DNA of 64,000 bases, taken from contig JAIXWF010000013.1 of the NCBI GenBank assembly GCA_027482185.1, forward strand, positions 558,001 to 622,000. The letters run 5' to 3'. The DNA is from Opitutaceae bacterium. Lineage in GTDB: Bacteria; Verrucomicrobiota; Verrucomicrobiia; Opitutales; Opitutaceae. Under the pieces are notes generated by a model. It was not told where the DNA came from. It made no database searches and was given only the letters and a program-made list of their open reading frames with translations. This document shows positions 1 to 64,000 of this stretch, in pieces (positions within the stretch are counted from its first letter, which is position 1; the number at the start of each line of letters is the position of its first letter). A program made the position numbers and the translations under genes.

Positions 1-442
1 TGACGCCGAGGGCGTGCAGCCACGGGGAATCGGCGGGGATGGCGTGGGCCTTGGGGCGGTCGTGCGCGGCGAGGGCGGCGGGCGGGGCGGCGACGGGCGC
101 GGCGGCGTGCAGGCTGAGGCGCGCGGTGCCGTCGGCTTTCGTTTCCAACTGCGCCGACTGCGTCGCCGTGAAGAGGTGCGCGTCGAGAAAATCGGCGCCG
201 AGCAGCGCCTCGCATTGGCCGAGGGCGTCGGCGGGCGCGAAATTCTTGGTGACGTCGCGCGTGGCATGCCGCCAGACGAAGGCGTAGTGCAGGCCGGTCT
301 TCAGGGTGACGGGGCGGACGAAGACATTCTTCAGCGTGGGATCGGCGCCGCGCGCTTTGCCGAGCGTGAGCTTCAGCAACGTGCCGTCCTCGAGGGCGGA
401 GCGAAGCAGGGCGAAGAAGCGGTCGCGGGCGGGAGGAAGCAT
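1..442 (-). CDS. Putative SAM-dependent methyltransferase, N-terminal part (cut by window edge)
   Basis: The reading frame starts at an ATG on the minus strand and runs off the left end of the window, so only about 147 N-terminal residues are visible. The segment with LKLTLGK, LKNVFVRPV, FVWRHATRDVTKNF and DAHLFTA resembles the N-terminal region of a widespread methyltransferase family (Methyltransf_32-like) found in Bacteroidota and Verrucomicrobiota. The visible end (HDRPK...WLHALGV) corresponds to the linker before the SAM-binding fold. The SAM-binding motifs lie outside the window, so activity and substrate cannot be judged. The family call is from memory of the motif pattern and is moderate. 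Confidence 0.6.
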   Translation of the reverse strand, partial: MLPPARDRFFALLRSALEDGTLLKLTLGKARGADPTLKNVFVRPVTLKTGLHYAFVWRHATRDVTKNFAPADALGQCEALLGADFLDAHLFTATQSAQLETKADGTARLSLHAAAPVAAPPAALAAHDRPKAHAIPADSPWLHALGV

Positions 443-630
443 TTGAAAAAGTTGAAAGGTGAAAGCTGAAAGTTGAAAGAACGGAGGTTCGGTCGGCGGG
501 CGAAAGGCGAAAGGCGGAGAACGGAAAAGTGGGAAAGCGGGAAAGCTGAAATGGGGAAACGGCGGGAGGCCGAGCGGGTTCGGGCTTTCTGCTTACCGCT
601 TTCGGCTTAGAGCCTTCAGCTTTCCTTGCT
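443..630. repeat. Intergenic low-complexity GAAAG-type repeat region
   Basis: Between two minus-strand genes. It holds degenerate tandem units of the form GAAAG(C/T)TGAAAG (about 461-480) followed by purine-rich units such as GCGAAAGGCGGA and GGGAAAGCGG (about 500-560). The same style of sequence recurs at 18505-18725, 25921-25950 and 34735-34760. No gene or clear terminator was seen. Confidence 0.6.
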
Positions 631-2142
631 TCAGCGTGATCCTGGCCGCAGCGAGACGGGCGCGATGTAGAATTCGAGCGGGGTGCGGCGCCACCACTGA
701 CCGGTGGCGCGGCGGGTAGCGGAATCGGTAAAATGATATTCGTAGCGCACGACGCGGACGGAGCGCGGCGGCGCGGCGGGGAAGGGGTTGTGGGCGAGCA
801 AATCGAGGACGACGGGATTGCCGCGGAGCAAATGTTCGCAAAGGCCGAGGACCCAGGGGTTCTGTTGCGGCGAGCCGAGGGCGGCGAACCAGAGTTGCCA
901 ATCGAGCCGCGGTTGGTGCGGCGCAACCCAGGTGGGCGCGCGGCCGAGGGCGCCGGGCTTGTGCGGGAATTCGTAGGCCTGCCAGGTGCGGCCGTCGTTG
1001 CTGCCTTCGAAGACGAGCTCGGGCCGCGGATTCGTCATCACCGCGAAGAGTCCGTAGGTGTTGAAGGAACGGAAGGGCGCGACGGCCGCGGCGACGGGCT
1101 CGACAAAGGCCCACGGCCGCGAGCGGAACAAGGCCGGAACGAATTGCGCGAACGTCAACGCGGCGACGGCCGCCGCGAACGGCCACAGGAGCCAACGCGG
1201 CGCGGGCGCAGCGGAAACGTGGGAAACGTGGGCAACCTCGGAGTCGGGAGCAACGGTCGCCGCGGGCAGGCGGAGGCGGCGGGCGAGGGCGGCGAGGTGG
1301 GCGTCGTCGAGGCAGAGGACGCAGAGCGCGGCGGTGAGGATATTGAAATAGGTGTAGTTACCGGTGAGGGCGATCAGCAGCATGAGCGCAACGAAGAGCC
1401 AGGCGGCGCGGTGGCGGGCGCCGCGCGGGCCGAAGAGGCAGAACGGCGCGGCCAATTCGATCGCGAACATCGCGGCGCAGGCGGCGCGGTGCCAGGCGGC
1501 GGGCAATTGGTGCGCCCACCAGCCGAGGACGGTCGGCAGGGGCTGCGTTTCGTAGTGGAAGGTGAGCGCCGAGAGATCGCGCCAGGTCGGGTCGCCGCTC
1601 GTGAGTTTCACGAGGCCGGACAGGAACATCAGCCGGAAGAGCAACCAGACGAGGAGCAGGCGCGCGAGCGGCGCGGGCTCGGCGCGTTGCCACCGCGGCA
1701 ACGTGCGCCACGGCGCGAGCAGGATCGCGAGGAGCGTCGTCTCGAGGAGAAGGGCATCCCATTGGAAGTTGAAGAAAGTCTGGCCCGCGACGCAGAGGGA
1801 CAGGTAGGCGACCCAGAGCAGGGTGAGGCCGAGGGCCGGGGCGATGCCGGCGAAGACGAGCAGCGAGAGCGCGACACCGGCGGCGACGAGTCCTTTGAGA
1901 AACGCAGCGCCGCCGAAGATCCAGACGAGGGACGGGAATTGGTGGTAGGCGGACGTGCCGAGCTGTTCGCGCGCGGCGGCGAAGAGGCGTTCGGCGGGCA
2001 TGAGGCCCTGCGGGCCGACGAGGGCGTCGATTTGGTTCCAGCACGAGGCGAACGCGACGAGATGCACGAGCGCGAGCAGGCGCAGAAAGAGCCAGGTCGC
2101 GGTGGTAAAGCGGTTCGTGCCGGGGGCGGCAGCGGGAGCCAT
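631..2142 (-). CDS. Lipase maturation factor family membrane protein
   Basis: A 503-residue polytopic membrane protein. The N-terminal half has several hydrophobic segments, and the typical family stretch FNFQWDALLLE is followed by a helix-rich domain (LSGLVKLTSGDPTWRDL). The C-terminal third is soluble and aromatic-rich (FEGSNDGRTWQAYEFPHKPG, then RLDWQLWFAA), as in lipase maturation factor (LMF1-like) proteins. In vertebrates LMF1 helps lipases fold in the endoplasmic reticulum; the role of bacterial members is not established. The length matches bacterial family members. No lipase gene is adjacent, so no partner can be inferred. The ATG start lies just upstream of the first hydrophobic segment. 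Confidence 0.85.
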   Translation of the reverse strand: MAPAAAPGTNRFTTATWLFLRLLALVHLVAFASCWNQIDALVGPQGLMPAERLFAAAREQLGTSAYHQFPSLVWIFGGAAFLKGLVAAGVALSLLVFAGIAPALGLTLLWVAYLSLCVAGQTFFNFQWDALLLETTLLAILLAPWRTLPRWQRAEPAPLARLLLVWLLFRLMFLSGLVKLTSGDPTWRDLSALTFHYETQPLPTVLGWWAHQLPAAWHRAACAAMFAIELAAPFCLFGPRGARHRAAWLFVALMLLIALTGNYTYFNILTAALCVLCLDDAHLAALARRLRLPAATVAPDSEVAHVSHVSAAPAPRWLLWPFAAAVAALTFAQFVPALFRSRPWAFVEPVAAAVAPFRSFNTYGLFAVMTNPRPELVFEGSNDGRTWQAYEFPHKPGALGRAPTWVAPHQPRLDWQLWFAALGSPQQNPWVLGLCEHLLRGNPVVLDLLAHNPFPAAPPRSVRVVRYEYHFTDSATRRATGQWWRRTPLEFYIAPVSLRPGSR

Positions 2143-2216
2143 CGCGGCAAGATACGGCGCGGGCGCGCGGTGCGAAGCGCAGAATCGGGGGTTAGCCAGT
2201 GGCGATGGGATCGGGA

Positions 2217-2508
2217 TGGGTCACAGAGGACACGGAGAGAGGGAGGAGGGCACGGAGGGGGCGGAGGTTTTCCGGGGCGTTTGGCTGATGTTTTTCGCTT
2301 TGGGCATCTGCAAAACGGACTTGGGACCACGGATTTCACGGACGGGCACGGATGGTCGAGAGACCATTCGGGCCTCGCTGCGGAATCGCTCCGGAGAGCT
2401 TTGGCGATCGGTGCCGGTTTTCTCGAACTGGACGATGCGAAGCGCGGGTTGGCCCCGATCAACCCTCCGTGGCCTCCGGGTTCCTCTCTGTGGGCTCCGT
2501 GACTCTTT
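2217..2508. repeat. Intergenic element with CACGGAG-type inverted ends
   Basis: The 2143-2528 gap contains no convincing gene. Its left end is built of units like CACAGAGGACACGGAG and its right end reads as the reverse complement of the same unit type (CTCCGTGGCCTCCGG, CTCTGTGGGCTCCGTGAC). The middle contains ACCACGGATTTCACGGAC near 2327-2344. This gives a roughly 290-bp element with short-period, inverted ends, transcriptionally downstream of the substrate-binding protein gene. Function unknown. Confidence 0.6.
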
Positions 2509-2528
2509 TCCGAATTCCGGCGCGCGGC

Positions 2529-3494
2529 TTACTTCGGCTGGAATTCGGTCGTCACGGCGGAGGCGGCCGTGATCTTGCCCTTGGGCAGGAGGCCGAGGTC
2601 TTCGAGCTGGGCGATTTGGGTCGTGTAGCGCGCGGGGTCGAGGCGACCGATGCGCTCGGGGCCGCCGCCGTCGCGGCCGGTGACGAGTTTTTCCTCGATG
2701 ATGCGGCGGCGCGAGTAGGCGAGGAAGGCGTCGGTGTTGGCCGGATGCGCGGCCTTCATGGCGGCGTGCGCCGGGGCGGGATCGCCCTCGAGGTAGTCGC
2801 GCCAGCCGCGGACATAGGCGCGCATGAAGGCCTGGAGGGCGGCGGGTTTCTCGCGGGCAAATTTGCGGTTGGTGACGAGGACGGCATAGGCGCGGAAGCC
2901 GGCGTCCCAGGTGGAGAGGAAACGCGGTTCCTTGCCGCCGGCCTGCACGATGTGGTGCGGCTCGGCGATGAAGTAGCCCTGCTGGAGCGCCTCCTTGTTG
3001 GCGAGGAAGGCGGCGACGGAAAAGTTCTGCGGCACGACGGAGAGTTTCAGGCCGTACTTCTTTTGCAGATACTTCAGGAAGGCCCATTCGGGGCGGGCGA
3101 TGACGGTCTTGCCGTTGAGGTCCTCGAAACGGCGGACGGTGCTGTCGGCGTTGACCAAGATGCCCGACGGATCGTCCTGGAAGACGGCGGCGAACTGCAC
3201 GACGGGCAGGCCCTCGGCCTGTTGCAGCAACGTGCCGGTGCTTTCGGCCTGGGCGATGTCGGCCCGGCCGGTGGCGACGCTGGGCATGACCTGCGCGCCG
3301 GGGCCGCCGGGGATGATGGTGACGTCGAGGCCTTCGTCGCGGAAGAACCCGCGGGCCTGCGCCTGGTAGAAGCCGCCGTGTTCGGGTTCGGCGACCCAAT
3401 CGAGCTGGACGGTGAGCTTGGTGAGCGGGCGGTCGGCGGCGAAGGTGGCGGAGACGGAGCCGAGCAGGGCGAGCAGCAGGACGCGGGACAGCAT
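2529..3494 (-). CDS. ABC transporter substrate-binding protein, NMT1/THI5-SsuA-like
   Basis: A 321-residue protein with a Sec signal peptide (MLSRVLLLALLGSVSATFAA). The mature part begins LTVQLDWVAEPEHGGFYQA, the classic opening of NMT1/THI5-like periplasmic binding proteins, followed by GRADIAQAES and DPSGILV motifs. Relatives bind thiamine pyrimidine precursors, riboflavin, nitrate, taurine or sulfonates. The ligand here cannot be assigned from sequence alone. No permease or ATPase gene is next to it, so it is an orphan component that must pair with a transporter encoded elsewhere. It stands alone between the 2217-2508 repeat and the receiver-kinase gene. Confidence 0.85.
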   Translation of the reverse strand: MLSRVLLLALLGSVSATFAADRPLTKLTVQLDWVAEPEHGGFYQAQARGFFRDEGLDVTIIPGGPGAQVMPSVATGRADIAQAESTGTLLQQAEGLPVVQFAAVFQDDPSGILVNADSTVRRFEDLNGKTVIARPEWAFLKYLQKKYGLKLSVVPQNFSVAAFLANKEALQQGYFIAEPHHIVQAGGKEPRFLSTWDAGFRAYAVLVTNRKFAREKPAALQAFMRAYVRGWRDYLEGDPAPAHAAMKAAHPANTDAFLAYSRRRIIEEKLVTGRDGGGPERIGRLDPARYTTQIAQLEDLGLLPKGKITAASAVTTEFQPK

Positions 3495-3603
3495 GGAGCG
3501 GAAAAGGGAGGGGAAATCCGCGCGGCGGCAAGCGGCGGTTGAATTCAGGCTCCACGCTTGGAGCTTGGAGCTCCGCGCGGCGGAGGCGCGCGGGCGAGGC
3601 CGT

Positions 3604-4677
3604 TCAGGCGACGGCGAAGCGCACCGTCGCGGTCGTGCCGCGGCCGACCTCGCTGTGGAGGGCGAAGACGGCGCGGTTGCGCTGCGCGAGCCGGCGGACC
3701 AGGGCGAGGCCGAGACCGAGGCCCTGTTGCTCGTGCTGCTTGCGTTCGAACTGCGCGAAGGCGCCGATGCGGGAAATCTGCTCGCGGGTCATGCCGCGGC
3801 CGCGGTCGGCGACGCTGAGCGCGCCCGCGGCGTCCAGACGGATCTCGACGGGTTGGCCGGGCGCGGAGAAGGCGCAGGCGTTTTCCGCGAGTTCCTCGAC
3901 GATGATTTCGAGGTCCTTCGGGTGGACGCGCAGCCCGATGGCCGCCAGCTGCGGCTGGATCTCCGCGGCGCGGTGCTGGCGCTTCTGCACCGACTCGAGG
4001 CCGAGCCAGACGGCGTGGCGGGTATCGTCGACGGTGAGCAGGGCGGCGGGCTGGCCGGAGGTTTCGTGCTGTTCCGTTTCGAGAATGGTGAGGTAGTTGC
4101 GCAGCGTGCGGTGGAGCCGCCAGCTCGAGCGTTCCACGTCGGCGAGCAGGGCGTCGATTTCCTCGGGCGGGAGGGTGGCGTGGGCCTGGCGCAGGACGTC
4201 CACGAGGCCGAGAATCCCGGCGAGCGGGGTGAAGAACTCGTGCGGCAGGCTGGCGCGCAGGGTGGTGCGGAGGTGCTCGATCAGGCGGTCGTCGACGCGC
4301 CAGTGGACGCCGGCGCGTTGCAGCCGGGCGGAGATGCAGCGCGTGAGTTCCTCGATGCCGAAAGGCTTGAGCAGGAAATCGTCCGCGCCGAGTTCCATGC
4401 CGGTGCGCGGCGTCATGGCGTTCGGGTTGCCCGTCATGAAGACGAACTGGCTCGCGTGCAGGCGTTCCTCGCGGCGCACGGCCTGCAGGACTGCCGCACC
4501 GTCGAGGCCCGGCATGTTGATGTCGCACAGGATCAGGTCGGGCCGATCGCGGCGCGCGATTTCGAGGCCGGCGGCGCCGTCGGCCGCCGTCGCCACGCGG
4601 TAGCCGGTGCGGGCCAGGGCGACGCCGAAGACGGCGCGGATGACCTCGTCGTCATCGATGATGAGGATCGATTTCAT
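3604..4677 (-). CDS. Receiver domain-histidine kinase hybrid (cytosolic)
   Basis: A 357-residue protein with no membrane segment. Residues 1-120 form a CheY-like receiver with acidic residues D8-D10, phospho-acceptor D52 (CDINMPGLDG), T82 and K104. A dimerisation region follows with a candidate phospho-histidine H146 in SLPHEFFTPLAG. The C-terminal ATPase domain has an N box (ELAENACAF), a G1 box (DRGRGM) and a G2 box (GLGLGLALVRRLA). The receiver-first order suggests a soluble relay that takes phosphate from another kinase or is itself controlled by phosphorylation. No cognate output gene is adjacent. I chose the ATG at 4677 because it opens directly on the receiver strand MKSILIIDDDE. Confidence 0.88.
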   Translation of the reverse strand: MKSILIIDDDEVIRAVFGVALARTGYRVATAADGAAGLEIARRDRPDLILCDINMPGLDGAAVLQAVRREERLHASQFVFMTGNPNAMTPRTGMELGADDFLLKPFGIEELTRCISARLQRAGVHWRVDDRLIEHLRTTLRASLPHEFFTPLAGILGLVDVLRQAHATLPPEEIDALLADVERSSWRLHRTLRNYLTILETEQHETSGQPAALLTVDDTRHAVWLGLESVQKRQHRAAEIQPQLAAIGLRVHPKDLEIIVEELAENACAFSAPGQPVEIRLDAAGALSVADRGRGMTREQISRIGAFAQFERKQHEQQGLGLGLALVRRLAQRNRAVFALHSEVGRGTTATVRFAVA

Positions 4678-4931
4678 CGGTCGGCGGGCGTTCCCGGGGC
4701 TGACGGTAGGAAAGCAGCGGGCATGGCAAATGCGACCGCGGGTCCGGGGGCGGGTGCCGCGAAGGGCGCATGAAATTCCTCCGTCCCGCGAAGGGACGAG
4801 CAAACGGGAGCCGGACGACGGGCATGCCGCCGCGGCGCCCCCGGGCAATATGGGAGAAGAGTGGCCAACGCATCTCCTCCATCGTCCCACCGGGGCCGAA
4901 CTTGAGACCGGCGGGCGGGCGCGTCCGGGCG
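4678..4931. other. Upstream region of the receiver-kinase gene, no gene seen
   Basis: Together with the downstream terminator this is a gap of 308 bases. It is GC-rich, and I found no convincing small gene or known RNA class. It probably holds the promoter of the minus-strand receiver-kinase gene. A short possible hairpin (GTCCCGCGAAGGGAC, near 4782-4796) is the only structure noticed. Confidence 0.4.
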
Positions 4932-4961
4932 CAAAAAAGGGCCGATCCTGGCGGATCGGCC
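4932..4961 (-). terminator. Rho-independent terminator after the epimerase gene
   Basis: On the minus strand the perfect hairpin GGGCCGATCC-GCCA-GGATCGGCCC is followed by six Ts. It sits about 25 bases beyond the stop of the epimerase gene, so it ends that transcript. Confidence 0.9.
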
Positions 4962-4985
4962 CGGGAGCAAAAGCCGGTGCGGCGC

Positions 4986-5831
4986 TCAGGCGAGGGCCTT
5001 GCGGAGGAAGGCGAGGCCCTTGACGGCGATGTCGTTGCGGCGGGGCTCGATCTTGCGCCAGATGGCGGCGGCGCGGGCGATGACCTTCACGTCGGTGGTG
5101 AAGGATTCGATGACGACGTCGCCCTTGTAGCCGATGTCCTTCAGCGCCTTCACGATCGGGGGCCAGACGATGTGGTCGTTGCCCGGCGTGCCGCGGTCGC
5201 TGCCGCAGGCGTGGAAGTGGCCGAGGTGTTTGCCGGCCTTGCGGATGGCGGCGGCGGAATCCTTTTCCTCGATGTTCATGTGGAACGTGTCGAGGTGGAG
5301 TTTCACGGCCTTCGAGTTCACGGCCTTCACGAGCTTGAGGCCCTGGTCGCAGGTGTTGAGGAAATCGGTCTCGAAGCGGTTGAGCGGCTCGATGCAGATC
5401 AGGACGCCGCGTTTTTCGGCGTGCTTGGCGAGGACCTTGAGGTTCTTCACGACCAGCGCCCATTCCTTCTTTTGCTGGGCGGGTTCGACGGCGTCGGCCT
5501 TGCCGACCACGGAATAAACGGGGCCGATCAGGGACGGGCAACCGAGCACGACCGCCTGGTCGATGAGCGCCTTGCAGTAGTCCATCGCGGCCTTCTGGTC
5601 GGCGGCGGAACCGCGGAAATCGCGGCCGGGGCCCATGCAGGCGCACACGCTGCCGATGGCGAGGCCGGCGGCATCGGCCGCGGCTTTTACCTTGGCGGGA
5701 TCGATGTGGGACGGGTCCTCGATCGGAATTTCGACGGTGTCGAAACCCCAGCGTTTGAACGTCCGGAACATCGGGGTGCTCGCGGTCGTGAAAGGGGAGG
5801 TGAAGAGGAAGGAGTTGATGCCGATTCTCAT
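4986..5831 (-). CDS. Sugar phosphate isomerase/epimerase, D-tagatose (psicose) 3-epimerase-like
   Basis: A 281-residue TIM-barrel protein. The four metal ligands of the D-tagatose/D-psicose 3-epimerase family are all visible: E148 (CIEPLNRFET), D181 (LDTFHMN), H207 (HFHACGSDRG) and E242 (VIESF). The distal RGTPGNDHIVW segment also matches that family. Members interconvert ketoses at C3 using Mn2+ or Co2+. The true substrate is not determinable from sequence, and no sugar catabolic genes are adjacent, so it looks like a single-gene unit with its own terminator. The start at 5831 was chosen over an upstream extension because MRIGINSFLFTSPF aligns with the first barrel strand. Confidence 0.85.
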   Translation of the reverse strand: MRIGINSFLFTSPFTTASTPMFRTFKRWGFDTVEIPIEDPSHIDPAKVKAAADAAGLAIGSVCACMGPGRDFRGSAADQKAAMDYCKALIDQAVVLGCPSLIGPVYSVVGKADAVEPAQQKKEWALVVKNLKVLAKHAEKRGVLICIEPLNRFETDFLNTCDQGLKLVKAVNSKAVKLHLDTFHMNIEEKDSAAAIRKAGKHLGHFHACGSDRGTPGNDHIVWPPIVKALKDIGYKGDVVIESFTTDVKVIARAAAIWRKIEPRRNDIAVKGLAFLRKALA

Positions 5832-6013
5832 GGTTGATGGGAGGAAAGCGGGCGAAGCGGAGCGCAACGCGCCGTGCAGCGCAAGGCGGCAGAATGGCGG
5901 CGGGCCCGCGGCCAACCGATGCGCCGCCTTGGCCAAGAACCGCGGTGTGGCCGCCGCCGGATGTGCGACACTGCGCCGGGGCCGGGGCAACGACGTCCCG
6001 CTCCCGTCGCGCC

Positions 6014-6304
6014 ATGAAAACGATCGCCCTGTCTTCCCTGTCCGAGCCGGCCGCCGCAGCGCGGGCCGTGGGGTATCCGTCCGTCAACCAGCGGGGTCCG
6101 CTCCAGGAACCCGACCTCGATGCCTGGATCGCCGCCCGCAGTCCCGCCGGGTTCCGGCCGGAACCGGGACCGGCGGCGCGGCCCGCGCATCCGGCCCGGC
6201 TGGAACGCGAGCGGCTGCGCGCCGCCGCGCGGCGCCGCGGCTTCACCATGCCGCCGTCGGACGCGGCGCTGACGCTGGAGACCGACGCCGCGGACCGCTC
6301 GTAA
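6014..6304 (+). CDS. Hypothetical protein, 96 residues
   Basis: A possible small soluble protein opening MKTIALSSLSEPAAAAR. It is rich in Ala, Arg and Pro, with a Glu/Arg-rich stretch (LERERLRAAARRR) and an acidic C-terminus. No membrane segment or known domain was recognised. There is no good Shine-Dalgarno sequence in front of the ATG. In such GC-rich DNA an open frame of this length can arise by chance, so the call is tentative. It points the same way as the next membrane protein gene. Confidence 0.35.
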   Translation: MKTIALSSLSEPAAAARAVGYPSVNQRGPLQEPDLDAWIAARSPAGFRPEPGPAARPAHPARLERERLRAAARRRGFTMPPSDAALTLETDAADRS

Positions 6305-6377
6305 CCGTTGCGGCACTACGCCCGGAGCCGGCGGAAAGCCGTTGACGGCGGCGGGCGGCGCGCCGCATCAAAGCGCC

Positions 6378-6926
6378 ATGACCCCGCCGCTCGAGATGAA
6401 GGTGCAGCTGCGCGAGCTCGCGCAGCTGTTCAACTCGATGGACCCGTCGCCGTTCCACGACCGCGATCTCGATGCGGCGGCGGAGGCGTTCATCGTCGGC
6501 TGGGCGCGGGAACTGCCGGCGCGGAGCGAACTGGCGCTCACGATCGCGTTGGCGAACCGCCCCGCGGACGCGAAGGCGGCGGAAGTCGGCGAGGCGGTGC
6601 GGCACTATTTCGCGCGGCGGGCGGAGGTGAAGCAGCGGGACCTGCAGAAGCTGCTGCGGCAGGGCCGCACCAGCCTCGGCGTCGGCCTGATTTTCCTCAC
6701 CACCTGCCTGCTCGCCAGCGAGGTGCTGCAAACCATCAGCCAGCGGGCCTTCATGACGGTGCTGAAAGAGAGCCTCATGATCGGCGGCTGGGTCGCGATG
6801 TGGCGGCCGCTGGAGATCTATCTCTACGATTGGTGGCCGATCCGGGCCGAGCGGCTCGTGCTGGAGCGGCTGGCGCGCATGGAAGTGCGGCTGGAAATGC
6901 CGCCGGCGCCGGGCGCGCCGGCATGA
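6378..6926 (+). CDS. Conserved membrane protein of unknown function
   Basis: A 182-residue protein. The N-terminal soluble part (LAQLFNSMDPSPFHDRDLD, then EEFIVGWARE-like AEAFIVGWAREL) and the later MIGGWVAMWRPLEIYLYDWW block recur, as I recall, in a bacterial family with no assigned function. Two hydrophobic segments are visible (SLGVGLIFLTTCLLASEVL and the GGWVAMWRPLEIYLY block), so both termini are probably cytosolic. It lies 22 bases before the AEP cytidylyltransferase frame and may be co-transcribed, but nothing ties it to phosphonate chemistry. The ATG at 6378 is preferred over an in-frame TTG at 6342. Confidence 0.7.
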   Translation: MTPPLEMKVQLRELAQLFNSMDPSPFHDRDLDAAAEAFIVGWARELPARSELALTIALANRPADAKAAEVGEAVRHYFARRAEVKQRDLQKLLRQGRTSLGVGLIFLTTCLLASEVLQTISQRAFMTVLKESLMIGGWVAMWRPLEIYLYDWWPIRAERLVLERLARMEVRLEMPPAPGAPA

Positions 6927-6948
6927 GGGCGGCGGACCGGCATTTGCG

Positions 6949-7749
6949 TTGACGGCGGCGCGCGGCGGCGGCTCCACTCCGCGCGCTTTGCCCGACCCCG
7001 TTTCCAGTTCCCCGCCCGTGGCGATCGTGCTTGCGGCCGGTCTCGGCGCGCGCCTGCGCGCGGTGCAGGCGGAACGGCCCAAGGGTTTTGTCGAGATCGG
7101 CGGCGCGCCGATCATCGTCCGCTCGGTCGCCGCGCTGCGGGCGGCCGGAATCCGCGAGTTTGTCTTCGTCGTCGGGTGGCGCGCGGAGGTCTACCGCGCG
7201 TGGCTGGCGGCCGAGTTGCCCGGCGCCCGCTGCGTGCCGAACGCGGAGTTTGCGTCCACCGGCAGCCTGCGCTCGCTGCTGCTCGGCGCGACGGCGGCGC
7301 CGGGCCGCGACGTGCTCGTCGTGGAATCCGATCTCCTGTACGAGGCCGGGGCGCCGGCGCGGCTGCTGGCGGAGCCGCCGGGAGACGTGCTGCTGGCGAG
7401 CGGATTCACCCGCAGCGGCGACGAGGTCTGGGTTTACGCCGAACCGCCCGGCCGCTTGCGGCGGCTGGACAAGCGGCCGTGGGAGGGGCGGACGCCCGCG
7501 GGCGAATTGGTCGGCCTGACGCGGCTGACGGCCGCGGCGGTCGCGCGTTTGGCCGCGGCGGCCGCGGCGCTGCCCGCGACGGCGCACTACGAGGACGGCC
7601 TGAATGCGATTTGCGGGGAGATCCCCGTGCGGCTGCGGCACGAGCCCGCGCTGGTCTGGTGCGAAATCGACGACCCGGCGCACCTGGAGCGCGCGCGGAG
7701 TGCGATCTGGCCCCGGCTGCAGGCGGCCGCCAAGAATCGGGCCCCATGA
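6949..7749 (+). CDS. pntC: 2-Aminoethylphosphonate cytidylyltransferase (PntC-like)
   Basis: A sugar-nucleotidyltransferase-fold protein of up to 266 residues. It has the nucleotide-binding loop VLAAGLGARL, the downstream ERPKGF lysine and the FASTGSLRSLLLG segment seen in small choline-phosphate/AEP cytidylyltransferases, followed by VESDLLYE and the C-terminal WCEIDDPAHL metal-binding region. PntC couples 2-aminoethylphosphonate with CTP to give CDP-AEP and pyrophosphate. The position as first gene before phnW and pepM, and a CDP-alcohol transferase close by, support AEP over choline phosphate or a sugar phosphate. The start is uncertain: TTG 6949, TTG 6988 or GTG 7018 are all in frame and none has a clear ribosome site. 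It overlaps phnW by 4 bases. Confidence 0.82.
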   Translation: MTAARGGGSTPRALPDPVSSSPPVAIVLAAGLGARLRAVQAERPKGFVEIGGAPIIVRSVAALRAAGIREFVFVVGWRAEVYRAWLAAELPGARCVPNAEFASTGSLRSLLLGATAAPGRDVLVVESDLLYEAGAPARLLAEPPGDVLLASGFTRSGDEVWVYAEPPGRLRRLDKRPWEGRTPAGELVGLTRLTAAAVARLAAAAAALPATAHYEDGLNAICGEIPVRLRHEPALVWCEIDDPAHLERARSAIWPRLQAAAKNRAP

Positions 7750-8843
7750 CTTTGCCGCGGAAGATTCTGCTCAACCCCGGTCCCGCGACGACGACGGACA
7801 CGGTGAAGCGGGCCCAGGTGGTGCCGGACATCTGCCCGCGCGAGGCGGAGTTCGGCGCCGTGGTGGCCGGCGTGCGGGCGGACCTGCTCGCGGTGGCCGG
7901 CGCCGATCCGGCCCGGCAGACGGCGGTGCTCATGGCCGGCTCCGGCACGGCGGCGATGGAAGCGGCGATCGGTTCGCTCGTGCCCGCGGCCGGGCGCCTG
8001 CTGGTGCTGGACAACGGCGCCTACGGCGAGCGCGCGGGCCGGATCGCGGCGCGGCTCGGCGTGCCGGCGACGGTGTGGCGCGTGCCGTGGACGGAGCGGC
8101 CGGATGCGGCGGCGTTCGCGGCGCGGCTCGACGCGGCGGACGGGCCGTTCACGCACGCGTGCTGGGTGCACCACGAGACCACGACGGGCCTGCTGAATCC
8201 GTTGACCGAATACGGCGCGGCGTGCCGGGCGCGCGGCGTCGTCTCGATCGTCGACGCGATGTCGTCGTTCGCCGGGCTCGATCTCCGGTGGGGCGCCGAA
8301 CCCGTGGACTTCTGCGTCAGCAGCGCCAACAAATGCCTGCAGGGCATGGCCGGCGTGGCCTTCGTGCTCGGGGACCGCGCCCGCATCGCGGCGGCGGCGG
8401 CGACGGAGCGGAGCTACGCGCTCGGCTTGGCGCGGCACGAGGCGGCGCTGGCGGCGGGGCAGTTTCCGTTCACGCCGCCCGTGCAGACCGTCTATGCGCT
8501 GGCGCAGGCGCTGCGCGAGACGTTGGCGGAGACGGTCGCGGCCCGCGCGGCGCGGTACCGCGCCTGCTACGAGACGATGCTGGCGGGCCTGACGGCGTTG
8601 GGCTTCGAGCCGCTGCTGCCGCGGGCGCTGCATTCGGGGTTGCTGACGGCGTTCCGCGAACCGGCCCGGCCGGGGTTCACGTTCGCCGGCCTGCACGATT
8701 TTCTCTACGCGCGGGGCATCACGATTTATCCGGGGAAATTGCCCGGGACGGATACGTTCCGCGTGGCCAACATCGGCGCGCTCGAGCCGGCCGACCTCGC
8801 GCAGGCCGTGGCGGCCGTGAAACTTTACCTCGATGGCCGCTGA
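7746..8843 (+). CDS. phnW: 2-Aminoethylphosphonate:pyruvate transaminase
   Basis: A 365-residue class V aminotransferase. It opens with [16 protein letters not shown], the typical PhnW start. [11 protein letters not shown] forms the phosphate loop, and the PLP lysine is K196 in SSANKCLQG, with the conserved aspartate in SIVDAMSSF (D170). The C-terminus has [19 protein letters not shown] as in characterised PhnW. The enzyme interconverts phosphonoacetaldehyde and AEP with alanine/pyruvate. Next to pepM and ppd it should run in the biosynthetic direction. No phnX or phnA degradation gene is nearby, which argues against a catabolic role. The ATG overlaps the pntC stop (ATGA), and its own end overlaps pepM by 11 bases, so the three are translationally coupled. 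Confidence 0.92.
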
Positions 8844-10461
8844 ATCCGCGAACCCCAAGACCCGCCGGCTGCGCGCCCTGCTCGATCCGGCGCGGCTCGA
8901 CTTCATCATGGAGGCGCACAACGGCCTCTCCGCGCGCATCGCAGAGGAGGCGGGCTTCCGCGCGCTGTGGGCGAGCGGGCTTTCCATTTCCGCGGCGCTC
9001 GGCGTGCGCGACAACAACGAGGCCAGCTGGACGCAGGTGCTCGAGGTCGCCGAGTTCATGGCCGACGCGACGACCGTGCCCATCCTGATCGACGGCGACA
9101 CGGGCTTCGGCAACTTCAACAATTTCCGCCGCGTGGTGCGGAAACTCGAGCAGCGCGGCATCGCGGGCGTGTGCATCGAGGACAAGGTCTTCCCGAAGAC
9201 GAACAGTTTCCTGCGCGGGCAGGCGCAGCCGTTGGCCGACGTCGACGAATTCTGCGGCAAGCTGCACGCGGGCAAGGCGGCGCAGACCGATCCGGATTTC
9301 GTGATCGTCGCCCGCACCGAGGCGCTGATCGCGGGGTGGGGCCAGGCCGAGGCGATCCGCCGCGCGGAGGCGTACCGCCGCGCCGGGGCCGACGCCATCG
9401 TCGTGCACAGCGCGCAGTCGCGGCCCGACGAGATTCTGGCGTTTCTCGACGAATGGGCGGGCCGGCATCCGGTCATCTTGATCCCGACGAAGTACCACAC
9501 GACGCCGACCGAAGTCTTCGCCGTGCGCAAAGTCTCCGCGCTGATCTGGGCCAACCACCTCATGCGCGCCGCGCTGGGCGCGATGCAGGCGACGGCCGCG
9601 CGGATTTACCGGGAACGCAGCGTGACGGGCGTCGAGGAAACGGTGGCGCCGCTGCGGGAGGTTTTCCGGTTGCAGGGCGACGAGGAACTGCGGCTGGCGG
9701 AGGAGAAATTTCTCGCCGCGGCCCCGCGGCGCAGCGCGGTGATTCTGGCCGCCACGCGCGGTGGGCCGGCGCTGCACGCGCTGACCGGCCAGGTGCCCAA
9801 GACGCTGCTCCGCGTCGGCGGCCGCTCGCTGCTCGACCGACTCTGCGACAACCTGCAGGCCCTCGACGTGCGCGACATCGCCGTCGTGGCCGGCTACCGG
9901 AAGGAAACCATCGCGCGGCCCGGCGTGGTGCGCGTGGACAACGACCGCTGGGCCGAGACGGGCGAGGCGGCGTCGCTGGCGCTGGCGGCGGAGCGGTTGG
10001 CGGGCCCCTGCCTCGTGGGTTTCGGCGACCTGCTGTGCCGTCGGCACATTCTGCAGGCGCTGCTCGACGACCCGGCCGATCTCGTGATCGCCGCGGACCG
10101 GAGTATCCGCCGCGACGCGGGCGATGCCCCGCGGGCCCGGGACGTCGTCAAACTCAGCGCCGGCCCCGCGCCGGCCTTTCTCGACGCCGAGATTACCGCC
10201 ACGGCGGCGGCGTTCACCGCGGACACGGCGGCCTTCGACGCGGAGTGGACCGGCTTGCTCAAATGTTCGGGGCAGGGGGCGCAGTGGCTGCGCGAGGCGC
10301 TCGCGCAGACGATGGCGAAACCGGGGGCGGAGGCGCTTGGTTTGACGGATGTCCTGGCGGCGCTGCTCGCGGCGGGGCGGCCGATCAAGGTGCATCTCGT
10401 GAGCGGCGACTGGACCACGATCGAGAACGCCCTCGATCTCGCCGAGGCGAGCAATCTCTGA
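8833..10461 (+). CDS. pepM: Phosphoenolpyruvate mutase fused to a nucleotidyltransferase domain
   Basis: A 542-residue bifunctional protein. Residues 1-295 form the isocitrate-lyase-like PEP mutase with the diagnostic [10 protein letters not shown] (116-125) and the metal-binding DGDTGFGN. This enzyme makes the C-P bond, converting PEP to phosphonopyruvate. Residues about 300-542 form a second nucleotidyltransferase domain ([23 protein letters not shown]). Its glycine loop departs from the classical LAAGxGxR, reading LAATRGG, as I recall for other PepM-fused domains. The fusion suggests that product activation is physically tied to C-P bond formation. The cell then has two candidate cytidylyltransferases, this one and the stand-alone PntC. 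The stop codon lies at the left end of a dispersed repeat. Confidence 0.92.
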
Positions 10462-10624
10462 GGCAGGATCATGCCGTTGAGAGTTCAGAGTTGAGGGTTG
10501 AGAGATCGATCCGCCGAACCACGGAAAACGCAGCCGAAGCCAACAACCTGATGAACCGAACCGTTTTGCTCTCAATTCTCAGCCACGCTCTCTCAACTTC
10601 ATGAGTTCGGCCATGATGCTGCCG
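10461..10624. repeat. Dispersed ~150-bp intergenic element, copy 1
   Basis: Lies between pepM and ppd. It begins at the pepM stop (TGAGGCAGGATCATG) and ends CATGATGCTGCC, giving 12-base terminal inverted repeats with one mismatch (10462-10473 and 10612-10623). Inside these are GTTGAGAG-type units on the left and their complement (CTCTCAACTT) on the right. A core GATCGATCCGCCGAACC follows the left units. By hand alignment 10461-10611 matches 33672-33821 at about 126 of 151 positions. Confidence 0.8.
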
Positions 10625-10659
10625 CCGACCGGAGCGGCCGAAACCGCCGTTTACCCGAG

Positions 10660-11814
10660 ATGATCACCGCGACCGAATTTCTCGACGCTTGCCACGCGCG
10701 GGGCGTGCGTTTTGTGACGGGCACGCCGTGCTCTTACCTGAAGCCGCTGATCAACGGCGCGATCGACGATCCGCGTTTCCGGTTTCGCGACGCGGTCAAC
10801 GAAGGCGACGCCGTCGCGTTGGCCGCCGGGGCGGTGCTCGGCGGCGCGCGCCCGCTCGTGATGTTCCAGAACTCGGGCCTGGGCAACGCGGTCAACGCGC
10901 TGACGTCGCTGTGCCAGCCGTTCCGTGTGCCGGTGTTGCTCGTGGTTACGCACCGGGGCGAGCCCGGCGGCGAAGCGGACGAGCCGCAGCACGAGCAGAT
11001 GGGCCGCATCACGACGGCGCTGCTGGAGACGCTGGAGATTCCGTGGGCGCGGTTTCCCGAACTGCCGGCGGACGTCGGTCCGGCGCTCGACGCGGCGCTG
11101 GCGGAGATGACGGCGTCGGCGCGGCCCTACGCCTTCGTGATGCGCAAGGACGCGGTGGCGGCGCAGAAACTCAAGGCGCGGCCGGCGGCAACGGCCCCGG
11201 GCGAACGGACGGTGGCGGTGCGCGAAGACCTGCGGCGGGAGCCGGCGGCGCGGATGTCGCGGACGGAAGCGTTGCAGGCGGTGCGCGCGGCGCGGCGGCC
11301 GGACGAAGTGCTCTTGGCGACAACGGGCTACACCGGCCGCGAGCTGTATGCGTTGGGCGACGAGCCGTGGAATCTTTACGTGGTGGGATCGATGGGTTCG
11401 ACGAGCGCCTTCGGGCTGGGATTGGCGCTGCAGCAACCGGACCGGCCGGTGACGGTGATCGACGGCGATGGCGCCGTGCTCATGCGGATGGGCAATCTCG
11501 CGACGGTCGGGGCCTATGCGCCGGCGACGTTCCGGCACATCATCCTGGACAACGAGGCGCACGATTCGACGGGCGGACAGGCGACGGTGAGCCGCGGGGT
11601 GATGTTCGCGGCGGTCGCGCAGGCGTGCGGCTACCGGCGGGCGGTTTCGACCGACGACGCGGAGGTGTTTGCGTCGGCCTTGGCGGCGCCGAGCGAAGCC
11701 GGTCCGGAACTCATTCATCTGCGAATCCGGCCGGGCGCGCCCGACGGATTGCCGCGGCCCAAGGTGACGCCGGCGGAAGTGTTTGCGCGGCTGCGCGCGT
11801 GGGTGGCGAAGTAG
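10660..11814 (+). CDS. ppd: Phosphonopyruvate decarboxylase
   Basis: A 384-residue thiamine-diphosphate enzyme. The N-terminal PYR domain has GTPCSYLKPLING and the catalytic glutamate in VNEGDAVALAAG. The PP domain carries the ThDP/Mg2+ motif starting GDGAVLMRMG at 269 and running to D297-N298. The enzyme decarboxylates phosphonopyruvate to phosphonoacetaldehyde, which pulls the unfavourable PEP mutase equilibrium forward and supplies PhnW. Length and motifs match characterised Ppd. It follows pepM after a 198-base gap filled by the dispersed repeat, so it may be in the same transcript or have its own promoter. It is convergent with the CDP-alcohol transferase gene, with 17 bases between the stops. 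Confidence 0.92.
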   Translation: MITATEFLDACHARGVRFVTGTPCSYLKPLINGAIDDPRFRFRDAVNEGDAVALAAGAVLGGARPLVMFQNSGLGNAVNALTSLCQPFRVPVLLVVTHRGEPGGEADEPQHEQMGRITTALLETLEIPWARFPELPADVGPALDAALAEMTASARPYAFVMRKDAVAAQKLKARPAATAPGERTVAVREDLRREPAARMSRTEALQAVRAARRPDEVLLATTGYTGRELYALGDEPWNLYVVGSMGSTSAFGLGLALQQPDRPVTVIDGDGAVLMRMGNLATVGAYAPATFRHIILDNEAHDSTGGQATVSRGVMFAAVAQACGYRRAVSTDDAEVFASALAAPSEAGPELIHLRIRPGAPDGLPRPKVTPAEVFARLRAWVAK

Positions 11815-11831
11815 AGGCGCCGAACCAGGTC

Positions 11832-12824
11832 TCAAAGCCGCGCGCCGGAGCGCAGGGCCGCGAGCGTGCGGAAGAAATCGTTGCCGCCGCGCAGCAGGAC
11901 AACGGCGAGCACGACCGCGGCGGCGGCGATTTGGCGCTCCGGCGCGGGGTCGAACAGGAGGGCGCCGGCGGCGGCCCCGACGACGGCGCCGGCCGCGGCG
12001 GCATCCCAGCGGCACAGGGGCCGGCGGAGCAACCGCGCCGCGATGACTTTGCCCTCGTGGCAGGCGCCGACGGCGACGAGCAGCAGGCCGGCCCACGCCG
12101 TCGGCATAGCGCCGAAATTCCGCCAGGCGAGAATCGCGACGAAGAGGGGGCCGAGGCCGGCGAAGTCCCCGGGATGGTGCAGCAGGCCGCGCATGCCGCC
12201 GAGGGCGGCGAGGCTGCCGAGGGTCAACGCGGCCATGAGCAGGCCCGCGAGCGAGAGCGGGCCGATCAGCGGGGCGGTCAGCCAGGCGGGGCCGAACACG
12301 ACGGTGCCGACGCAGGCCGCGGCGGCGACGACGATGCCCTCGATGATGCCGAGGGCACCGAGGTGCACGAAGCCGGCGCGATAGCCGTGGAGAAACGTCG
12401 CGAAATGCAGGAACGAGACGACGGCAGTGGCGGCGAGCACGAGCCAAGGCGGTTGCTGCAGCGCGAGTCCAAAGCCCAGCGGCAGCAGCGGCACGCTGAC
12501 GGCGTCGAGCCAGTGGTCCAGCAGCTCGCCGGTCCGCGACGTGCGCCCGGTGTGCCGGGCGAACATGCCGTCGAGGCAATCGCAGAGCATGAAGAGAAGG
12601 TTGCCCGCCGCGAAGGCGAGGAGCGCGGCGGGATGGCCGGCGGGCAGCAGGAGCACGGCGGCGAAGCCGGCCCAGGCGGAGAACTGGCCGACCAGCGTGA
12701 GTTGGTTGGGCGTGAGCGTGCGCGGCAGCCGGCGGACCAACGGGTCGAGGACGGGCCCCTGCAGCAGCCGCAGCAACAGAGAGCGGTCCTCGAAACGGTA
12801 TTCGTAGTGCGGTTCGCCGGGCAT
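11832..12824 (-). CDS. CDP-alcohol phosphotransferase, probable CDP-AEP:lipid/glycan transferase
   Basis: A 330-residue polytopic membrane protein. The full CDP-alcohol phosphotransferase signature is present: D82-x2-D85-G86-x2-A89-R90-x8-G99-x3-D103-x3-D107, which binds the CDP moiety and two metal ions. Upstream is the usual interface segment RTLTPNQLTLVGQ. In the context of pntC-phnW-pepM-ppd the likely donor is CDP-AEP, and the acceptor may be diacylglycerol or a hydroxylated lipid, giving a phosphonolipid. Acceptor identity is inference. Eukaryote-like length and topology (EPT1/CPT1 style) fit an aminoethyl-head transferase. The start is uncertain: ATG 12824 is preferred because it opens directly on MPGEPHYEYRFEDRSLLL; ATG 12899 is in frame. 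Confidence 0.85.
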   Translation of the reverse strand: MPGEPHYEYRFEDRSLLLRLLQGPVLDPLVRRLPRTLTPNQLTLVGQFSAWAGFAAVLLLPAGHPAALLAFAAGNLLFMLCDCLDGMFARHTGRTSRTGELLDHWLDAVSVPLLPLGFGLALQQPPWLVLAATAVVSFLHFATFLHGYRAGFVHLGALGIIEGIVVAAAACVGTVVFGPAWLTAPLIGPLSLAGLLMAALTLGSLAALGGMRGLLHHPGDFAGLGPLFVAILAWRNFGAMPTAWAGLLLVAVGACHEGKVIAARLLRRPLCRWDAAAAGAVVGAAAGALLFDPAPERQIAAAAVVLAVVLLRGGNDFFRTLAALRSGARL

Positions 12825-13243
12825 CGGGGGGAGCGGTGCGCGGACGAAAGCGGCACCGGGCGCGAACTCGCCGCCTTTCCGCCCGCGGCGCAATCCCATT
12901 TCGAACTTTCCGGCCGGCGAGAGCCAGGTGCTGCCGCGCGATCCCGACTTCGCCGCCGGGCAGTGGTGGGGGGGCTGGGGCGGCTTGCACCGGGCGGCGA
13001 CGCGCGGCGATGGGATCCGGGCGGCGCTTGCTGCCGTGAGGTCGGGCGGCAAAGCGGAGAACGTTTCCGGCTCGCGTGAGAGTTTGGGCGCGGCCGGACC
13101 CGCGCGTGTTTCCGTCGAGCGGGCATGATCGAGCGACCGTGATGGACTTGCGGCGGTTCGGCCGCTCTCGTCTTCGGATACCCCGCGGGGCCAAGTCGTG
13201 CTCCGGCTAAGTGCGGTTTGCCCCAACCTCGATTTCCCTCCCC
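12825..13243. other. Divergent intergenic region, no gene seen
   Basis: A gap of 419 bases between the minus-strand transferase and the plus-strand oxidoreductase. One minus-strand frame stays open through most of it, but its composition (Arg/Pro/Ala, no domain) looks like GC-driven read-through. It presumably holds the two divergent promoters. No repeat family, hairpin terminator or RNA gene was recognised. Confidence 0.4.
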
Positions 13244-14593
13244 ATGAAACGCCGTCACTTCCTCGCCACGCTCGGAACTTTGCCCGCCGGCAGCGTGCTC
13301 GTTGCCGCGACTCCGCCGCCGACGGTGCGCCGGCTCGCGGCCGACGTGCTGGTGATCGGCGGCGGGTCGGCCGGCGCGATCGCCGCGATCCAGGCGGCAC
13401 GGCTCGGGGCGAAGACCATCCTGGTCGAAGCGGGCAGCCAACTCGGCGGCACGACGACGACCGGCGGCGTCGATTTCCCGGGCCTGTTCCACGCCTGGGG
13501 CAAGCAGGTCGTTGCGGGCATCGGCTGGGAGTTGGTCAAGAAAACGGCGGAGCTGAACAACGACGAGCTGCCGGATTTCACCGTGCCGACCGGCCGGCAG
13601 CACTGGCGGCATCAAGTGCGGATCAACGGCCAGCTTTACGCCGCACTCGCCGAGGAAGCCTGCGTGCAGGCCGGCGTGCAGCTGCGTTACTACGAGTCTC
13701 CGCTCACGGTCGAGGAAACCGCCGGCGGCTGGCGCGTGCGGCTCGTGGGCAAGGGCACGATGGTCGATGTGACGGCGAAGCAAGTCGTCGATTGCACGGG
13801 CAGCGCCACCGCGGTGGGACTGGCGGGCTTTGCGCGGATGAGGGAAGAGGACCGCCAGCCGGGGACGCTGATCTACCGTGTCGGCGGCTACAATCCGGCG
13901 GCGCTCGACCCGAATGTGCTGAAGGCGCTGCAGGAGAAGCACGCGGCCGCGGTGAAGTCCGGGGTGCTGAAGCGCACGGACATCAACGGCAGCATTGCCG
14001 GCTGGCTCGGCAAAGGCGGCGAAAGCGGAAACCACATTGTCGGCGCCGACGGAACGACGTCGGAATCGCACACGGAGACGAACATCGCGGGCCGGCAGTC
14101 GTTGCTGCGGGTGCTGCGTTTTCTGCAGCAGGAGCCGGCGCTGGCGCTGATGGAAATCGAGCGGCTCCAGCCCGAGGCGGGCATCCGCGAAACCTACCGG
14201 ATCGTGGGCGAGACGACGGTCACGGTGGCGGACTACGAAGGCGGGCGCGGGTTTGCGGATGCGGTGTCGCATTCGTTCTATCCGATCGATCTGCACTTCG
14301 AAGGCGGCGTGCGGCCGAAGCATTTGAACGAGGGCACGGTGCCGACGGTGCCGCTCGGGGCGCTGATTCCCCGCGGGAGCAAGAACTTGCTCGTGGCGGG
14401 GCGTTGCGTGAGCAGCGATCGGCTCGCAAATTCGGCGCTGCGGGTGCAGGCGTCGTGCATGGGAATGGGGCAGGCGGCGGGCGCGACCGCGGCGTTGGCC
14501 GCGAGCAGCGGAACGACGCCGGCAGCGGTGCCGTTGGCGGACCTGCGGTCGACGCTGGCGAAGCACGGGGCGATCGTGCCGCGCACCGCTTGA
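13244..14593 (+). CDS. Tat-exported FAD-dependent oxidoreductase
   Basis: A 449-residue protein with a twin-arginine-type leader (MKRRHFLATLG). After about 30 residues comes the dinucleotide-binding motif VLVIGGGSAGAIAAIQAA and the ILVEAGSQLGGTTTTGGVDF stretch characteristic of the FAD_oxidored family (PF12831-like). A second FAD contact is seen near the C-terminus (NLLVAGRCVSSDRLANSALRVQ, split by the conserved AGR). Such proteins act on unknown small molecules in the periplasm and are common in Verrucomicrobiota and Planctomycetota, often with polysaccharide or sulfatase genes. No redox partner is adjacent. The ATG was chosen because it begins the Tat signal. Confidence 0.85.
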   Translation: MKRRHFLATLGTLPAGSVLVAATPPPTVRRLAADVLVIGGGSAGAIAAIQAARLGAKTILVEAGSQLGGTTTTGGVDFPGLFHAWGKQVVAGIGWELVKKTAELNNDELPDFTVPTGRQHWRHQVRINGQLYAALAEEACVQAGVQLRYYESPLTVEETAGGWRVRLVGKGTMVDVTAKQVVDCTGSATAVGLAGFARMREEDRQPGTLIYRVGGYNPAALDPNVLKALQEKHAAAVKSGVLKRTDINGSIAGWLGKGGESGNHIVGADGTTSESHTETNIAGRQSLLRVLRFLQQEPALALMEIERLQPEAGIRETYRIVGETTVTVADYEGGRGFADAVSHSFYPIDLHFEGGVRPKHLNEGTVPTVPLGALIPRGSKNLLVAGRCVSSDRLANSALRVQASCMGMGQAAGATAALAASSGTTPAAVPLADLRSTLAKHGAIVPRTA

Positions 14594-14676
14594 GCAAACG
14601 GCCGCGGGCAAGTTGGGCGCGACGAATCCGGTTTCGCGCCTCGACCTCGGCGGCGCGGGCTACCTACGTTGGGACC

Positions 14677-17247
14677 ATGCCTACCCCGCAGGTTACCCGT
14701 CGTGAGTTTATTTCCGAAGCGGCCGTCGCCGGCACGGCCTTGGCCTTGGCGCCGCGCCTCGCGGCGGCGCCGGCGGCAACCGAGTTTCGCAGCAACTGGC
14801 ACGTGGTGCCGGATCGCGCGTGGGCGGGGCCGGAGTTCTGGACGAATCCGCTGCAGGACTGGCGCGTGGCCGGCGGGCGGTTGGAATTGGTGAAGGCGGC
14901 GCCGGCGCGGAATGTGCACGTGCTCACGCGCGAGCTCGCGGCGGGCGCGGGCACGTTGACGATGCAGGTGCGGCTCGGGCGGCCGGGCACGGAAGGGATT
15001 GCCGGCGGCAAAGGATCGGCCGGCTTCAACGTCGGGGTCGTCGGGCCGCTGAAGGAATACCGCAACAGCCTGATCTTCGGCACCGGGTTGAATTGCGGCC
15101 TGCGGGCGCGCGGCGAGTTGTTCATCGGCAACGGCCCGGAGGCGAAGTCCGCGCCGGTGGCGTTGGCGGCGCGCAATGCCGTGGAGTTAAGGCTCGAATT
15201 GGAAACGCCGGCGGGCGGCGGCGCGACGCGGTTGCGGCTGGCGGCGCACGATGCGGCGGACGGCACGTTGCTCGCGGCGGTGGAGCGCGCGGATTTGCCG
15301 GCGGCGATCGCGGGCAATCTGGCGCTGGTGGCGAATTTCGGCGCGGCGCCGATGGGTGGCGGCGCGGCGGCGGGGGCCGCGGCGGCGAAGGCGGCCGCGA
15401 ATGCGGACCGTTGGTGGTTCGCGGATTGGCGGATCGGCGGGAGCAAAGTCGCGGCGCAGCCGGACCGCGCGTTCGGTCCCTTGTTTTTCAACCAGTACAC
15501 ATTGCATGCGCGCACGCTGAAGATGGCGGTGCAGCTGCCGCCGCTCGCGGCGTCGGATGATCGCAAAGTGAAGCTGCAGGTGCGCCGCGGCACCGCGTGG
15601 GCGACGGTGGCCGAGGCGGAGCAGGATCCGGCGGGCCGCGTGGCGTTGCTGCGGGTGGAAAACTGGGACGACACCGTCGATGTGCCGTACCGCGTGACGG
15701 GCACGTTGCGCACGACGGATGGCAAGATGACGGAGCATGTTTTGGCGGGCACGATCCGCCGGGACCCGGGCGCGTCGCATCCGTTGGCGGTGGCGGATCT
15801 GTCGTGCAACGCGCACTTCGCGTTTCCGAATACGGCGGCGGCGGCGAGCGTGCTGAAACTGAATCCGGACCTCGTGGCTTTCACGGGGGATCAATATTAC
15901 GAATCGACGGGCGGCTACGGCGTGGACCGCAGCGGCGGAGAGTATTCGATGTTGGATGCGTTGCGGAAGTGGCTGATGCACGGCTGGACCTGGCGCGAGC
16001 TGACGAAGGACCGCCCGAGTGTCTCGATCCCGGACGACCATGACGTTTACCACGGCAACCTGTGGGGGCAGGGCGGCACGAAGGCGCCGGGCAGCGAGCC
16101 GCCGGCGGAAGCGAAGGGCGGCTACAAGATGACGGCGGACTTCGTGAACGCCGTGCACCGCATGCAGACGGCGCACCATCCCGATTCGCCGGGCAAGCCG
16201 GGCGAGCAGGGCATCACGGCCTATTACGGACCGCTGACGTACGGCCGCGTGAGTTTCGCGGTGCTGGCGGACCGGCAGTACAAGTCGGGCCCGGATGGAA
16301 AAGTGCCGGCGACGACGAGCGGGCGCGCGGACCACGTCGTGGATCCGAAGTTCGATCCGAAGACGGCGGACCTGCCCGGGCTCGAGATGCTGGGCCAGGC
16401 GCAGACGGCGTTTCTCCGGGATTGGACGAAGGACTGGCGCGGCGCCGACATGAAGGCGGCGATCTCGCAGACGATCTTCACGGCGATGGCGACGCACCAC
16501 GGTCCGCGGGACGAATATCTGGTCGCGGACTACGACACGAACGCGTGGCCGCAGACCCCGCGCAACGCGGCGGTGAAGGAATTGCGGCGCGTCTTCGCGT
16601 TCCATTTGGCCGGCGACCAGCATCTGCCGGCGATCGTGCATTACGGCGTGGACGCGCACCGCGACGCGGGCGTGGCCTTTGCGTCCCCGGCGGTGAACAA
16701 CCTCTACTTCCGGCGCTTCAAGCCGGTCGGCGGCGGCGGGCCGACGGGCGATTTCCGCGACAGCTTCGGCCATCCGCTGACGGTGATCGCCTGCGCGAAT
16801 CCGAAGCAGGAGATCCGGCCGGGCGTGCTCGACGCGGAGATGGACAAATCGGCGGGCTTCGGCCTCGTGCGATTCGATACGGTGGCGCGCACGATCTCGG
16901 TGGAGTGCTGGCCGTTGCTGGCGGATCCGTTGCAGGCGGGCACGCAGTTTCCCGGTTGGCCCGTGGTGGTGACGCAGTCCGCGAATTACGCGCGCAAGGC
17001 GGCGGCGCAATTGCCGGAGCTGCGGATCACCGGGATGGCGAAGCCGGTGCTCGAGGTCGTCGACGAAGCGAGCGGCGAAACGGTCTACGGGCTGCGGTTG
17101 CCGGGAACGACATGGCGGCCGCCGGTGTTTGCCGCGGGCAATTACACCGTGCGCCTGACGGAACCGGAAACCGGGAAACGGCACGAGACGAAGGGCGTCA
17201 AGGCCGAGGCCGGGAGCACGGCGGTGTTGCGGATCGCGGCGGGCTGA
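14677..17247 (+). CDS. Tat-exported PhoD-like alkaline phosphatase/phosphodiesterase
   Basis: An 856-residue protein opening with a Tat leader (TRREFISEAAVAG, AxA cleavage near residues 25-30). Residues 35-280 form an all-beta region resembling a laminin-G-like or carbohydrate-binding fold, and an Ig-like stretch follows. The metallophosphatase part has TGDQYYE, SIPDDHDVYHGNLWG and AGDQHLPAIVHYG, which match metal ligands of the PhoD family (PF09423). It lacks the simple PhoD architecture because of the large N-terminal extension and a C-terminal beta domain (about 780-856). Substrate could be phosphodiesters or phospholipid heads. The neighbouring phosphonate locus is suggestive only. Its start lies 83 bases after the FAD oxidoreductase, probably in one transcript. 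Confidence 0.82.
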   Translation: MPTPQVTRREFISEAAVAGTALALAPRLAAAPAATEFRSNWHVVPDRAWAGPEFWTNPLQDWRVAGGRLELVKAAPARNVHVLTRELAAGAGTLTMQVRLGRPGTEGIAGGKGSAGFNVGVVGPLKEYRNSLIFGTGLNCGLRARGELFIGNGPEAKSAPVALAARNAVELRLELETPAGGGATRLRLAAHDAADGTLLAAVERADLPAAIAGNLALVANFGAAPMGGGAAAGAAAAKAAANADRWWFADWRIGGSKVAAQPDRAFGPLFFNQYTLHARTLKMAVQLPPLAASDDRKVKLQVRRGTAWATVAEAEQDPAGRVALLRVENWDDTVDVPYRVTGTLRTTDGKMTEHVLAGTIRRDPGASHPLAVADLSCNAHFAFPNTAAAASVLKLNPDLVAFTGDQYYESTGGYGVDRSGGEYSMLDALRKWLMHGWTWRELTKDRPSVSIPDDHDVYHGNLWGQGGTKAPGSEPPAEAKGGYKMTADFVNAVHRMQTAHHPDSPGKPGEQGITAYYGPLTYGRVSFAVLADRQYKSGPDGKVPATTSGRADHVVDPKFDPKTADLPGLEMLGQAQTAFLRDWTKDWRGADMKAAISQTIFTAMATHHGPRDEYLVADYDTNAWPQTPRNAAVKELRRVFAFHLAGDQHLPAIVHYGVDAHRDAGVAFASPAVNNLYFRRFKPVGGGGPTGDFRDSFGHPLTVIACANPKQEIRPGVLDAEMDKSAGFGLVRFDTVARTISVECWPLLADPLQAGTQFPGWPVVVTQSANYARKAAAQLPELRITGMAKPVLEVVDEASGETVYGLRLPGTTWRPPVFAAGNYTVRLTEPETGKRHETKGVKAEAGSTAVLRIAAG

Positions 17248-17472
17248 GGCGAAACCAAAGGCAGTTGCGCGAGCTTGGTTGAGCGTTGAGAGAAAATCCG
17301 CGCGGTGTCGGCGGGTCTCTCGCTTTGGCAACGGCCGGTGCGAGAATGGATCGATCGCTCGACCCGCAGCGACCCATTCTCCAAGGCATAATCCCGGCTG
17401 AAGTTGGCGGGAGGGAATTGGCCGCGCGGATTCGGGCTCGCCTGCGGCGGCGGCGATTGCAGCGTCGGAGGG
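17248..17472. repeat. Intergenic region with inverted repeats
   Basis: After the phosphatase stop, TTGAGCGTTGAGAG (about 17279-17292) resembles the left units of the dispersed 150-bp element. A separate palindrome GAGAATGG...CCCATTCTC (about 17342-17381) could act as a terminator or element end. No gene was recognised. Confidence 0.45.
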
Positions 17473-17985
17473 ATGTCAAAACCCTCCGCTCCCGTGCTTC
17501 CCGCCGCCGATGCTCCTTGCCCGTGCAGCAGCGGCCAGACCTTCGGCGCCTGCTGCGGCCCGATTTTGAGCCGGGCGCGGCCGGCGGCGACCGCGGAGCA
17601 GCTGATGCGGTCGCGGTTCACGGCGCACTACGTGCGGGACTACGTTTACCTGCACCGGACCTATCTCGAGACGGCGCGGCGGCCGTATGCGCCGGAGCAG
17701 GACGACGGTCCGGACCTGGCGTGGACGCGGCTGGCGGTTCACGCGCACGAGCCGGGGCCGAAGCCGGATATCGCCTATGTGGATTTCACGGCGTACTTCG
17801 ATGCCGAGGGCAAGGAGCAGGCGCTGCACGAGAAATCGGAATTCCGGCGGATCGACGGCGAGTGGATCTACACGCGTTCGGTGCGCGTGGGGCCGGCGCC
17901 GGCGAAAGCGGCGCCGAAAGTCGGGCGGAACGATCCTTGCACCTGCGGCAGCGGCAAGAAGTACAAGCACTGCTGCGGGAAGTAG
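17473..17985 (+). CDS. YchJ-like SEC-C zinc-binding protein
   Basis: A 170-residue soluble protein. The N-terminus has the zinc motif [15 protein letters not shown], the middle is the YchJ/UPF0225 core ([21 protein letters not shown]), and the last 20 residues form a canonical SEC-C motif ([18 protein letters not shown]). SEC-C motifs bind zinc and, in SecA, contact SecB and ribosomes. The function of YchJ proteins is not established. ATG 17473 is chosen because it puts the zinc motif at the usual distance from the start and has a GGAGG directly upstream, though unusually close. The frame is open further upstream without similarity. Confidence 0.85.
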
Positions 17986-17987
17986 GC

Positions 17988-18041
17988 TATGGGTCCTATA
18001 GGACTCATAGGACCTATAGGACTTATGGGACCTATGGTCTG
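17988..18041. repeat. 9-bp tandem repeat, six units (TATAGGACY family)
   Basis: Six consecutive 9-base units: TATGGGTCC, TATAGGACT, CATAGGACC, TATAGGACT, TATGGGACC, TATGGTCTG. Because TATAGGACC-like units are partly self-complementary the array can fold into hairpins (GGTCCTAT with ATAGGACC). It fills the gap between the convergent stops of the ychJ-like gene and dtd, where it could act as a two-way terminator. Confidence 0.85.
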
Positions 18042-18049
18042 GCTGGCCG

Positions 18050-18502
18050 CTATTCGCGCTGCCGGGAATCGATGATCAGAGTCACGGGGCCGTCGTTGAC
18101 GAGGGCGACCTGCATCATGGCGCCGAAGCGGCCGGTGGCGACGGGGCGGCCGAGGGCCTGGGTCGCGAAGCCGCAGAACGCTTCGTAGAGCGGGATGGCG
18201 AGATCGGGTTTGGCGGCGTCGTTGAAGGACGGGCGCGTGCCCTTCTTGGTGCTGGCGAAGAGCGTGAATTGGCTGACGACAAGCACCTCGCCGCCGCGGT
18301 CGACGACGGAGAGGTTCATGCGATCCTCGGCATCTGCGAAGATGCGCAGGGCGCAGATCTTGTCGGCGAGCCATTGGGCGTCGGCGGACGTGTCCGCGGG
18401 CCCGACGCCAAGCAACACGAGCAAACCGGGGCCGATCTCACCGGTCACTTCGGCGCCGACGGTGACCCGGGCGGAAGCAACGCGTTGGACGACGACACGC
18501 AT
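18050..18502 (-). CDS. dtd: D-aminoacyl-tRNA deacylase
   Basis: A 150-residue protein starting [15 protein letters not shown], the invariant Dtd opening. The two active-site motifs are present: [10 protein letters not shown] and [10 protein letters not shown]. The enzyme removes D-amino acids (and glycine mis-charged on tRNA-Ala) from tRNA, using main-chain and RNA chemistry with no catalytic side chain. Length equals the family norm (about 145-150). It is the last gene before the convergent YchJ-like gene, and the region upstream is a low-complexity repeat rather than another gene, so it is probably transcribed on its own. Confidence 0.95.
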
Positions 18503-18504
18503 GG

Positions 18505-18723
18505 GGGAAAAGAGGAAAAGCGGGAAAGCGGAAAACTGGGAAACGGGGAAGGCGGAACGGAAGGCGAAAGGCGGAAGGCGAAAATCGGAAATTGGGAAAT
18601 CGGGAAACGGCGGAGATCGGGAATCCCGAAAGACGAATTCCCGATTACCAACTCCGAACCCCGAACTCCGAACTCCAAACTCCGCCTTTCGGACCCAGAG
18701 CTCAAAACCCAAAACCCGAAACC
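18505..18723. repeat. Low-complexity purine-rich intergenic repeat
   Basis: Tandem, degenerate units such as GGAAAGCGG, GGCGAAAGGCGGA and GGGAAATCGGGAAA are followed from about 18645 by the complementary-type units CCGAACCCCGAACTCCGAACTCC. The two halves are purine- and pyrimidine-rich, so the block has an overall inverted character. It is similar in style to 443-600. Confidence 0.65.
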
Positions 18724-18764
18724 GCAGATGCTTTGAACGTGCGGCGCGCGTTCAAAGCATCTGC
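18724..18764 (-). terminator. fabV: Perfect 16-bp palindrome overlapping the fabV stop
   Basis: The left arm is GCAGATGCTTTGAACG (18724-18739) and the right arm CGTTCAAAGCATCTGC (18749-18764), with a 9-base loop. The fabV stop (18752-18754) lies inside the right arm. On the minus strand T-rich sequence follows (GGTTTCGGGTTTTGGGTTTT), so it probably terminates fabV transcription. Confidence 0.75.
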
Positions 18765-19939
18765 CGGTGCGGATCGGTCTCGGCTTCGTAGTTCACGCCG
18801 GGGAGGCCGAAGCCGAAGAGCTTGAGGAATTCGGTGCGGTAGCCGGCGATGTCGGTCTCGGCGGCGAGGTTTTCGGTGGTGACCTTGGGCCAGATTTCGC
18901 GGACCGCGGCCTGGATCGGGGCACGCATTTCCCAATCGTCGATGCGCACGCGGCCGGCTTCGTCGAACTTCGGGACGTTGCCGTTGTACATCTGCGTGGC
19001 GAAGAGGCGCTGGATCTGCTCGATGCAACCCTCGTGGGTGCCGGCGGCCTTCATCAGCTTGTAGAGAATCGAGATGTAGAGCGGGACGACGGGAATCGCG
19101 GAGCTGGCCTGGGTGACGAGGGCCTTGTTGACGGAGATGAAGGCGCGGCCGCCGCCCTTGAGCTTGAGGAGCGAGTCGATGTGGCGGGCGGCGCGCTCGA
19201 GGTCGTTTTTCGCGAGGCCGATGGTGCCGTTTTTGTAGATCGCCCAGGTGACTTCGGGCCCGATGTAGGAATAGGCGACGGATTGGGCGCCGGGGGCGAG
19301 GAGGTTGGCCTCCGAGAGGGCGTTCATCCAGAGCTCCCAGTCTTCGCCGCCCATGACGGCGGTGGTGTCGGCGATCTCGGCCTCGTTGGCCGGCTCGATC
19401 GTCACGGTGCTGACGATGCCCTTGTCGGTGTCGACGGTCTTGTTGGTGTAGGAGGTGCCGACGGGCTTGAGGACGGACTTGTGGACGAGGCCGGTTTTCG
19501 GATGCGTGCGGCGGGGCGAGGCGAGGGAGTAGACGACGAGGTCGACCTGGCCGAGATCGGCGCGGATGAGGTCGAGGGCCTGCTTCTTGATGTCGTCGGA
19601 GAAGGCGTCGCCGTTGAGGTTCTTGGCGTAGAGGCCGGCGGCGTGGGCGGCGCGGGTGAACGCGATCGTGTTGTACCAGCCGGGGGTGGCGGGGCGGCCT
19701 TCCTCGGAAGGGCGCTCGAAGAACACGCCGAGGGTGGCGGCGCCGGAACCGAAGGTGGCGGCGACGCGGGAGGCGAGGCCGTAGCCCGTGGAGGAACCGA
19801 TCACGAGGACCTTCTTCGGGCCGCCCTTGAGGGCGCCCTTGGCCTTCACGTGGTCAATCCATTCCTGAACGTGCGCGGCGCAGCCTTCGGGATGGGCCGT
19901 GACGCAAACGAATCCGCGGACCTTGGGTTTGATGATCAT
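18752..19939 (-). CDS. fabV: Enoyl-ACP (trans-2-enoyl-CoA) reductase, FabV type
   Basis: A 395-residue single-domain reductase, the usual FabV length. It starts MIIKPKVRGFVCVTAHPEGC and has the NADH-binding VLVIGSSTGYGLASR (44-58) and the widely spaced catalytic pair Y235 and K244 (Y-x8-K), which distinguishes FabV from FabI (Y-x6-K). It reduces the trans-2 double bond in the last step of fatty acid elongation at the expense of NADH. FabV enzymes are typically resistant to triclosan. It is monocistronic here, ending in a strong palindrome. No other fatty acid genes are adjacent. Confidence 0.95.
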   Translation of the reverse strand: MIIKPKVRGFVCVTAHPEGCAAHVQEWIDHVKAKGALKGGPKKVLVIGSSTGYGLASRVAATFGSGAATLGVFFERPSEEGRPATPGWYNTIAFTRAAHAAGLYAKNLNGDAFSDDIKKQALDLIRADLGQVDLVVYSLASPRRTHPKTGLVHKSVLKPVGTSYTNKTVDTDKGIVSTVTIEPANEAEIADTTAVMGGEDWELWMNALSEANLLAPGAQSVAYSYIGPEVTWAIYKNGTIGLAKNDLERAARHIDSLLKLKGGGRAFISVNKALVTQASSAIPVVPLYISILYKLMKAAGTHEGCIEQIQRLFATQMYNGNVPKFDEAGRVRIDDWEMRAPIQAAVREIWPKVTTENLAAETDIAGYRTEFLKLFGFGLPGVNYEAETDPHRQML

Positions 19940-20003
19940 GCCCGGCCATGATTCCGTGCCGGCCTCGGCGCTGGCAAGGTCGGATTCCGACGCGGCGGCG
20001 GGC

Positions 20004-21107
20004 TTACTTGCCGAGGAGCATCATCGGCCCTTCGGCCTTCGGGACGCCGCCCTTGCGCTCGAGCGAGACGGCGAAGGCGGCGACGGCCGCGACGGGCTGC
20101 CGCGCCTTGAAATCGAAGCGGGCGGCGCCGGAGGCGGGATCGACGGTGAACACGCCGGCGTCCACGGGAATCGGATACTGCGGGTCGACGACCCAGAGCT
20201 GGTAGTCCTGGTTGGCGGCGAGCGCGGGGAGTTTCTCAACCTGCAGAATGCCTTCCTGCTTGGCGGGGTCCCAGACCGCGACGGCGTTGGCCTGCGGGCT
20301 GTCCTTCACGAGGGAGGCGAGCATCGTGATCTTGAAGTTGGCGAGGTCGCGCTCGGACTTCATGTCGGCGAGCAGCCGGGCGATGCGGTCGCGGGCATCG
20401 TTGAGCTCGCGGGTGGCGAGGGCGGTATCGCGCGTGAGCGCGACGATGCGCTGGGAAAGTTGGGCGAGGTCGGCGTCGCGCTTGGCCAGTTGGCCGCGCA
20501 GGGAGCCGGTTTCGGCCCGGGCATCGGCGACGAGGCGGTCGCGTTCGGCGAGCTGGGCGGAAAGCGCGGCGGCGGCGGCCTTGGCTTCCTGCAATTGGGC
20601 GGAGGCGGAACCGGAGGACTTGCCGAGTTCCTCCAGCTGGCGTCGCATGACGATGCGCTCGGCCTCGAGTTGCTGGCCGAGGCCCTTGAGGGCGACATCG
20701 GCCATGGCCTGTTGGTCGCGGAGGATGCGGGCCTCGGATTGGACGGAGAGGTAGCGTTGGCCGAGCCAAGTCGCGGCCACCGCCAAGCCGGCGGCCACGG
20801 CCCAGGGGGCGAAACGGCCGAAGACCGACGGATCCGGGCGAATGACGGTGGCGGCGGGTGCCGGAGCCGCGGTCTGGGTCTGCGCGCGGGGAGCGACCGA
20901 CGCGAGCAGGCGCGCGCGCAGTTCCGCCGGCGGCGGTGTGGCCGGGGCCGTGTAGGCCAGGAAGGCGGCCGTGTTGCGGAAATTGGCGGCGAGGGCGCGC
21001 AGGCGCGGATCGCCGTCGAGATCGGCCTCGAAGCGGGTGCGCTCCTGGCCTTCGAGCAAGTCGAAGGCGTAGAGCGCCGTGTTTTCCTCGCGACGTTCGT
21101 CGATCAT
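20004..21107 (-). CDS. Anti-sigma factor, RskA-like, with long coiled coil
   Basis: A 367-residue protein. The N-terminal cytosolic part (residues 1-90, LYAFDLLEGQERTRFEADL) resembles the anti-sigma-K/RskA sensor domain, including the truncated zinc-finger-like helix. One transmembrane helix lies near 103-120 (FAPWAVAAGLAVAATWLGQ). A long Gln/Glu/Arg-rich coiled coil spans about 125-250, and a C-terminal RskA-type beta domain contains QDYQLWVVDP. It should hold the co-encoded ECF sigma factor at the membrane until an envelope signal triggers release. The coiled coil is an unusual insertion compared with mycobacterial RskA (about 230 residues). Its ATG overlaps the sigma stop (ATGA). Confidence 0.85.
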   Translation of the reverse strand: MIDERREENTALYAFDLLEGQERTRFEADLDGDPRLRALAANFRNTAAFLAYTAPATPPPAELRARLLASVAPRAQTQTAAPAPAATVIRPDPSVFGRFAPWAVAAGLAVAATWLGQRYLSVQSEARILRDQQAMADVALKGLGQQLEAERIVMRRQLEELGKSSGSASAQLQEAKAAAAALSAQLAERDRLVADARAETGSLRGQLAKRDADLAQLSQRIVALTRDTALATRELNDARDRIARLLADMKSERDLANFKITMLASLVKDSPQANAVAVWDPAKQEGILQVEKLPALAANQDYQLWVVDPQYPIPVDAGVFTVDPASGAARFDFKARQPVAAVAAFAVSLERKGGVPKAEGPMMLLGK

Positions 21108-21706
21108 GCGGAACGGGCGAGGGCATCCCTCAGTTTGATCAACCCGCGGCGGATGCGGGCCTTCACGGTGCCGAGCGGCTCGCTCAGCTTGCGGGCGATT
21201 TCCTCCTGCGTAAGCCCGCCGAAGAAAGCGAGCTCGAGGGCCTTCTGCTGCTCGGCGGGCAAAGTCGCGACGGCCGCGCGGACGGCGCGGGCTTCGTCGC
21301 CGCTGATGGCGGCGTCGGCCCCGGAGGCCGGGCCGGACATGGCGGCGAGGCCGAGATCGTCGGGGGCGGAGTCGGCCAGCAACTCGGCCCGGCGGCGGCG
21401 CATGCGGACGCGGTCGATGGCGCGGTTGCGGACGAGGGTGATGGCCCAGGAAAAGGCGCTGCCTCGGGTGGACTCGAAGGTGGCGGCCTTTTCCCAAAGG
21501 GTGATGAAGGCGTCGTGGACGACGTCTTGCGCCTCGGCCGGCTCGCGCACGATGCGCAAAGCCGTGCCGTAGAGCGGGCCGGAAAAGCGGTCGTAAAGCT
21601 GGGCGAAGGCGTCGCGGTCCCCTTGGGCGATGCGCTGCAGCAGGTCGGTATCGACCGCCTCGCGGTCCTCGGACGGATCCGGATCGGACATGGCCGGCGG
21701 ACTCAT
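21104..21706 (-). CDS. ECF RNA polymerase sigma factor (SigK/RpoE-like)
   Basis: A 200-residue sigma-70 family protein. Region 2 is seen as DRDAFAQLYDRFSGPLYGTALRIV through WAITLVRNRAIDRVR. Region 4 is a helix-turn-helix (LPAEQQKALELAFFGGLTQ, then EIARKLSEPLGTVKARI). The partner is the anti-sigma encoded immediately downstream with a 4-base overlap, so the pair is a standard envelope-stress unit. The promoters it recognises cannot be deduced here, though autoregulation from the region above 21707 is likely by analogy. The start at ATG 21706 or 21691 is not resolved; a longer upstream frame without similarity was discarded. Confidence 0.9.
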   Translation of the reverse strand: MSPPAMSDPDPSEDREAVDTDLLQRIAQGDRDAFAQLYDRFSGPLYGTALRIVREPAEAQDVVHDAFITLWEKAATFESTRGSAFSWAITLVRNRAIDRVRMRRRRAELLADSAPDDLGLAAMSGPASGADAAISGDEARAVRAAVATLPAEQQKALELAFFGGLTQEEIARKLSEPLGTVKARIRRGLIKLRDALARSA

Positions 21707-21889
21707 ATCGCGCACCGCCCGCGGCGGGGTTGCGCACTCCGCCATACTCGCCGCGGCAAGGGCGAGCCCGTGAGGGAAGCGGGAGAGGACCATGGGCATG
21801 CCGGAATCATACGCGCGCGTCCCGAATGGGGATGCAGCGCGGCGGACGCTTGGCGAGATTTTTTCCGGGCCAACGGCCGGCTCGGTCCG

Positions 21890-21982
21890 CTACAGCAGCC
21901 AAAGACCGAAGAGACCGAGGACGATGATGAGGGCGAGAACGGACAGGATGGTCCGTTCCTGGCGGGTGACCGGGAGGGGCAT
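21890..21982 (-). CDS. 30-residue membrane peptide after the exosortase gene
   Basis: A very short frame, MPLPVTRQERTIL followed by a hydrophobic stretch to the end (about 17 residues, ending LWLL). Its ATG lies 10 bases beyond the exosortase stop, and GAGGT is placed about 9 bases upstream of the ATG, which supports translation coupled to the exosortase. The design, a short basic N-terminus with TRQER and one transmembrane helix, is typical of small regulatory or scaffold peptides. No homologue is recognised with certainty. Confidence 0.5.
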   Translation of the reverse strand: MPLPVTRQERTILSVLALIIVLGLFGLWLL

Positions 21983-21992
21983 GTCGCCGACC

Positions 21993-23609
21993 TCACAGGC
22001 CCAAAGCGCGGGTCCGAGCGAAAAACTCCCCCAAAATCGGCTCGTTGGCGATCTCGCTCCACGGGCGGTTGGAGGACACGCGGACAAACAATTGGTCGCC
22101 GGAATGCCGGAAACCGTAGCGCCAGGCGAGCTGCAGCAGCGCGACGGCGGAGTAGGGATCCTGGTAGGTGATCGGGCGGCCGTCGTAGAGGTGCCAGAAC
22201 CAGACGAACTGGGGCCGTTCGTTGGCCTGGAAACGGCGGTGCTCGGCGTCGGACAAAGTGCGTCCGGCCAAGGGCAGATCGACCCGCGGGGTCGGGTTGG
22301 CCAGCGGCGACCAACCGGCGCCGGGCCAGCAGGCGTCGGGGGTGTGCGAGGCGACGAGACTCACGGGGGCCTGGCCGGCGCGCCAGTAGGCGACGTAGAT
22401 GATGATCTCGGTCGAAACGGAGCCCGGCCCCGCCCGGACGTAGTGGCGTTGGGCGAGGTGGTCGGTCTTCAGCGTGCCGCGGAACTCGTACAGGTCGCTC
22501 GACTTGACGGACCAGCCTTCGGCCGAGGCCGGCAGGAGCGCGAAGAGGTCGGGCACCGGCGCCTGGACGCGGGTGGACGGGCGCGTGTTGAGAAAAAAGA
22601 AAACGGCGAGGGCCGTCGCCGCGGCGAGACTCCCGGCCAGGGCGGCCTGGCGAACGCGGCCGGCGGGACGGACGGGGTCCGCGGGCGGCGGCGGGGCGGG
22701 CGAGTCGGCCGGGGCTTTTTCCCGGCGCTCCAGCAGGAGCGCGAGGCCGCCGAGCAGGCCGGCGGTGATGCCGAGGACGGCGAAGCCGGTGGCGTCGTGC
22801 CACGTGCCGGCGATGTCGATGCCGGCGTTGGCGAGGAGGGTGAGCCCGAGGGAGCGGATGAAGTTCATCAGCAGCGCGAGCGGGGCGGAGAGCCCGATGA
22901 TCAGGGCGCGGGCCCAGGGCCGGCGGACGAGCGTGGCGGAGAAAAAGAGCCCCGCGAAGACGCACGAGATCAGGCTGCGCACGCCGCTGCAGGCGTCCTC
23001 GACGCCGACGGTGGCGGTCGCGAGATCGATGAGGTTGCCGTGGCGCATCGCGGCGATGCCCAGCAGGTGCAGGGACTGCAGGACGAGTTCGCTGACCCAC
23101 AGCTGCAGGGTGAGCGTGAGGCGCGTGTAGGTGCCGGGCGGGATCGGCGTGGCGAGCAGCCAGAGCGCGATGGCGATGCCGGCGGTCCAGTTTACCCGCA
23201 GCAGGCCGACGCCCTCAGCGGCGAAGACGACGAGCCCGGCCCCGAGGAAGGCCGCGAGGCTGAGCGCGAGCATCACGTTGACCAAGGCGTGCGACCAATC
23301 GACGGCGGCGGCGTAGAGCCCGGCCATGCCGAGGGCCCCGAGCCCGATTCCCAGCAGCGCGGCCAAAGCAAAACGCGATCCCGGGCCGGTCTGGATGCGC
23401 CGGTCGGTGCCGGCGGTGCGGCTCTCGTGCAGGAGCAGGGCGAACAGCAACGGCATGAAGAAGCCGTGGGACAAATCGGGGTTCGATTTCCATTCCGGCC
23501 ACAGCCGGAGACTCAGGGCCGCGACGGCGGCGAGCAGCGCGACGGCGGCGAACTTGCCGGGCGCGGAGAGGCGGCGGACGGCCGCGGAAAACGGTTCGGC
23601 CGGCGTCAT
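21993..23609 (-). CDS. Exosortase fused to an EpsI domain
   Basis: A 538-residue polytopic membrane protein. The exosortase core occupies residues 1-295 with the three catalytic residues in place: C207 (GVEDACSGVRS), R252 (MNFIRS) and H271 (TWHDATGF). Residues about 340-538 form a periplasmic EpsI-like domain. Exosortases recognise short C-terminal PEP-CTERM-type signals, cleave them and help attach the proteins to exopolysaccharide. No target with an obvious PEP-CTERM tail is encoded in this window, so substrates must lie elsewhere. The Wza/Wzc-type exopolysaccharide operon at 34.8-39.8 kb is a plausible functional partner. The ATG overlaps the stop of the upstream TPR protein. Confidence 0.92.
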   Translation of the reverse strand: MTPAEPFSAAVRRLSAPGKFAAVALLAAVAALSLRLWPEWKSNPDLSHGFFMPLLFALLLHESRTAGTDRRIQTGPGSRFALAALLGIGLGALGMAGLYAAAVDWSHALVNVMLALSLAAFLGAGLVVFAAEGVGLLRVNWTAGIAIALWLLATPIPPGTYTRLTLTLQLWVSELVLQSLHLLGIAAMRHGNLIDLATATVGVEDACSGVRSLISCVFAGLFFSATLVRRPWARALIIGLSAPLALLMNFIRSLGLTLLANAGIDIAGTWHDATGFAVLGITAGLLGGLALLLERREKAPADSPAPPPPADPVRPAGRVRQAALAGSLAAATALAVFFFLNTRPSTRVQAPVPDLFALLPASAEGWSVKSSDLYEFRGTLKTDHLAQRHYVRAGPGSVSTEIIIYVAYWRAGQAPVSLVASHTPDACWPGAGWSPLANPTPRVDLPLAGRTLSDAEHRRFQANERPQFVWFWHLYDGRPITYQDPYSAVALLQLAWRYGFRHSGDQLFVRVSSNRPWSEIANEPILGEFFARTRALGL

Positions 23610-25123
23610 GGTTTCGCCGGGCCGGCCGGGGCCGTGGGCGGAAGCTTGGACGTCGGCGCCGGGTAGCGTTCGAGCAAGGCGTAGGTGACCTCGAGCGGCA
23701 GCGGGAGAATCGGCAAAAAGGTACTGATGCTGCGTTCGGCCGTTTCCCCGCGCAGGAAGGCCTCGACGGCCGTGAGCGCGACGAAGGGGGTGCTCGACGC
23801 TTTCTTGAGGTAGGCGGTGAGTTCGTGGAGCCGGTCGCGGTTGCCGACGGCGCCGGCCGTGCACAGCAGGGCGAACCAGGCGCCGGCGGAGTCGTTGTCG
23901 AGGGCGAGCGGTTCGCGCGAGAAGCGGCGCCAGACCTGCTCGAAAATCTCGGCGTCGGGATAGCGGATCAGGTGGGCGCAGAGCGTCTTGATCCGGGGCG
24001 GATCGAGCCGGGCGGAGAGCAGCAGATCGACCTGTTGCTGGCGGAGATTGCGGGCTTTGCTGGCGGCGTAGGCGTCGAGCCGCAGCGTGACGGCGGCTTC
24101 GTCCTCGAGCTCGCGCCGGTGTTTTTCCAGCAGATCCATGGCCGCGAGGGGTTCCTGCAATTCGATCAGGGTGGCGACGCGGTAGAAGAGCGCGAAGGGG
24201 GGCAGGCCGGCGGGCCAGTCGGCGGCGAGGGCGGCCTTGGCGGCGGCGCGTTGGCCGGAGCGCAGCAGGAGTTCCGTTTCGATGACTTGGCGCCACGGCT
24301 TGGCTTCGGCGCGCGGGGAAGCGAGGACGGCGCGGAGGAGCGCGTCGTCGCCGGTGCGGCGCGTGGCGAAGAGCAGGGCGCGGAGCCAGACTCCGCCGAA
24401 ACGCGCGTCGGCGAGCAATTCGTCGCGGGCGAGCGGGGCAATCTTGGCGTAGCTGCCGCGGGCGAGCAGGGCGCGGAACCAATCCTGGGCCGTGCCGGAG
24501 CGGCGGTTGGGGTGGTCGCGCAGGAGTTGCTCGTAGACTTGGTCGGAGCGGCCGGGCTGGCCGGCCTGAAGGTTTTTCGCGAGCGAAAGGCCGGCGATGT
24601 AGTTGGTGGGATCGAATTGGTAGGAGTTGGCCAGGTACAGCAGGCCCTCGGCGGTCTTGCCGGCGGCGAAGGCTTGGTGGGAACGCTCCAGGAAGAACCA
24701 GCCGCGGGCCTGGCCGACCTTGTGCCAGAGCGGGGGCAGGCCGACGTGCACGATGCTGACCGGGTAGCCGATCACGCGCAGGAACGTGAAAACGGTGAGG
24801 ACGGCGGTCAGGTAGATCGCGGTCGCGGCGCCGCCGTACCAAAGGAAGGCGCGGCCCCAGAAGGGCCTGACGTCCGCGGTGTTGGCCGAGCAGCGCAGGC
24901 CGGCGGGCGTCGCGACCAGCAGCGGGCAAACCCGGGCGAACCGGGCCGGCCGGTCCCAGCTCGTGCAGGCGTCGCACTGGGTTTCGAGGGCGCGGCCGGA
25001 GTCGCTGGGACTTTGGCAGGGGCAGCGCGCGGCGCCCCGGCGAGCCTGGAACCAGGACTTGCGGGAGTTCCAGTAGAGGAGGGCCCACCACAGGCGGAAG
25101 AAATCGGCGATCCGGCCAAGCAC
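23606..25123 (-). CDS. Membrane-anchored TPR-like protein upstream of the exosortase
   Basis: About 505 residues. The N-terminus has a cysteine cluster (CPCQS...CDAC...C) that may bind metal, followed by one transmembrane helix (AIYLTAVLTVFTFLRVIGY). The rest is alpha-helical with repeats resembling TPRs (FFLERSHQAFAAGKTAEGLLY, then LLRSGQRAAAKAAL). TPR proteins often accompany exosortases and exopolysaccharide export and may organise the machinery in the periplasm. The stop overlaps the exosortase ATG, so the two are co-translated. The start is uncertain: GTG 25123 is proposed because the frame upstream overlaps the divergent redoxin gene region. Confidence 0.65.
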   Translation of the reverse strand: MLGRIADFFRLWWALLYWNSRKSWFQARRGAARCPCQSPSDSGRALETQCDACTSWDRPARFARVCPLLVATPAGLRCSANTADVRPFWGRAFLWYGGAATAIYLTAVLTVFTFLRVIGYPVSIVHVGLPPLWHKVGQARGWFFLERSHQAFAAGKTAEGLLYLANSYQFDPTNYIAGLSLAKNLQAGQPGRSDQVYEQLLRDHPNRRSGTAQDWFRALLARGSYAKIAPLARDELLADARFGGVWLRALLFATRRTGDDALLRAVLASPRAEAKPWRQVIETELLLRSGQRAAAKAALAADWPAGLPPFALFYRVATLIELQEPLAAMDLLEKHRRELEDEAAVTLRLDAYAASKARNLRQQQVDLLLSARLDPPRIKTLCAHLIRYPDAEIFEQVWRRFSREPLALDNDSAGAWFALLCTAGAVGNRDRLHELTAYLKKASSTPFVALTAVEAFLRGETAERSISTFLPILPLPLEVTYALLERYPAPTSKLPPTAPAGPAKP

Positions 25124-25259
25124 GGGTTGGAAACTACGTGCGGGTTTCAACCCCGCAAATGCAATTCGGGGCTGGCGCCCGCGGCGGGCGACTTTTCGGT
25201 GAGGGATGCGTCCGACGCCATGGTCAGGACGTAATCGGCCCGTTCTCCCCACACCCACC

Positions 25260-25892
25260 ATGAAATCGATCGCGAAACTGTTCCCGTTGGCGGCGGCTTT
25301 CGGTGCCGCCTTGTTCACGACCCAGGCCCGCGCGGAAGTCCAGGCCGGCAAAGCCGCGCCGGACTTCTCGTTTACGGATCTCAACGGCAAGACCCACAAG
25401 CTCTCCGATTTCCGCGGCAAGCCCGTGGTGCTCGAGTGGGTCAACTCCGGCTGCCCCGTGGTGAAGCGCCACTACAACACGGGCAACATGCAGAGCACGC
25501 AGCAGGACGCCGCCGCGCACGGCGCCATCTGGATCCAGATCAACTCCGGCCATCCCGGCGCCCAGGGCGACCTCGACAACGCGAAGGCGCTCGAGTGGCA
25601 GAAGACGCAGGGCGTCGTCGCCACGGCCTACACCCGCGACCAGGCGGGCAAGATCGGCCGAATGTACGGCGCGAAGACCACGCCGCACATGTACGTGATC
25701 GATGCCCAGGGCACGCTCGTGTACCACGGCGCGATCGACGACAACCCCCGCGCCGATGACGCCGCGGAAACCAAGGCCGCCAAGAACTACGTCAAGGCCG
25801 CCCTCGGCGCCCTCAAGGCCGGCAAGCCGGTCGAGAAGTCGTCCGTGAAGGCCTACGGCTGCGGCATCAAGTACGGCCGCGTCGACGCGTGA
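25260..25892 (+). CDS. Secreted thioredoxin-like redoxin (AhpC/TSA family)
   Basis: A 210-residue protein with a Sec signal peptide cut after about residue 25 (TQARA-EVQ). The thioredoxin fold shows GKAAPDFSFTDLNG, a peroxiredoxin-like active site WVNSGCPVVKRHY with a single cysteine C65, and the cis-proline loop KTTPHMYVID. A second cysteine, C201, sits near the C-terminus and might act as the resolving partner. The lack of a CxxC pair argues against a standard disulfide reductase. A peroxidase or thiol-reducing role in the periplasm is likely but unproven. It is a single gene with a strong terminator downstream. Confidence 0.85.
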   Translation: MKSIAKLFPLAAAFGAALFTTQARAEVQAGKAAPDFSFTDLNGKTHKLSDFRGKPVVLEWVNSGCPVVKRHYNTGNMQSTQQDAAAHGAIWIQINSGHPGAQGDLDNAKALEWQKTQGVVATAYTRDQAGKIGRMYGAKTTPHMYVIDAQGTLVYHGAIDDNPRADDAAETKAAKNYVKAALGALKAGKPVEKSSVKAYGCGIKYGRVDA

Positions 25893-25985
25893 GCGGCGGG
25901 CGGCGCGCGGTGCGCGCCGCAGCTGAAAGTTGAAAGCTTTAAGCTGAAAGCCGCGCTACCTTCCGGCCGAAGCCGGCAAAAAACG

Positions 25986-26016
25986 AGGCCCCCGAAATCC
26001 GGGGGCCTTTTGCTTT
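25986..26016. terminator. Two-way rho-independent terminator
   Basis: The hairpin GGCCCCCG-AAATC-CGGGGGCC is followed by TTTTGCTTTT on the plus strand and, read from the other side, by CGTTTTTTG on the minus strand. It serves the redoxin gene and possibly the convergent DapF-like gene. Just before it (25921-25950) are GAAAGTTGAAAGC repeat units. Confidence 0.88.
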
Positions 26017-26032
26017 TCGGGAATCGAACGCT

Positions 26033-26105
26033 TCCTCGAGGGACTCGTTTCCGTCCGGTCAATCCGCCGTTCCGTCCATCCGGTACATCCTGTCCTCGGA
26101 TCGAG
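26033..26105. repeat. Partial copy of the GGACAGGAT-type intergenic repeat
   Basis: The sequence CCGTCCATCCGGTACATCCTG near 26074-26094 matches the right end of the fuller element at 31880-32020 (CGTCCATCCGGTAAATCCTG). Only one half of the inverted element is recognisable here. Confidence 0.55.
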
Positions 26106-26121
26106 TTCGTTCGCCCGTCGT

Positions 26122-26982
26122 TCAGACCTTCACCGCGAACAGTTCCGGATGCATCGTGCCTTCGGCGACTTTGTTCACGGTGCCGGTCATCATGATCGAG
26201 AAACCGTCGCCGATGCCGATGCCGATTTGGCCGCCGGGCATGTGGACGGTGAGGTCGCGGTCGACGAGCCCGAGGCGGTGCGCGACGGCGGCGGCCGCGC
26301 TGGAGCTGCTGCCGGAGGCGAGGGTGTAGCCGGCGCCGCGTTCCCAGATCTCGATGCGGATATTTTTCCGGTCGAGGACCTGCAGGAACTGGACGTTGGT
26401 TTTGCGGGGGAAGTTCGGATGCGTTTCGAGGTGCGGGCCGTACTTGTGCGCGAGCTCGGCGGAAACTTCCGGCAGCGGGAGGACGCAGTGCGGGTTGCCG
26501 ATGGTGGCCGCGCAGTAGGTGAAGGTGCGGTCGAGCACGGTGATCTGCTCGTTGAGGACTTCGCGCGGGGCGCCGGCGACGTTCACGGGGATCTTGGCGC
26601 TGTCGAAACTCACGTTGCCCATGGCGACGGTGATGAGGCGGCCCTGGTCCTTGATGACGGAGCGGACGTGGCCGCCGGGCGTCTCGATCGTGAAGTCGGG
26701 ATTCTTCACGAGGCCTTGGTCCCAGAGGAAACGGGAGAAGATGCGCAGGCCGTTGCCGGATTTCTCGGCCTCGGAGCCGTCGGGATTGAAAATGCGCAGG
26801 CCGAACTCGCTTTGCTGGGACGGCAACGGGCCCCAGAGGATGCCGTCGGAGCCGACGCCGAAGTTGCGGTGGCAGACGACGCGGATCTGGTCGACCGTGG
26901 GCGCCGGCGCCCAGGCCGGGAAGTCCGCGGGGTTGAGGACGATGTAGTCGTTGCCGAGAGCGTGGTATTTGTGGAAGCGCAT
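26122..26982 (-). CDS. DapF-like protein lacking both catalytic cysteines
   Basis: A 286-residue protein with the whole two-lobed diaminopimelate epimerase fold: MRFHKYHALGNDYIVL, DGSEAEKSGNGLRIF, IGNPHCVL and IWERGAGYTLASGSSSSAA. In true DapF the two acid/base residues are cysteines in CGNG and ACGTG. Here both are serine, S75 (SGNG) and S223 (ASGSS). Such a Ser/Ser pair should not carry out normal DAP epimerisation, so the substrate or the reaction is probably different (compare PhzF/PrpF isomerases in the same fold). It could still be annotated automatically as DapF. It follows the DUF4336 gene by 107 bases and probably belongs to the same minus-strand transcript. Confidence 0.85.
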   Translation of the reverse strand: MRFHKYHALGNDYIVLNPADFPAWAPAPTVDQIRVVCHRNFGVGSDGILWGPLPSQQSEFGLRIFNPDGSEAEKSGNGLRIFSRFLWDQGLVKNPDFTIETPGGHVRSVIKDQGRLITVAMGNVSFDSAKIPVNVAGAPREVLNEQITVLDRTFTYCAATIGNPHCVLPLPEVSAELAHKYGPHLETHPNFPRKTNVQFLQVLDRKNIRIEIWERGAGYTLASGSSSSAAAAVAHRLGLVDRDLTVHMPGGQIGIGIGDGFSIMMTGTVNKVAEGTMHPELFAVKV

Positions 26983-27089
26983 GAAAGCGGGGAGAATTGG
27001 CGGGGCGGAACCGCGAAGACACGGAAAAAACGCGGCGCGCGAATTCCGTTCCGGCAAGGCCGGCGCCGGCGCGGCGCGCGACCGCAGGT

Positions 27090-27767
27090 TCAACCGAGAA
27101 ACAGGAACGCGTCGCGGAGCAGTTCCCTGCCGCCGCGTTCGACGTTGCGGCCGTGGCTCAGGACGATGCGGTCGAAATCCCAGGCCAGCACGGTGTCGAG
27201 GGAAGCGCGCAGCGCGGCGCGGTCCTTGATCGTCGTCTTGAGCAGACGGGAAACGGCGAAGCGGCAATCGCAGCCGTTGAGCTTGAGCAGCAGGCGGCTG
27301 AGCAGCGGCATGTCTGGGCCGAGATTGAAGGCGAGATCGGTGACGATGAGGGTGCGGCTGGCGCGATGCCGGAAGACCACTTCGTTGAGGCGCGGCATGC
27401 CGCGGAGCACACATTGGTCGAACACCGCGGCCCAGGCCGGATCGGGTGTGTCGGCGAGCAGGTGCGTGAACTTCAGATCGGGCCGGAATTTCGCGAAGCC
27501 GCGGGCGCCGTGGAGCCGCGCGGCGGGATAGGCGGCGAACCAGCCCTCGAGGTAGGTGTCGTGCATCGCGTTGGGGGCAACGACGTGGCCGACGGGCCCG
27601 AGGGCGGCGAGCGCGGCGGCGAGTTCCGGCGTGTGCGCGGCCGGCGAATGCAGCCACAGTTCGCCGCCGGGCAGCCGGGCGACGGTCATGCGGTGCCCGA
27701 GCGACATGCCCAGCACCGAGAGCGGGGCATCGTAATCCCAAAGCTCCGCGGCGAGAGGTTGCAGCAT
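27090..27767 (-). CDS. DUF4336 protein (metallo-beta-lactamase-like fold)
   Basis: A 225-residue soluble protein. Recognisable family blocks are WDYDAPLSVLGMSLGHRMTV, the ELWLHSPAAHTPELAAAL stretch, APNAMHDTYLEGW, RTLIVTDLAFNLG and DFDRIVLSHGRNVE. The arrangement resembles a metallo-beta-lactamase fold with altered metal ligands (H in APNAMHD, D in VTDLAF, H in LSHG). The reaction is unknown. It starts 25 bases after the stop of the 494-residue gene, so the two are likely co-expressed, followed by the DapF-like gene. Confidence 0.8.
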   Translation of the reverse strand: MLQPLAAELWDYDAPLSVLGMSLGHRMTVARLPGGELWLHSPAAHTPELAAALAALGPVGHVVAPNAMHDTYLEGWFAAYPAARLHGARGFAKFRPDLKFTHLLADTPDPAWAAVFDQCVLRGMPRLNEVVFRHRASRTLIVTDLAFNLGPDMPLLSRLLLKLNGCDCRFAVSRLLKTTIKDRAALRASLDTVLAWDFDRIVLSHGRNVERGGRELLRDAFLFLG

Positions 27768-27792
27768 GGGCAGCGGGCGGGACGTTCGCGAT

Positions 27793-29277
27793 TCAGGCCG
27801 GCTTCGCGCCGGTGTAGCCGAAGAGTTTCCGCTTCTTGATCGCGACGGCGACGCTCGGCGGGACCATCTGCTCCCACGAAGGATCGGCGTCGCGGATGCG
27901 TTGCAGCACATCGCGGGAGAAGATCGCGAGGACGTCGGGGTCGAAGCCGACGATGCAGTCGATGTAGTGGTTCTCCAGCAGGTGGGCGTAGAGGTTGCGC
28001 AGGTGGTCGGCGACCTGGACGTTTTTCGCGGTGATGAGGACGCTGGAGGCGAAAGCGTGCGCGACGTGCGAGCCCGGTGCGGCGGCGACGCCCGACGCGA
28101 GGTAGCGGTCGTAGGCTTCCTGGCGCATCGGGTAGACGTAGAGTTTGACCGTGTTCTTGAACATGCGGCCGAAGGACTCGAGGATGCCGCCCTCGAGGTG
28201 TTCGTAGTACTTCTCGTTGAAGATCTCGAGGAGGTTGTTGATGCCCATCGTCACACCGATGCGTTCCTTGGTGTAGCGGCGGAAGTACGACGTAAGCCGG
28301 TAGTACTCGGAGTAGTTCGAGATCATCGTCGTGAACCCGAGTTCGCCGAGCAGGTCGACGCGCGAGAGGAAATCGGGCGCGTCGAGGGCGCCGCTCGCGA
28401 GCAGGTTGTTCATCGTGATCTCCATGATCACGACGACATCCTTGCCCTTCACGTCCTTCTCCTGGACGAACTGCGCGGTGGCGCAGTTGAGCATGTCGAC
28501 GTTGACGTGGGTGACGGGCCGGAAGCTGCCGCGCTCGACGAGGATCGCCTTCTTGTAGAGGACCTCGGAGGGCTGGAGGACATCGCCCTGGGGCCCGAAC
28601 ATCACGGCGTTGGTCAGGCCGTACTGGACGAGGTAGAGCGCCATCATCCGGTTGTCGATGTGGCCGAACGCGGGGCCCGAGAACTTGAGCATGTCGACCT
28701 CGAGGCGCTGGGTGCCGAGGTTGTCGACGAGCGACTCGATGAAACGCTTCGGATCGTCGCGGTAGTAGAAGCACGCGTAGGCGAGGTTGGTGCCCGCGAT
28801 GCCGAGGGCGTCCTGCTGGAGGACGTTTTCCTTGTCCCACATGCGCACGTGGAGGAGCACCTCGTTGGGCGGGCCGCCGGGTTCGGCCTGGAAACGCAGG
28901 CCCATCCAGCCGTGCGCGTCGTTGGTGCCGCGGAAGCCCTTGGTCGCGACGGTGTCGGCGAAAACGAAAAACGACGTGCGGTCGCCGCGTTGGCCGGAGA
29001 GGCGCTCGATGAGCAGATTGTATTCGTGCTCGAGCATGAGCCCGAGGCGCTCGCGCGAGACGTACCGCGGCGCCTTGCCGTAGATGGCGTCGCTGAACGT
29101 CATGTCGTACGCCGAGATCGTCTTCGCGATCGTGCCGGCGGCGCCGCCGGCCTGGAAGAAAACGCGCGCCACCTCCTGCCCGGCGCCGATCTCGGCGAAC
29201 GTGCCGTACTTGCTCTCGTCGAGATTGATCGTGAGCGCCTTGCGGTTGGTGGTCAGCAACTCCTTCTTCTCACTCAT
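27793..29277 (-). CDS. Conserved 494-residue protein of unknown function
   Basis: A soluble protein strikingly similar, as far as I can recall, to a family found in Bacteroidota, Cyanobacteria and Verrucomicrobiota and often mislabelled as TonB-dependent receptor or nicotinate-nucleotide adenylyltransferase. Typical blocks are NRKALTINLDESKYGTFAEI, GAGQEVARVFFQAGGAAGTI, SAYDMTFSDAIYG, FRGTNDAHGWMGLRFQ and SNYSEYYRLTSYFRRYT. There is no signal peptide, beta-barrel or HxGH nucleotidyl motif, so both labels are unsupported. The near-invariance of long blocks across phyla suggests an important housekeeping role. It heads a minus-strand unit with DUF4336 and the DapF-like gene. Confidence 0.85.
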   Translation of the reverse strand: MSEKKELLTTNRKALTINLDESKYGTFAEIGAGQEVARVFFQAGGAAGTIAKTISAYDMTFSDAIYGKAPRYVSRERLGLMLEHEYNLLIERLSGQRGDRTSFFVFADTVATKGFRGTNDAHGWMGLRFQAEPGGPPNEVLLHVRMWDKENVLQQDALGIAGTNLAYACFYYRDDPKRFIESLVDNLGTQRLEVDMLKFSGPAFGHIDNRMMALYLVQYGLTNAVMFGPQGDVLQPSEVLYKKAILVERGSFRPVTHVNVDMLNCATAQFVQEKDVKGKDVVVIMEITMNNLLASGALDAPDFLSRVDLLGELGFTTMISNYSEYYRLTSYFRRYTKERIGVTMGINNLLEIFNEKYYEHLEGGILESFGRMFKNTVKLYVYPMRQEAYDRYLASGVAAAPGSHVAHAFASSVLITAKNVQVADHLRNLYAHLLENHYIDCIVGFDPDVLAIFSRDVLQRIRDADPSWEQMVPPSVAVAIKKRKLFGYTGAKPA

Positions 29278-29481
29278 GGCGCGGCACTATGGTCGGGGGC
29301 GGGGAGGGCGCAACCCGTACGTCGCGGCGCCGCGTGTCGATTCCGTGAACTTATCGGCGGCGCCGGATGCGACGGGCTCCGGCTAATCGCGGCGCCGCGC
29401 CGCCCGGCCCGGCGAATCGACCGTTCCGCCCTTTCGACTGGAGGAACGGGGGAAAGCGGGTAGGGTCCGCCGCTCCCTTCC

Positions 29482-31302
29482 ATGAAGAACTATTTCACGT
29501 CGTTGCTCGGCGCGCTCACGGCCCTGGTGGTGTTTTCCGGCGGCTGTTTGCTGCTCGGCATCGGGGTGCTCGCGGCGTTCGCGGCGCTGGGCTCGGCCGA
29601 GAAGGCGGCGCCGGCGGTCGAGCGCGGCTCGTACCTTGTTTTCGATCTTTCGACCAATATCACCGACGCGCCCCCGCCGATCGACTTCGGTTCCTTCGGC
29701 GGCAAGGACGAGTCGCTGCAGCTCCGCGCCGTGACCAAGGCGCTCCGCGCCGCGGCCGCCGACGAGCGCATCGCCGGCGTTTACCTCACGGGCGATATTT
29801 CGCCGGCCGCGTTCGGTTCCGGTTTCGCCGCCCTCAAGGAAGTCCGCGACGCCCTCGTGGAGATCAAGAAGGCCGGCAAACCGGTCCAAGCCTATCTCAC
29901 GTACGCGACGACGAAGAGCTACTTCCTCGCCTCCGCCGCGAGCGAGGTCGCGATCGATCCCTACGGCATGATCATCATGCCGGGGCTCGCGAGCGAACCG
30001 ACGTTCTTCGCGGGTGCGTTCGAAAAGTACGGCATCAACGTGCAGGTCACGCGGGTCGGCAAATACAAGTCCGCCGTCGAAACGTTCACGCGCCGCGACA
30101 TGAGCCCGGAGAACCGCGAGGAAATGCAGGTCCTCCTCAACGACCTCTGGGGCGGCCTCGTGGCCGACATTGCCGCGAGCCGCGAGCTCACGCCCGCGCA
30201 GATCCAGGGCGTCGTCGACGCCGAGGGCCTGATCCGGCCCGAGGCCGCGAAGACGGCCAAGCTCGTCGATCGCATCGCCTACCGCGACGAGATCTACGAC
30301 GCGCTCAAAGCCAAGACCGGCCGCGCCGGCAGCAAGGAACCCTTCAAGCAGATCGCGCTCGACCACTACATCAAGCAGGCGAAGGAGCCCGTCCTGCCGG
30401 CGAAGGCGCCCAAGGCCGGCGGTTCCGGCCGCGGCCGCATCGCGGTCGTGTATGCCGAAGGCGAGATCGTCGACGGCGAGGGCGAGATCGGCGACGTCGG
30501 CGGCTCCCGTTTCTCGCGCGAACTGCGCAAGCTGCGGCAGGACGACCAGGTCAAGGCCGTCGTCCTCCGCGTCAACAGTCCCGGCGGCAGCGCCTCCGCC
30601 TCCGAGGTGATCCAGCGCGAGGTCCGCCTGCTGAAGAAGGTGAAGCCGGTGGTCGTCTCGATGGGCAGCTACGCGGCCTCGGGCGGGTATTGGATTTCCG
30701 CGTACGGCGACCGCATCTTCGCGGAGAACTCCACCGTGACCGGCTCGATCGGCGTGTTCGGCATGCAGTTCGACATCAAGAAACTCGCGAACGACTTCGG
30801 CGTGACCTTCGACTCCGTGAAGACCGGCAAATTCGCCGACGCCATGACGCTCTCGCGGCCCAAGACGCCGGAAGAGCTCGCCGTCTTCCAGCGCATGGTC
30901 GACTGGATCTACGGCGAGTTCGTCGGCAAGGTCGCCGAAGGCCGCCAGCTCGAGCGCAGCGCCGTCGAGGCCATCGCGCAGGGCCGCGTCTGGTCCGGCG
31001 CCGAGGCGGTGAAGATCGGGCTCGTCGACGAGATCGGCGGGCTCGAGGACGCGATCGCGTTCGCGGCGGACAAGGCCGGCCTCGGCAGCAACTACCGGGT
31101 GACCGAGTACCCGCGGCAAAAGGAACTGTTCGAGGCGATCCAGGATTTCGTCGAGCACCACGCGCCCGGCTTCGCGAAGGCCCGCGGCGGCGTCGCCGGC
31201 GAAGTCATGCGCCGGATCGAGGCGGAGGTTAAGGCCTTGCGTTCCTACAACGATCCGCAGGGCATCTACGCCCGCCTCCCGCACCACCTGACCTTCCGCT
31301 GA
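29482..31302 (+). CDS. sppA: Signal peptide peptidase SppA, 67K type
   Basis: A 606-residue inner-membrane serine protease with a single N-terminal transmembrane helix (LLGALTALVVFSGGCLLLG). It contains the tandem S49 domains of the long (E. coli-type) form. The catalytic dyad is visible: K196 in the first domain (RVGKYKSAVE) and S400 in the second (SYAASGGYWIS). SppA digests leftover signal peptides in the membrane. The stop overlaps the start of the sufT-like gene by one base (TGATG), so the two are co-translated; this pairing has no obvious functional logic. Confidence 0.95.
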   Translation: MKNYFTSLLGALTALVVFSGGCLLLGIGVLAAFAALGSAEKAAPAVERGSYLVFDLSTNITDAPPPIDFGSFGGKDESLQLRAVTKALRAAAADERIAGVYLTGDISPAAFGSGFAALKEVRDALVEIKKAGKPVQAYLTYATTKSYFLASAASEVAIDPYGMIIMPGLASEPTFFAGAFEKYGINVQVTRVGKYKSAVETFTRRDMSPENREEMQVLLNDLWGGLVADIAASRELTPAQIQGVVDAEGLIRPEAAKTAKLVDRIAYRDEIYDALKAKTGRAGSKEPFKQIALDHYIKQAKEPVLPAKAPKAGGSGRGRIAVVYAEGEIVDGEGEIGDVGGSRFSRELRKLRQDDQVKAVVLRVNSPGGSASASEVIQREVRLLKKVKPVVVSMGSYAASGGYWISAYGDRIFAENSTVTGSIGVFGMQFDIKKLANDFGVTFDSVKTGKFADAMTLSRPKTPEELAVFQRMVDWIYGEFVGKVAEGRQLERSAVEAIAQGRVWSGAEAVKIGLVDEIGGLEDAIAFAADKAGLGSNYRVTEYPRQKELFEAIQDFVEHHAPGFAKARGGVAGEVMRRIEAEVKALRSYNDPQGIYARLPHHLTFR

Positions 31303-31847
31303 TGTCCGCCTCCGCCGCCTCCACGTATCTGCTTTCCCGCGACGTCGTCGCGACCGTCATTCCGGCCGGCGACCGCGTGACCCTCGCCCGGGGCGAGGAA
31401 GTCTTCGTCACCCAATCCCTCGGGGGCAACGTCACCGTCCGCACCGACCGCGGTCTCTTCCGCATCGCGCGCGAGGATGCGGGCGCCCTGGCGGGCTACG
31501 TGGCCGCGGCGGAAACGCCGGCCGTGGCCGCGGGCGAATTCAGCGAGCAGGCCGTCTGGGACACGCTCAAGACCTGCTTCGACCCGGAGATCCCGGTCAA
31601 CATCGTCGACCTCGGGCTCGTGTACGATCTGGCGATCGAGCCGGCGGCGGGCGGGAATTCCATCGAGGTCAAGATGACGCTCACCGCGCCCGGTTGCGGC
31701 ATGGGCCCGGTCATCGCGGAGGACGCGCGTCAGAAGATCGCGGCGCTGCCGACGGTCGTCGCGGCAAAGGTCGTGATCGTGTGGGACCCGCAGTGGACGC
31801 CGCAGATGATTTCCGAGACGGGCCGCAAAGCGCTGGGCCTCGAGTAA
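31302..31847 (+). CDS. sufT: SufT-type iron-sulfur cluster assembly factor
   Basis: A 181-residue protein. The N-terminal about 70 residues form the beta-rich extension typical of SufT (ATVIPAGDRVTLARGEEVFV), and the C-terminal DUF59/MIP18 domain has DPEIPVNIVDLGLVYDL and LTAPGCGMGP with the conserved cysteine. SufT aids maturation of Fe-S proteins when demand is high. No other suf genes are nearby. The start is coupled to the sppA stop. Confidence 0.9.
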   Translation: MSASAASTYLLSRDVVATVIPAGDRVTLARGEEVFVTQSLGGNVTVRTDRGLFRIAREDAGALAGYVAAAETPAVAAGEFSEQAVWDTLKTCFDPEIPVNIVDLGLVYDLAIEPAAGGNSIEVKMTLTAPGCGMGPVIAEDARQKIAALPTVVAAKVVIVWDPQWTPQMISETGRKALGLE

Positions 31848-31879
31848 ACGCGGGCGGCGGGGCGGCGGATCCCCGATCC

Positions 31880-32020
31880 GGGGACAGGATGGACAGGATC
31901 GGAGCCGGGCGGAGGAACAGGAACAAAGCCCGGGTCAGGCGTGGACGCACGGCGGCTTTCGCTGCTGAGGCTTTTCCGTCCTGTTCATTCCGGATCGTCC
32001 ATCCGGTAAATCCTGTCCCC
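31880..32020. repeat. Intergenic element with GGGGACAGGAT terminal inverted repeats
   Basis: It begins GGGGACAGGATGGACAGGAT and ends ATCCGGTAAATCCTGTCCCC, so the ends are inverted copies of each other (GGGGACAGGAT). The interior is GC-rich without a reading frame of note. It fills the gap between the convergent sufT and dus genes. A half copy is at 26033-26105. Confidence 0.75.
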
Positions 32021-32040
32021 ACGGTCGGGACCGTGACGGC

Positions 32041-33132
32041 CTACGCGGTGATCGATTCCAGGGAGCAGCCGTCGGCGGAAGGCGTTTCGCAATTCGGGCG
32101 GGCGATGACGCCGGCGTAGGGTTCCGGGGCGAAAGGCTGCGCGGGCTCGCGGAGCAGGTGGCGGTCGCAGATCGCGAAGAGCTCGGCCTCGGACTGCGCG
32201 CGCCGCATGTCGTGCAGAAACGCGCCCGTCGGGTCCACGCTTTGGCCGACGAAGTTGAGGTACTTCTTCATTTTGTTCACGTGGAGCAGCTCCGGCAGGC
32301 CGGGCGCCTGGGTCGCGCGGTAGAGGCGCTCGACGTACTCGCGGACATCGCCGAGCACGAGGGCCGTGACGGGGCCGCCGGCGAAGGCTTCGCGGCATTG
32401 GCGGAAGATCCAGGGATTCCGGATGGCGTGGCGGCCGATCATCACGCCGGCGGCGCCGGTGGTGCCGAGGACGGAGACGGCGCGGGCGGCCGAGACGACG
32501 TTGCCGTTGGCGAGCACGGGGCAGCGGACGCGGCGGACGGCGTGGGCGATGAAGTCGTAGTGCACCTCGCTGCGGTACATTTCCTTCACGGTGCGGCCGT
32601 GGACGCTGAGCAGGTCGACGCGGTGCGCGTTCACGAGGTCGAGGATGCGGTCGAAGTTCGATGTATCTTCGAAACCGATGCGCATCTTGACGGTGAAGAG
32701 GCCGGGCACGATCGAGCGCAGGAGGCCGAGGATCTCGCCGATTTTCGCGGGTTCGCGGAGGAGGCCGCCGCCGACGTTCTTCTTGTAAACCTTGGGGGCC
32801 GGGCAGCCGAGGTTGAGGTCGATGCCGGCGACGTTGTGCCGGAGGAGTTCGGTTGCGGTGCGGGCGAGGTGGCCGAGGTCCTCGCCGATGAGCTGGGCGA
32901 AGACGGGTCGGCCGGTGGCGTTCTCGTCGATCGAGCGGAGGATGTGTTTTTCCGGCTTCGACTGGGCGTGGACGCGGAAGAACTCGGTGAAGAAGTAGTC
33001 GGGCGCGCCGTAGTGCGCGATCACGCCCATGAAGGCGAGGTCGGTGACGTCCTGCATCGGCGCGAGCGCCGTGAGCGGGCCGCCCGGGACGAGGCCGGCG
33101 GGCAGGCGGGTGCGGGAAACCTCCGGGGCCAT
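32041..33132 (-). CDS. tRNA-dihydrouridine synthase
   Basis: A 363-residue FMN-dependent TIM-barrel enzyme. Conserved parts are APMQDVTDLAFMG, GIDLNLGCPAPKV with catalytic C110, the KKNVGGGLL loop, VHGRTVKEMY and VLANGNV. It reduces uridines in the D-loop of tRNA. The sequence does not obviously fall into DusA, DusB or DusC, so no subfamily symbol is given. It lies 5 bases downstream of the DUF151 nuclease gene and is surely co-transcribed with it. The last about 30 residues are an unconserved tail. Confidence 0.93.
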   Translation of the reverse strand: MAPEVSRTRLPAGLVPGGPLTALAPMQDVTDLAFMGVIAHYGAPDYFFTEFFRVHAQSKPEKHILRSIDENATGRPVFAQLIGEDLGHLARTATELLRHNVAGIDLNLGCPAPKVYKKNVGGGLLREPAKIGEILGLLRSIVPGLFTVKMRIGFEDTSNFDRILDLVNAHRVDLLSVHGRTVKEMYRSEVHYDFIAHAVRRVRCPVLANGNVVSAARAVSVLGTTGAAGVMIGRHAIRNPWIFRQCREAFAGGPVTALVLGDVREYVERLYRATQAPGLPELLHVNKMKKYLNFVGQSVDPTGAFLHDMRRAQSEAELFAICDRHLLREPAQPFAPEPYAGVIARPNCETPSADGCSLESITA

Positions 33133-33137
33133 CCGGT

Positions 33138-33608
33138 TCAGGAGGTTTCGTCGTCGCCGGGGTTTTCCGACTGCTGCTTGAGCACGCGTTCGAGGATCTC
33201 GGTCATGTCCTCGACGGTGTCGAAGACCGGACGGGCGACGTAGATCGGTTTTTTCTGCTGGAGGGCGAGGACGATCGAGTCGCTGGGGCGCGCGTCGAGT
33301 TCGACGAGTTTGCGGCCGAGCTCGTTTTCCATGCGCAGCAGAATGCGGGCGAAATAGGTGCCGTCGCGGGCGTCGTTGACGATGACGTGCTCGAGGGTGG
33401 CGCCGAGGCCGAGGAAGATGCTGCCGATGAGGTCGTGCGTGAGCGGCCGGTCCTTCTTCACGCCGTTGAGGGTCATCTGGATCGCGGAGCCGACGGAATT
33501 GTCGACGTAGATGACGAAGGTCTTCTCGTCGTTGCCCAGAAAAATGGCGCAGCCGTTGGCGGTGGGCATGACCCCCTTGATGGTGACGACGGCGACGTCT
33601 TTTTGCAT
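33138..33608 (-). CDS. DUF151 bifunctional nuclease-like protein
   Basis: A 156-residue protein of the BFN/DUF151 family. Characteristic segments are FLGNDEKTFVIYVDNSVGSA, RPLTHDLIGSIFLGLGA and the LDARPSDSIVLALQQKKPIYV block. Plant and bacterial homologues have been reported to have DNase/RNase activity, and structures resemble TM0160. The C-terminal 25 residues are acidic. It is the first gene of a two-gene unit with dus, which may hint at RNA metabolism. Confidence 0.88.
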   Translation of the reverse strand: MQKDVAVVTIKGVMPTANGCAIFLGNDEKTFVIYVDNSVGSAIQMTLNGVKKDRPLTHDLIGSIFLGLGATLEHVIVNDARDGTYFARILLRMENELGRKLVELDARPSDSIVLALQQKKPIYVARPVFDTVEDMTEILERVLKQQSENPGDDETS

Positions 33609-33671
33609 GGCGGAGGCAAGGTGGACGGATCCGGCCGGAGGCGCAAGCGGCGACCCGGCGGCCGCGGGTTC

Positions 33672-33824
33672 AGGCAGAATCATGCAGTCGAGAGGTGAAA
33701 GTTGAGGGTGGGGAGATCGATCCGCCGAGCCACGGAAAAGGCCGCCGCAGCCAGCAGCCCGACGAACCGAACGGTTTGGCTCCCAACTCCCAGCAAGCTC
33801 TCTCAACTGCCTGAGTTCGGCTCA
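33672..33824. repeat. Dispersed ~150-bp intergenic element, copy 2
   Basis: About 83% identical by hand alignment to 10461-10611. It starts AGGCAGAATCATGCAG, has the GAGATCGATCCGCCGAGCC core, and ends GCTCTCTCAACTGCCTGAG. The final CTCAG hairpin (CTGAGTTCGGCTCAG, 33811-33825) contains the lpxI stop codon (33822-33824). The 12-base outer inverted repeat of copy 1 is kept on the left only. Confidence 0.8.
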
Positions 33825-34670
33825 GGCGAAGCCGAACAGGTCGATGCCCCAGGTGCGGGCCTGTTGGACGACGGCGGGCCGATCGAGGATGAGGACCTTG
33901 CCGGTCTCGAGGGCGGCGGCCTTGAGGCCGGCCTCGCGCATCGTCTCTAGGGTACGCTGGCCGAAGCAGGGGACGTCGAAACGCCAATCCTGGCGGGCCT
34001 TCACGGTTTTGACGAAGAGGGCTTCGTCGGTCTTGAAGCCGCCGGCGCGGCGGAGCATTTCGTCGGTGCCCTCGAAGGCTTCGACGGCGAGGACGGTGCC
34101 TTTGCGCACGACGCAGCCCTGGCCGATGTCGAGGCGGGCACATTCGCGGGCGATCTGGATGCCGTGGGCGAGGTAGTCGGCGTCGATGGGGAATTTCTTT
34201 CCCGTCATGCAGCCGGCGACGGCGAGCTGATCATCGAGGAAGGCGCGGGCGTCGAGCAACGCGATGCCGAGGGCCTCGATTTCTTTGGCGATGGCGCCGA
34301 AGATGGTCTCGGCGTTGCGGCGCTTGAGGGAGAGCAGAATGCGCGTGGCCTTGAAGTCGGGGTGGAGGCCCTTGAAGAGACGGCGCGGCGTGATCTGGCC
34401 GGCCATGAGGGCGGAGCCGGATTGGAAATCCTGCAGGGCCTCGAGCATGTGGCCGAGTTGGCCGACCTTGATGACGCGGCGTTCGTCTTTCGGGAACGAA
34501 TCGACGAGGGCGGGCGGCGTTTCTTCCTCGAAGCCGACAAGGCGCAGGGGAACTCCGGCCCGGCGGACGGCGGCGGCGACCAGCTGCGGATAAAGTCCCT
34601 GGCCCGCGATCAGCGTGAGCGGGCGGGCGCGGTCGAAGCCGGCGGGAAGAAAGGCGGAAAGCGGAGCCAC
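33822..34670 (-). CDS. lpxI: UDP-2,3-diacylglucosamine pyrophosphatase LpxI
   Basis: A 282-residue protein of the LpxI (DUF1009) family: LTLIAGQGLYPQLVAAA at the N-terminus, GQLGHMLEALQDF, MAGQITPRRLF, the acidic loop and VRKGTVLAVEAFEGTDEMLRRAG. LpxI hydrolyses UDP-2,3-diacylglucosamine to lipid X and UMP in lipid A synthesis, replacing LpxH. Its presence supports a lipid A-bearing outer membrane. There is no suitable ATG. GTG 34670 is proposed because it gives the normal length and begins just before the first strand. It follows the exopolysaccharide operon by 116 bases containing a GAAAGTTGAAAG repeat. Confidence 0.9.
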   Translation of the reverse strand: MAPLSAFLPAGFDRARPLTLIAGQGLYPQLVAAAVRRAGVPLRLVGFEEETPPALVDSFPKDERRVIKVGQLGHMLEALQDFQSGSALMAGQITPRRLFKGLHPDFKATRILLSLKRRNAETIFGAIAKEIEALGIALLDARAFLDDQLAVAGCMTGKKFPIDADYLAHGIQIARECARLDIGQGCVVRKGTVLAVEAFEGTDEMLRRAGGFKTDEALFVKTVKARQDWRFDVPCFGQRTLETMREAGLKAAALETGKVLILDRPAVVQQARTWGIDLFGFA

Positions 34671-34786
34671 GCGCGGAGCTTGCGGAACGGACGCGGGGAT
34701 TGAAGCCGGAAAAGCCGGGGGCGGTTCCGGCGGTCGAAAGTTGAAAGCCGGAAGTTGAAACGCCGAGCGTGCGGCGGCCGGCGGCG

Positions 34787-36946
34787 TCAGGTCTGCGCGC
34801 CGTAGTATTTCTTGTAACTCCGGTAGTACCGGTAGTTCGAGTAGTACTCGATGCGGCGGGGAGAGAGACCGTTGAGCACGACGCCGAGGACCTCGTTCTT
34901 GCCGTTGCGGAGGGCGCGCATGTAGAGGCGGATGTGTTTCCGGTAGGCGCGGTTGAAGCGGCAGACGTAGATGACTTCGTCGATGCGCTCGGCGATGAGC
35001 AGGGAGTCGGTGACGGCGCCGAGCGGGGGCGAGTCGACGATGACGAGATCGTACTCGCGCTTGAGGCGCTCGAGGAGCTGGCCGAAGAGCGGATTCTCGA
35101 GCAGTTCCGTCGGGCTCTTGGAGCGGCCGCCGGAGCAGAGGAGGGAAAGATTCTCGCTGATCTTGATGATGCCGAGGTCGGGATTGGTCGCGAGTTCGCC
35201 TTCCATCGCGCCGCCGCTCTCGAACCAAGTGATGAGGCCGGCGTTGTTCTGCTGCTTGAAGTGGCGGTGCAGCATCGGGCGGCGCAGGTCGCAGTCGACG
35301 AGCAGCGTCTTCTTGCCGTGGCGGGCGAAGCTGCCGGCGACGTTGCAGGAGATGAGGGTCTTGCCCTCGCCGGGAATGGTGCTGGTGACGAGGAGGGACT
35401 TCGGGAAATCGAGCTTGGAGTGGATTTTGACCGAGCTGTAGACACTCAGGAAGGCTTCGACCCCGGGGGCCTGTTTGCTGTCGACGAGGAGCGTGTACTT
35501 CTCGTCGTCCTTCATCGCGGCGAGGTCGGGGATGATGCCGAGCAGATTGGCGCCGATGAACGATTCGACGTCCCAGGCGCTCTTCACGCGGTCGTCGATG
35601 AAGCTGAGGCCGATCGCGACGCCGAGGAAAACAAGGACGCCTATGCCGATGGCGGTGCGGGTGATCTGGGCCTTGTCGGGCGAGATCGGGGAGCCGTTGA
35701 CGGTGGCGCGGTCGAGCGGATGGACGGGGATCTTCTCGATGTTCTTGACCGTGCGGGTTTCGTTGAGGCGGCGAAGGATGTCGTTGTGGTTGGTGCGGGA
35801 GGCGTCGGCTTCGCGGCGGAGCGTGTTGTACTCGATGGCCATCGCGGAGAGCTCCATGGAGGCCTTTTCCTGCTTGGCGTATTCGCCCTCGTAGGTGGCG
35901 AGGAGTTTGCGGGCCTCGGCCTGGCGGGCCTTGATCTCGGCGATGGCGAAGGCGACGGCCTTGTTGAGGTCGGCCTCGGTGACGGCGATCTCGTTGCTCT
36001 TTTCGATCATCCGCGGGTGCCGTTCGAAATAGCGCTCCGAAAGGAGATTCAGTTCCTGCTGCAGCTTGCTGAGCTGGGCGCGGAGCACGGGCACGGCGCC
36101 GTGGTTGGCGATGTCGGCGATTTCGAAAAGGCTGCGGTTCTCGGCCTGGAAGGATTCGATCTGCTTCACCTTTTCGTCGAGGGCGAGGAGGTTGAGGCGT
36201 TTCTCCTCCTTCATCGTGCCCGCCTTGCGGAGGGACTCGGTGACCATGTCCTTGGTGCTGTCGAGGGAGATGAGGTTCTTCTCGCGCATGTAGCGCTGCA
36301 GGTCCTGTTCCTTCGCCTCGGATTCCTTGCGGAGGCGCTCGGCCTGCTCGGTGAGCCAGACGATGGCGGTTTCGTTGCGGCCGCCGGCGTTGTCGAACAG
36401 GTGGGTCATGAACGCGTCGACGTAGCGGTTCGCGATCAGGGCCGCGGCCTCGGCGTCCTCGTGGACCACGCCGATGCCGATGAGGTAGCTGGCGCGGGTG
36501 GAAATCGGGGACATGCTGCCGAGCGAGATCGGCACGGTCTCGGGGTCGGTGCCGGGCGGGGCGCGTTTCAGGGCGGCGCGGCGGAGGATGGCCTTCTCCT
36601 CGGGCTTGAGCGATTCCATCACGCGGGCCTCGAGTTTCCGGCTCTGGAGCAGCTGGATGTAGGTGTTGAGATCGACGTCGGAGCGCACCGTCTGGTCGAT
36701 CACGCCCTGGGTCGTGACGACGGTCTCGGGTTTCTCGAACTGCATCGTCGCCTTCGCGTAGTACGTCGGCGTGACCTGCATCTTCTTGTAGAAGAAGCCG
36801 ACCGAGACGAGGACGGCGAGGGGCAGGGCGAGCCAGAGGCGTTCCCGGAGGATGATGTAGTAGTCGCGCAGCGTCCGCCGTTCGGCGACATCGTCGTCGC
36901 GGTTGGCGTTGGGCGGGGGAGAATTTTTCGCGTGCGCGTCGGCCAT
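34787..36946 (-). CDS. Polysaccharide co-polymerase/tyrosine autokinase (Wzc-like)
   Basis: A 719-residue inner-membrane protein. The Wzz-type chain-length domain has transmembrane helices near 37-52 and 430-449 with a long coiled-coil periplasmic part (about 195-390). The C-terminal BY-kinase has Walker A (IPGEGKT, 524-530), Walker A' (LLVDCDLRRP, 548-557) and Walker B (LVIVDSPP, 634-641). The tail is a tyrosine cluster with eight Tyr between 701 and 715, the autophosphorylation site. The protein controls polymer length and export of an exopolysaccharide with the Wza-like lipoprotein encoded 11 bases upstream. Confidence 0.94.
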   Translation of the reverse strand: MADAHAKNSPPPNANRDDDVAERRTLRDYYIILRERLWLALPLAVLVSVGFFYKKMQVTPTYYAKATMQFEKPETVVTTQGVIDQTVRSDVDLNTYIQLLQSRKLEARVMESLKPEEKAILRRAALKRAPPGTDPETVPISLGSMSPISTRASYLIGIGVVHEDAEAAALIANRYVDAFMTHLFDNAGGRNETAIVWLTEQAERLRKESEAKEQDLQRYMREKNLISLDSTKDMVTESLRKAGTMKEEKRLNLLALDEKVKQIESFQAENRSLFEIADIANHGAVPVLRAQLSKLQQELNLLSERYFERHPRMIEKSNEIAVTEADLNKAVAFAIAEIKARQAEARKLLATYEGEYAKQEKASMELSAMAIEYNTLRREADASRTNHNDILRRLNETRTVKNIEKIPVHPLDRATVNGSPISPDKAQITRTAIGIGVLVFLGVAIGLSFIDDRVKSAWDVESFIGANLLGIIPDLAAMKDDEKYTLLVDSKQAPGVEAFLSVYSSVKIHSKLDFPKSLLVTSTIPGEGKTLISCNVAGSFARHGKKTLLVDCDLRRPMLHRHFKQQNNAGLITWFESGGAMEGELATNPDLGIIKISENLSLLCSGGRSKSPTELLENPLFGQLLERLKREYDLVIVDSPPLGAVTDSLLIAERIDEVIYVCRFNRAYRKHIRLYMRALRNGKNEVLGVVLNGLSPRRIEYYSNYRYYRSYKKYYGAQT

Positions 36947-36957
36947 CGAAGGGCGGA

Positions 36958-37599
36958 TTAAATGATTCGCTCGGGAACGTAAATCACGTCGTCGGGCTCG
37001 AGCACGAAAGCGGCGTCGCCGGAAGCCGTCCGGCCCTTCACCTTGATGGCGCTTTCGACATCGAGTTCAAAAACGCTGGAAGTGCCGTCGGCCTTCGTCC
37101 GCATGAGCCGGACGGCGGTGCCCTTGGCGGTCTCGGAAAAGCCGCCGGCCTTGGAGATGAGGTCGCGGATGGTCATCTCGTTGTCGGGCGGGATTTCGTA
37201 GCGGCCGGGGGCGTTGACCTTGCCGCTGATGCTGACGATGCGCGGGGCGTAGGTCTCGATGGTGACGCTGACGACGGGATTCCGGAGGTAGCGGCCGTCG
37301 CGGTAGGCCTTGGCGATGGCTTCCTGGGCCTCGAGCACGGTGAGGCCGTAGACCCGCAGTTCCTGGAGATACGGGATGGCGATGGTGCCCGTGCTTTCGA
37401 CGCGGCGCTGCGGCGCGTTGAGGTAGGGCTCGTCGAGCACGGCGACGGAGACGACGTCGCCGCGGGTGATCCGGTAAGGCTTTTCCTTGCGTTCTTCTTT
37501 GGCGGACGCGGACGCGGCGGGGGGCTGGGCCGGCAGGGCGGCGGCCAGCGCGGCAAACAGGCAGGCGGCGAGGAAACGGAGAAGGGCGGGCGATTTCAT
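36958..37599 (-). CDS. Polysaccharide export protein, Wza-like (SLBB)
   Basis: A 213-residue secreted protein with a signal peptide (RFLAACLFAALAAALPAQ). The polysaccharide export domain opens YRITRGDVVSVAVLDEP, and one SLBB domain follows (SISGKVNAPGRYEI). It lacks the C-terminal outer-membrane helix of full-length Wza (about 380 residues) and the lipobox cysteine is not obvious, so it is a short periplasmic form that may need the beta-barrel protein encoded just upstream as outer-membrane partner. It is spaced 6 bases from that gene and 11 from the kinase gene. Confidence 0.9.
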   Translation of the reverse strand: MKSPALLRFLAACLFAALAAALPAQPPAASASAKEERKEKPYRITRGDVVSVAVLDEPYLNAPQRRVESTGTIAIPYLQELRVYGLTVLEAQEAIAKAYRDGRYLRNPVVSVTIETYAPRIVSISGKVNAPGRYEIPPDNEMTIRDLISKAGGFSETAKGTAVRLMRTKADGTSSVFELDVESAIKVKGRTASGDAAFVLEPDDVIYVPERII

Positions 37600-37605
37600 C
37601 GGTGG

Positions 37606-38790
37606 TTACCAGCGGGTCGAGGCACTGAGACTATAACCGCTGCGGACGAAATCGGCAAAGGCGAGGGTCGACCAGTTTTGGAACCACGTGTACGCCGCGC
37701 TGAGCTTGAGGTGCTCGTTGAGCGAGTAGTTCAGGTTCACGTTCCAGCTGAAATTGGTGTCGCGGCGGTTGGGGCCGAGGACCGGCGGAGGGCCGGCATC
37801 GACCAAAATGCGGCCGCCTTCGCCGAGGAAACGGCTGTCGCCCCAAGCGACGCCGGCGCTGGCCGACCACCGCGAGGTGAACGCGTACTGGGCATCGAGG
37901 GAGGCGGTGAGGTTGTCGACGAAGGATTCGTTGGCCGTGGTGGAGAAGTCTTTCGCGATGACGGCGGCGAAGTTCATCTTCTTGCTGATCGCGTAGCTCA
38001 TGCTGCCGCTCGCGGTCCAGGAGCCGAAGTGCTCGCCGTTGGTCGGGCCGCCGCGCGGGTACCGCACCTGGTAGCCGGCGCGGAGGCTGCCGTTGACGCC
38101 GCGCACGATGCGGCCGCTGACGCCGGCGGTGAAAGAGTGGTCGGTGAACGACGTGGAGCGGGAGGTCTCGCCGTAGCGCCAGCGGTAGCCGCCGACGAGG
38201 TCGCGTTCGGACGAGAGGATGTGGAAAAGATCGACGCCGGCGTAGTACGTCGTGAGGTCGGAGTAGATCGTGGTATCGGCGTACTTCACCGTGCTGGTGC
38301 CGAGATTGCCCGCGAGCGTGTAGGTGCCGACGATCGGGTAGCGGAAGCCGAGGCCCGCGTTGTAGTTCCAGGAACTGAGGCGCGTGTTGAGGGCGGGGTC
38401 GGCGCGGCTTTGGCGGGCGGCGCTGAGGGTGAGGGTGCCCGTCGTGCGGCCGGTCTGTTTGTTGAACTCGAGCCCGATGGTGGGGTCCGCGAAATCCTGA
38501 CCGCCGATGCTGGCAAATTTGGAACTGCTCACGCCGATGTTGGCGTTGACGCCGATCCAGCCGGCGCGGCGGGTGTATTCCGCGGAGAGGGTGGTGCTGT
38601 AGACGAAGTCGCCGTCGCTGTCGGCGCTCGCGAATACATTGGAGTCGTGGGCGACGCCGACGGTGCCGGACACGTAGATCCGGTCGCGGCCGTCGTTGAG
38701 CGAGACGAGGGCGCGGGCGTTGGGCGCAGCCAGCAGCGCGGCGGCCAAGGTGCCCGCAATCCCGATTCGCAATTCCTGCCGGAGCCTCAT
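37606..38790 (-). CDS. Outer membrane beta-barrel protein of the exopolysaccharide operon
   Basis: A 394-residue protein with a signal peptide (GTLAAALLAAPNARA) and alternating amphipathic strands throughout, ending in aromatic W (SLSASTRW), as expected for a barrel inserted by BamA. Strands such as IYVSGTVGVAHDSNVFAS and SWNYNAGLGFRYPIVG are typical of the BBP2/PEP-CTERM-associated outer membrane proteins found in exopolysaccharide loci. It probably provides the outer-membrane pore for the exported polymer. The ATG at 38790 begins the signal peptide; upstream open frame is rejected. Confidence 0.82.
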   Translation of the reverse strand: MRLRQELRIGIAGTLAAALLAAPNARALVSLNDGRDRIYVSGTVGVAHDSNVFASADSDGDFVYSTTLSAEYTRRAGWIGVNANIGVSSSKFASIGGQDFADPTIGLEFNKQTGRTTGTLTLSAARQSRADPALNTRLSSWNYNAGLGFRYPIVGTYTLAGNLGTSTVKYADTTIYSDLTTYYAGVDLFHILSSERDLVGGYRWRYGETSRSTSFTDHSFTAGVSGRIVRGVNGSLRAGYQVRYPRGGPTNGEHFGSWTASGSMSYAISKKMNFAAVIAKDFSTTANESFVDNLTASLDAQYAFTSRWSASAGVAWGDSRFLGEGGRILVDAGPPPVLGPNRRDTNFSWNVNLNYSLNEHLKLSAAYTWFQNWSTLAFADFVRSGYSLSASTRW

Positions 38791-38806
38791 GGTGCCGCGG
38801 GGCGGT

Positions 38807-39781
38807 TCAACCGCCGGGGCCCCGGCCGGTCGAGCCGATGGTGGCGGGACTGACGGTGAACTGCGTCGGCAGGTCGGACGGCACGGTTTCGATGGGCACG
38901 ATCTCGGTGGAAGACGTGCCGCCGCCGGCGCCGTCGGCACCGTCGAACGCGGTCACCGGGCCGTCGCCGCCTTCGCCGGCACCTTCGCCGGTCGGAGACT
39001 TTTCGCGGACATCGAAATAGACGGTCTTCTTGGCCATGCAGGCCATCGCGACTTTGTCGTCGAGCTGGGGAGATTCGCCCTGCGGAATCCGCTGGATGCG
39101 GATTTCATTGGGCTGACCCGGCGCCCCGCGACGGATGATCGCCTGTTCGCCGGCTTTGACGGTCTGTCCACCCATGTCCATCGCGCCCGCGCGGATCGAA
39201 CTTTCGCCCTCGAGCATCGAGACTTTCGTGAAGTCGGGACCGGCCTCGATCACGACCTTGCGGCCGCGGACCTGGACCGAGCCGTGGGCGGTCTGGTAGT
39301 TCATGTTGCTGCCCGCGACGAGCTTGCTGGTGCAAAGCCCGACGGTGCCGCGGACGATGAAGGCCTGCGTCTGGGAAATCGACGGCTCGACCTCGACGTC
39401 GGTGCGGTTGGGCGTGAACGGCTCCTGCTGGAACCGCTTCACCTCGACACGCGTGTCGGCATCGAAGAAAGCGCCGGTACCGTTCGAATAGACCAACGTG
39501 GAGAAGTAGCGGCTGCGGTCGTTTTCCCGTTCCGGACGCTTCGTCTCGATGACGGCGCCTTGGGCCAAATAAACCGCGCGCTTGCTCAAGTCCTCGATGG
39601 CCTCGCCGGTGTCGATCACCGCTTCGCCGCTGACGTCGGAGACATAGACCTTGCTGGCGGGATTCTTCTTTTTCGCCTGGGCCCAAACGGACGGAACGCA
39701 CAGCCCGAACACCGCCAAAGCGACGGCCGCGGTTCTCGCCGAGTGCGAGGATTTCGCCGAAAATGCGGGCGTCAGGTGCAT
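38807..39781 (-). CDS. FecR-domain secreted protein
   Basis: A 324-residue protein with a signal peptide (VALAVFGLCVPSVWA). The mature part carries a FecR-like domain (residues about 45-200, e.g. GTGAFFDADTRVEVKRFQ, AFIVRGTVGLCTSKLV, GRKVVIEAGPDFTKVSMLEG), and the last 70 residues are a disordered Gly/Asp/Ser/Pro tail. Unlike classical FecR it has no transmembrane helix and no partner sigma factor, so it is a periplasmic structural or regulatory protein rather than an anti-sigma. It is the first gene of the FecR-barrel-Wza-Wzc operon (gap of 16 bases to the barrel gene). Confidence 0.85.
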   Translation of the reverse strand: MHLTPAFSAKSSHSARTAAVALAVFGLCVPSVWAQAKKKNPASKVYVSDVSGEAVIDTGEAIEDLSKRAVYLAQGAVIETKRPERENDRSRYFSTLVYSNGTGAFFDADTRVEVKRFQQEPFTPNRTDVEVEPSISQTQAFIVRGTVGLCTSKLVAGSNMNYQTAHGSVQVRGRKVVIEAGPDFTKVSMLEGESSIRAGAMDMGGQTVKAGEQAIIRRGAPGQPNEIRIQRIPQGESPQLDDKVAMACMAKKTVYFDVREKSPTGEGAGEGGDGPVTAFDGADGAGGGTSSTEIVPIETVPSDLPTQFTVSPATIGSTGRGPGG

Positions 39782-39810
39782 GCGAGTAGGTGGAATTCGG
39801 GTTGAGCGAG

Positions 39811-39842
39811 GTCTAGGGATAAATGAGGGATTAACCCTAGAC
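39811..39842. promoter_or_regulatory. Inverted repeat GTCTAGGG...CCCTAGAC upstream of the exopolysaccharide operon
   Basis: Perfect 8-base arms (39811-39818 and 39835-39842) flank an AT-rich spacer (ATAAATGAGGGATTAA). It is 30 bases before the fecR-domain gene ATG and 28 bases after the leuS stop. It may be an operator or promoter element of the operon, or a weak terminator for leuS (there is no T run). Confidence 0.55.
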
Positions 39843-39869
39843 GATGCAAGCGCAGACTTCGATAATTTC

Positions 39870-42437
39870 CTATTCGACCACCAGATTCAGAATTTTACCC
39901 GGAACGAAGATCGCACGCTTGATGGTTTTGCCGTCGAGATGGGGAGCGACCTTCGGGTTGCCGCGCGCAAAGGCGATGGCTTCGTCCTGGGTCGTTCCCA
40001 CTGGAACCATTTGATCACCACGGTGTTTGCCGTTGATTTGGAAGACGAGTTTTACCTCGCTGGCGGTCAGCAACGCGGCGTCGAACGTCGGCCAAGCGGC
40101 GGACATAATGCTGCCCCGGCCCCCCAGGCGTTCCCAGAGTTCCTCGGCGATGTGCGGGGCGAGAGGTGCCAGCAATTGGAGAAACTGCTGGGCGGTGCGG
40201 CGCGAGACGACCGGAGCCTTTTGCAAGGCATTGCTGAAAATCATCAGGTCCGAAATGGCCGTGTTGAAGCGCATGTCGTCCAGGCGCTCGGTGACCTTCT
40301 TGATGGTCTCGTGGAGCAGTTTGGTCAGCTCGGCCGGTTCCGGCGCGGTGTCGGAGATCTTGGGGTGGACGGTGCCGTCGGCCGCGATCAATTCGCGCCA
40401 GACCTTTTGCAGGAAACGGTGCACGCCCTCGATGCCGCGGGGATTCCACGGCTTCATGGCCTCGAGCGGACCGAGGAACATCAGGTACAAACGGAGGGTG
40501 TCGGTGCCGTGCGACTGGATGATGGTGTCCGGATTGACCACGTTGCCGCGGCTCTTGGACATTTTTTCGCCGTCCTCGCCGAGGATGATGCCCTGGTGGA
40601 ACAGTTTCTTGAACGGTTCCGCCTGAGGCACGACTCCGAGATCGAAGAGGACCTTGTGCCAGAAGCGCGCGTAGAGGAGGTGGAGCACGGCGTGTTCGGC
40701 GCCGCCGACGTAGAGGTCGGGCACATCCCAATACTTCAGGGCCGCGGGCGAAGCGAACGCATCGGCGTTCGCGGGATCGAGGAAGCGCAGGTAGTACCAG
40801 CAGGAGCCGGCCCACTGGGGCATGGTGTTGGTCTCGCGGCGGCCGCGGACCCAGGTGCCGGGCGTATCCGGTTTCCCCTGACTGGCGGGCACGGCGGCGC
40901 CGGTGGCGGCCTCCAGCCAGATGTCGACCCACGCGGTCTCGTTGGCCAGCGGGCTCTCGCCGGTGCCGCTCGGCAGGTAGGACTGGACGTCGGGCAGCAC
41001 GAGCGGCAGCGCCGCCTCCGGCAGCGGCAGCGCGAAGTGCACGGTGCCGTCCTGGGTGAACGTCACCGGCTGCGCGGGCAGGTCGGAGCGGATAGCCTGG
41101 GCCTTCGCGTAGTCGTCCGCGCCGACCCAGACGATCGGGAACGGCTCGCCCCAGTAGCGTTGGCGGGAGAAAAGCCAATCGCGGAGCTTGTAGTTGACGG
41201 TCGCTTTGCCGACGCCGCGGCCGGCGAGGTCCTGCGTGATCTTCTTCTTGGCTTCGGGCCAGGCGAGGCCGTCGTAGCCGGGCGAGTTCACGACCTTGCC
41301 GTCGCCGACGTAGGGCAGCTTGGTTTCGCCTTCGCCGGCGATGACCTGGACGACGGGCAGATTGAATTGGACGGCGAACTCGTAGTCGCGCTCGTCGTGC
41401 GCGGGCACGGCCATGATCGCGCCGGTGCCGTAGCCCATGAGGACGTAGTCGGCGATCCAGACGGGGACTTTGGCGCCGTTGACGGGATTGATCGCGTACG
41501 CGCCGCTGAATACGCCCGACTTTTCTTTGGCGAGATCGGTGCGCTCGAGGTCGCTCTTGGCGGCGGCTTTCTTGCGGTAGGCTTCGACGGCGGGCTTCTG
41601 CTCCGGCGTGGTGAGGCGGTCGACGAGCGGGTGCTCGGGAGCGAGCACCATGTAGGTGCAGCCGAAGAGCGTGTCGGGGCGCGTGGTGAAAATCTTCAGT
41701 TGGCCGAGTTCGCGGCGCTCGAGGTCGAAGAGGATTTCCGCGCCTTCGCTGCGGCCGATCCACGCTTCCTGCATGCGCTTGGTGGAATCGGGCCAATCGA
41801 CGTCCTTCAGATCGGAGAGCAGGCGCTCGGCGTAGGCGGTGATGCGCAGGACCCATTGGCGCAGGTTGCGGCGCTCGACGGGGAAACCGCCGACCTCGGA
41901 TTTGCCGTCGATGACTTCCTCGTTGGCGAGGACGGTGCGGAGTTCAGGGCACCACCAGACGGGGCGCTCGTCGACGTAGGCGAGGCCGCGGCGGAAGAGC
42001 TGGAGGAAAATCCACTGCGTCCAGCGAAAGTACTTCGGGTCCGTCGTGTCGATTTCGCGTTCCCAATCGTAGGAAAAACCGAGGGCTTTGATCTGCCGGC
42101 GGAAATTCGTGATGTTGTTCTGCGTGTTGGCGGCGGGGTGCGTGCCGGTTTTCACCGCGTGCTGCTCGGCGGGCAGGCCGAAGGCGTCCCAGCCGATCGG
42201 GTGGAGAACATTGAAGCCGCGGGCGCGCTTGTAGCGGGCGAGAATGTCGGTGGCGGTGTAGCCCTCGGGGTGGCCGATGTGCAGGCCGGCGCCCGACGGA
42301 TACGGGAACATATCGAGCACGTAGTACTTCGGCTTGGCGGAGTCGTTCTCGGCGCGGAACGAACGATTTTTCTCCCAGAACGTTTGCCAGTGCGGCTCGA
42401 TGTCGTGGAAGTTGTACTCTGTGCTCGTGGTAGCCAT
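39870..42437 (-). CDS. leuS: Leucyl-tRNA synthetase
   Basis: An 855-residue class I synthetase of normal bacterial length. The HIGH motif appears as [10 protein letters not shown] near residue 50 and the KMSKS loop as [10 protein letters not shown]. The editing (CP1) domain has the conserved [19 protein letters not shown] threonine-rich region and the ETDTMD-like distal aspartate (HDERDYEFA). It charges tRNA-Leu. The start codon is only 18 bases from the start of the divergent protease gene, so the two promoters must overlap or sit inside the coding regions. Confidence 0.97.
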
Positions 42438-42455
42438 TTTGTGAAACCCGCCACT

Positions 42456-43811
42456 GTGAAACCTTTCCCTGTCCGGTCAATCTTCGCCCTTGTCGCCCTC
42501 GTCTGCGGGCTCGGCGGCGCGCCTTTCCGCGCCGAAGCGGCGATGTCGCGGGGGTTCAACCGGCTGCTCGATGCCGTGGTGCGCATCGACGTGCGCGAGG
42601 TCGGTTTCGAGGGCGGCACGCGGCGCTACACCGCGGGTATCGGCTCCGGCGTGATTCTGTCGGCCGACGGATTGATTTTGACGAACGCCCACGTCGTGAG
42701 CCCGCGCGCGGTCGAAGTGAACGTGACCTTGGCGAACCTCGAGCGCGTCGGCGCCAAGTTGGTCGGTTGGGACCACTGGACGGACCTTGCGGTGCTGCGT
42801 CTCGATCTCGACGAAGTGAAGCGCCGGGGTTGGAAAATCGCGCACGCCGAGTTCGGCGACAGCGCGAAATTGTTTCCCGGGCAGGAAGTCTACGCCGTCG
42901 GCACGCCGCACGGCCTGACCCGCACCGTGACGCGCGGGATCATCTCGAACCCGAACCGCTACTTCGAAGATTCGCGCGGCGTGAACGGCTACGAGACCGG
43001 CGCTTTCAACACGTGGCTGCAGACCGACGCCGCGATCAATCCGGGCAATTCCGGCGGGCCGCTCGTCACCGAGGATGGCAAGGTCGTGGGCATTTCGTCG
43101 CGCGGATATCTCGGGGCGAACAATCTCGGATTTGCGATTCCCTCGGCCACGGCCCGCTCGGTCATGGCCGGTTTGGTGCAACAGGGCACGATCGTCCGCA
43201 GCTATGTCGGGATCGTCCCCGGCGCCCTGCAGGATCTGGAAAACTTCTACGCGCTCCAACTCAGCTCTGGCGGCGTGTTGGTCAACAGCGTCGACCCCGG
43301 TTCGCCCGCGGCCAAGGCCGGCCTGCGCGCGGGCGACATCGTGCTCGCGATCGACGGCGCGAAGGTGGACGGCCGCTTTCCCGAGCAATTGCCGCCGATC
43401 CAGAATCTGATCGCGAGCCGGCCGGTGGGTTCGACGGTGAAGTTCACGGCGCGGCGCAGCGGCGAGACGCGCGAGTTTGCCGCCGTGACCGAACGGCTCG
43501 AGAGCCGCGTCGGCGAGGAGTGGGCCTTCGAGAAATGGGGCCTCAGCGTGCGCAAAGTATCGCGGACCTACGCCCGGGAAAACCAGCTCGAGGACGCGGG
43601 CGGCGTGGTCGTGATCGGCGTGCAGTCCGGTTATCCGGCCGATGTCGCCGGCGTGACGCGGGGCGACATCGTCATCAAGATCAACCAGCAGCCCATCGAT
43701 TCGCTGGCCGTGATGAAGGCGGCGCATGCGGCGTACGAGGCAAACCCGGCGCCGACTTTGCTGGAAACGCAGCGGAATCGCCGCGTCTCGCTCTATATTC
43801 TCAAACCATGA
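42456..43811 (+). CDS. HtrA/DegP-type serine protease with two PDZ domains
   Basis: A 451-residue secreted protease with a signal peptide ([17 protein letters not shown]). The trypsin-like triad is complete: H79 (LTNAHVV), D110 (WTDLAVLR) and S199 ([10 protein letters not shown]). Two PDZ domains follow (about 250-345 and 370-451, e.g. [20 protein letters not shown] and [16 protein letters not shown]). It should degrade or chaperone misfolded envelope proteins. GTG 42456 or in-frame GTG 42441 is the start. The stop overlaps the next gene (ATGA), whose product is a degenerate paralogue. Confidence 0.92.
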
Positions 43812-45205
43812 CTTCGTTCCGCCGCTGCGGTCTTGTCCTGATCGGAATCGCCTGGCTCGCCGTGGCGCGGGTGTCCGCTGCCGCGGATCTGCCGACGCTG
43901 TGGGCCGAACGCGCCAAGGCCGTCGTGGCCGTCGAGTATGTGACGGAAACGGAAGTCGACCGGCGGCCGACTGTGACCATGGGCACGGTGGTCGACACGC
44001 AGGGCACGGTGATATTGCCGCCGGGGGCGATCGATCCGCGGGCCGCGTTGTGGCAACTGAAGGAGTTTCGCGTTTATCTCCCGGGCGACGCCAACAGCGC
44101 GCCGGGCGAGTACCTCGGGCAGGACGCGTTCACCGGTTGGCATTTTGTGCGCGCGGATGCGGCGCTGCGCGCGCGGATGGTGCCTGTGACGAATTTCGCC
44201 GGACCCAAGAAGCCCGCCGGCCTGGCGGATTTCGTCTGGGGCATCGGGTTGCGCGGCAAGGACGAGGACTTCACGCCGTACTTGCTCCAAAGCCATGTCG
44301 CGTTGGTGCAGGCGTTGCCCCAGCGCACGGGCATCGCGCAGCAGGAAGTGGCGGCGCCGGGTTTGCCGGTCTTCGACCGCGAGGGTGGCTTCGCGGGTTT
44401 GGCGCTGGCGTCGTTCGGGCAGACGTTTTTGCAATTTTCGCGCGGCGCGCGGAGTTCGGCGGTGATGCTGGTCAACGTCGAGGAAAGCAGCGCGTTTCTG
44501 CTGGCCGAGGACGTGTTGCCTTACCTCGGCCGCGTGCCGAAGCAGCCGAACGGCCGGCCGCTGGCCTGGCTCGGCGCGTATGGTCTCGAACCGATGGACC
44601 GCGAGGTCGCGAAATTTCTCAAACTTTCAACGCAATCCGGGGCCGTCGTGAGCGAGGTGCTCGAAGGCAGCCCGGCGGAGAAAGCGGGCTTGCGGGCGCG
44701 CGACATCGTGCTCGCGGTGGACCGCAAGCCGCTGCCGCAGCTCAAGCCGGACAGCGTCGTGGTGCGCTACCTCGAGCGCGAGATCGACCGGCGGGCCCCC
44801 GGCGACGCGCTGCCGCTGTCGGTGCTGCGCGGCGCGGAGCGGCTCGAGCTGAACGTCGTGCTCGGCGAACAGCCGAAGCTCGTGCGCGAAGCGGAACGGA
44901 AGTATTTCGACCGGCTCGGCGTGACGGTGCGCGAATTTGTCTACGGCGATGCGGTGGAACGGCGGGCGCGGACGGCGGACAGCGCCGGCGTCGTGGTGCA
45001 TTTCGTGAAGCCGAGCAGCCCGGTCGCGGTGGCGGGCCTGCGATTCGACGATTGGATCAAGGAAATCGACGGCGCCGAGGTGAAAACCTTTGCCGAGGCG
45101 GTGCAGCGGTTGGCGGAGATCGACCGCGACGGCAACCGGCCGGAGTTCGTTATTCTGGTTGGGCGCGGCGGCGAAACGGCCGTGTTGCGGGTGAAGCTGA
45201 AGTAA
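43808..45205 (+). CDS. Inactive HtrA-like paralogue (pseudoprotease) with two PDZ domains
   Basis: A 465-residue secreted protein (signal peptide ...LAVARVSAAA) that shows the same protease-PDZ-PDZ layout as the gene before it. The catalytic residues are gone: the histidine block reads TVILPPGAIDP, the aspartate block HFVRADAALRARM, and the serine block GLPVFDREGGFAGL with no GNSGG. The PDZ domains keep good motifs (EGSPAEKAGLRARDIVLAVD and SSPVAVAGLRFDDWIKEIDG). It probably binds or regulates the active protease, for example as a hetero-oligomer subunit or substrate adaptor. Strict coupling by a 4-base overlap supports that. Confidence 0.85.
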   Translation: MTSFRRCGLVLIGIAWLAVARVSAAADLPTLWAERAKAVVAVEYVTETEVDRRPTVTMGTVVDTQGTVILPPGAIDPRAALWQLKEFRVYLPGDANSAPGEYLGQDAFTGWHFVRADAALRARMVPVTNFAGPKKPAGLADFVWGIGLRGKDEDFTPYLLQSHVALVQALPQRTGIAQQEVAAPGLPVFDREGGFAGLALASFGQTFLQFSRGARSSAVMLVNVEESSAFLLAEDVLPYLGRVPKQPNGRPLAWLGAYGLEPMDREVAKFLKLSTQSGAVVSEVLEGSPAEKAGLRARDIVLAVDRKPLPQLKPDSVVVRYLEREIDRRAPGDALPLSVLRGAERLELNVVLGEQPKLVREAERKYFDRLGVTVREFVYGDAVERRARTADSAGVVVHFVKPSSPVAVAGLRFDDWIKEIDGAEVKTFAEAVQRLAEIDRDGNRPEFVILVGRGGETAVLRVKLK

Positions 45206-45214
45206 GCCGTCGGA

Positions 45215-45373
45215 CTCAGCCGGACTGGTGCGGTTGAGAGTAGCGGATTGAGAGTTGAGAGAACGAGCTACCGCAGGACGGCGGGTGGTTCCTCCTTACG
45301 GAACCTGCTATACCCAGCGGCTTGGCCCGCATCTCTCAGCCAAGCTCTCCCGCCTGCGTGAGTCCGCCTCAGA
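45215..45373. repeat. Dispersed ~150-bp intergenic element, diverged copy 3
   Basis: The left end CTCAGCCGGACT...GGATTGAGAGTTGAGAGA and right end TCAGCCAAGCTCTC...CTGCGTGAGTCCGCCTCAG recall copies 1 and 2 (compare CAGCAAGCTCTCTCAACTG and CTGAGTTCGGCTCAG). The core differs. The stop of the anti-sigma gene (45369-45371) is inside the right-end CTCAG, as the lpxI stop is in copy 2. Confidence 0.6.
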
Positions 45374-45863
45374 GATCCCGCGGACGCGGGTCCGAGGCGA
45401 CGACGAAGACCCAACCCGAGCGGTCGTCGACCATGACCATGGCGGAGGCATCGCCGGGGACTTCGACCGTCACGGGTTGGGCGGACGCCACGTCGGCGCT
45501 GCGTTCAGCGGCGGGCTTCCGATCCGGGGAAGCGAAGAAGACCACCGCGGCGGCTGCGGCGGCGCCGAGCGGCAAAGCGGCCCAGCGCAGCGGGCGCAGC
45601 CATGCTTCGGGCAAGCCGAAGGCCCCGCGTTGCGATTCGGCCTGGATCCGCCGCCGCACGGCCCGCCATTCGAGCTCGGCATCGGGAACGGCAACGGCGG
45701 CCGTCTCTGCGCGCCAACGGGCGAGACCGTTTTCCAGGGTCGTCTTGAAGGCGCGGCATTCCGCGCAGCCGTTGAGGTGGGCGGACAGCTCCGCGGCCTC
45801 GGCCGGAGGCAAGGCGGCATCGCGCGCCGCGCAGATCGAAGTTTGGGCCCGCGTGCAATTCAT
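45369..45863 (-). CDS. Zinc-finger anti-sigma factor
   Basis: A 164-residue protein. The N-terminal cytosolic zinc-finger (zf-HC2/ZAS) has H29-x3-C33-x2-C36 (AHLNGCAECRAF) preceded by cysteines at 3 and 11. One transmembrane helix (about 95-111, WAALPLGAAAAAAVVFFA) leads to a short periplasmic tail. Such proteins bind an ECF sigma factor and release it on a redox or envelope signal. Its sigma partner is presumably the ECF gene at 46448-47059, with the secreted protein gene lying between them. Confidence 0.85.
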   Translation of the reverse strand: MNCTRAQTSICAARDAALPPAEAAELSAHLNGCAECRAFKTTLENGLARWRAETAAVAVPDAELEWRAVRRRIQAESQRGAFGLPEAWLRPLRWAALPLGAAAAAAVVFFASPDRKPAAERSADVASAQPVTVEVPGDASAMVMVDDRSGWVFVVASDPRPRDL

Positions 45864-46016
45864 GGCCGGAAAGTCGGGACCGCGGCGCCGGCGGGTGCGG
45901 CGGGAACGGAGCGGGACGAAAAGTTGAAGTTGGAAAAACGCACGGCGAGTGCGGGCTGCGACGGGCGGTTCGGAGGGCTTATTCGGAAAAGTTCCGGAAA
46001 GTTTCGGGGCGAACGG

Positions 46017-46451
46017 TCAGCGGGCGAAAACGAGGACGACGGGGACGTTGTCGTCCTTGCCGCCGCGGCGGACCAGCACGGCCGGGGCGCCGGCGCGGAG
46101 GGGCAGAGAGGTGGTCATCATGGCGGCGCCGCGATGGGTCCAGACGACGCGGACGCGGACGCCGCCGCCTTTTTCGACCTCGAGTTCGAGGGCGTGGCCG
46201 TCGGCGAGCTGGAGCGTGGAGCGGCCGTTGGCGGGAATGGGCGCGGAGCTTTCGTTGACGAAACGGAAGGAGCTGAAGACGAGGTTGCGCTGAAGTTCGG
46301 CCTCGTAGGGTTTGAGGCGGGGATCCGACTCCGCCTTGTCGTTGGACGCGGTGATCAAGATGGCGCGGATCGACGTCGGCTGGGCGGCGTGGGCGGCGAC
46401 GGCGCCGAGAAGGGCGAGACCGAGGGCGAGGAAGCGGAGCAGGTTTCTCAT
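46017..46451 (-). CDS. Secreted protein of unknown function in a sigma/anti-sigma unit
   Basis: A 144-residue protein with a signal peptide (FLALGLALLGAVAAHAAQ). The mature part is about 120 residues of predicted beta structure (AILITASNDKAESDPRL, FSSFRFVNESSAPI, HALELEVEKGGGVRVRV). No domain is recognised. It is encoded between the ECF sigma gene, with which it overlaps by 4 bases, and the anti-sigma gene (153 bases downstream), so it may be the sensor or the target of that system. Confidence 0.7.
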   Translation of the reverse strand: MRNLLRFLALGLALLGAVAAHAAQPTSIRAILITASNDKAESDPRLKPYEAELQRNLVFSSFRFVNESSAPIPANGRSTLQLADGHALELEVEKGGGVRVRVVWTHRGAAMMTTSLPLRAGAPAVLVRRGGKDDNVPVVLVFAR

Positions 46452-47059
46452 GACGGATCCTTGAGTTTTTGCGCCAGAATGCGGCGCGCGTGGAAAAGAC
46501 GGGACATGACGGTGCCGCGGGCGATGCCGAGTTCGGCGGCGATTTCGTCGTAGGAAAGACCCTGGATTTCGCGCAGCGCAAGCACCCCGCGGTGTTTCGG
46601 CGGGATGGAGGCGATGGCGCGTTCGAAGCGGGCCTTGCTCTCCGCCTGGTCGTAAAGTTGGCGCGGATCGGTGGGCTCGACGGCTTCCGCGGCGCCGAAT
46701 TGGCGTTCGCCGCCGGCGCCCTCCTTTTCGTCCTCGGAAAGAAAGGGCACGAGTTTGGTGTACCAGCGTTTGCGGCTGCGCAAATGGTCGATGGCGCGGC
46801 GGACGGCCACCGGATGCATCCAGGTCGAGAACTTGGATTCGCCGCGGAACTTCCCGAGGTTCTTCCAGACGCTCAGCCAGATTTCCTGGCACACATCGCG
46901 GGCGGCGTGTTCGTCGCGGACGATGGATTGGACGAGGCGGAAGGTGGTGTCGTAGTGCGACTGCATGAGACGGCCGAAGGCGTGTTCGTCGCCGGCCTGG
47001 GCGCGCGCGATCAGGTCGCGTTCCTCGGCCATGCGGGCAATGTCGTCGGGTTCGTCCAC
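46448..47059 (-). CDS. ECF RNA polymerase sigma factor
   Basis: A 203-residue sigma-70 family protein. Region 2 is DEHAFGRLMQSHYDTTFRLV to FSTWMHPVAVRRAIDHLR, and region 4 has LREIQGLSYDEIAAELG and IARGTVMSRLFHARRILA. Between them is a charged linker (about 115-150) longer than usual. The gene starts a three-gene unit with the secreted protein and the zinc-finger anti-sigma, so it probably controls its own operon. Confidence 0.92.
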   Translation of the reverse strand: MDEPDDIARMAEERDLIARAQAGDEHAFGRLMQSHYDTTFRLVQSIVRDEHAARDVCQEIWLSVWKNLGKFRGESKFSTWMHPVAVRRAIDHLRSRKRWYTKLVPFLSEDEKEGAGGERQFGAAEAVEPTDPRQLYDQAESKARFERAIASIPPKHRGVLALREIQGLSYDEIAAELGIARGTVMSRLFHARRILAQKLKDPS

Positions 47060-47218
47060 CGTTATTCGGATTGAGAGAGGGGGAAGCGATGCGCGGCGGC
47101 AATGCCGGAGACTGCGACGCCGGCGGCGCGGAAGTTATTCGTTCCGGCGCACTGCGTCGGACGGTAGGACCCGTTTGCAGCTTGGCGGCCGGCGGATTCG
47201 GGATTTGCTGGCCCGACC

Positions 47219-47815
47219 ATGTTCACGGGAATTGTCGAGGAAACGGGCCAGGTGGTCGGCTTCGAGCCGCAGGCGTCGGCGTGGCGCCTCACGGTCGCGG
47301 CCCGGGCGGCGCTCGTCGACTTGGCGCCGGGGGACAGCATTGCCGTCAACGGCTGCTGCCTCACGGCCACGCCGGCGGGGCCGGGGTTGCTGGGTTTCGA
47401 TGTGCTCGAGGAGACCCGGCGGCTGACGAATTTCCAAACCCTGAAGGCGGGTGCGCTGGTGAATCTCGAACGCAGCCTGCGCTTCGGCGGCAAGGTCGGC
47501 GGCCACTTTGTCACGGGCCATATCGATGCGCTCGGCACAATCGAGGTGTTCGAGCCGCGCGGCAAAGACCATTTTCTCAAGGTGCGGGTGCCGGAGGGGT
47601 ACGTCCGCTACATCGTGCACAAGGGCAGCATCGCGATCGACGGCATCTCGCTGACGATCGCGGAGGTCGATGCGACGTCGTTCGCGGTCTGGCTGATCCC
47701 GCACACGTTGGAAGTGACGAATTTGCGCGAGAAACGGGCGGGTGACGCCGTCAATTTGGAATTCGACTTGCTCGGCAAGCACGTGGAAAAGCTCCTGCTG
47801 ACCCGGACCGCCTGA
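47219..47815 (+). CDS. ribE: Riboflavin synthase, alpha chain
   Basis: A 198-residue protein with the two tandem lumazine-binding repeats. The first opens MFTGIVEETGQV with SIAVNGCCLT, and the second has KVGGHFVTGHIDALGTI with SIAIDGISLT. It catalyses the dismutation of two 6,7-dimethyl-8-ribityllumazine molecules to riboflavin. No other rib gene is adjacent and there is no FMN riboswitch-like structure in the 159 bases upstream. The next gene starts 7 bases after the stop, so they form one operon with the DNA glycosylase. Confidence 0.95.
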   Translation: MFTGIVEETGQVVGFEPQASAWRLTVAARAALVDLAPGDSIAVNGCCLTATPAGPGLLGFDVLEETRRLTNFQTLKAGALVNLERSLRFGGKVGGHFVTGHIDALGTIEVFEPRGKDHFLKVRVPEGYVRYIVHKGSIAIDGISLTIAEVDATSFAVWLIPHTLEVTNLREKRAGDAVNLEFDLLGKHVEKLLLTRTA

Positions 47816-47822
47816 CCCCGCA

Positions 47823-48791
47823 ATGCGCCAAGCCCTTTCCGCCCTGACCGACGAATTGCGGCGCCTGAAGGCGACGGGGGTAAAGACCGTGACGGTGAGC
47901 GACGAGGCCCTGGTCTCGATCCGCCGCGCGGTGGTGGCGTTTCGGCAAGATCGCTCCGGGGGTGCCGCGGTTGCAACGGCAACGACTTCTGCGTCCGCGC
48001 CCGCGCCTTTGCCGCCGCCGGCTCCCGTCCGAGCCGCGGTCCCGGAGCCGACCGTGGCGCCGCCGCGTCCGCCGCCGGCCCCGGCCGTGATGCTGCCCGT
48101 GGTGGCGGCCGCGAGTTTGCCGCCCGCGCCGACGGTGACGTTGCCGGAAGGGGACAAGGCGACGCGCTGGCAGGCGCTGCTGGCGAAGGTGCAGGCCGAT
48201 CCCGTGTGCCGCGAGAACGTGCGGCCGGGCAAGAAAGTCGTGCTCGGCGTGGGTTCGCTCGACGCCAGGATCATGTTTGTCGGCGAAGCGCCCGGATCCG
48301 AAGAGGAGATCGCCGGCGAGCCGTTCGTCGGGCCGGCGGGGCAGTTGTTGACCAAGATGATTTCGGCGATGGGGCTGAAGCGCGAACAGGTCTACATCGG
48401 CAACATCATGAACTGGCGGCCGCAGCTGCCGACGGTCGACGGGCGGGAGCAGGTGGGCAACCGGCCGCCGACCGAGGCGGAGATGCGTTACTGCCTGCCT
48501 TACTTGAAGGCGCAGATCGACGTCGTGCAGCCGGAATTGCTGGTGGCGCTCGGCTCGACGGCGGCGCAGGGCCTGCTGGGTTTCGGCGCCTTCAAGGCGC
48601 TCGGCGAAGTGCGCGGCCGTTGGCGCGATTTCAACGGGCGGCCGCTGATGGTCACCTACCATCCGAGCTATATCCTGCGGAACCAATCGAACCGTTCGAA
48701 GCGCATGATCTGGGAAGATCTGCTGCAGGTGATGGAGCGGGCGGGGTTGGCGGTTTCGTACAAGCAACGGGGTTACTTCCTCGAGAAATGA
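47823..48791 (+). CDS. Uracil-DNA glycosylase, family 4-like with reduced Fe-S ligands
   Basis: A 322-residue protein. Residues about 1-120 are a Pro/Ala-rich linker absent from short family members. The glycosylase core has FVGEAPGSEEEIAGEPFVGPAG (split at GEAPG), the YIGNIMNWRPQLP block and TYHPSYILRN. Canonical family 4 enzymes have four Fe-S cysteines. Here the one expected in the NxxKCRP block is replaced (NIMNWRP), and only C in PVCRENV and in MRYCLPYL are recognisable, so the cluster is probably missing or altered. It excises uracil from deaminated DNA. It overlaps opgG by 4 bases. Confidence 0.85.
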   Translation: MRQALSALTDELRRLKATGVKTVTVSDEALVSIRRAVVAFRQDRSGGAAVATATTSASAPAPLPPPAPVRAAVPEPTVAPPRPPPAPAVMLPVVAAASLPPAPTVTLPEGDKATRWQALLAKVQADPVCRENVRPGKKVVLGVGSLDARIMFVGEAPGSEEEIAGEPFVGPAGQLLTKMISAMGLKREQVYIGNIMNWRPQLPTVDGREQVGNRPPTEAEMRYCLPYLKAQIDVVQPELLVALGSTAAQGLLGFGAFKALGEVRGRWRDFNGRPLMVTYHPSYILRNQSNRSKRMIWEDLLQVMERAGLAVSYKQRGYFLEK

Positions 48792-50299
48792 AACGGATTT
48801 TGCGTTGGCTGGCGCTGGTGTCGGGGGCGGCCGCAACCTTGCTGGCGCAGCCGGCGGGTACGCCGTTCGATTTCGCGGCCCTGAAGGCGCGCGCGCAGGC
48901 GCTGGCCGCGAAGCCCTATGCGCCGGCGGTCAAATCGGCGCCGGAGTGGCTGCAGAAACTGACCTACGACCAACACCGCCAGATCGAATTCGATCCGGCG
49001 CGCAGCCTGTGGCGGGGCGAGGGACGTTCGTTCCAAGCGCAGTTTTTCCACCCGGGCTGGTACTTCAACCGGCCGGTGCAGATCAACGAAGTCGCGGGCG
49101 GCCGCGCCCGGCCGGTGGCGTTCAAGCGGGACTATTTCCGCTACCACCAATTGCCGATCGGGGAAGTGCCGGCGGATCTCGGGTTCGCGGGTTTCCGCCT
49201 GCTCTATCCGGTCAACGGCCCGGCCCGGCCGCACGACGAGCTCGGGGCCTTCCTCGGCGCGAGCTACTTCCGCCTGCTGGCATCCGGGGCTTACTACGGC
49301 CTTTCCGCGCGCGGCCTCGCGCTCAACACCGCGGAGCCGGGGCCGGAAGAGTTTCCCGTTTTCTCTGAATTCTGGCTCGAGCAACCGGCGGCGGGTGCGA
49401 AGGAACTCGCGCTGTGCGCCCTGCTGGAAAGCGAGAGCGTCGTCGGGGCCTACCGCATCGTAGTGGCCCCGGGCGATACGACCGTCGCGCACGTGCGGGC
49501 CGCGGTCTTTGTGCGCAAGACGGCCAAGGTTTTCGGGATCGCGCCGCTGACGAGCATGTTCTGGCGGGGCGAGAACACGACGGAGCGCTCCGACGATTTC
49601 CGGCCCGAGGTGCACGATTCGGACGGCCTGCTCCTGCACACGGGCGCGGGCGAATGGATCTGGCGCCCGCTGCAGAATCCGGCGGTGCTGCGGACGGCGA
49701 CGTTTGCGGACCGGAGCCCGAAGGGTTTCGGCCTGCTGCAGCGCGACCGCAATTTCGAGAGCTACCAGGACCTCGAGGCCCACTACCACAAACGGCCGGG
49801 CGCCTGGGTCGAACCCGTGGGCGACTGGGGCCGGGGCGGCGTGCGGCTGGTCGAGATTCCGACCAAGGACGAATTCAACGACAACGTCGTGGCCTTCTGG
49901 ATACCGGAGACGCCCCCGGCGCCGGGCGCCGCGGTCGAACTCGAGTACCGGATCCACTGGTCGCTGCGTCCGCCGGCCGCGCCGGGCGGTTTCGTGCACG
50001 CGACGCGGCAGGGGCGTTCGCAGGCGCAGGAGCCGGACCGGCACCGTTTCATCGTGGATTTCGACGGCGAGCGCCTGCGCGCGCTGGCCGAGGATGCGGG
50101 CGTCGAGGCCGTGCTGGACGTGGGCCCGGGCGCGACCGAGCTGCACCGCACGGTGCAGAAGAACGACACGAACGGCATGTGGCGCGTCGCGGTGGCGGTG
50201 AAGCCGGACGGCTCGAAGCGGCCGGTCGAGTTGCGCTGTTTCCTGCGGCTGAAACAGGAAGCGCTGACGGAAACCTGGTCGTACCTCTGGCAGCCATGA
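48788..50299 (+). CDS. opgG: Periplasmic glucan biosynthesis protein OpgG (MdoG)
   Basis: A 503-residue secreted protein with a signal peptide (LALVSGAAATLLAQPAG). The OpgG/MdoG domain starts FDFAALKARAQALAAKPY and continues with LTYDQHRQIEFDPARSLW and SYQDLEAHYHKRPG, all typical. It helps build the branched osmoregulated periplasmic glucan backbone made by OpgH. Length matches the family (about 510). It lies between the uracil-DNA glycosylase (4-base overlap) and the unknown 204-residue gene (4-base overlap). Confidence 0.95.
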   Translation: MKRILRWLALVSGAAATLLAQPAGTPFDFAALKARAQALAAKPYAPAVKSAPEWLQKLTYDQHRQIEFDPARSLWRGEGRSFQAQFFHPGWYFNRPVQINEVAGGRARPVAFKRDYFRYHQLPIGEVPADLGFAGFRLLYPVNGPARPHDELGAFLGASYFRLLASGAYYGLSARGLALNTAEPGPEEFPVFSEFWLEQPAAGAKELALCALLESESVVGAYRIVVAPGDTTVAHVRAAVFVRKTAKVFGIAPLTSMFWRGENTTERSDDFRPEVHDSDGLLLHTGAGEWIWRPLQNPAVLRTATFADRSPKGFGLLQRDRNFESYQDLEAHYHKRPGAWVEPVGDWGRGGVRLVEIPTKDEFNDNVVAFWIPETPPAPGAAVELEYRIHWSLRPPAAPGGFVHATRQGRSQAQEPDRHRFIVDFDGERLRALAEDAGVEAVLDVGPGATELHRTVQKNDTNGMWRVAVAVKPDGSKRPVELRCFLRLKQEALTETWSYLWQP

Positions 50300-50910
50300 G
50301 CGCCGGCGAATCCGATTCCTACCGGCCCGGCGAGCCGTCGCTCGCGGCGGAGTTCCGGCCGAAGACGGGCACGATGGCGCAATGGAACGAGGCCTACGTG
50401 CGCGTCGAGGACTACCTGCGCGCGCATCGCATCCACAACCGGCTCCACCAGAGCCGGCTGATCCAGCAGGTGCTGGAGCGCGCAGCGCGCCGGCACGAGG
50501 CGGACCCGACGCTCAATCCCACGGCGCTGGCTTCGGACGAGATCGAGGCGGGAATGGATCTTTGGTTTGCGGACCTGCTCGACCGCCGCGGGCAGCCGCA
50601 CGAGCGCATCGCGATCGACGGCCGGCTGGCGTTGTTGCTGTCGGACGGGCCGCAGCGTTGGCCGTATGCGTTTCTCGACGAACGGCAGATCCCGCCGGAT
50701 TTCGCGCAGGCCATGCGCGCCGGCGTCATCGAGGCGGGGCCGGACCTTGCGGTCTCGAGCATGGTGCCGCGGCCGATCGACCTCGGGCCGATTCCGGAGG
50801 CGGCGGGCGAAACAATGGAGCGCATCGAGCGCTGGCCGATTCTGCGCACGCTGCTGCTGTGGCTGCTGTTCGCCGGCGTGCTGGCGGTGATTTTCTATCT
50901 CACCCGGTGA
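50296..50910 (+). CDS. Unknown membrane-anchored protein between opgG and opgH
   Basis: A 204-residue protein with one C-terminal transmembrane helix (ILRTLLLWLLFAGVLAVIFYL), so it is probably tail-anchored with the bulk in the cytosol. The soluble part is mostly helical (RVEDYLRAHRIHNRLHQSR, IQQVLERAARRHEADP) and includes WFADLLDRRGQ. No domain is recognised. It overlaps opgG by 4 bases and ends 11 bases before opgH, so it is very likely a component or regulator of the glucan synthase. It is not part of the enterobacterial opgGH operon. Confidence 0.75.
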   Translation: MSAGESDSYRPGEPSLAAEFRPKTGTMAQWNEAYVRVEDYLRAHRIHNRLHQSRLIQQVLERAARRHEADPTLNPTALASDEIEAGMDLWFADLLDRRGQPHERIAIDGRLALLLSDGPQRWPYAFLDERQIPPDFAQAMRAGVIEAGPDLAVSSMVPRPIDLGPIPEAAGETMERIERWPILRTLLLWLLFAGVLAVIFYLTR

Positions 50911-50921
50911 GCCGGCCCGCC

Positions 50922-53072
50922 ATGCGCCTCTTTCTCACCGAAACCATGGACCAGCGCCGGCTCAGCCGCCGGCGGTTCCTGTTCTTCTCGGGCATTTTTG
51001 CGTTCACGGCGATCGCCACCTGGTTCATGGCCGACCTGCTGTGGCGGAACGGTCTGCAAGGGCTCGAGATCGCGCTGCTGGTGCTCTTCGTGATTCTGTT
51101 CGCCCATGTCGCGGCGGGATTCTGCACCGCCTTGGTGGGCTTCTATGTGATCAACCGCGGCGGGGACAGCTCGCGGATCACGAACACGGTGAAGGAGGAC
51201 GAGGACGCGCCGCTGGCGTCGACGGCGATCGTCATGCCGGTGTTCAACGAGGACGTGAGCCGCGTGTTCGAAGGCCTGCGCGTGGTGTACCGGTCGGTGC
51301 AGGAGACCAAGAAACTCGAGCACTTCGACTTCTTCGTCCTGAGCGATTCGAACCAGCCGAACCAGTGGATCCAGGAGGAAGTTGCCTGGCTTGAACTGTG
51401 CAAACAGGTCGGCGGCTTCGGCCGGATTTTCTACCGCAAGCGCCGGCAATCGATCAACAAGAAGGCCGGCAACGTGGCGGACTTCCTGCGCCGTTGGGGC
51501 CGGCGTTACCGCTACATGATCGTACTCGACGCCGACTCGATCATGACGGGCCGAGCGCTCGTGCAACTGGTCGCGTTGATGGAGCGCAATCCGCAGGTCG
51601 GCATCATCCAGACGGCGCCGCGGATCGTGAACGGCGAGACGCTTTACGCGCGCCTGCAGTCCTTCGCGAGCCGGCTGTACAGCCCGCTGTTCCTCGCGGG
51701 CCTGAACTACTGGCAGCAGCACGAGGGCAACTACTGGGGCCACAACGCCGTGATCCGCGTGCAGCCCTTCATCGACCATTGCGCGTTGCCGGACCTGCCG
51801 GGCAGCGAGCCGTTCGGCGGGCGGATCCTGTCGCACGATTTCGTCGAGGCCGCGCTGATGCGCAAGGCGGGCTGGGGCGTGTGGCTGGCCGGCGACATCG
51901 AGGGCAGTTTCGAAGAGGGGCCGCCGACGCTGATCGATTCCGCGAAACGCGACCGCCGCTGGTGCCAGGGCAACATGCAGCACGCGTGGCTGCTGACGGC
52001 GCGGGGCTTCCGGCCGGCGAACCGTTTCCACCTGCTGATGGGCGTGATGGGCTACGTGTCGTCGCCGCTGTGGCTGCTGTTCATGATCCTCGGGACGATC
52101 CAGGTTTTCACTCACGTGACGGCGACGGGGCCGGCGCCGGCGATCGATCCCGCGAAGTTCACCTCGCTGTTGGGCTACCACTTCGAGGTGCCGCAGGCGT
52201 TCACGCTGTTCGTGCTGACGATGGTGCTGCTTTTCCTGCCCAAGATCGTGAGCGTGATCGTGACGCTGGGCCGGCCGGAGGAAGCCCTGAAATTCGGGGG
52301 GCGGAACCGGCTGATTTTGAGCGCGCTCGGCGAAGCGGCGATTTCCGTGTTCCTCGCCCCGGTGAACATGGCATTCAACTCGAAGTTCGTCCTGTTCACG
52401 TTGCTCGGCCAGGGCGTTTCCTGGGTGACGCAGCGGCGCGGCGGCGAGGGCGATGGCACGGACTGGCGCGAGGCGATCATCACGCACGGCGGACAGACGG
52501 CGTTCGGTCTCGTGTGGGGCATCTCGTCGTACATCATTTCGCCGACCTTCTTCCTTTGGCTGAGCCCGGTGATCGGGCCACTGGTGCTTTCGATTCCCGT
52601 TTCCATTCTCCTGAGCAAGGCCGGCATCGGGATCGGGGCGAAGAAACTCGGGCTGTTCCTCACGCCGGAGGAGTCGTTTCCACCGTACGAACTGAAGCGG
52701 TTGCAGCAGAACCTTTCGGAATGCTACCGGCACCTGTCGCCTTTCGAACCGTTGCGGGCCGACTACGGGCTCATGCAGGCGGTGCTCGATCCGTATGTGA
52801 ACGCGCTGCACGTGGCGTTGCTGCGGCAACGGCGGCAGACGGAGGAGTCGCGGGAGTGGTTTGCGCAGCTGCGGGCGCGGCTGCTGCGGCACGGGCCGTC
52901 CGCATTCACGGTGAAGGAAAAGATGGCGCTGCTGATGGACGCCGAGTCGATGATCACCCTGCACCGCGATCTGTGGAGCTGCCCGGCGGACGAATTGGCG
53001 GAATGGTGGCGGCTGGCGATGCGCCAGTACAACGTGCTGACCACGGCGCCGACGACGGCGCTGTACCGCTGA
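50922..53072 (+). CDS. opgH: Glucan biosynthesis glucosyltransferase OpgH (MdoH)
   Basis: A 716-residue polytopic membrane glycosyltransferase of family GT2. The cytosolic catalytic domain has VLDADSIMTG, SHDFVEAALMRKAGW and the QxxRW-type motif RDRRWCQGNMQHAWL. Transmembrane helices precede and follow it. It makes the linear beta-1,2-glucose backbone of osmoregulated periplasmic glucans from UDP-glucose. E. coli OpgH (847 residues) has a longer N-terminal extension implicated in cell-size control through FtsZ; this one is shorter at the N-terminus. Confidence 0.95.
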   Translation: MRLFLTETMDQRRLSRRRFLFFSGIFAFTAIATWFMADLLWRNGLQGLEIALLVLFVILFAHVAAGFCTALVGFYVINRGGDSSRITNTVKEDEDAPLASTAIVMPVFNEDVSRVFEGLRVVYRSVQETKKLEHFDFFVLSDSNQPNQWIQEEVAWLELCKQVGGFGRIFYRKRRQSINKKAGNVADFLRRWGRRYRYMIVLDADSIMTGRALVQLVALMERNPQVGIIQTAPRIVNGETLYARLQSFASRLYSPLFLAGLNYWQQHEGNYWGHNAVIRVQPFIDHCALPDLPGSEPFGGRILSHDFVEAALMRKAGWGVWLAGDIEGSFEEGPPTLIDSAKRDRRWCQGNMQHAWLLTARGFRPANRFHLLMGVMGYVSSPLWLLFMILGTIQVFTHVTATGPAPAIDPAKFTSLLGYHFEVPQAFTLFVLTMVLLFLPKIVSVIVTLGRPEEALKFGGRNRLILSALGEAAISVFLAPVNMAFNSKFVLFTLLGQGVSWVTQRRGGEGDGTDWREAIITHGGQTAFGLVWGISSYIISPTFFLWLSPVIGPLVLSIPVSILLSKAGIGIGAKKLGLFLTPEESFPPYELKRLQQNLSECYRHLSPFEPLRADYGLMQAVLDPYVNALHVALLRQRRQTEESREWFAQLRARLLRHGPSAFTVKEKMALLMDAESMITLHRDLWSCPADELAEWWRLAMRQYNVLTTAPTTALYR

Positions 53073-53095
53073 AGCGGCGGGGGCCGCCGGGGCGC

Positions 53096-53467
53096 TCAGG
53101 CCGGGGGCGGAGCAGCGAGGATTTTGCTCAGCTCGGATTCCGCGCGCGCGAATTCCGAGCGGACCGCTCCGATCAAGGGACCGACGCCGCCGAGGCCGAC
53201 CGTGCGGGATTCGTGTTCCAGTTTCTCCGCGGCCGCGCGCAGCGCGACGGCGCCGAGATTCGACGAGCTGCCCTTGATGCTGTGGGCCGCGCGCGTGAAT
53301 TTGGAGACATCACCCGCCGCGAGACTTTCGTCGAGTTCCCGGATCCGCAGCGGGGTGTCCTCAAGGAAGATGCCGGCGATCTCGCGCAGGAACTCGTCCT
53401 GATCGCCCGGATTGAGGGAACGAAGATTCTCGATCGCCTGCGGGTCGATGATGGCGGAGTCGGACAT
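53096..53467 (-). CDS. Histidine phosphotransfer (Hpt) domain protein
   Basis: A 123-residue single Hpt domain with the phospho-acceptor H62 in AAHSIKGSSSNLGA, as expected for a four-helix bundle. It would relay phosphate between the hybrid receiver-kinases and the response regulators encoded nearby (55.4-57.0 kb). It is separated by only 93 bases from the GspE-type ATPase gene upstream on the same strand, so it may be the last gene of that operon. Confidence 0.92.
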   Translation of the reverse strand: MSDSAIIDPQAIENLRSLNPGDQDEFLREIAGIFLEDTPLRIRELDESLAAGDVSKFTRAAHSIKGSSSNLGAVALRAAAEKLEHESRTVGLGGVGPLIGAVRSEFARAESELSKILAAPPPA

Positions 53468-53560
53468 GGGTGGGAGCGCGGGGCGGACTGTGGCGGGAAT
53501 CCCGTAGACGGCGCAATCGGCGGAGGCTACGTAGTGATACGCAGGTAGGAACAGGCGGGC

Positions 53561-55267
53561 TCAGGTCGCCCACTCAAACGATGTGTTCTGCTCGATTTCC
53601 TCGATCGTCGTCAGGCCGAGCAGGACTTTTTTCAGACCGTCGTACCGCAGCGGGCGGTAGCCGACCTTGGCGGCGGCGCGGGAAATTTCCTGCACGCTCC
53701 GGCCTTCGCTGATCAGGGTGCGGATCTCTTCCGTGATCAGCACCAGTTCGTGGAAGGCGATGCGGCCCTTGTAGCCGGTGTGGCGGCAGGCGGCGCAGCC
53801 GCGGCCGCGGAAGAACGGGACCTCGGTGATGCCGTCCTCGAGAAAGTATTTCTGGAGCGTCTCGCGCGACGGGTAATAGGCCTCCTTGCAGGCTTCGCAG
53901 ATGCGGGCGGCGAGGCGCTGGGCGAGGACGCCGATTACGGACGGCGCCACCATGTAGGGTTCGACGCCGATCTCGAGGAGGCGGACGATGGCCTGGGGCG
54001 CGGTGTTGGTGTGGAGGGTGGCGAAGACGATGTGGCCGGTAAGCGCAGCCTCGGTCGCGATCTTGGCGGTTTCGAGATCGCGGATTTCGCCGATGAGAAT
54101 GACGTCGGGATCCTGGCGCATCAGCGCGCGCAGGATGGTGGAGAACTTCAGGTCGATGTTGGCGTTGACCTGGGTCTGGTTCACGCCGGCGAGCTGGATC
54201 TCGATCGGATCCTCGATGGTCGAGATGTTGGTCGCGGGCGTGTTGATCTCGTGCAGCGCCGAGTAGAGGGTCGTCGTTTTGCCGGAGCCGGTGGGGCCGG
54301 TGACGAAAATGATGCCGTTCGGATTCTGGATCAGCCGCTTGAAGGGCTGCAAAATCGTCTGCGACATCATCATCTTGTCCAGGGTCAGCATCGACTTCTT
54401 GCCGGTCATCGCGAGGATGCGGATGACGGCCTTTTCGCCGTAGGCCGAGGGGATGGTCGAGACGCGGAAATTGGCGGCTTGGCTGCCGACCTGCATCGAG
54501 AAGCGACCGTCCTGCGGGAAGCGGGTCTCGGCGATGTTGAGGTTGCAGAGGATCTTGAGCCGGGAAATCAGCGCGCGGTGCAGCTTGCGCGAGTAGGTGA
54601 GGACTTCGCGCAGGTTGCCGTCGATGCGGAAGCGGATGCGGCACTGCGTTTCCTGGGTCTCGATGTGGATGTCCGTCGCGCGCTCGCGCATCGCGAAGTA
54701 GACGATCTCGTCGAGGATCTGGACGAGGGCGTTGTTTTCCGCGAGGGCGGCGAGTTTGTCGCCGGCGATCTCGGGCTTGTCGAAGAGGCTGGAGCGTTCC
54801 AGCTCGGAAAGGCTCTCCTCGAGCCCTTTTTCGGTGGAGTAGTGGACAGCGATCGCGTCCTCGATCTCGCGGGGCAGGGCGAAGACGGGACTGACCGTGG
54901 TCTGCGCGATCTGGCCGAGGCGGCGGACGAGCTCGGCGTCCTCGGGGTACGCCATGGCGACGGTGAGCACGCCGTTGAGGACGTAGAGGCCGACGGCCTT
55001 CACTTTTTTGGCGACCTCGATAGGGATGCGTTCGATGGCCTCCTCGGTGATGACGGAGGCGAACGGGTCGACGTAGGCGACGTTGAGGGCATCGGCCCAA
55101 AGGCGGCAGGCCTCGTCCTTGGGGAGGAATTTCTCGTCGATTACGGCCTGGACCAGCTGGGGGCCGCCGCCGTGGCGCTGGACAAGACCGCCGAGTTCCT
55201 GCGCGTAGTCGAAGTGCGGCAGCTGGCGGAGCCGTTCGAGGAAAAGCTTACTTGTTGGGTTTTCCAC
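53561..55267 (-). CDS. Type II secretion/type IV pilus assembly ATPase, GspE/PilB-like
   Basis: A 568-residue secretion ATPase. An N-terminal MshEN/GspE-N-type domain (about 10-145) is followed by the ATPase core with Walker A GPTGSGKTT (324-332), the IEDPIE Asp box, Walker B (DVILIGEIRD) and the His box (GHIVFATLHTN). A four-cysteine zinc site is near the C-terminus (CEAC and CAAC). It powers pilin or pseudopilin polymerisation. No pilin or secretin gene is nearby. The start is GTG 55267, which overlaps the small upstream gene by 20 bases and has a Shine-Dalgarno-like GAAGGTG about 10 bases upstream. Confidence 0.93.
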   Translation of the reverse strand: MENPTSKLFLERLRQLPHFDYAQELGGLVQRHGGGPQLVQAVIDEKFLPKDEACRLWADALNVAYVDPFASVITEEAIERIPIEVAKKVKAVGLYVLNGVLTVAMAYPEDAELVRRLGQIAQTTVSPVFALPREIEDAIAVHYSTEKGLEESLSELERSSLFDKPEIAGDKLAALAENNALVQILDEIVYFAMRERATDIHIETQETQCRIRFRIDGNLREVLTYSRKLHRALISRLKILCNLNIAETRFPQDGRFSMQVGSQAANFRVSTIPSAYGEKAVIRILAMTGKKSMLTLDKMMMSQTILQPFKRLIQNPNGIIFVTGPTGSGKTTTLYSALHEINTPATNISTIEDPIEIQLAGVNQTQVNANIDLKFSTILRALMRQDPDVILIGEIRDLETAKIATEAALTGHIVFATLHTNTAPQAIVRLLEIGVEPYMVAPSVIGVLAQRLAARICEACKEAYYPSRETLQKYFLEDGITEVPFFRGRGCAACRHTGYKGRIAFHELVLITEEIRTLISEGRSVQEISRAAAKVGYRPLRYDGLKKVLLGLTTIEEIEQNTSFEWAT

Positions 55268-55445
55268 GGCGGTTCACCTTCGATTTGAAAAGCTTCCCGA
55301 TCTCGTGCTGGTCGAGTTTCTCCATCGCGAACGTCGACGCGGCGCGCTCGGCCTTCAGTTCCGCCAGCATCATGGGCAGGGAGTAGCGCACCTCGGTGAG
55401 GACGAGGGGCGGCGGCAGGTCGGGTGGGTTCGGGGGCGGATTCAT
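55248..55445 (-). CDS. Small protein of 65 residues upstream of the secretion ATPase
   Basis: A soluble protein starting with a proline-rich stretch (NPPPNPPDLPPPL) and ending in a basic helix (IGKLFKSKVNRRGKPNK). The middle is helical (MMLAELKAERAASTFAMEKL). No domain is recognised. Its position, 6 bases after the CheY-like gene and overlapping the ATPase gene start, makes a real gene likely. It could be a specificity or adaptor subunit of the ATPase. Confidence 0.65.
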   Translation of the reverse strand: MNPPPNPPDLPPPLVLTEVRYSLPMMLAELKAERAASTFAMEKLDQHEIGKLFKSKVNRRGKPNK

Positions 55446-55451
55446 GGCCGG

Positions 55452-55838
55452 TCAACCGAGGTCGAAGCAGGCGTCGATGGTTTCGGCGAGGGACTTGGCG
55501 ATCTCCTCGCGCGGCGTGTCTTTGCGGATGTAGTTGGCGGCGCCCAGTTCGAGGGCTTGTTCGATGGTTTCCCGGTTGGCGAGCGAGGTGAGCATTATCA
55601 CTACGGCATTGGGATCGATTTCCTTGAGCCGTTTCAGCGTCGCGAGGCCGTCCATCTGCGGCATGTTCACGTCCATCAGGACCAGATCGGGGTTTTCCCG
55701 CTGGTAAACCGCGAGGGCCTCCTCGCCGTTGCCGGCCTGGACGACGACCGGGTTGCCCAGCTGTTTGAGGATCAGGGAAACGTACTTGCGGATATGGGGC
55801 TCGTCGTCGACGAGCAGAATCATGCCGGTGAAATTCAT
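55452..55838 (-). CDS. CheY-like single-domain response regulator
   Basis: A 128-residue receiver-only protein with acidic D11-D12, phospho-acceptor D56 (LVLMDVNMPQMDG), a conserved T and the K in YIRKDTP. It has no output domain, so it must act by protein contacts, perhaps on the secretion ATPase two genes downstream or through the Hpt protein. The ATG overlaps the receiver-kinase stop by 4 bases. Confidence 0.92.
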   Translation of the reverse strand: MNFTGMILLVDDEPHIRKYVSLILKQLGNPVVVQAGNGEEALAVYQRENPDLVLMDVNMPQMDGLATLKRLKEIDPNAVVIMLTSLANRETIEQALELGAANYIRKDTPREEIAKSLAETIDACFDLG

Positions 55839-56992
55839 GGCGCGGGCGGGGAAAGGGGCAGAACGACGCGGAACTCGCAGCCGCGGTCGGGCAAATTGGC
55901 GGCGGCGATCGTTCCGCGGTGGGCCTCGACGATTTTGCGGCAGATCGCGAGACCGAGGCCGGTGCTTTTCTCGCCGCCGGTGGGGCGGACGGAGAGACGG
56001 CTGAAGTCTTTGAAGAGCTTGTCCCGTTCGTTCTCCGGGATGCCGGGACCTTGGTCGCGGACGGCGAGCCGGCAGGTGCCGGACGCGCGATCGGTTGCGA
56101 CGAGCACCGTGATCACGGAGCCGGGCGGGGAGTACTTCACGGCGTTGCTCAGCAGGTTCTCGACCACTTGGCGCATCTTCGCGGGGTCGAAGGAGAATTC
56201 GGCCGGATCACCCGGCGGCTCGAGCACCACGCGGGTATTTTTCTTCGCGGCCTCCATGTTTGTGAGACCGACGCAGCGGGAGACGAGTTCGGCCAGGGAG
56301 TGCGGTTCGCGGGCGAGTTTCAGTTCGCCGGATTCGATGGTGGCGACGTCGAGGAGTTCGTTCACCAACTCCAGCATGGATTGGCTGGCCCCGTGGATCG
56401 TCTCCACGAGATCGAGCTGTTCCTCGTTGAGTTTGCCGACGGCTCCGTCGCGCAGGAATTCCGCGAGGCCGCGGATGGAGGCGAGGGGATTGCGCAGGTC
56501 GTGGGCGGCCATGCCAAGGAAGCGATTCTTGGCGGCGTTGGCGTTGCTCAGCTGGGCGACGAGGAGCTGCTGCTGTTCCGACAGCAGCTGATTGTGCAGG
56601 TGGGAACGGATGCGCGCGACCACCTCGCGCGGTTTGAAGGGCTTCGGCAGGTAGTCGGCGCCGCCGGCGTTGAGGCCTTCGACCACGTCGTCGGATTCAT
56701 TCTTCGCCGTAATGAAAATGATCGGCGCGCATTGGTCCCCATGGGTGCGGCGCAGGCGACGGCAGGTTTCCAAGCCGTCGATGCCGGGCATCACGACATC
56801 GAGCAGCACCAGGTGCGGACGGAAGGTGCCATAGGTCTGCAGGGCAGCTTCGCCGGACTCCGCCGCGACCACCTCGTACCCCTCGGCCTTGAGAATACTG
56901 CCGAGAATGCGGATGTTCAGGCGGTCATCGTCGACGACAAGGATCTTCCTGCCCGAAAGCGGGGAGGCGACGGTTGGCGTCGGGGTAGCCAT
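55835..56992 (-). CDS. Receiver domain-histidine kinase hybrid
   Basis: A 385-residue cytosolic protein: receiver (D65, T95, K117), a coiled linker (about 135-155) and a HisKA/HATPase_c kinase with H164 in MAAHDLRNPLASIRG, an N box (VENLLSNAVKYSPPGS) and the DQGPGIPENERDKLF and GLGLAICRKIVEAHRG motifs. It is the first gene of a unit with the CheY-like regulator, the small protein and the GspE-like ATPase. That suggests a signalling module for pilus or secretion control. Domain order matches the kinase at 3604-4677. Confidence 0.93.
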   Translation of the reverse strand: MATPTPTVASPLSGRKILVVDDDRLNIRILGSILKAEGYEVVAAESGEAALQTYGTFRPHLVLLDVVMPGIDGLETCRRLRRTHGDQCAPIIFITAKNESDDVVEGLNAGGADYLPKPFKPREVVARIRSHLHNQLLSEQQQLLVAQLSNANAAKNRFLGMAAHDLRNPLASIRGLAEFLRDGAVGKLNEEQLDLVETIHGASQSMLELVNELLDVATIESGELKLAREPHSLAELVSRCVGLTNMEAAKKNTRVVLEPPGDPAEFSFDPAKMRQVVENLLSNAVKYSPPGSVITVLVATDRASGTCRLAVRDQGPGIPENERDKLFKDFSRLSVRPTGGEKSTGLGLAICRKIVEAHRGTIAAANLPDRGCEFRVVLPLSPPAP

Positions 56993-57068
56993 TAGATGTT
57001 AATATCGAGGATGTTTTGGCATCAGGGCAAGGTCAGTTCCTTGCCCCGCAGGAATGGGCCTATATCGG

Positions 57069-57112
57069 ACCTAGCCGGCGAAAGTGGAGTCGCGGCTAGC
57101 TTTGCCGGGTAA
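57069..57112 (+). promoter_or_regulatory. Overlapping inverted repeats upstream of the DUF2911 gene
   Basis: CTAGCCGGCGAAAG (57071-57084) can pair either through CTAGCC with GGCTAG or through CCGGCGAAAG with CTTTGCCGG in the following 35 bases, so two exclusive hairpins are possible. A further hairpin GGGCAAGG-TCAGTT-CCTTGCCC lies near 57025-57046. They might be leader regulation or a terminator; function unproven. Confidence 0.35.
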
Positions 57113-57222
57113 ATTTGCTCGCCGGACGCCGCCACCCGGCTGAGCGTTGGATCTCTGCCCGCAGGTTCGGCGGCGAAAGATCCGTCGGGTCGGCGGGGTG
57201 TCGAAGTTCCCACCGTTTCCCC

Positions 57223-57861
57223 ATGATATCCTCCCGACGTTCGTTCTCGAAGTTCCTGCTCCTGTCGGCCCTTGCCGCCGGCACTCTCGCCGCCCAAACC
57301 GCCGATTCCAAACAGCCGGCGGCTCCGGCCAAAAAGCAGCCGGCCCCGAAGATCGCCAACTCCACGGGCGGCACCACGCCGCACGAGACCACCAGCACGG
57401 TGGTGGACGGCAACCGGGTTACGGTCGTGTACGGCCGTCCGTTTGCCAAGCATCCCCGGACCGGCGAGGTCCGCAAGGTCTGGGGCGGCCTCGTGCCGTT
57501 CGGCAAAGTCTGGCGCACGGGCGCCGACGAAGCGACCCTGCTCATCACGCAGCAGGCCATCGTGCTCGGCGGCGCGACGATTCCGGCCGGCGCGTACACC
57601 CTGTGGACGCTGCCGCAGGAAGACGGCACCGCGAAGCTGATCGTCAACAAACAGATCGGCCAGTGGGGCGCGGGCGGGGACTTCAAGAAAATCTACGATG
57701 AAGCCAACGACCTCGCGCGGGTGGACCTGAAGAAGGAAACCCTGCCCGCCAACGTCGACCAGTTCACGATCTCGATCGAGCGCGTGGCCGCCGGCGGCGG
57801 GGCGCTCAAGCTGAAGTGGGAAACGACCGAGTACTCGGTGCCGTTCGCGCTCAAGAAGTGA
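57223..57861 (+). CDS. Secreted DUF2911 protein
   Basis: A 212-residue protein with a signal peptide ([15 protein letters not shown]) followed by a Lys/Pro/Ala linker and the DUF2911 domain ([61 protein letters not shown]). The family is common in Bacteroidota and Verrucomicrobiota and has no known activity. It has its own strong terminator and is not linked to metK. Confidence 0.9.
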
Positions 57862-57901
57862 CCCTTCCGCGCCGATCTCCAATCGGCCGGCCCGATTTCA
57901 G

Positions 57902-57929
57902 GCGCCCTCCCCGGAGGGCGCTTTTTTTT
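57902..57929 (+). terminator. Rho-independent terminator after the DUF2911 gene
   Basis: GCGCCCTCC-CC-GGAGGGCGC followed by eight Ts. A strong intrinsic terminator about 40 bases after the stop; it isolates the DUF2911 gene from metK. Confidence 0.95.
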
Positions 57930-57939
57930 ACCCGGCGTG

Positions 57940-58031
57940 GGTCTGAAAACTACGCATCACAAAATCCGCATGCGTTGATATTTCTGCTTGCAGCCCGAGC
58001 AAGGCCCGGCACTTTCGCTGACTTTCCACCC
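57940..58031 (+). promoter_or_regulatory. Leader of the metK-ahcY operon with small inverted repeats
   Basis: The 92 bases before metK contain ACGCAT...ATGCGT (57953-57976) and CTTGC...GCAAG (57989-58005) as possible stems. A regulatory leader would make sense before SAM synthetase, but the sequence does not match a SAM or SAH riboswitch class I know. It must also hold the promoter. Confidence 0.35.
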
Positions 58032-59246
<1,215 letters not shown>

Positions 59247-59288
59247 CTGCGTCCTTCCGCGTCCCCCGTCCGTATCCAAATTACCGTT

Positions 59289-60713
59289 ATGTCTACCGCC
59301 GCCGCTGCCTCCGCGCAGGATTTCCACGTCAAGGACCTCTCGCTCGCCGAGTGGGGTCGCAAAGAGATCGGCATCGCCGAACACGAGATGCCCGGCCTCA
59401 TGGCGGTGCGGAAGAAGTTCGGACCGCAGCAGCCGCTCGCCGGCGTGCGCATCACCGGCTCGCTGCACATGACGATCCAGACCGCGGTCCTGATCGAGAC
59501 GCTGCAGGCCCTCGGCGCCAAGGTGCGCTGGGCCTCCTGCAACATCTTCTCGACGCAGGACCACGCCGCCGCCGCGATCGCGAAAGCCGGCACGCCGGTC
59601 TTCGCGTGGAAGGGCGAGACGCTGGAAGAATACTGGGACCTCACGCTCAAGGCGATTTCGTTCCCCGGCGGCAAGGGCCCGCAGATGGTCGTCGACGACG
59701 GCGGCGACGTCACCCTCCTCATCCACAAGGGCTGCGAGCTCGAGGAAGGCAGCAAATGGGTCGACACCCCTTCGTCCTCCCACGAGGAGCAGGTGATCAA
59801 GAATCTCCTCAAGCGCGTCCACCGGGAGGACCCGCTCAAGTGGACGACGATCGCCAAGGAATGGCGCGGCGTCTCCGAGGAAACGACGACCGGCGTGCAC
59901 CGCCTTTACCAGATGCTTGAGCAGGGCAAGCTCCGCGTCCCGGCGATCAACGTCAACGACTCGGTCACCAAATCCAAGTTCGACAACCTCTACGGCTGCC
60001 GCGAGTCGCTCGCCGACGGCCTGAAGCGCGCGACGGACGTCATGATCGCGGGCAAGGTCGCCTGCGTCTGCGGCTACGGCGACGTCGGCAAGGGTTCGGC
60101 CCATTCGCTGCGCGGCTTCGGCGCGCGCGTGATCGTCACCGAGATCGACCCGATCAACGCCCTGCAGGCCGCGATGGAAGGCTTCGAGGTCAACACGATC
60201 GAGTCCACGCTCGGCACGGCCGACATCTACGTCACGACGACCGGCAACAAGGACATCATCACGCTGGAGCACATGCGGAAGATGAAGGACCAGGCGATCG
60301 TCTGTAACATCGGCCACTTCGACAACGAGATCCAGGTCGACCGGCTGAACCAGTCCGACGCCAAGCGCACGAACATCAAGCCGCAGTACGACATGTACAC
60401 GTTCCCCAACGGGACGAACATCTACCTGCTGGCCGAAGGCCGCCTCGTGAACCTCGGTTGCGCCACCGGCCATCCGTCGTTCGTGATGTCGAACAGCTTC
60501 ACCAACCAGACGCTCGCGCAGATCGACCTCTGGAAGAACAAGGACACCTACGCGGTCGGCGTGTACCGCCTGCCCAAGCACCTCGACGAAGAGGTGGCCC
60601 GCCTGCACCTCGAGAAGATCGGCGCCAAGCTCACGGTGCTGACCAAGGATCAGGCTTCGTACCTCGGGGTGCCGGTCGAGGGTCCGTACAAGCCGGACCA
60701 CTACCGCTATTGA
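59289..60713 (+). CDS. ahcY: Adenosylhomocysteinase
   Basis: A 474-residue NAD-dependent enzyme. It has the substrate-binding [16 protein letters not shown], the [15 protein letters not shown] region with catalytic lysine, the NAD motif [11 protein letters not shown] and the C-terminal KPDHYRY that contacts NAD of the neighbouring subunit. It cleaves S-adenosylhomocysteine to adenosine and homocysteine, relieving product inhibition of methyltransferases. The operon metK-ahcY ends with a terminator. Confidence 0.97.
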
Positions 60714-60755
60714 GCGGTTGCCCGCGCGGAGGGAAACGGAACCGCCGCACTTTCG

Positions 60756-60785
60756 ACGCCGATCCCCCGGGATCGGCGTTTTGCT
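60756..60785 (+). terminator. Rho-independent terminator of the metK-ahcY operon
   Basis: ACGCCGATCCC-CC-GGGATCGGCGT with TTTTGC following. The hairpin has 11-base perfect arms (60756-60766 and 60769-60779). It lies 42 bases after the ahcY stop and faces the convergent kinase gene. Confidence 0.88.
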
Positions 60786-60837
60786 TGGCCGGGTCGGGAC
60801 GGCGCGGGCGGCGCCCCGGGAGAGGGCCCGGCCGGCT

Positions 60838-62307
60838 TTACGCCGACTGGCCTTGGCGGGACGGCATCGGCGCCGTGGTGTCGCCTTTTTCGTAATCGGC
60901 GAGCAGCGAGAAACGGAAGGTCGTGCCTTCGCCCGGCTTGCTGTCGACGGAGATGGAGCCGCCCATGAGTTCGCAGAGGCGCTTGGAAATGATGAGGCCG
61001 AGGCCGGTGCCGCTGCGGCGGCGCTCCATCGAGCTGTCGACCTGGCTGAACGGCTTGAAGAGCTTGCCGATCTTGTCGGCCGGAATGCCGATGCCGGTGT
61101 CGGTAACGGCGAAGAAGAGACGCAGGGCGCGGCGCGATTCGCGTTGGCTGACGGGCTCGCCGCGCATGCACGAAACGTGGATCGTGATGCTGCCGCGTTC
61201 GGTGAACTTGAGCGCGTTGCCGATCAGGTTGGTCAGGATCTGGCGCAGGCGGGATTCGTCGCTGTTCACGATCGCGGGCACATCGGAGTCGATGTTGGCC
61301 ACGAGATTGAGGGCGGCGGCGCGCGCGCGGGGCTGGAAGAAGGCGATCACTTCCTCGATGGCGCGGTGGAGGCCGAACGGGGCGGACTCGATCTCGATCT
61401 TGCCGGCCTCGATCTTCGAAAGGTCCAGGATGTCGGCGATGAGTTTCTCGAGGGCCTGGCCGCTCGATTTGATGATGGCGACCTGCTCGCGCTGTTCGGG
61501 GGAGAGCGGGGAATCGGCGAGGATCTGCGCGAAACCGATGACGCCGTTGATCGGCGTGCGGATCTCGTGGCTGACGATGGCGAGGAATTCGCTCTTCGCG
61601 CGGTCGGCGGCCTCGGCGGCTTCCTTGGCATGGAGCAGGGCGGCCTCGGCCTCTTTGCGGAGGGTGATGTCGTGGCCGACGGCCTGGAACTCGAGGGTGT
61701 TGCCGGCGTCGTCTTTGATCGGGCGCTGCGTCCACATCAGCCAGCGGCGCTGGTTGTTCGCAAGGTCGAGTTCGCGTTCGAAGGTGTAGGGCTGGTCGGC
61801 GATCGCGGCGCCCTGGACAAAGAGCGGGAACAGCTGGCCGGTGAGTTCGTTGCGCTTGCGGCCGAAGGCCTCGGCGTAGGCGCTGTTGACGAAGGTCAGG
61901 GTGCCGTCGAGGCGGTACCGGCAGATCAAGTCGACCTGGTCCTCGACGATACCGCGGTAGCTGGCTTCGGTTTTCTGCAGGGCCTGGGCCATGCGCTCGA
62001 TGTTGCGGGCGAGGCCGATGATCTCGTCGTGGTCGGGCTCGGCGGAACCGCCTTCCTGCGCGGATTGCGGGACGGCGATGCGCAGCGTCTTGAGGCGCTG
62101 CATCGTGGTGCGGTCCCAGACGTAGCCGGCTAGCACGAGCAGCACGCACCCGATGATCGCCAGCGTCATCACGTAATACGTGTCGCCGAGGCGTTCGCGC
62201 AATTCGTCGTCGGTTACCACTTTGACGACCACCGCGATGAGGGCAGCGACCAGGCTGGAAGCCAGCGCGAGGATGAAGAACGTCTTGCGGGTCTGGTTCT
62301 CTGCCAT
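60838..62307 (-). CDS. PAS-domain sensor histidine kinase
   Basis: A 489-residue membrane kinase. Two transmembrane helices (about 9-28 and 44-63) enclose a short periplasmic loop of about 15 residues. A PAS domain with a PAC tail spans about 113-225 (SYRGIVEDQVDLICRYRLDG). The HisKA domain has H247 (SHEIRTPINGVIGF), and the ATPase domain has NLIGNALKFT and DTGIGIPADKIGKLF. The small loop suggests that the stimulus is sensed by the PAS domain or the membrane. No receiver or output gene is adjacent except the truncated receiver at the window end, 1.5 kb away. ATG 62307 is chosen over 62322. Confidence 0.92.
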   Translation of the reverse strand: MAENQTRKTFFILALASSLVAALIAVVVKVVTDDELRERLGDTYYVMTLAIIGCVLLVLAGYVWDRTTMQRLKTLRIAVPQSAQEGGSAEPDHDEIIGLARNIERMAQALQKTEASYRGIVEDQVDLICRYRLDGTLTFVNSAYAEAFGRKRNELTGQLFPLFVQGAAIADQPYTFERELDLANNQRRWLMWTQRPIKDDAGNTLEFQAVGHDITLRKEAEAALLHAKEAAEAADRAKSEFLAIVSHEIRTPINGVIGFAQILADSPLSPEQREQVAIIKSSGQALEKLIADILDLSKIEAGKIEIESAPFGLHRAIEEVIAFFQPRARAAALNLVANIDSDVPAIVNSDESRLRQILTNLIGNALKFTERGSITIHVSCMRGEPVSQRESRRALRLFFAVTDTGIGIPADKIGKLFKPFSQVDSSMERRRSGTGLGLIISKRLCELMGGSISVDSKPGEGTTFRFSLLADYEKGDTTAPMPSRQGQSA

Positions 62308-62375
62308 GTCCGCGCCGAGCAAGGCGGGCCCCGGTGGCGAAGTCTAATGAAAAATGGTCGCGTCCGGCCGGAGTC

Positions 62376-63728
62376 CTAGGCCTCCGGCTTCAGGGAGGAC
62401 AACGGCGGCAGGCGCCGCAGACCCGGTACGGCCCGCGCGACCGCGACGGTGACGGCGATGGTTCCCAGCCCGCCCCAGACGACCGCGCCGACCGGGCCGA
62501 CGAGGGCCGACATCAAGCCGGCCCGCAGCGCGCCGATCTCGTTGGAGGATCCGATGAAGATCTGGTTCACGGCGGTGACCCGCCCGCGGAGGGAGTCGGG
62601 CGTGAGCAGTTGCACGAGGGATTGGCGCACGACGACGCTGACGTTGTCGAAGGCCCCGGTGAAAAACAGCGCCGCGAGCGACAGCCAGAACGACGTCGAC
62701 AAGCCGAAGACGACAACGGCCGCGCCGAAGCCGGCGACGGACCAAAGCAGCGTGAGCCCGGGCCGGGCCAGCGGGGCGCGGTGTGCCAGCCACATCGCCA
62801 TGGCGAAGGCGCCCATCGAAGGCGCGGCGCGGAGCCAGCCGAAACCCACGGGGCCGACGTGCAGAATCCGGTCGGCGTAGATCGGGATGAGCGCCATGGC
62901 GCCGCCGAGCAGCACGGCGAACAGATCGAGCGAACTGGCGCCGAGAATGACCTTTTTGCGCCAGATGAATTCGGCGCCGGCGAGAACCTCGCGCCAGGAG
63001 CGGCGGCCCGGGGCGGCCGGGGTGGGGGCCTGGAAATAGACGACGCGGCGGAGCGCGAGCAGGAACCAGATTTCGAGGCCGGCGCCGAGGGCGTAGACGG
63101 CCGGGACGCCGGCGGCGGCGATAAGAAATCCGCTCAGCGCCGGGCCGGCCACGGTGGCGATTTCGAAGGCGCTCGTGTTCCACGTGATCGCGTTGCCGAG
63201 CAACGGGGCCGGGACAAGCAGCGGGGTGATGCTCGAACGGGCGGGCCAGATGAGAATCCGGGCGCAGGCGTGGAGCAGGAGCAGCAGGTAGACGAGCGGC
63301 AGGGCCGGCGTGTCGAACCGCAGGGCGGCGGTGTCTCCGTGCTGTTCGAAGATGCCGGCGGCGGCGGCCAGGCCGGCGTTGGCGGCGCGGAGCACGGGCC
63401 AGTCGGGCACGGCGGTGTGGAACCACGACACGGCTGCCAGGAGAACATTTATGCTGGCGACGACGGCGGTGCCGGCGGCGATGAGGCGGCGGCGATCGTG
63501 GCGGTCGGCGATGGCGCCGGCGGGCAACGACAAGGCAAGGAGCGGCAGGACGTTGACGAGGCCGACGAGGCCCAGCGCGGTTGCGGAGCCGGTCCACTGG
63601 TAGACCTGCCACGTGGCCACGGCGGTGACGGCCTGGCGGCCGATGAGCGCGAAGAAACTCCCGACGAGATAGTCGCGGTAGGTGCGGACCCGGAGGGCGG
63701 CGTACGGATCGTGCGGCGGCGCGGACAT
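62376..63728 (-). CDS. MFS transporter, EntS/MFS_3-like exporter
   Basis: A 450-residue polytopic protein of the major facilitator superfamily. Between helices 2 and 3 is the loop GAIADRHDRRR (motif A), and the opening YRDYLVGSFFALIGRQAVTA is typical of the MFS_3/EntS group, which exports enterobactin and related small molecules. The substrate is unknown here, with no siderophore or resistance genes nearby. A central loop carries an amphipathic region around 240-260 (TPAAPGRRSWREVLAG). It stands alone on the minus strand. Confidence 0.88.
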   Translation of the reverse strand: MSAPPHDPYAALRVRTYRDYLVGSFFALIGRQAVTAVATWQVYQWTGSATALGLVGLVNVLPLLALSLPAGAIADRHDRRRLIAAGTAVVASINVLLAAVSWFHTAVPDWPVLRAANAGLAAAAGIFEQHGDTAALRFDTPALPLVYLLLLLHACARILIWPARSSITPLLVPAPLLGNAITWNTSAFEIATVAGPALSGFLIAAAGVPAVYALGAGLEIWFLLALRRVVYFQAPTPAAPGRRSWREVLAGAEFIWRKKVILGASSLDLFAVLLGGAMALIPIYADRILHVGPVGFGWLRAAPSMGAFAMAMWLAHRAPLARPGLTLLWSVAGFGAAVVVFGLSTSFWLSLAALFFTGAFDNVSVVVRQSLVQLLTPDSLRGRVTAVNQIFIGSSNEIGALRAGLMSALVGPVGAVVWGGLGTIAVTVAVARAVPGLRRLPPLSSLKPEA

Positions 63729-63783
63729 CGGCGGCGCAGGGACTCAGAAACCCCCGCGGCTGGCGAGCGGCAACTCGCGGGTT

Positions 63784-64000
63784 TCAGGCGCCGGCGGCGA
63801 GACTGGCGAGCAGCGTGTCGCGGGAGAACGGCTTGCGGAGCACGGCCACGTTCCCGAGTCCGCGGAGGCGGGCGAAGACGTCCTGCTCGCTGAAACCGCT
63901 CATCACGAAAATCCGGGCGGAGGGATCGATGGCCCGGATCGCGCGGGCGGCCTCGGCGCCGTCGATTCCCGGCATGGTGAGATCGAGCAGAATCGCGGCG
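63784..64000 (-). CDS. Response regulator receiver domain, C-terminal part (cut by window edge)
   Basis: The frame enters the window at 64000 and stops at 63784. The 72 visible residues contain the phospho-acceptor region LLDLTMPGIDGAEAARAIR, the conserved T/S in VMSGFSEQ and the K in VLRKPFSRDTLL, and end directly after the receiver. It is therefore either a CheY-like protein or, more likely given the short tail, the C-terminal receiver of a hybrid kinase that lies beyond the window. Confidence 0.85.
   Translation of the reverse strand, partial: AAILLDLTMPGIDGAEAARAIRAIDPSARIFVMSGFSEQDVFARLRGLGNVAVLRKPFSRDTLLASLAAGA

Follow-up and report, generated by a model that had tools for sequence, protein, structure and literature searches.

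A five-gene locus predicted to make, activate and attach 2-aminoethylphosphonate in an Opitutaceae bacterium

Five neighbouring genes of an Opitutaceae genome very probably make 2-aminoethylphosphonate (AEP), use CTP to activate it, and link it to a membrane lipid or a surface glycan. They lie within a stretch of 64,000 nucleotides (the window), and all five (pntC-like, phnW, pepM, ppd and a CDP-alcohol phosphotransferase) were found where an initial annotation had placed them. Cluster type and pathway type are already known; the candidate transferase and the acceptor are the testable part. The features are as follows.

6949..7749, plus strand: pntC, predicted CTP:2-aminoethylphosphonate cytidylyltransferase; start at TTG 6949 or GTG 7018, stop at 7749
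7746..8843, plus strand: phnW/aepZ, 2-aminoethylphosphonate transaminase, read as working in the synthetic direction (TIGR03301; C-terminal half of 6pd1)
8833..9720, plus strand: pepM, phosphoenolpyruvate mutase domain, residues 1-296 (TIGR02320, EDKxxxxxNS motif, 1m1b)
9721..10461, plus strand: second nucleotidyltransferase domain, fused to PepM, residues 297-542 (PF12804; LicC, 1jyk)
10660..11814, plus strand: ppd, phosphonopyruvate decarboxylase, single chain (TIGR03297; 9iz3)
11832..12824, minus strand: CEPT-like CDP-alcohol phosphotransferase, proposed CMP-AEP:lipid AEP-transferase (motif DCLDGMFARHTGRTSRTGELLDHWLD; PF01066; CEPT1, 8gyw)

The pepM gene, fused domain included, spans 8833-10461 and encodes 542 amino acids. 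It overlaps phnW by 11 bases and is separated from ppd by 198 bp; pntC and phnW overlap by 4 bases. The transferase gene, on the minus strand at 11832-12824, converges with the plus-strand AEP genes, as had been claimed, and 17 bp lie between it and ppd. It thus sits outside the operon, an arrangement that counts against the lipid-transfer reading. Scanning the segment 6200-13300 for promoters and terminators returned 0 and 2 sites, respectively, and shuffled sequence gave no fewer. A small membrane ORF at 6378-6926 was considered as a member of the system and discarded: neither Pfam nor NCBIfam gave a match, and the 58 PepM loci listed contained no homologue at E<=1e-4.

The proposal that PepM, Ppd and PhnW together synthesize AEP held, all three proteins scoring above NCBIfam equivalog cut-offs. 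PepM reached 368.1 bits against TIGR02320 (cut-off 319.55), carries the catalytic motif EDKxxxxxNS at residues 116-125, aligned with PDB entry 1m1b at E=6.7e-116 and was the sole PF13714 match at E<=0.001 in its genome. Ppd scored 403.8 bits against TIGR03297 (cut-off 312.5) and matched both the beta (E=7.2e-31) and alpha (1.4e-17) subunits of the phosphonopyruvate decarboxylase 9iz3. PhnW passed TIGR03301 (PhnW-AepZ; 385.8 bits, cut-off 360.8) and PRK13479 (320.9, cut-off 296), stayed below the other PhnW model, TIGR02326 (315 vs 400.8 bits), and found its best PDB match in the C-terminal half of Treponema denticola 6pd1 (E=6.3e-82). PepM would convert PEP to phosphonopyruvate, Ppd would decarboxylate the latter to phosphonoacetaldehyde, and PhnW would aminate this product to AEP. 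As to degradation, the claimed absence of C-P lyase agrees with the lack of any PhnJ match in the genome, which is 97.98% complete. No phosphonatase in this genome exceeded the cut-off, the two weak matches scoring 30.6 and 28.3 against 220 bits, in a search lacking a positive control (0 of 14 control genomes passed).

PntC scored 49.7 bits against PF12804 (cut-off 27). Its best PDB match was again 6pd1, over residues 5-244 (Tde-PntC; E=2.6e-34), followed by LicC 1jyk at 2.4e-8; hence the best matches of PntC and PhnW are the two halves of one solved T. denticola protein. In the phmmer alignment, counted by hand and numbered from the translation of 7009-7746, PntC residues K25, E106 and E195 align with Tde K25, E104 and E196. 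According to the available text of PMC6697681, Glu104 and Glu196 of Tde-PntC contact AEP, and LicC has Asp105 and Asp192 at these positions. Retention of both glutamates, and a far closer match to Tde-PntC than to LicC, uphold the claimed activation step and make PntC a well-supported candidate AEP cytidylyltransferase, which would form CMP-AEP from AEP and CTP. Taken together, the family cut-offs, the catalytic motif and the substrate-pocket residues render the predicted synthesis of AEP and CMP-AEP by the locus well supported.

The nucleotidyltransferase domain fused to PepM had been overlooked in the initial annotation. It comprises the last ~245 residues of the PepM protein, which belong to NTP_transf_3 (PF12804, 44.4 vs 27 bits) and matched LicC 1jyk at E=2.2e-6; the signature is altered, reading AATRGG instead of AAGxGxR. 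In a hand-picked alignment of eight fusions (the window protein, G503, L034, G010, L022, L024, L046 and L060), AA[TS]RG, PK, GD.L and G.W were conserved in all eight and EW.G in seven, on which ground a dead remnant was discounted. The fusion is an already known architecture. Since a separate pntC was not found within the 20-kb stretches around pepM in G023 and G426, the fused domain may perform the activation there, or pntC may sit elsewhere.

The fifth protein belongs to the CDP-alcohol phosphotransferases (PF01066, 42.4 bits, cut-off 22), and the perfect signature ascribed to it, D..DG..AR........G...D...D, is indeed present. A His follows the third Asp (DH..D), presumably serving as general base. 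The best PDB match was CEPT1 8gyw (E=3.8e-14). An AF2 model built from a four-row alignment, of moderate confidence (mean pLDDT 70), was compared with solved structures by Foldseek: the top four were all CEPT1/CPT1 (8gyw at E=1.3e-7, TMq 0.72), with other CDP-alcohol enzymes ranking below, from E=0.012. These eukaryotic proteins (8gyw, 8ul9, 8ero, 9uet) share the predicted fold of the window protein and, in the alignments, D..DG..AR........G...DH..D; CPT1 8ul9 also shares an N-terminal Y.Y...DRS.L stretch. Identity in the Foldseek alignments is only 19%, and the window enzyme's predicted donor, CMP-AEP, differs. Among NCBIfam equivalogs for CDP-diacylglycerol-dependent enzymes (PgsA, PssA, PIPS, ClsA), none was passed: NF040950 gave 45.9 vs 180, NF045883 43.1 vs 170, pssA 22.4 vs 107, ClsA 19 vs 240 and pgsA 18.5 vs 109.1. 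Identity with the genome's own PgsA or PssA was rejected, as separate genes pass those cut-offs (122.2 vs 109.1 and 120.6 vs 107 bits, respectively) and the window protein lies far below them. By sequence and by predicted fold, the nearest relatives of the transferase are thus the choline/ethanolamine phosphotransferases CEPT1/CPT1. The protein is divergent, being 19-31% identical to ten other members, and in a tree of 15 CDP-alcohol proteins it formed no supported clade with other PepM-linked ones; since the deep forks are unsupported, we do not claim a PepM-linked clade.

From homology and gene neighbourhood, we infer both the transfer step and its acceptor. The kinship with CEPT1/CPT1 favours a lipid: the membrane enzyme would move AEP from CMP-AEP to a lipid hydroxyl (diacylglycerol or ceramide-like), yielding a phosphonolipid. 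This combination of a phosphonyl-tailoring (Pnt) operon with a Kennedy-type, CEPT-like transferase is the reading we lean towards, at slightly better than an even chance.

Genomic surveys bear on this reading in both directions. Of the 58 PepM loci listed, seven without the full EDKxxxxxNS motif in an ORF >250 aa (L071, L073, L074, L076-L079) were dropped; several stretches among the remaining 51 are shorter than 20 kb. Among the matches listed, a CDP-alcohol transferase lies within 6 kb of pepM in 17 of these loci, when about one would be expected from the 7 such genes per 6.43 Mb of the Opitutaceae genome (Poisson 1.4e-15, ignoring relatedness; the lineages are interdependent, L028, L038 and L068 of the Myxococcales/Polyangiaceae sharing one CDP-alcohol subtype). 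By score thresholds, all five genes occur in 8/51 loci and a CEPT-type transferase near pepM in 3/51, again among the matches listed. Three MAGs have a CEPT-type gene beside pepM, one each from the Opitutae (arranged pntC-phnW-CEPT-pepM-ppd), the Cyclobacteriaceae and the Myxococcales; in G503, of the same family as the window, such a gene lies 3.2 kb from pepM. Genes of these relatives were called with a home-made codon-bias caller that fails in lower-GC genomes, three of which (L051, L110, L111) were read by tblastn. The recurrence of a CEPT1-type enzyme beside pepM in unrelated bacteria makes membrane transfer to a lipid plausible.

In a 387-genome sample of the phylum, where 5 and 3 candidates were scored per genome so that tallies are lower bounds, five of the seven CEPT-positive genomes (G022, G062, G066, G069 and G099), all five of the window's family, have no PepM match at E<=1e-80; AEP is therefore not the general donor of CEPT-like enzymes. 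Conversely, no CEPT-like match at E<=1e-10 was present in PepM-positive G024, G050, G148, G149, G164, G296, G412 and G426, that of PepM-positive G241 is weak and partial, and in G023 the CEPT-like gene and pepM lie on different contigs. The five-gene set does recur as a complete unit, but once the window's own genome is excluded, co-occurrence of PepM and CEPT across the phylum is not significant (Fisher p=0.076). A gene resembling PI-dihydroceramide synthase was found in 7 of 189 genomes (own included), all seven of which have a CEPT-like gene, with or without PepM; in this set, CEPT-like genes follow the distribution of that gene more closely than that of PepM.

These distributions also feed the alternatives. 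AEP might be made and activated here and then delivered to a glycan (an exported polysaccharide or a glycolipid head) by a phosphotransferase of Stealth or LicD type whose gene lies elsewhere in the genome, the CEPT-like enzyme using another donor. In G023 (same genus) and G503, the AEP genes adjoin a GT4 glycosyltransferase and then Stealth, both confirmed by family search, inside a large export cluster. Its counterpart in the window's genome, unlinked to the window at C19:200-217 kb, holds Stealth (PF11380, 1.4e-36), glycosyltransferases (one matching GINT1_N), ABC exporter genes and TolC; the names DevBCA, TolC, HlyD, KAS and ACP used for these clusters are our labels unless a Pfam match is cited. 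A LicD-family gene (8.8e-8) occurs at C19:286 kb, LicD-like or glycosyltransferase genes adjoin the AEP genes of oral anaerobes in the accessible part of PMC6697681, and the five PepM-less relatives fit a CEPT-like enzyme with a different donor. Against this, the CEPT-like gene is the one adjoining the operon, with no glycan transferase beside it among the called genes, partly family-scanned; moreover, CEPT lies among the AEP genes of L034 (Opitutae MAG) and L056 (Myxococcales MAG), where no Stealth homologue was found in 21.6 and 12.3 kb, respectively. We regard glycan delivery as rather unlikely, if a serious contender. The earlier claim of membrane AEP transfer accordingly stands as plausible and is narrowed to a CEPT1-type enzyme, weakened by the PepM-less genomes and by the Stealth and LicD genes elsewhere.

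An ordinary Kennedy-pathway enzyme for phosphatidylethanolamine or phosphatidylcholine, lying beside the operon by chance, seems improbable. The closest solved relatives use, by their names, CDP-choline and CDP-ethanolamine, and PepM-less relatives possess the gene; yet PssA, above its cut-off, supplies the usual phosphatidylethanolamine route, CEPT-type genes are repeatedly linked with pepM in unrelated bacteria, and the choline/ethanolamine kinase family had no match in the genome, a weak point given that the control search was positive in only 5/14 genomes. Least credible is a diffusible phosphonate, CMP-activated as in fosfomycin or FR-900098 synthesis: cytidylyl activation does occur in antibiotic pathways (PMC6697681, in the part available), but PhnW and an AEP-type PntC indicate AEP as the end point, and inspection by eye of the called, partly family-scanned genes around the operon revealed none for a peptide synthetase, an oxidase or resistance.

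The CEPT-like enzyme and the Stealth cluster might also serve one product. At C19:284-291 kb lie genes for myo-inositol-phosphate synthase, a PIP-synthase-like CDP-alcohol enzyme, a PI-dihydroceramide-synthase-like PAP2_3 protein, GNAT, ACP, ketosynthase and LicD; these inositol-phosphoceramide-type genes share contig C19 with the Stealth/export cluster, at a different place, and it is inside the counterpart of that cluster that G503 and G023 carry their AEP genes. Conceivably, though this is speculative and we hold it doubtful, the lineage makes an AEP-capped inositol-phosphoceramide-type glycolipid, C19 genes building the lipid and window genes adding the head group. An alpha-oxoamine synthase of G010 was rejected as proof of sphingolipids, being best to bioF (350.9, cut-off 426.45) and reaching 293.1 vs 640 for serine palmitoyltransferase (SPT); because it misses the latter cut-off, the G010 case rests only on the Lipid_DES-type desaturase (PF08557) beside it. 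The homologue on C22 of the window's genome is best to SPT, below cut-off (391.4 vs 640). Glycoinositolphospholipids of Trypanosoma cruzi carry AEP, and the glycolipid envisaged would be their bacterial counterpart. AEP also occurs on GPI anchors (PMC5648825, PMC3471836, as far as accessible).

The locus had been singled out as an unusual biological system, which overstates the case, clusters of this kind being in print (PMC6697681, PMC5987646). In the portions available, Rice et al. (2019, PMC6697681) describe Pnt clusters of T. denticola, Atopobium rimae and Olsenella uli with the same fused PepM-nucleotidyltransferase, another nucleotidyltransferase at a distance of one or two genes, and AEP-making genes, as here; their abstract describes what follows formation of the C-P bond as enigmatic. 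PntC and the transaminase form one protein in T. denticola and adjacent, overlapping genes in the window, and where LicD-like phosphotransferases or glycosyltransferases adjoin the Pnt clusters, the window has a CEPT1-type CDP-alcohol phosphotransferase. No bacterial enzyme moving AEP from CMP-AEP to an acceptor was found in the accessible portions of the open-access (PMC) literature. The CEPT-type gene, which other bacteria carry among their AEP genes, offers a concrete candidate for this step; the linkages of AEP genes with Stealth/export genes, and of CEPT-like with inositol-sphingolipid-type genes, point to testable acceptors. Both the likely attaching enzyme and its tie to a sphingolipid-like system at other sites of the genome merit testing. 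C-P bonded head groups of bacterial membrane lipids have a precedent in the sphingophosphonolipids of Bacteriovorax stolpii, whose transferase is not named in the available text of PMC5648825 and PMC6148460. In two Bacteriovoracaceae loci (L032, L073), the neighbours of pepM include a PntC-like gene (45 and 32 bits) and a CDP-alcohol transferase whose subtype differs (GR.IDG.VD). Likened by CDP-alcohol family, not subtype, a close published parallel to the locus in gene content is the cluster of the lichen cyanobiont Nostoc II and its Burkholderia homologue, with pepM, NTP transferase, ppd, AEP transaminase and CDP-alcohol phosphatidyltransferase; the Nostoc II cluster additionally includes hpnL and a gene for a 2-oxoglutarate Fe(II) oxygenase and, in the text available, was assigned by its authors in 2018 to phosphonolipid synthesis (PMC5987646).

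The initial annotation had claimed four operon genes and a convergent transferase gene. All five are real and intact:

6949-7749, plus strand, pntC
7746-8843, plus strand, phnW
8833-10461, plus strand, pepM
10660-11814, plus strand, ppd
11832-12824, minus strand, CDP-alcohol transferase

PepM, Ppd and PhnW-AepZ exceed the curated cut-offs of TIGR02320 (368.1 bits, cut-off 319.55), TIGR03297 (403.8, 312.5) and TIGR03301 (385.8, 360.8), respectively, PhnW lying below that of the other model, TIGR02326 (315, 400.8). PntC passes PF12804 (49.7, 27) and the transferase passes CDP-OH_P_transf PF01066 (42.4, 22). The sole PF13714 match of the genome at E<=0.001, PepM aligns over residues 8-295 with the solved PEP mutase 1m1b (E=6.7e-116) and carries the 10-residue motif (EDKxxxxxNS type) which, in the accessible text of PMC6697681, sets PEP mutases apart from the remaining isocitrate lyase family. 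Intergenic repeats of the TTCAACTTTC kind occur at 447-477 and, in the pepM-ppd gap, at 10479-10495 (four matches, three overlapping, against 0.03 expected). Outside the cluster, 14677-17247 encodes a PhoD-like phosphatase whose start resembles a twin-arginine signal (RREF).

Among solved structures, PntC comes closest to the PntC portion of T. denticola 6pd1 (E=2.6e-34; phosphocholine enzyme LicC, 2.4e-8) and PhnW to the remaining half (6.3e-82). According to the accessible part of PMC6697681, Glu104 and Glu196 of the T. denticola enzyme are placed to touch the amine of 2-aminoethylphosphonate (AEP), LicC having Asp at both positions. Counted by hand on the alignment, E106 and E195 of the window protein correspond to these residues and K25 to Lys25. 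Since 6pd1 is far ahead of LicC and these positions are kept, the predicted product is likely CMP-AEP, in line with the CDP-AEP synthesis originally proposed, and the window genes very probably lead from PEP to this compound. Absent from the initial annotation was a nucleotidyltransferase domain fused to PepM: residues 297-542 of the 542-residue product form a second NTP_transf_3 domain (44.4 bits against 27), with LicC as nearest PDB relative (E=2.2e-6). Its signature is AATRGG, against AAGLGAR in PntC. Since AA[TS]RG is kept in 8/8 aligned PepM-NTP fusions, decay was ruled out and the change is taken as a subfamily feature.

Scanning a PepM alignment against a contig database (84,980 species by its description) yielded at least 58 loci, 51 with the full motif. 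Ppd and PhnW were called at 150 bits or more, PntC at 30 bits and a better score than the fused domain, and the transferase by motif. Among the 51 full-motif loci listed, PepM is NTP-fused in 42, and ppd, phnW and a separate pntC accompany it in 40, 29 and 20; fused plus separate nucleotidyltransferases occur in 20 of the matches listed. The five-gene set, for which a search had been suggested, is complete in eight of the 51 (L032, L033, L034, L036, L044, L051, L053 and L056). A CDP-alcohol transferase stands in 17, always within 6 kb, where about one was expected in the 0.93 Mb examined (seven PF01066 genes per 6.43 Mb; Poisson P=1.4e-15, or 2e-5 if five were expected, relatedness being ignored). 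Fourteen are of other subtypes and three are CEPT-type with DH..D, that is, resembling the choline/ethanolamine phosphotransferases CEPT1/CPT1:

Opitutae MAG, order pntC-phnW-CEPT-pepM-ppd
Cyclobacteriaceae MAG
Myxococcales MAG

G023 (same genus) and G426 have their AEP genes arranged as phnW-pepM-ppd, and no separate pntC was found in the stretch examined. An unfused PepM relative (L008, from G050, 1501-2373) contains one in-frame TGA, perhaps simply the normal stop codon of this gene. The genes called in stretches L106-L109 include none resembling PntC or LicC. In two Bacteriovoracaceae stretches (L032:2941-6813, L073:2910-4871), a PntC-like gene, a CDP-alcohol transferase gene and pepM are adjacent. 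Sphingophosphonolipids are known from Bacteriovorax stolpii of this family (accessible text of PMC5648825 and PMC6148460), and these neighbourhoods provide a lead to its transferase. No characterised bacterial AEP-transferase was found in the accessible text of the open-access PMC literature.

The window transferase, with motif DCLDGMFARHTGRTSRTGELLDHWLD, falls far below the cut-offs of CDP-diacylglycerol families; PgsA (122.2 against 109.1) and PssA (120.6 against 107) are encoded elsewhere in the genome, and such an assignment was rejected. By sequence, CEPT1/CPT1 are the best solved relatives (8gyw 3.8e-14, 8ul9 1.7e-10, 8ero 5.3e-9), M. tuberculosis PI-phosphate synthase 6h53 reaching only 1.7e-4. 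With an AlphaFold2 model from a four-row alignment (mean pLDDT 70.3, pTM 0.70), Foldseek gave only four matches at E<=0.001, all CEPT1/CPT1 (8gyw 1.3e-7, TMq 0.72); remaining CDP-alcohol enzymes start at 0.012. Since CEPT1/CPT1 are nearest in sequence and predicted fold, the enzyme would act in a Kennedy-like manner, transferring an amino-alcohol phosphate carried by CDP to the hydroxyl group of a lipid.

PepM is patchy (8/189 genomes, own included), and a CEPT-like gene was detected in 3/189, own included, at E<=1e-15 when the window protein alone served as query. In a 387-genome phylum sample, at least seven genomes carry CEPT-like, at least six PepM and at least two both (own and G503, of the same family, with 3.2 kb between the genes; Fisher p=0.004 when the own genome is counted, 0.076 when it is left out). 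A wider search of 28 chosen genomes (E<=1e-10) found CEPT-like in 13: G000 (own), G010, G022, G023, G503, G062, G066, G069, G099, the genomes of L034, L051 and L056, and G241 (a weak, partial match). At that threshold it was found neither in PepM-bearing G024, G050, G148, G149, G164, G296, G412 and G426 nor in seven PepM-less genus mates. Five carriers (G022, G062, G066, G069, G099) lack PepM, and the CEPT-like family is therefore not tied to AEP. The proposed membrane transfer to lipid gains from the CEPT1/CPT1 relationship but is weakened by these PepM-less carriers; we lean slightly towards the candidate enzyme moving AEP to a lipid.

Transfer to a glycan via Stealth or LicD has to be weighed against this. 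The AEP genes of G503 and G023 sit within a cluster of GT4, Stealth, a further GT, an ABC exporter, TolC and PhyH (GT4, Stealth and PhyH confirmed as families, the DevB/DevC/DevA-kind exporter and TolC being putative labels), and G062, a genus mate of G503, has a similar cluster without AEP genes. Two clusters of the own genome are relevant:

C19:200-217 kb (L112:1-16829), counterpart of the G503 and G023 export cluster, without AEP genes: GT4, Stealth, GINT1_N-type transferase, CDP-alcohol enzyme, ABC/TolC-like exporter genes, PhyH
C19:284-291 kb (L114:5364-11976), inositol-sphingolipid-type cluster: ketosynthase, ACP, LicD, MIPS, PIP-synthase-like enzyme, GNAT, PAP2_3

In the latter, LicD matches at 8.8e-8 and myo-inositol-phosphate synthase at 1e-51 (PF07994). 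The PIP-synthase-like CDP-alcohol enzyme is below both cut-offs (NF040950, 112.5 against 180; NF052561, 94.2 against 350), and the PAP2_3 protein matches phosphoinositol dihydroceramide synthase at 4.7e-40, under cut-off (137.9 against 480). MIPS, PIPS and PI-DHC synthase make the inositol sphingolipids of Bacteroides thetaiotaomicron (PMC9246714, accessible text). The PAP2_3 gene is present in 7/189 genomes (G000, G022, G023, G062, G066, G069, G099); since all seven also carry CEPT-like, this family appears tied more to the inositol-sphingolipid-type gene than to AEP. G010 has CEPT-like and lacks the PI-dihydroceramide-synthase-like PAP2_3 gene; one 47-kb contig holds its AEP genes and its CEPT-like, ACP-like, ketosynthase and alpha-oxoamine synthase genes, together with that for a desaturase containing a sphingolipid delta-4 desaturase domain. 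We consider the glycan route unlikely. The shared distribution of CEPT-like and the PAP2_3 gene hints that AEP may serve the inositol-sphingolipid-type system as an optional head group. Separately, the window encodes an exosortase EpsH with DUF3485 (21993-23609) and a chain-length/AAA protein with a Wzz match just under cut-off (34787-36946), among genes resembling exopolysaccharide export.

This type of cluster is already published, as far as the accessible texts go: in PMC6697681 for PepM-NTP with PntC and in PMC5987646 for the transferase-containing set. The former describes fused plus separate nucleotidyltransferases in three oral anaerobes, an arrangement that the window shares. The cluster of the latter, taken there for phosphonolipid synthesis, comprises pepM, ppd, AEPT, NTP transferase and CDP-alcohol transferase; like the window, it joins a CDP-alcohol transferase to pepM, ppd, an AEP transaminase and an NTP transferase.
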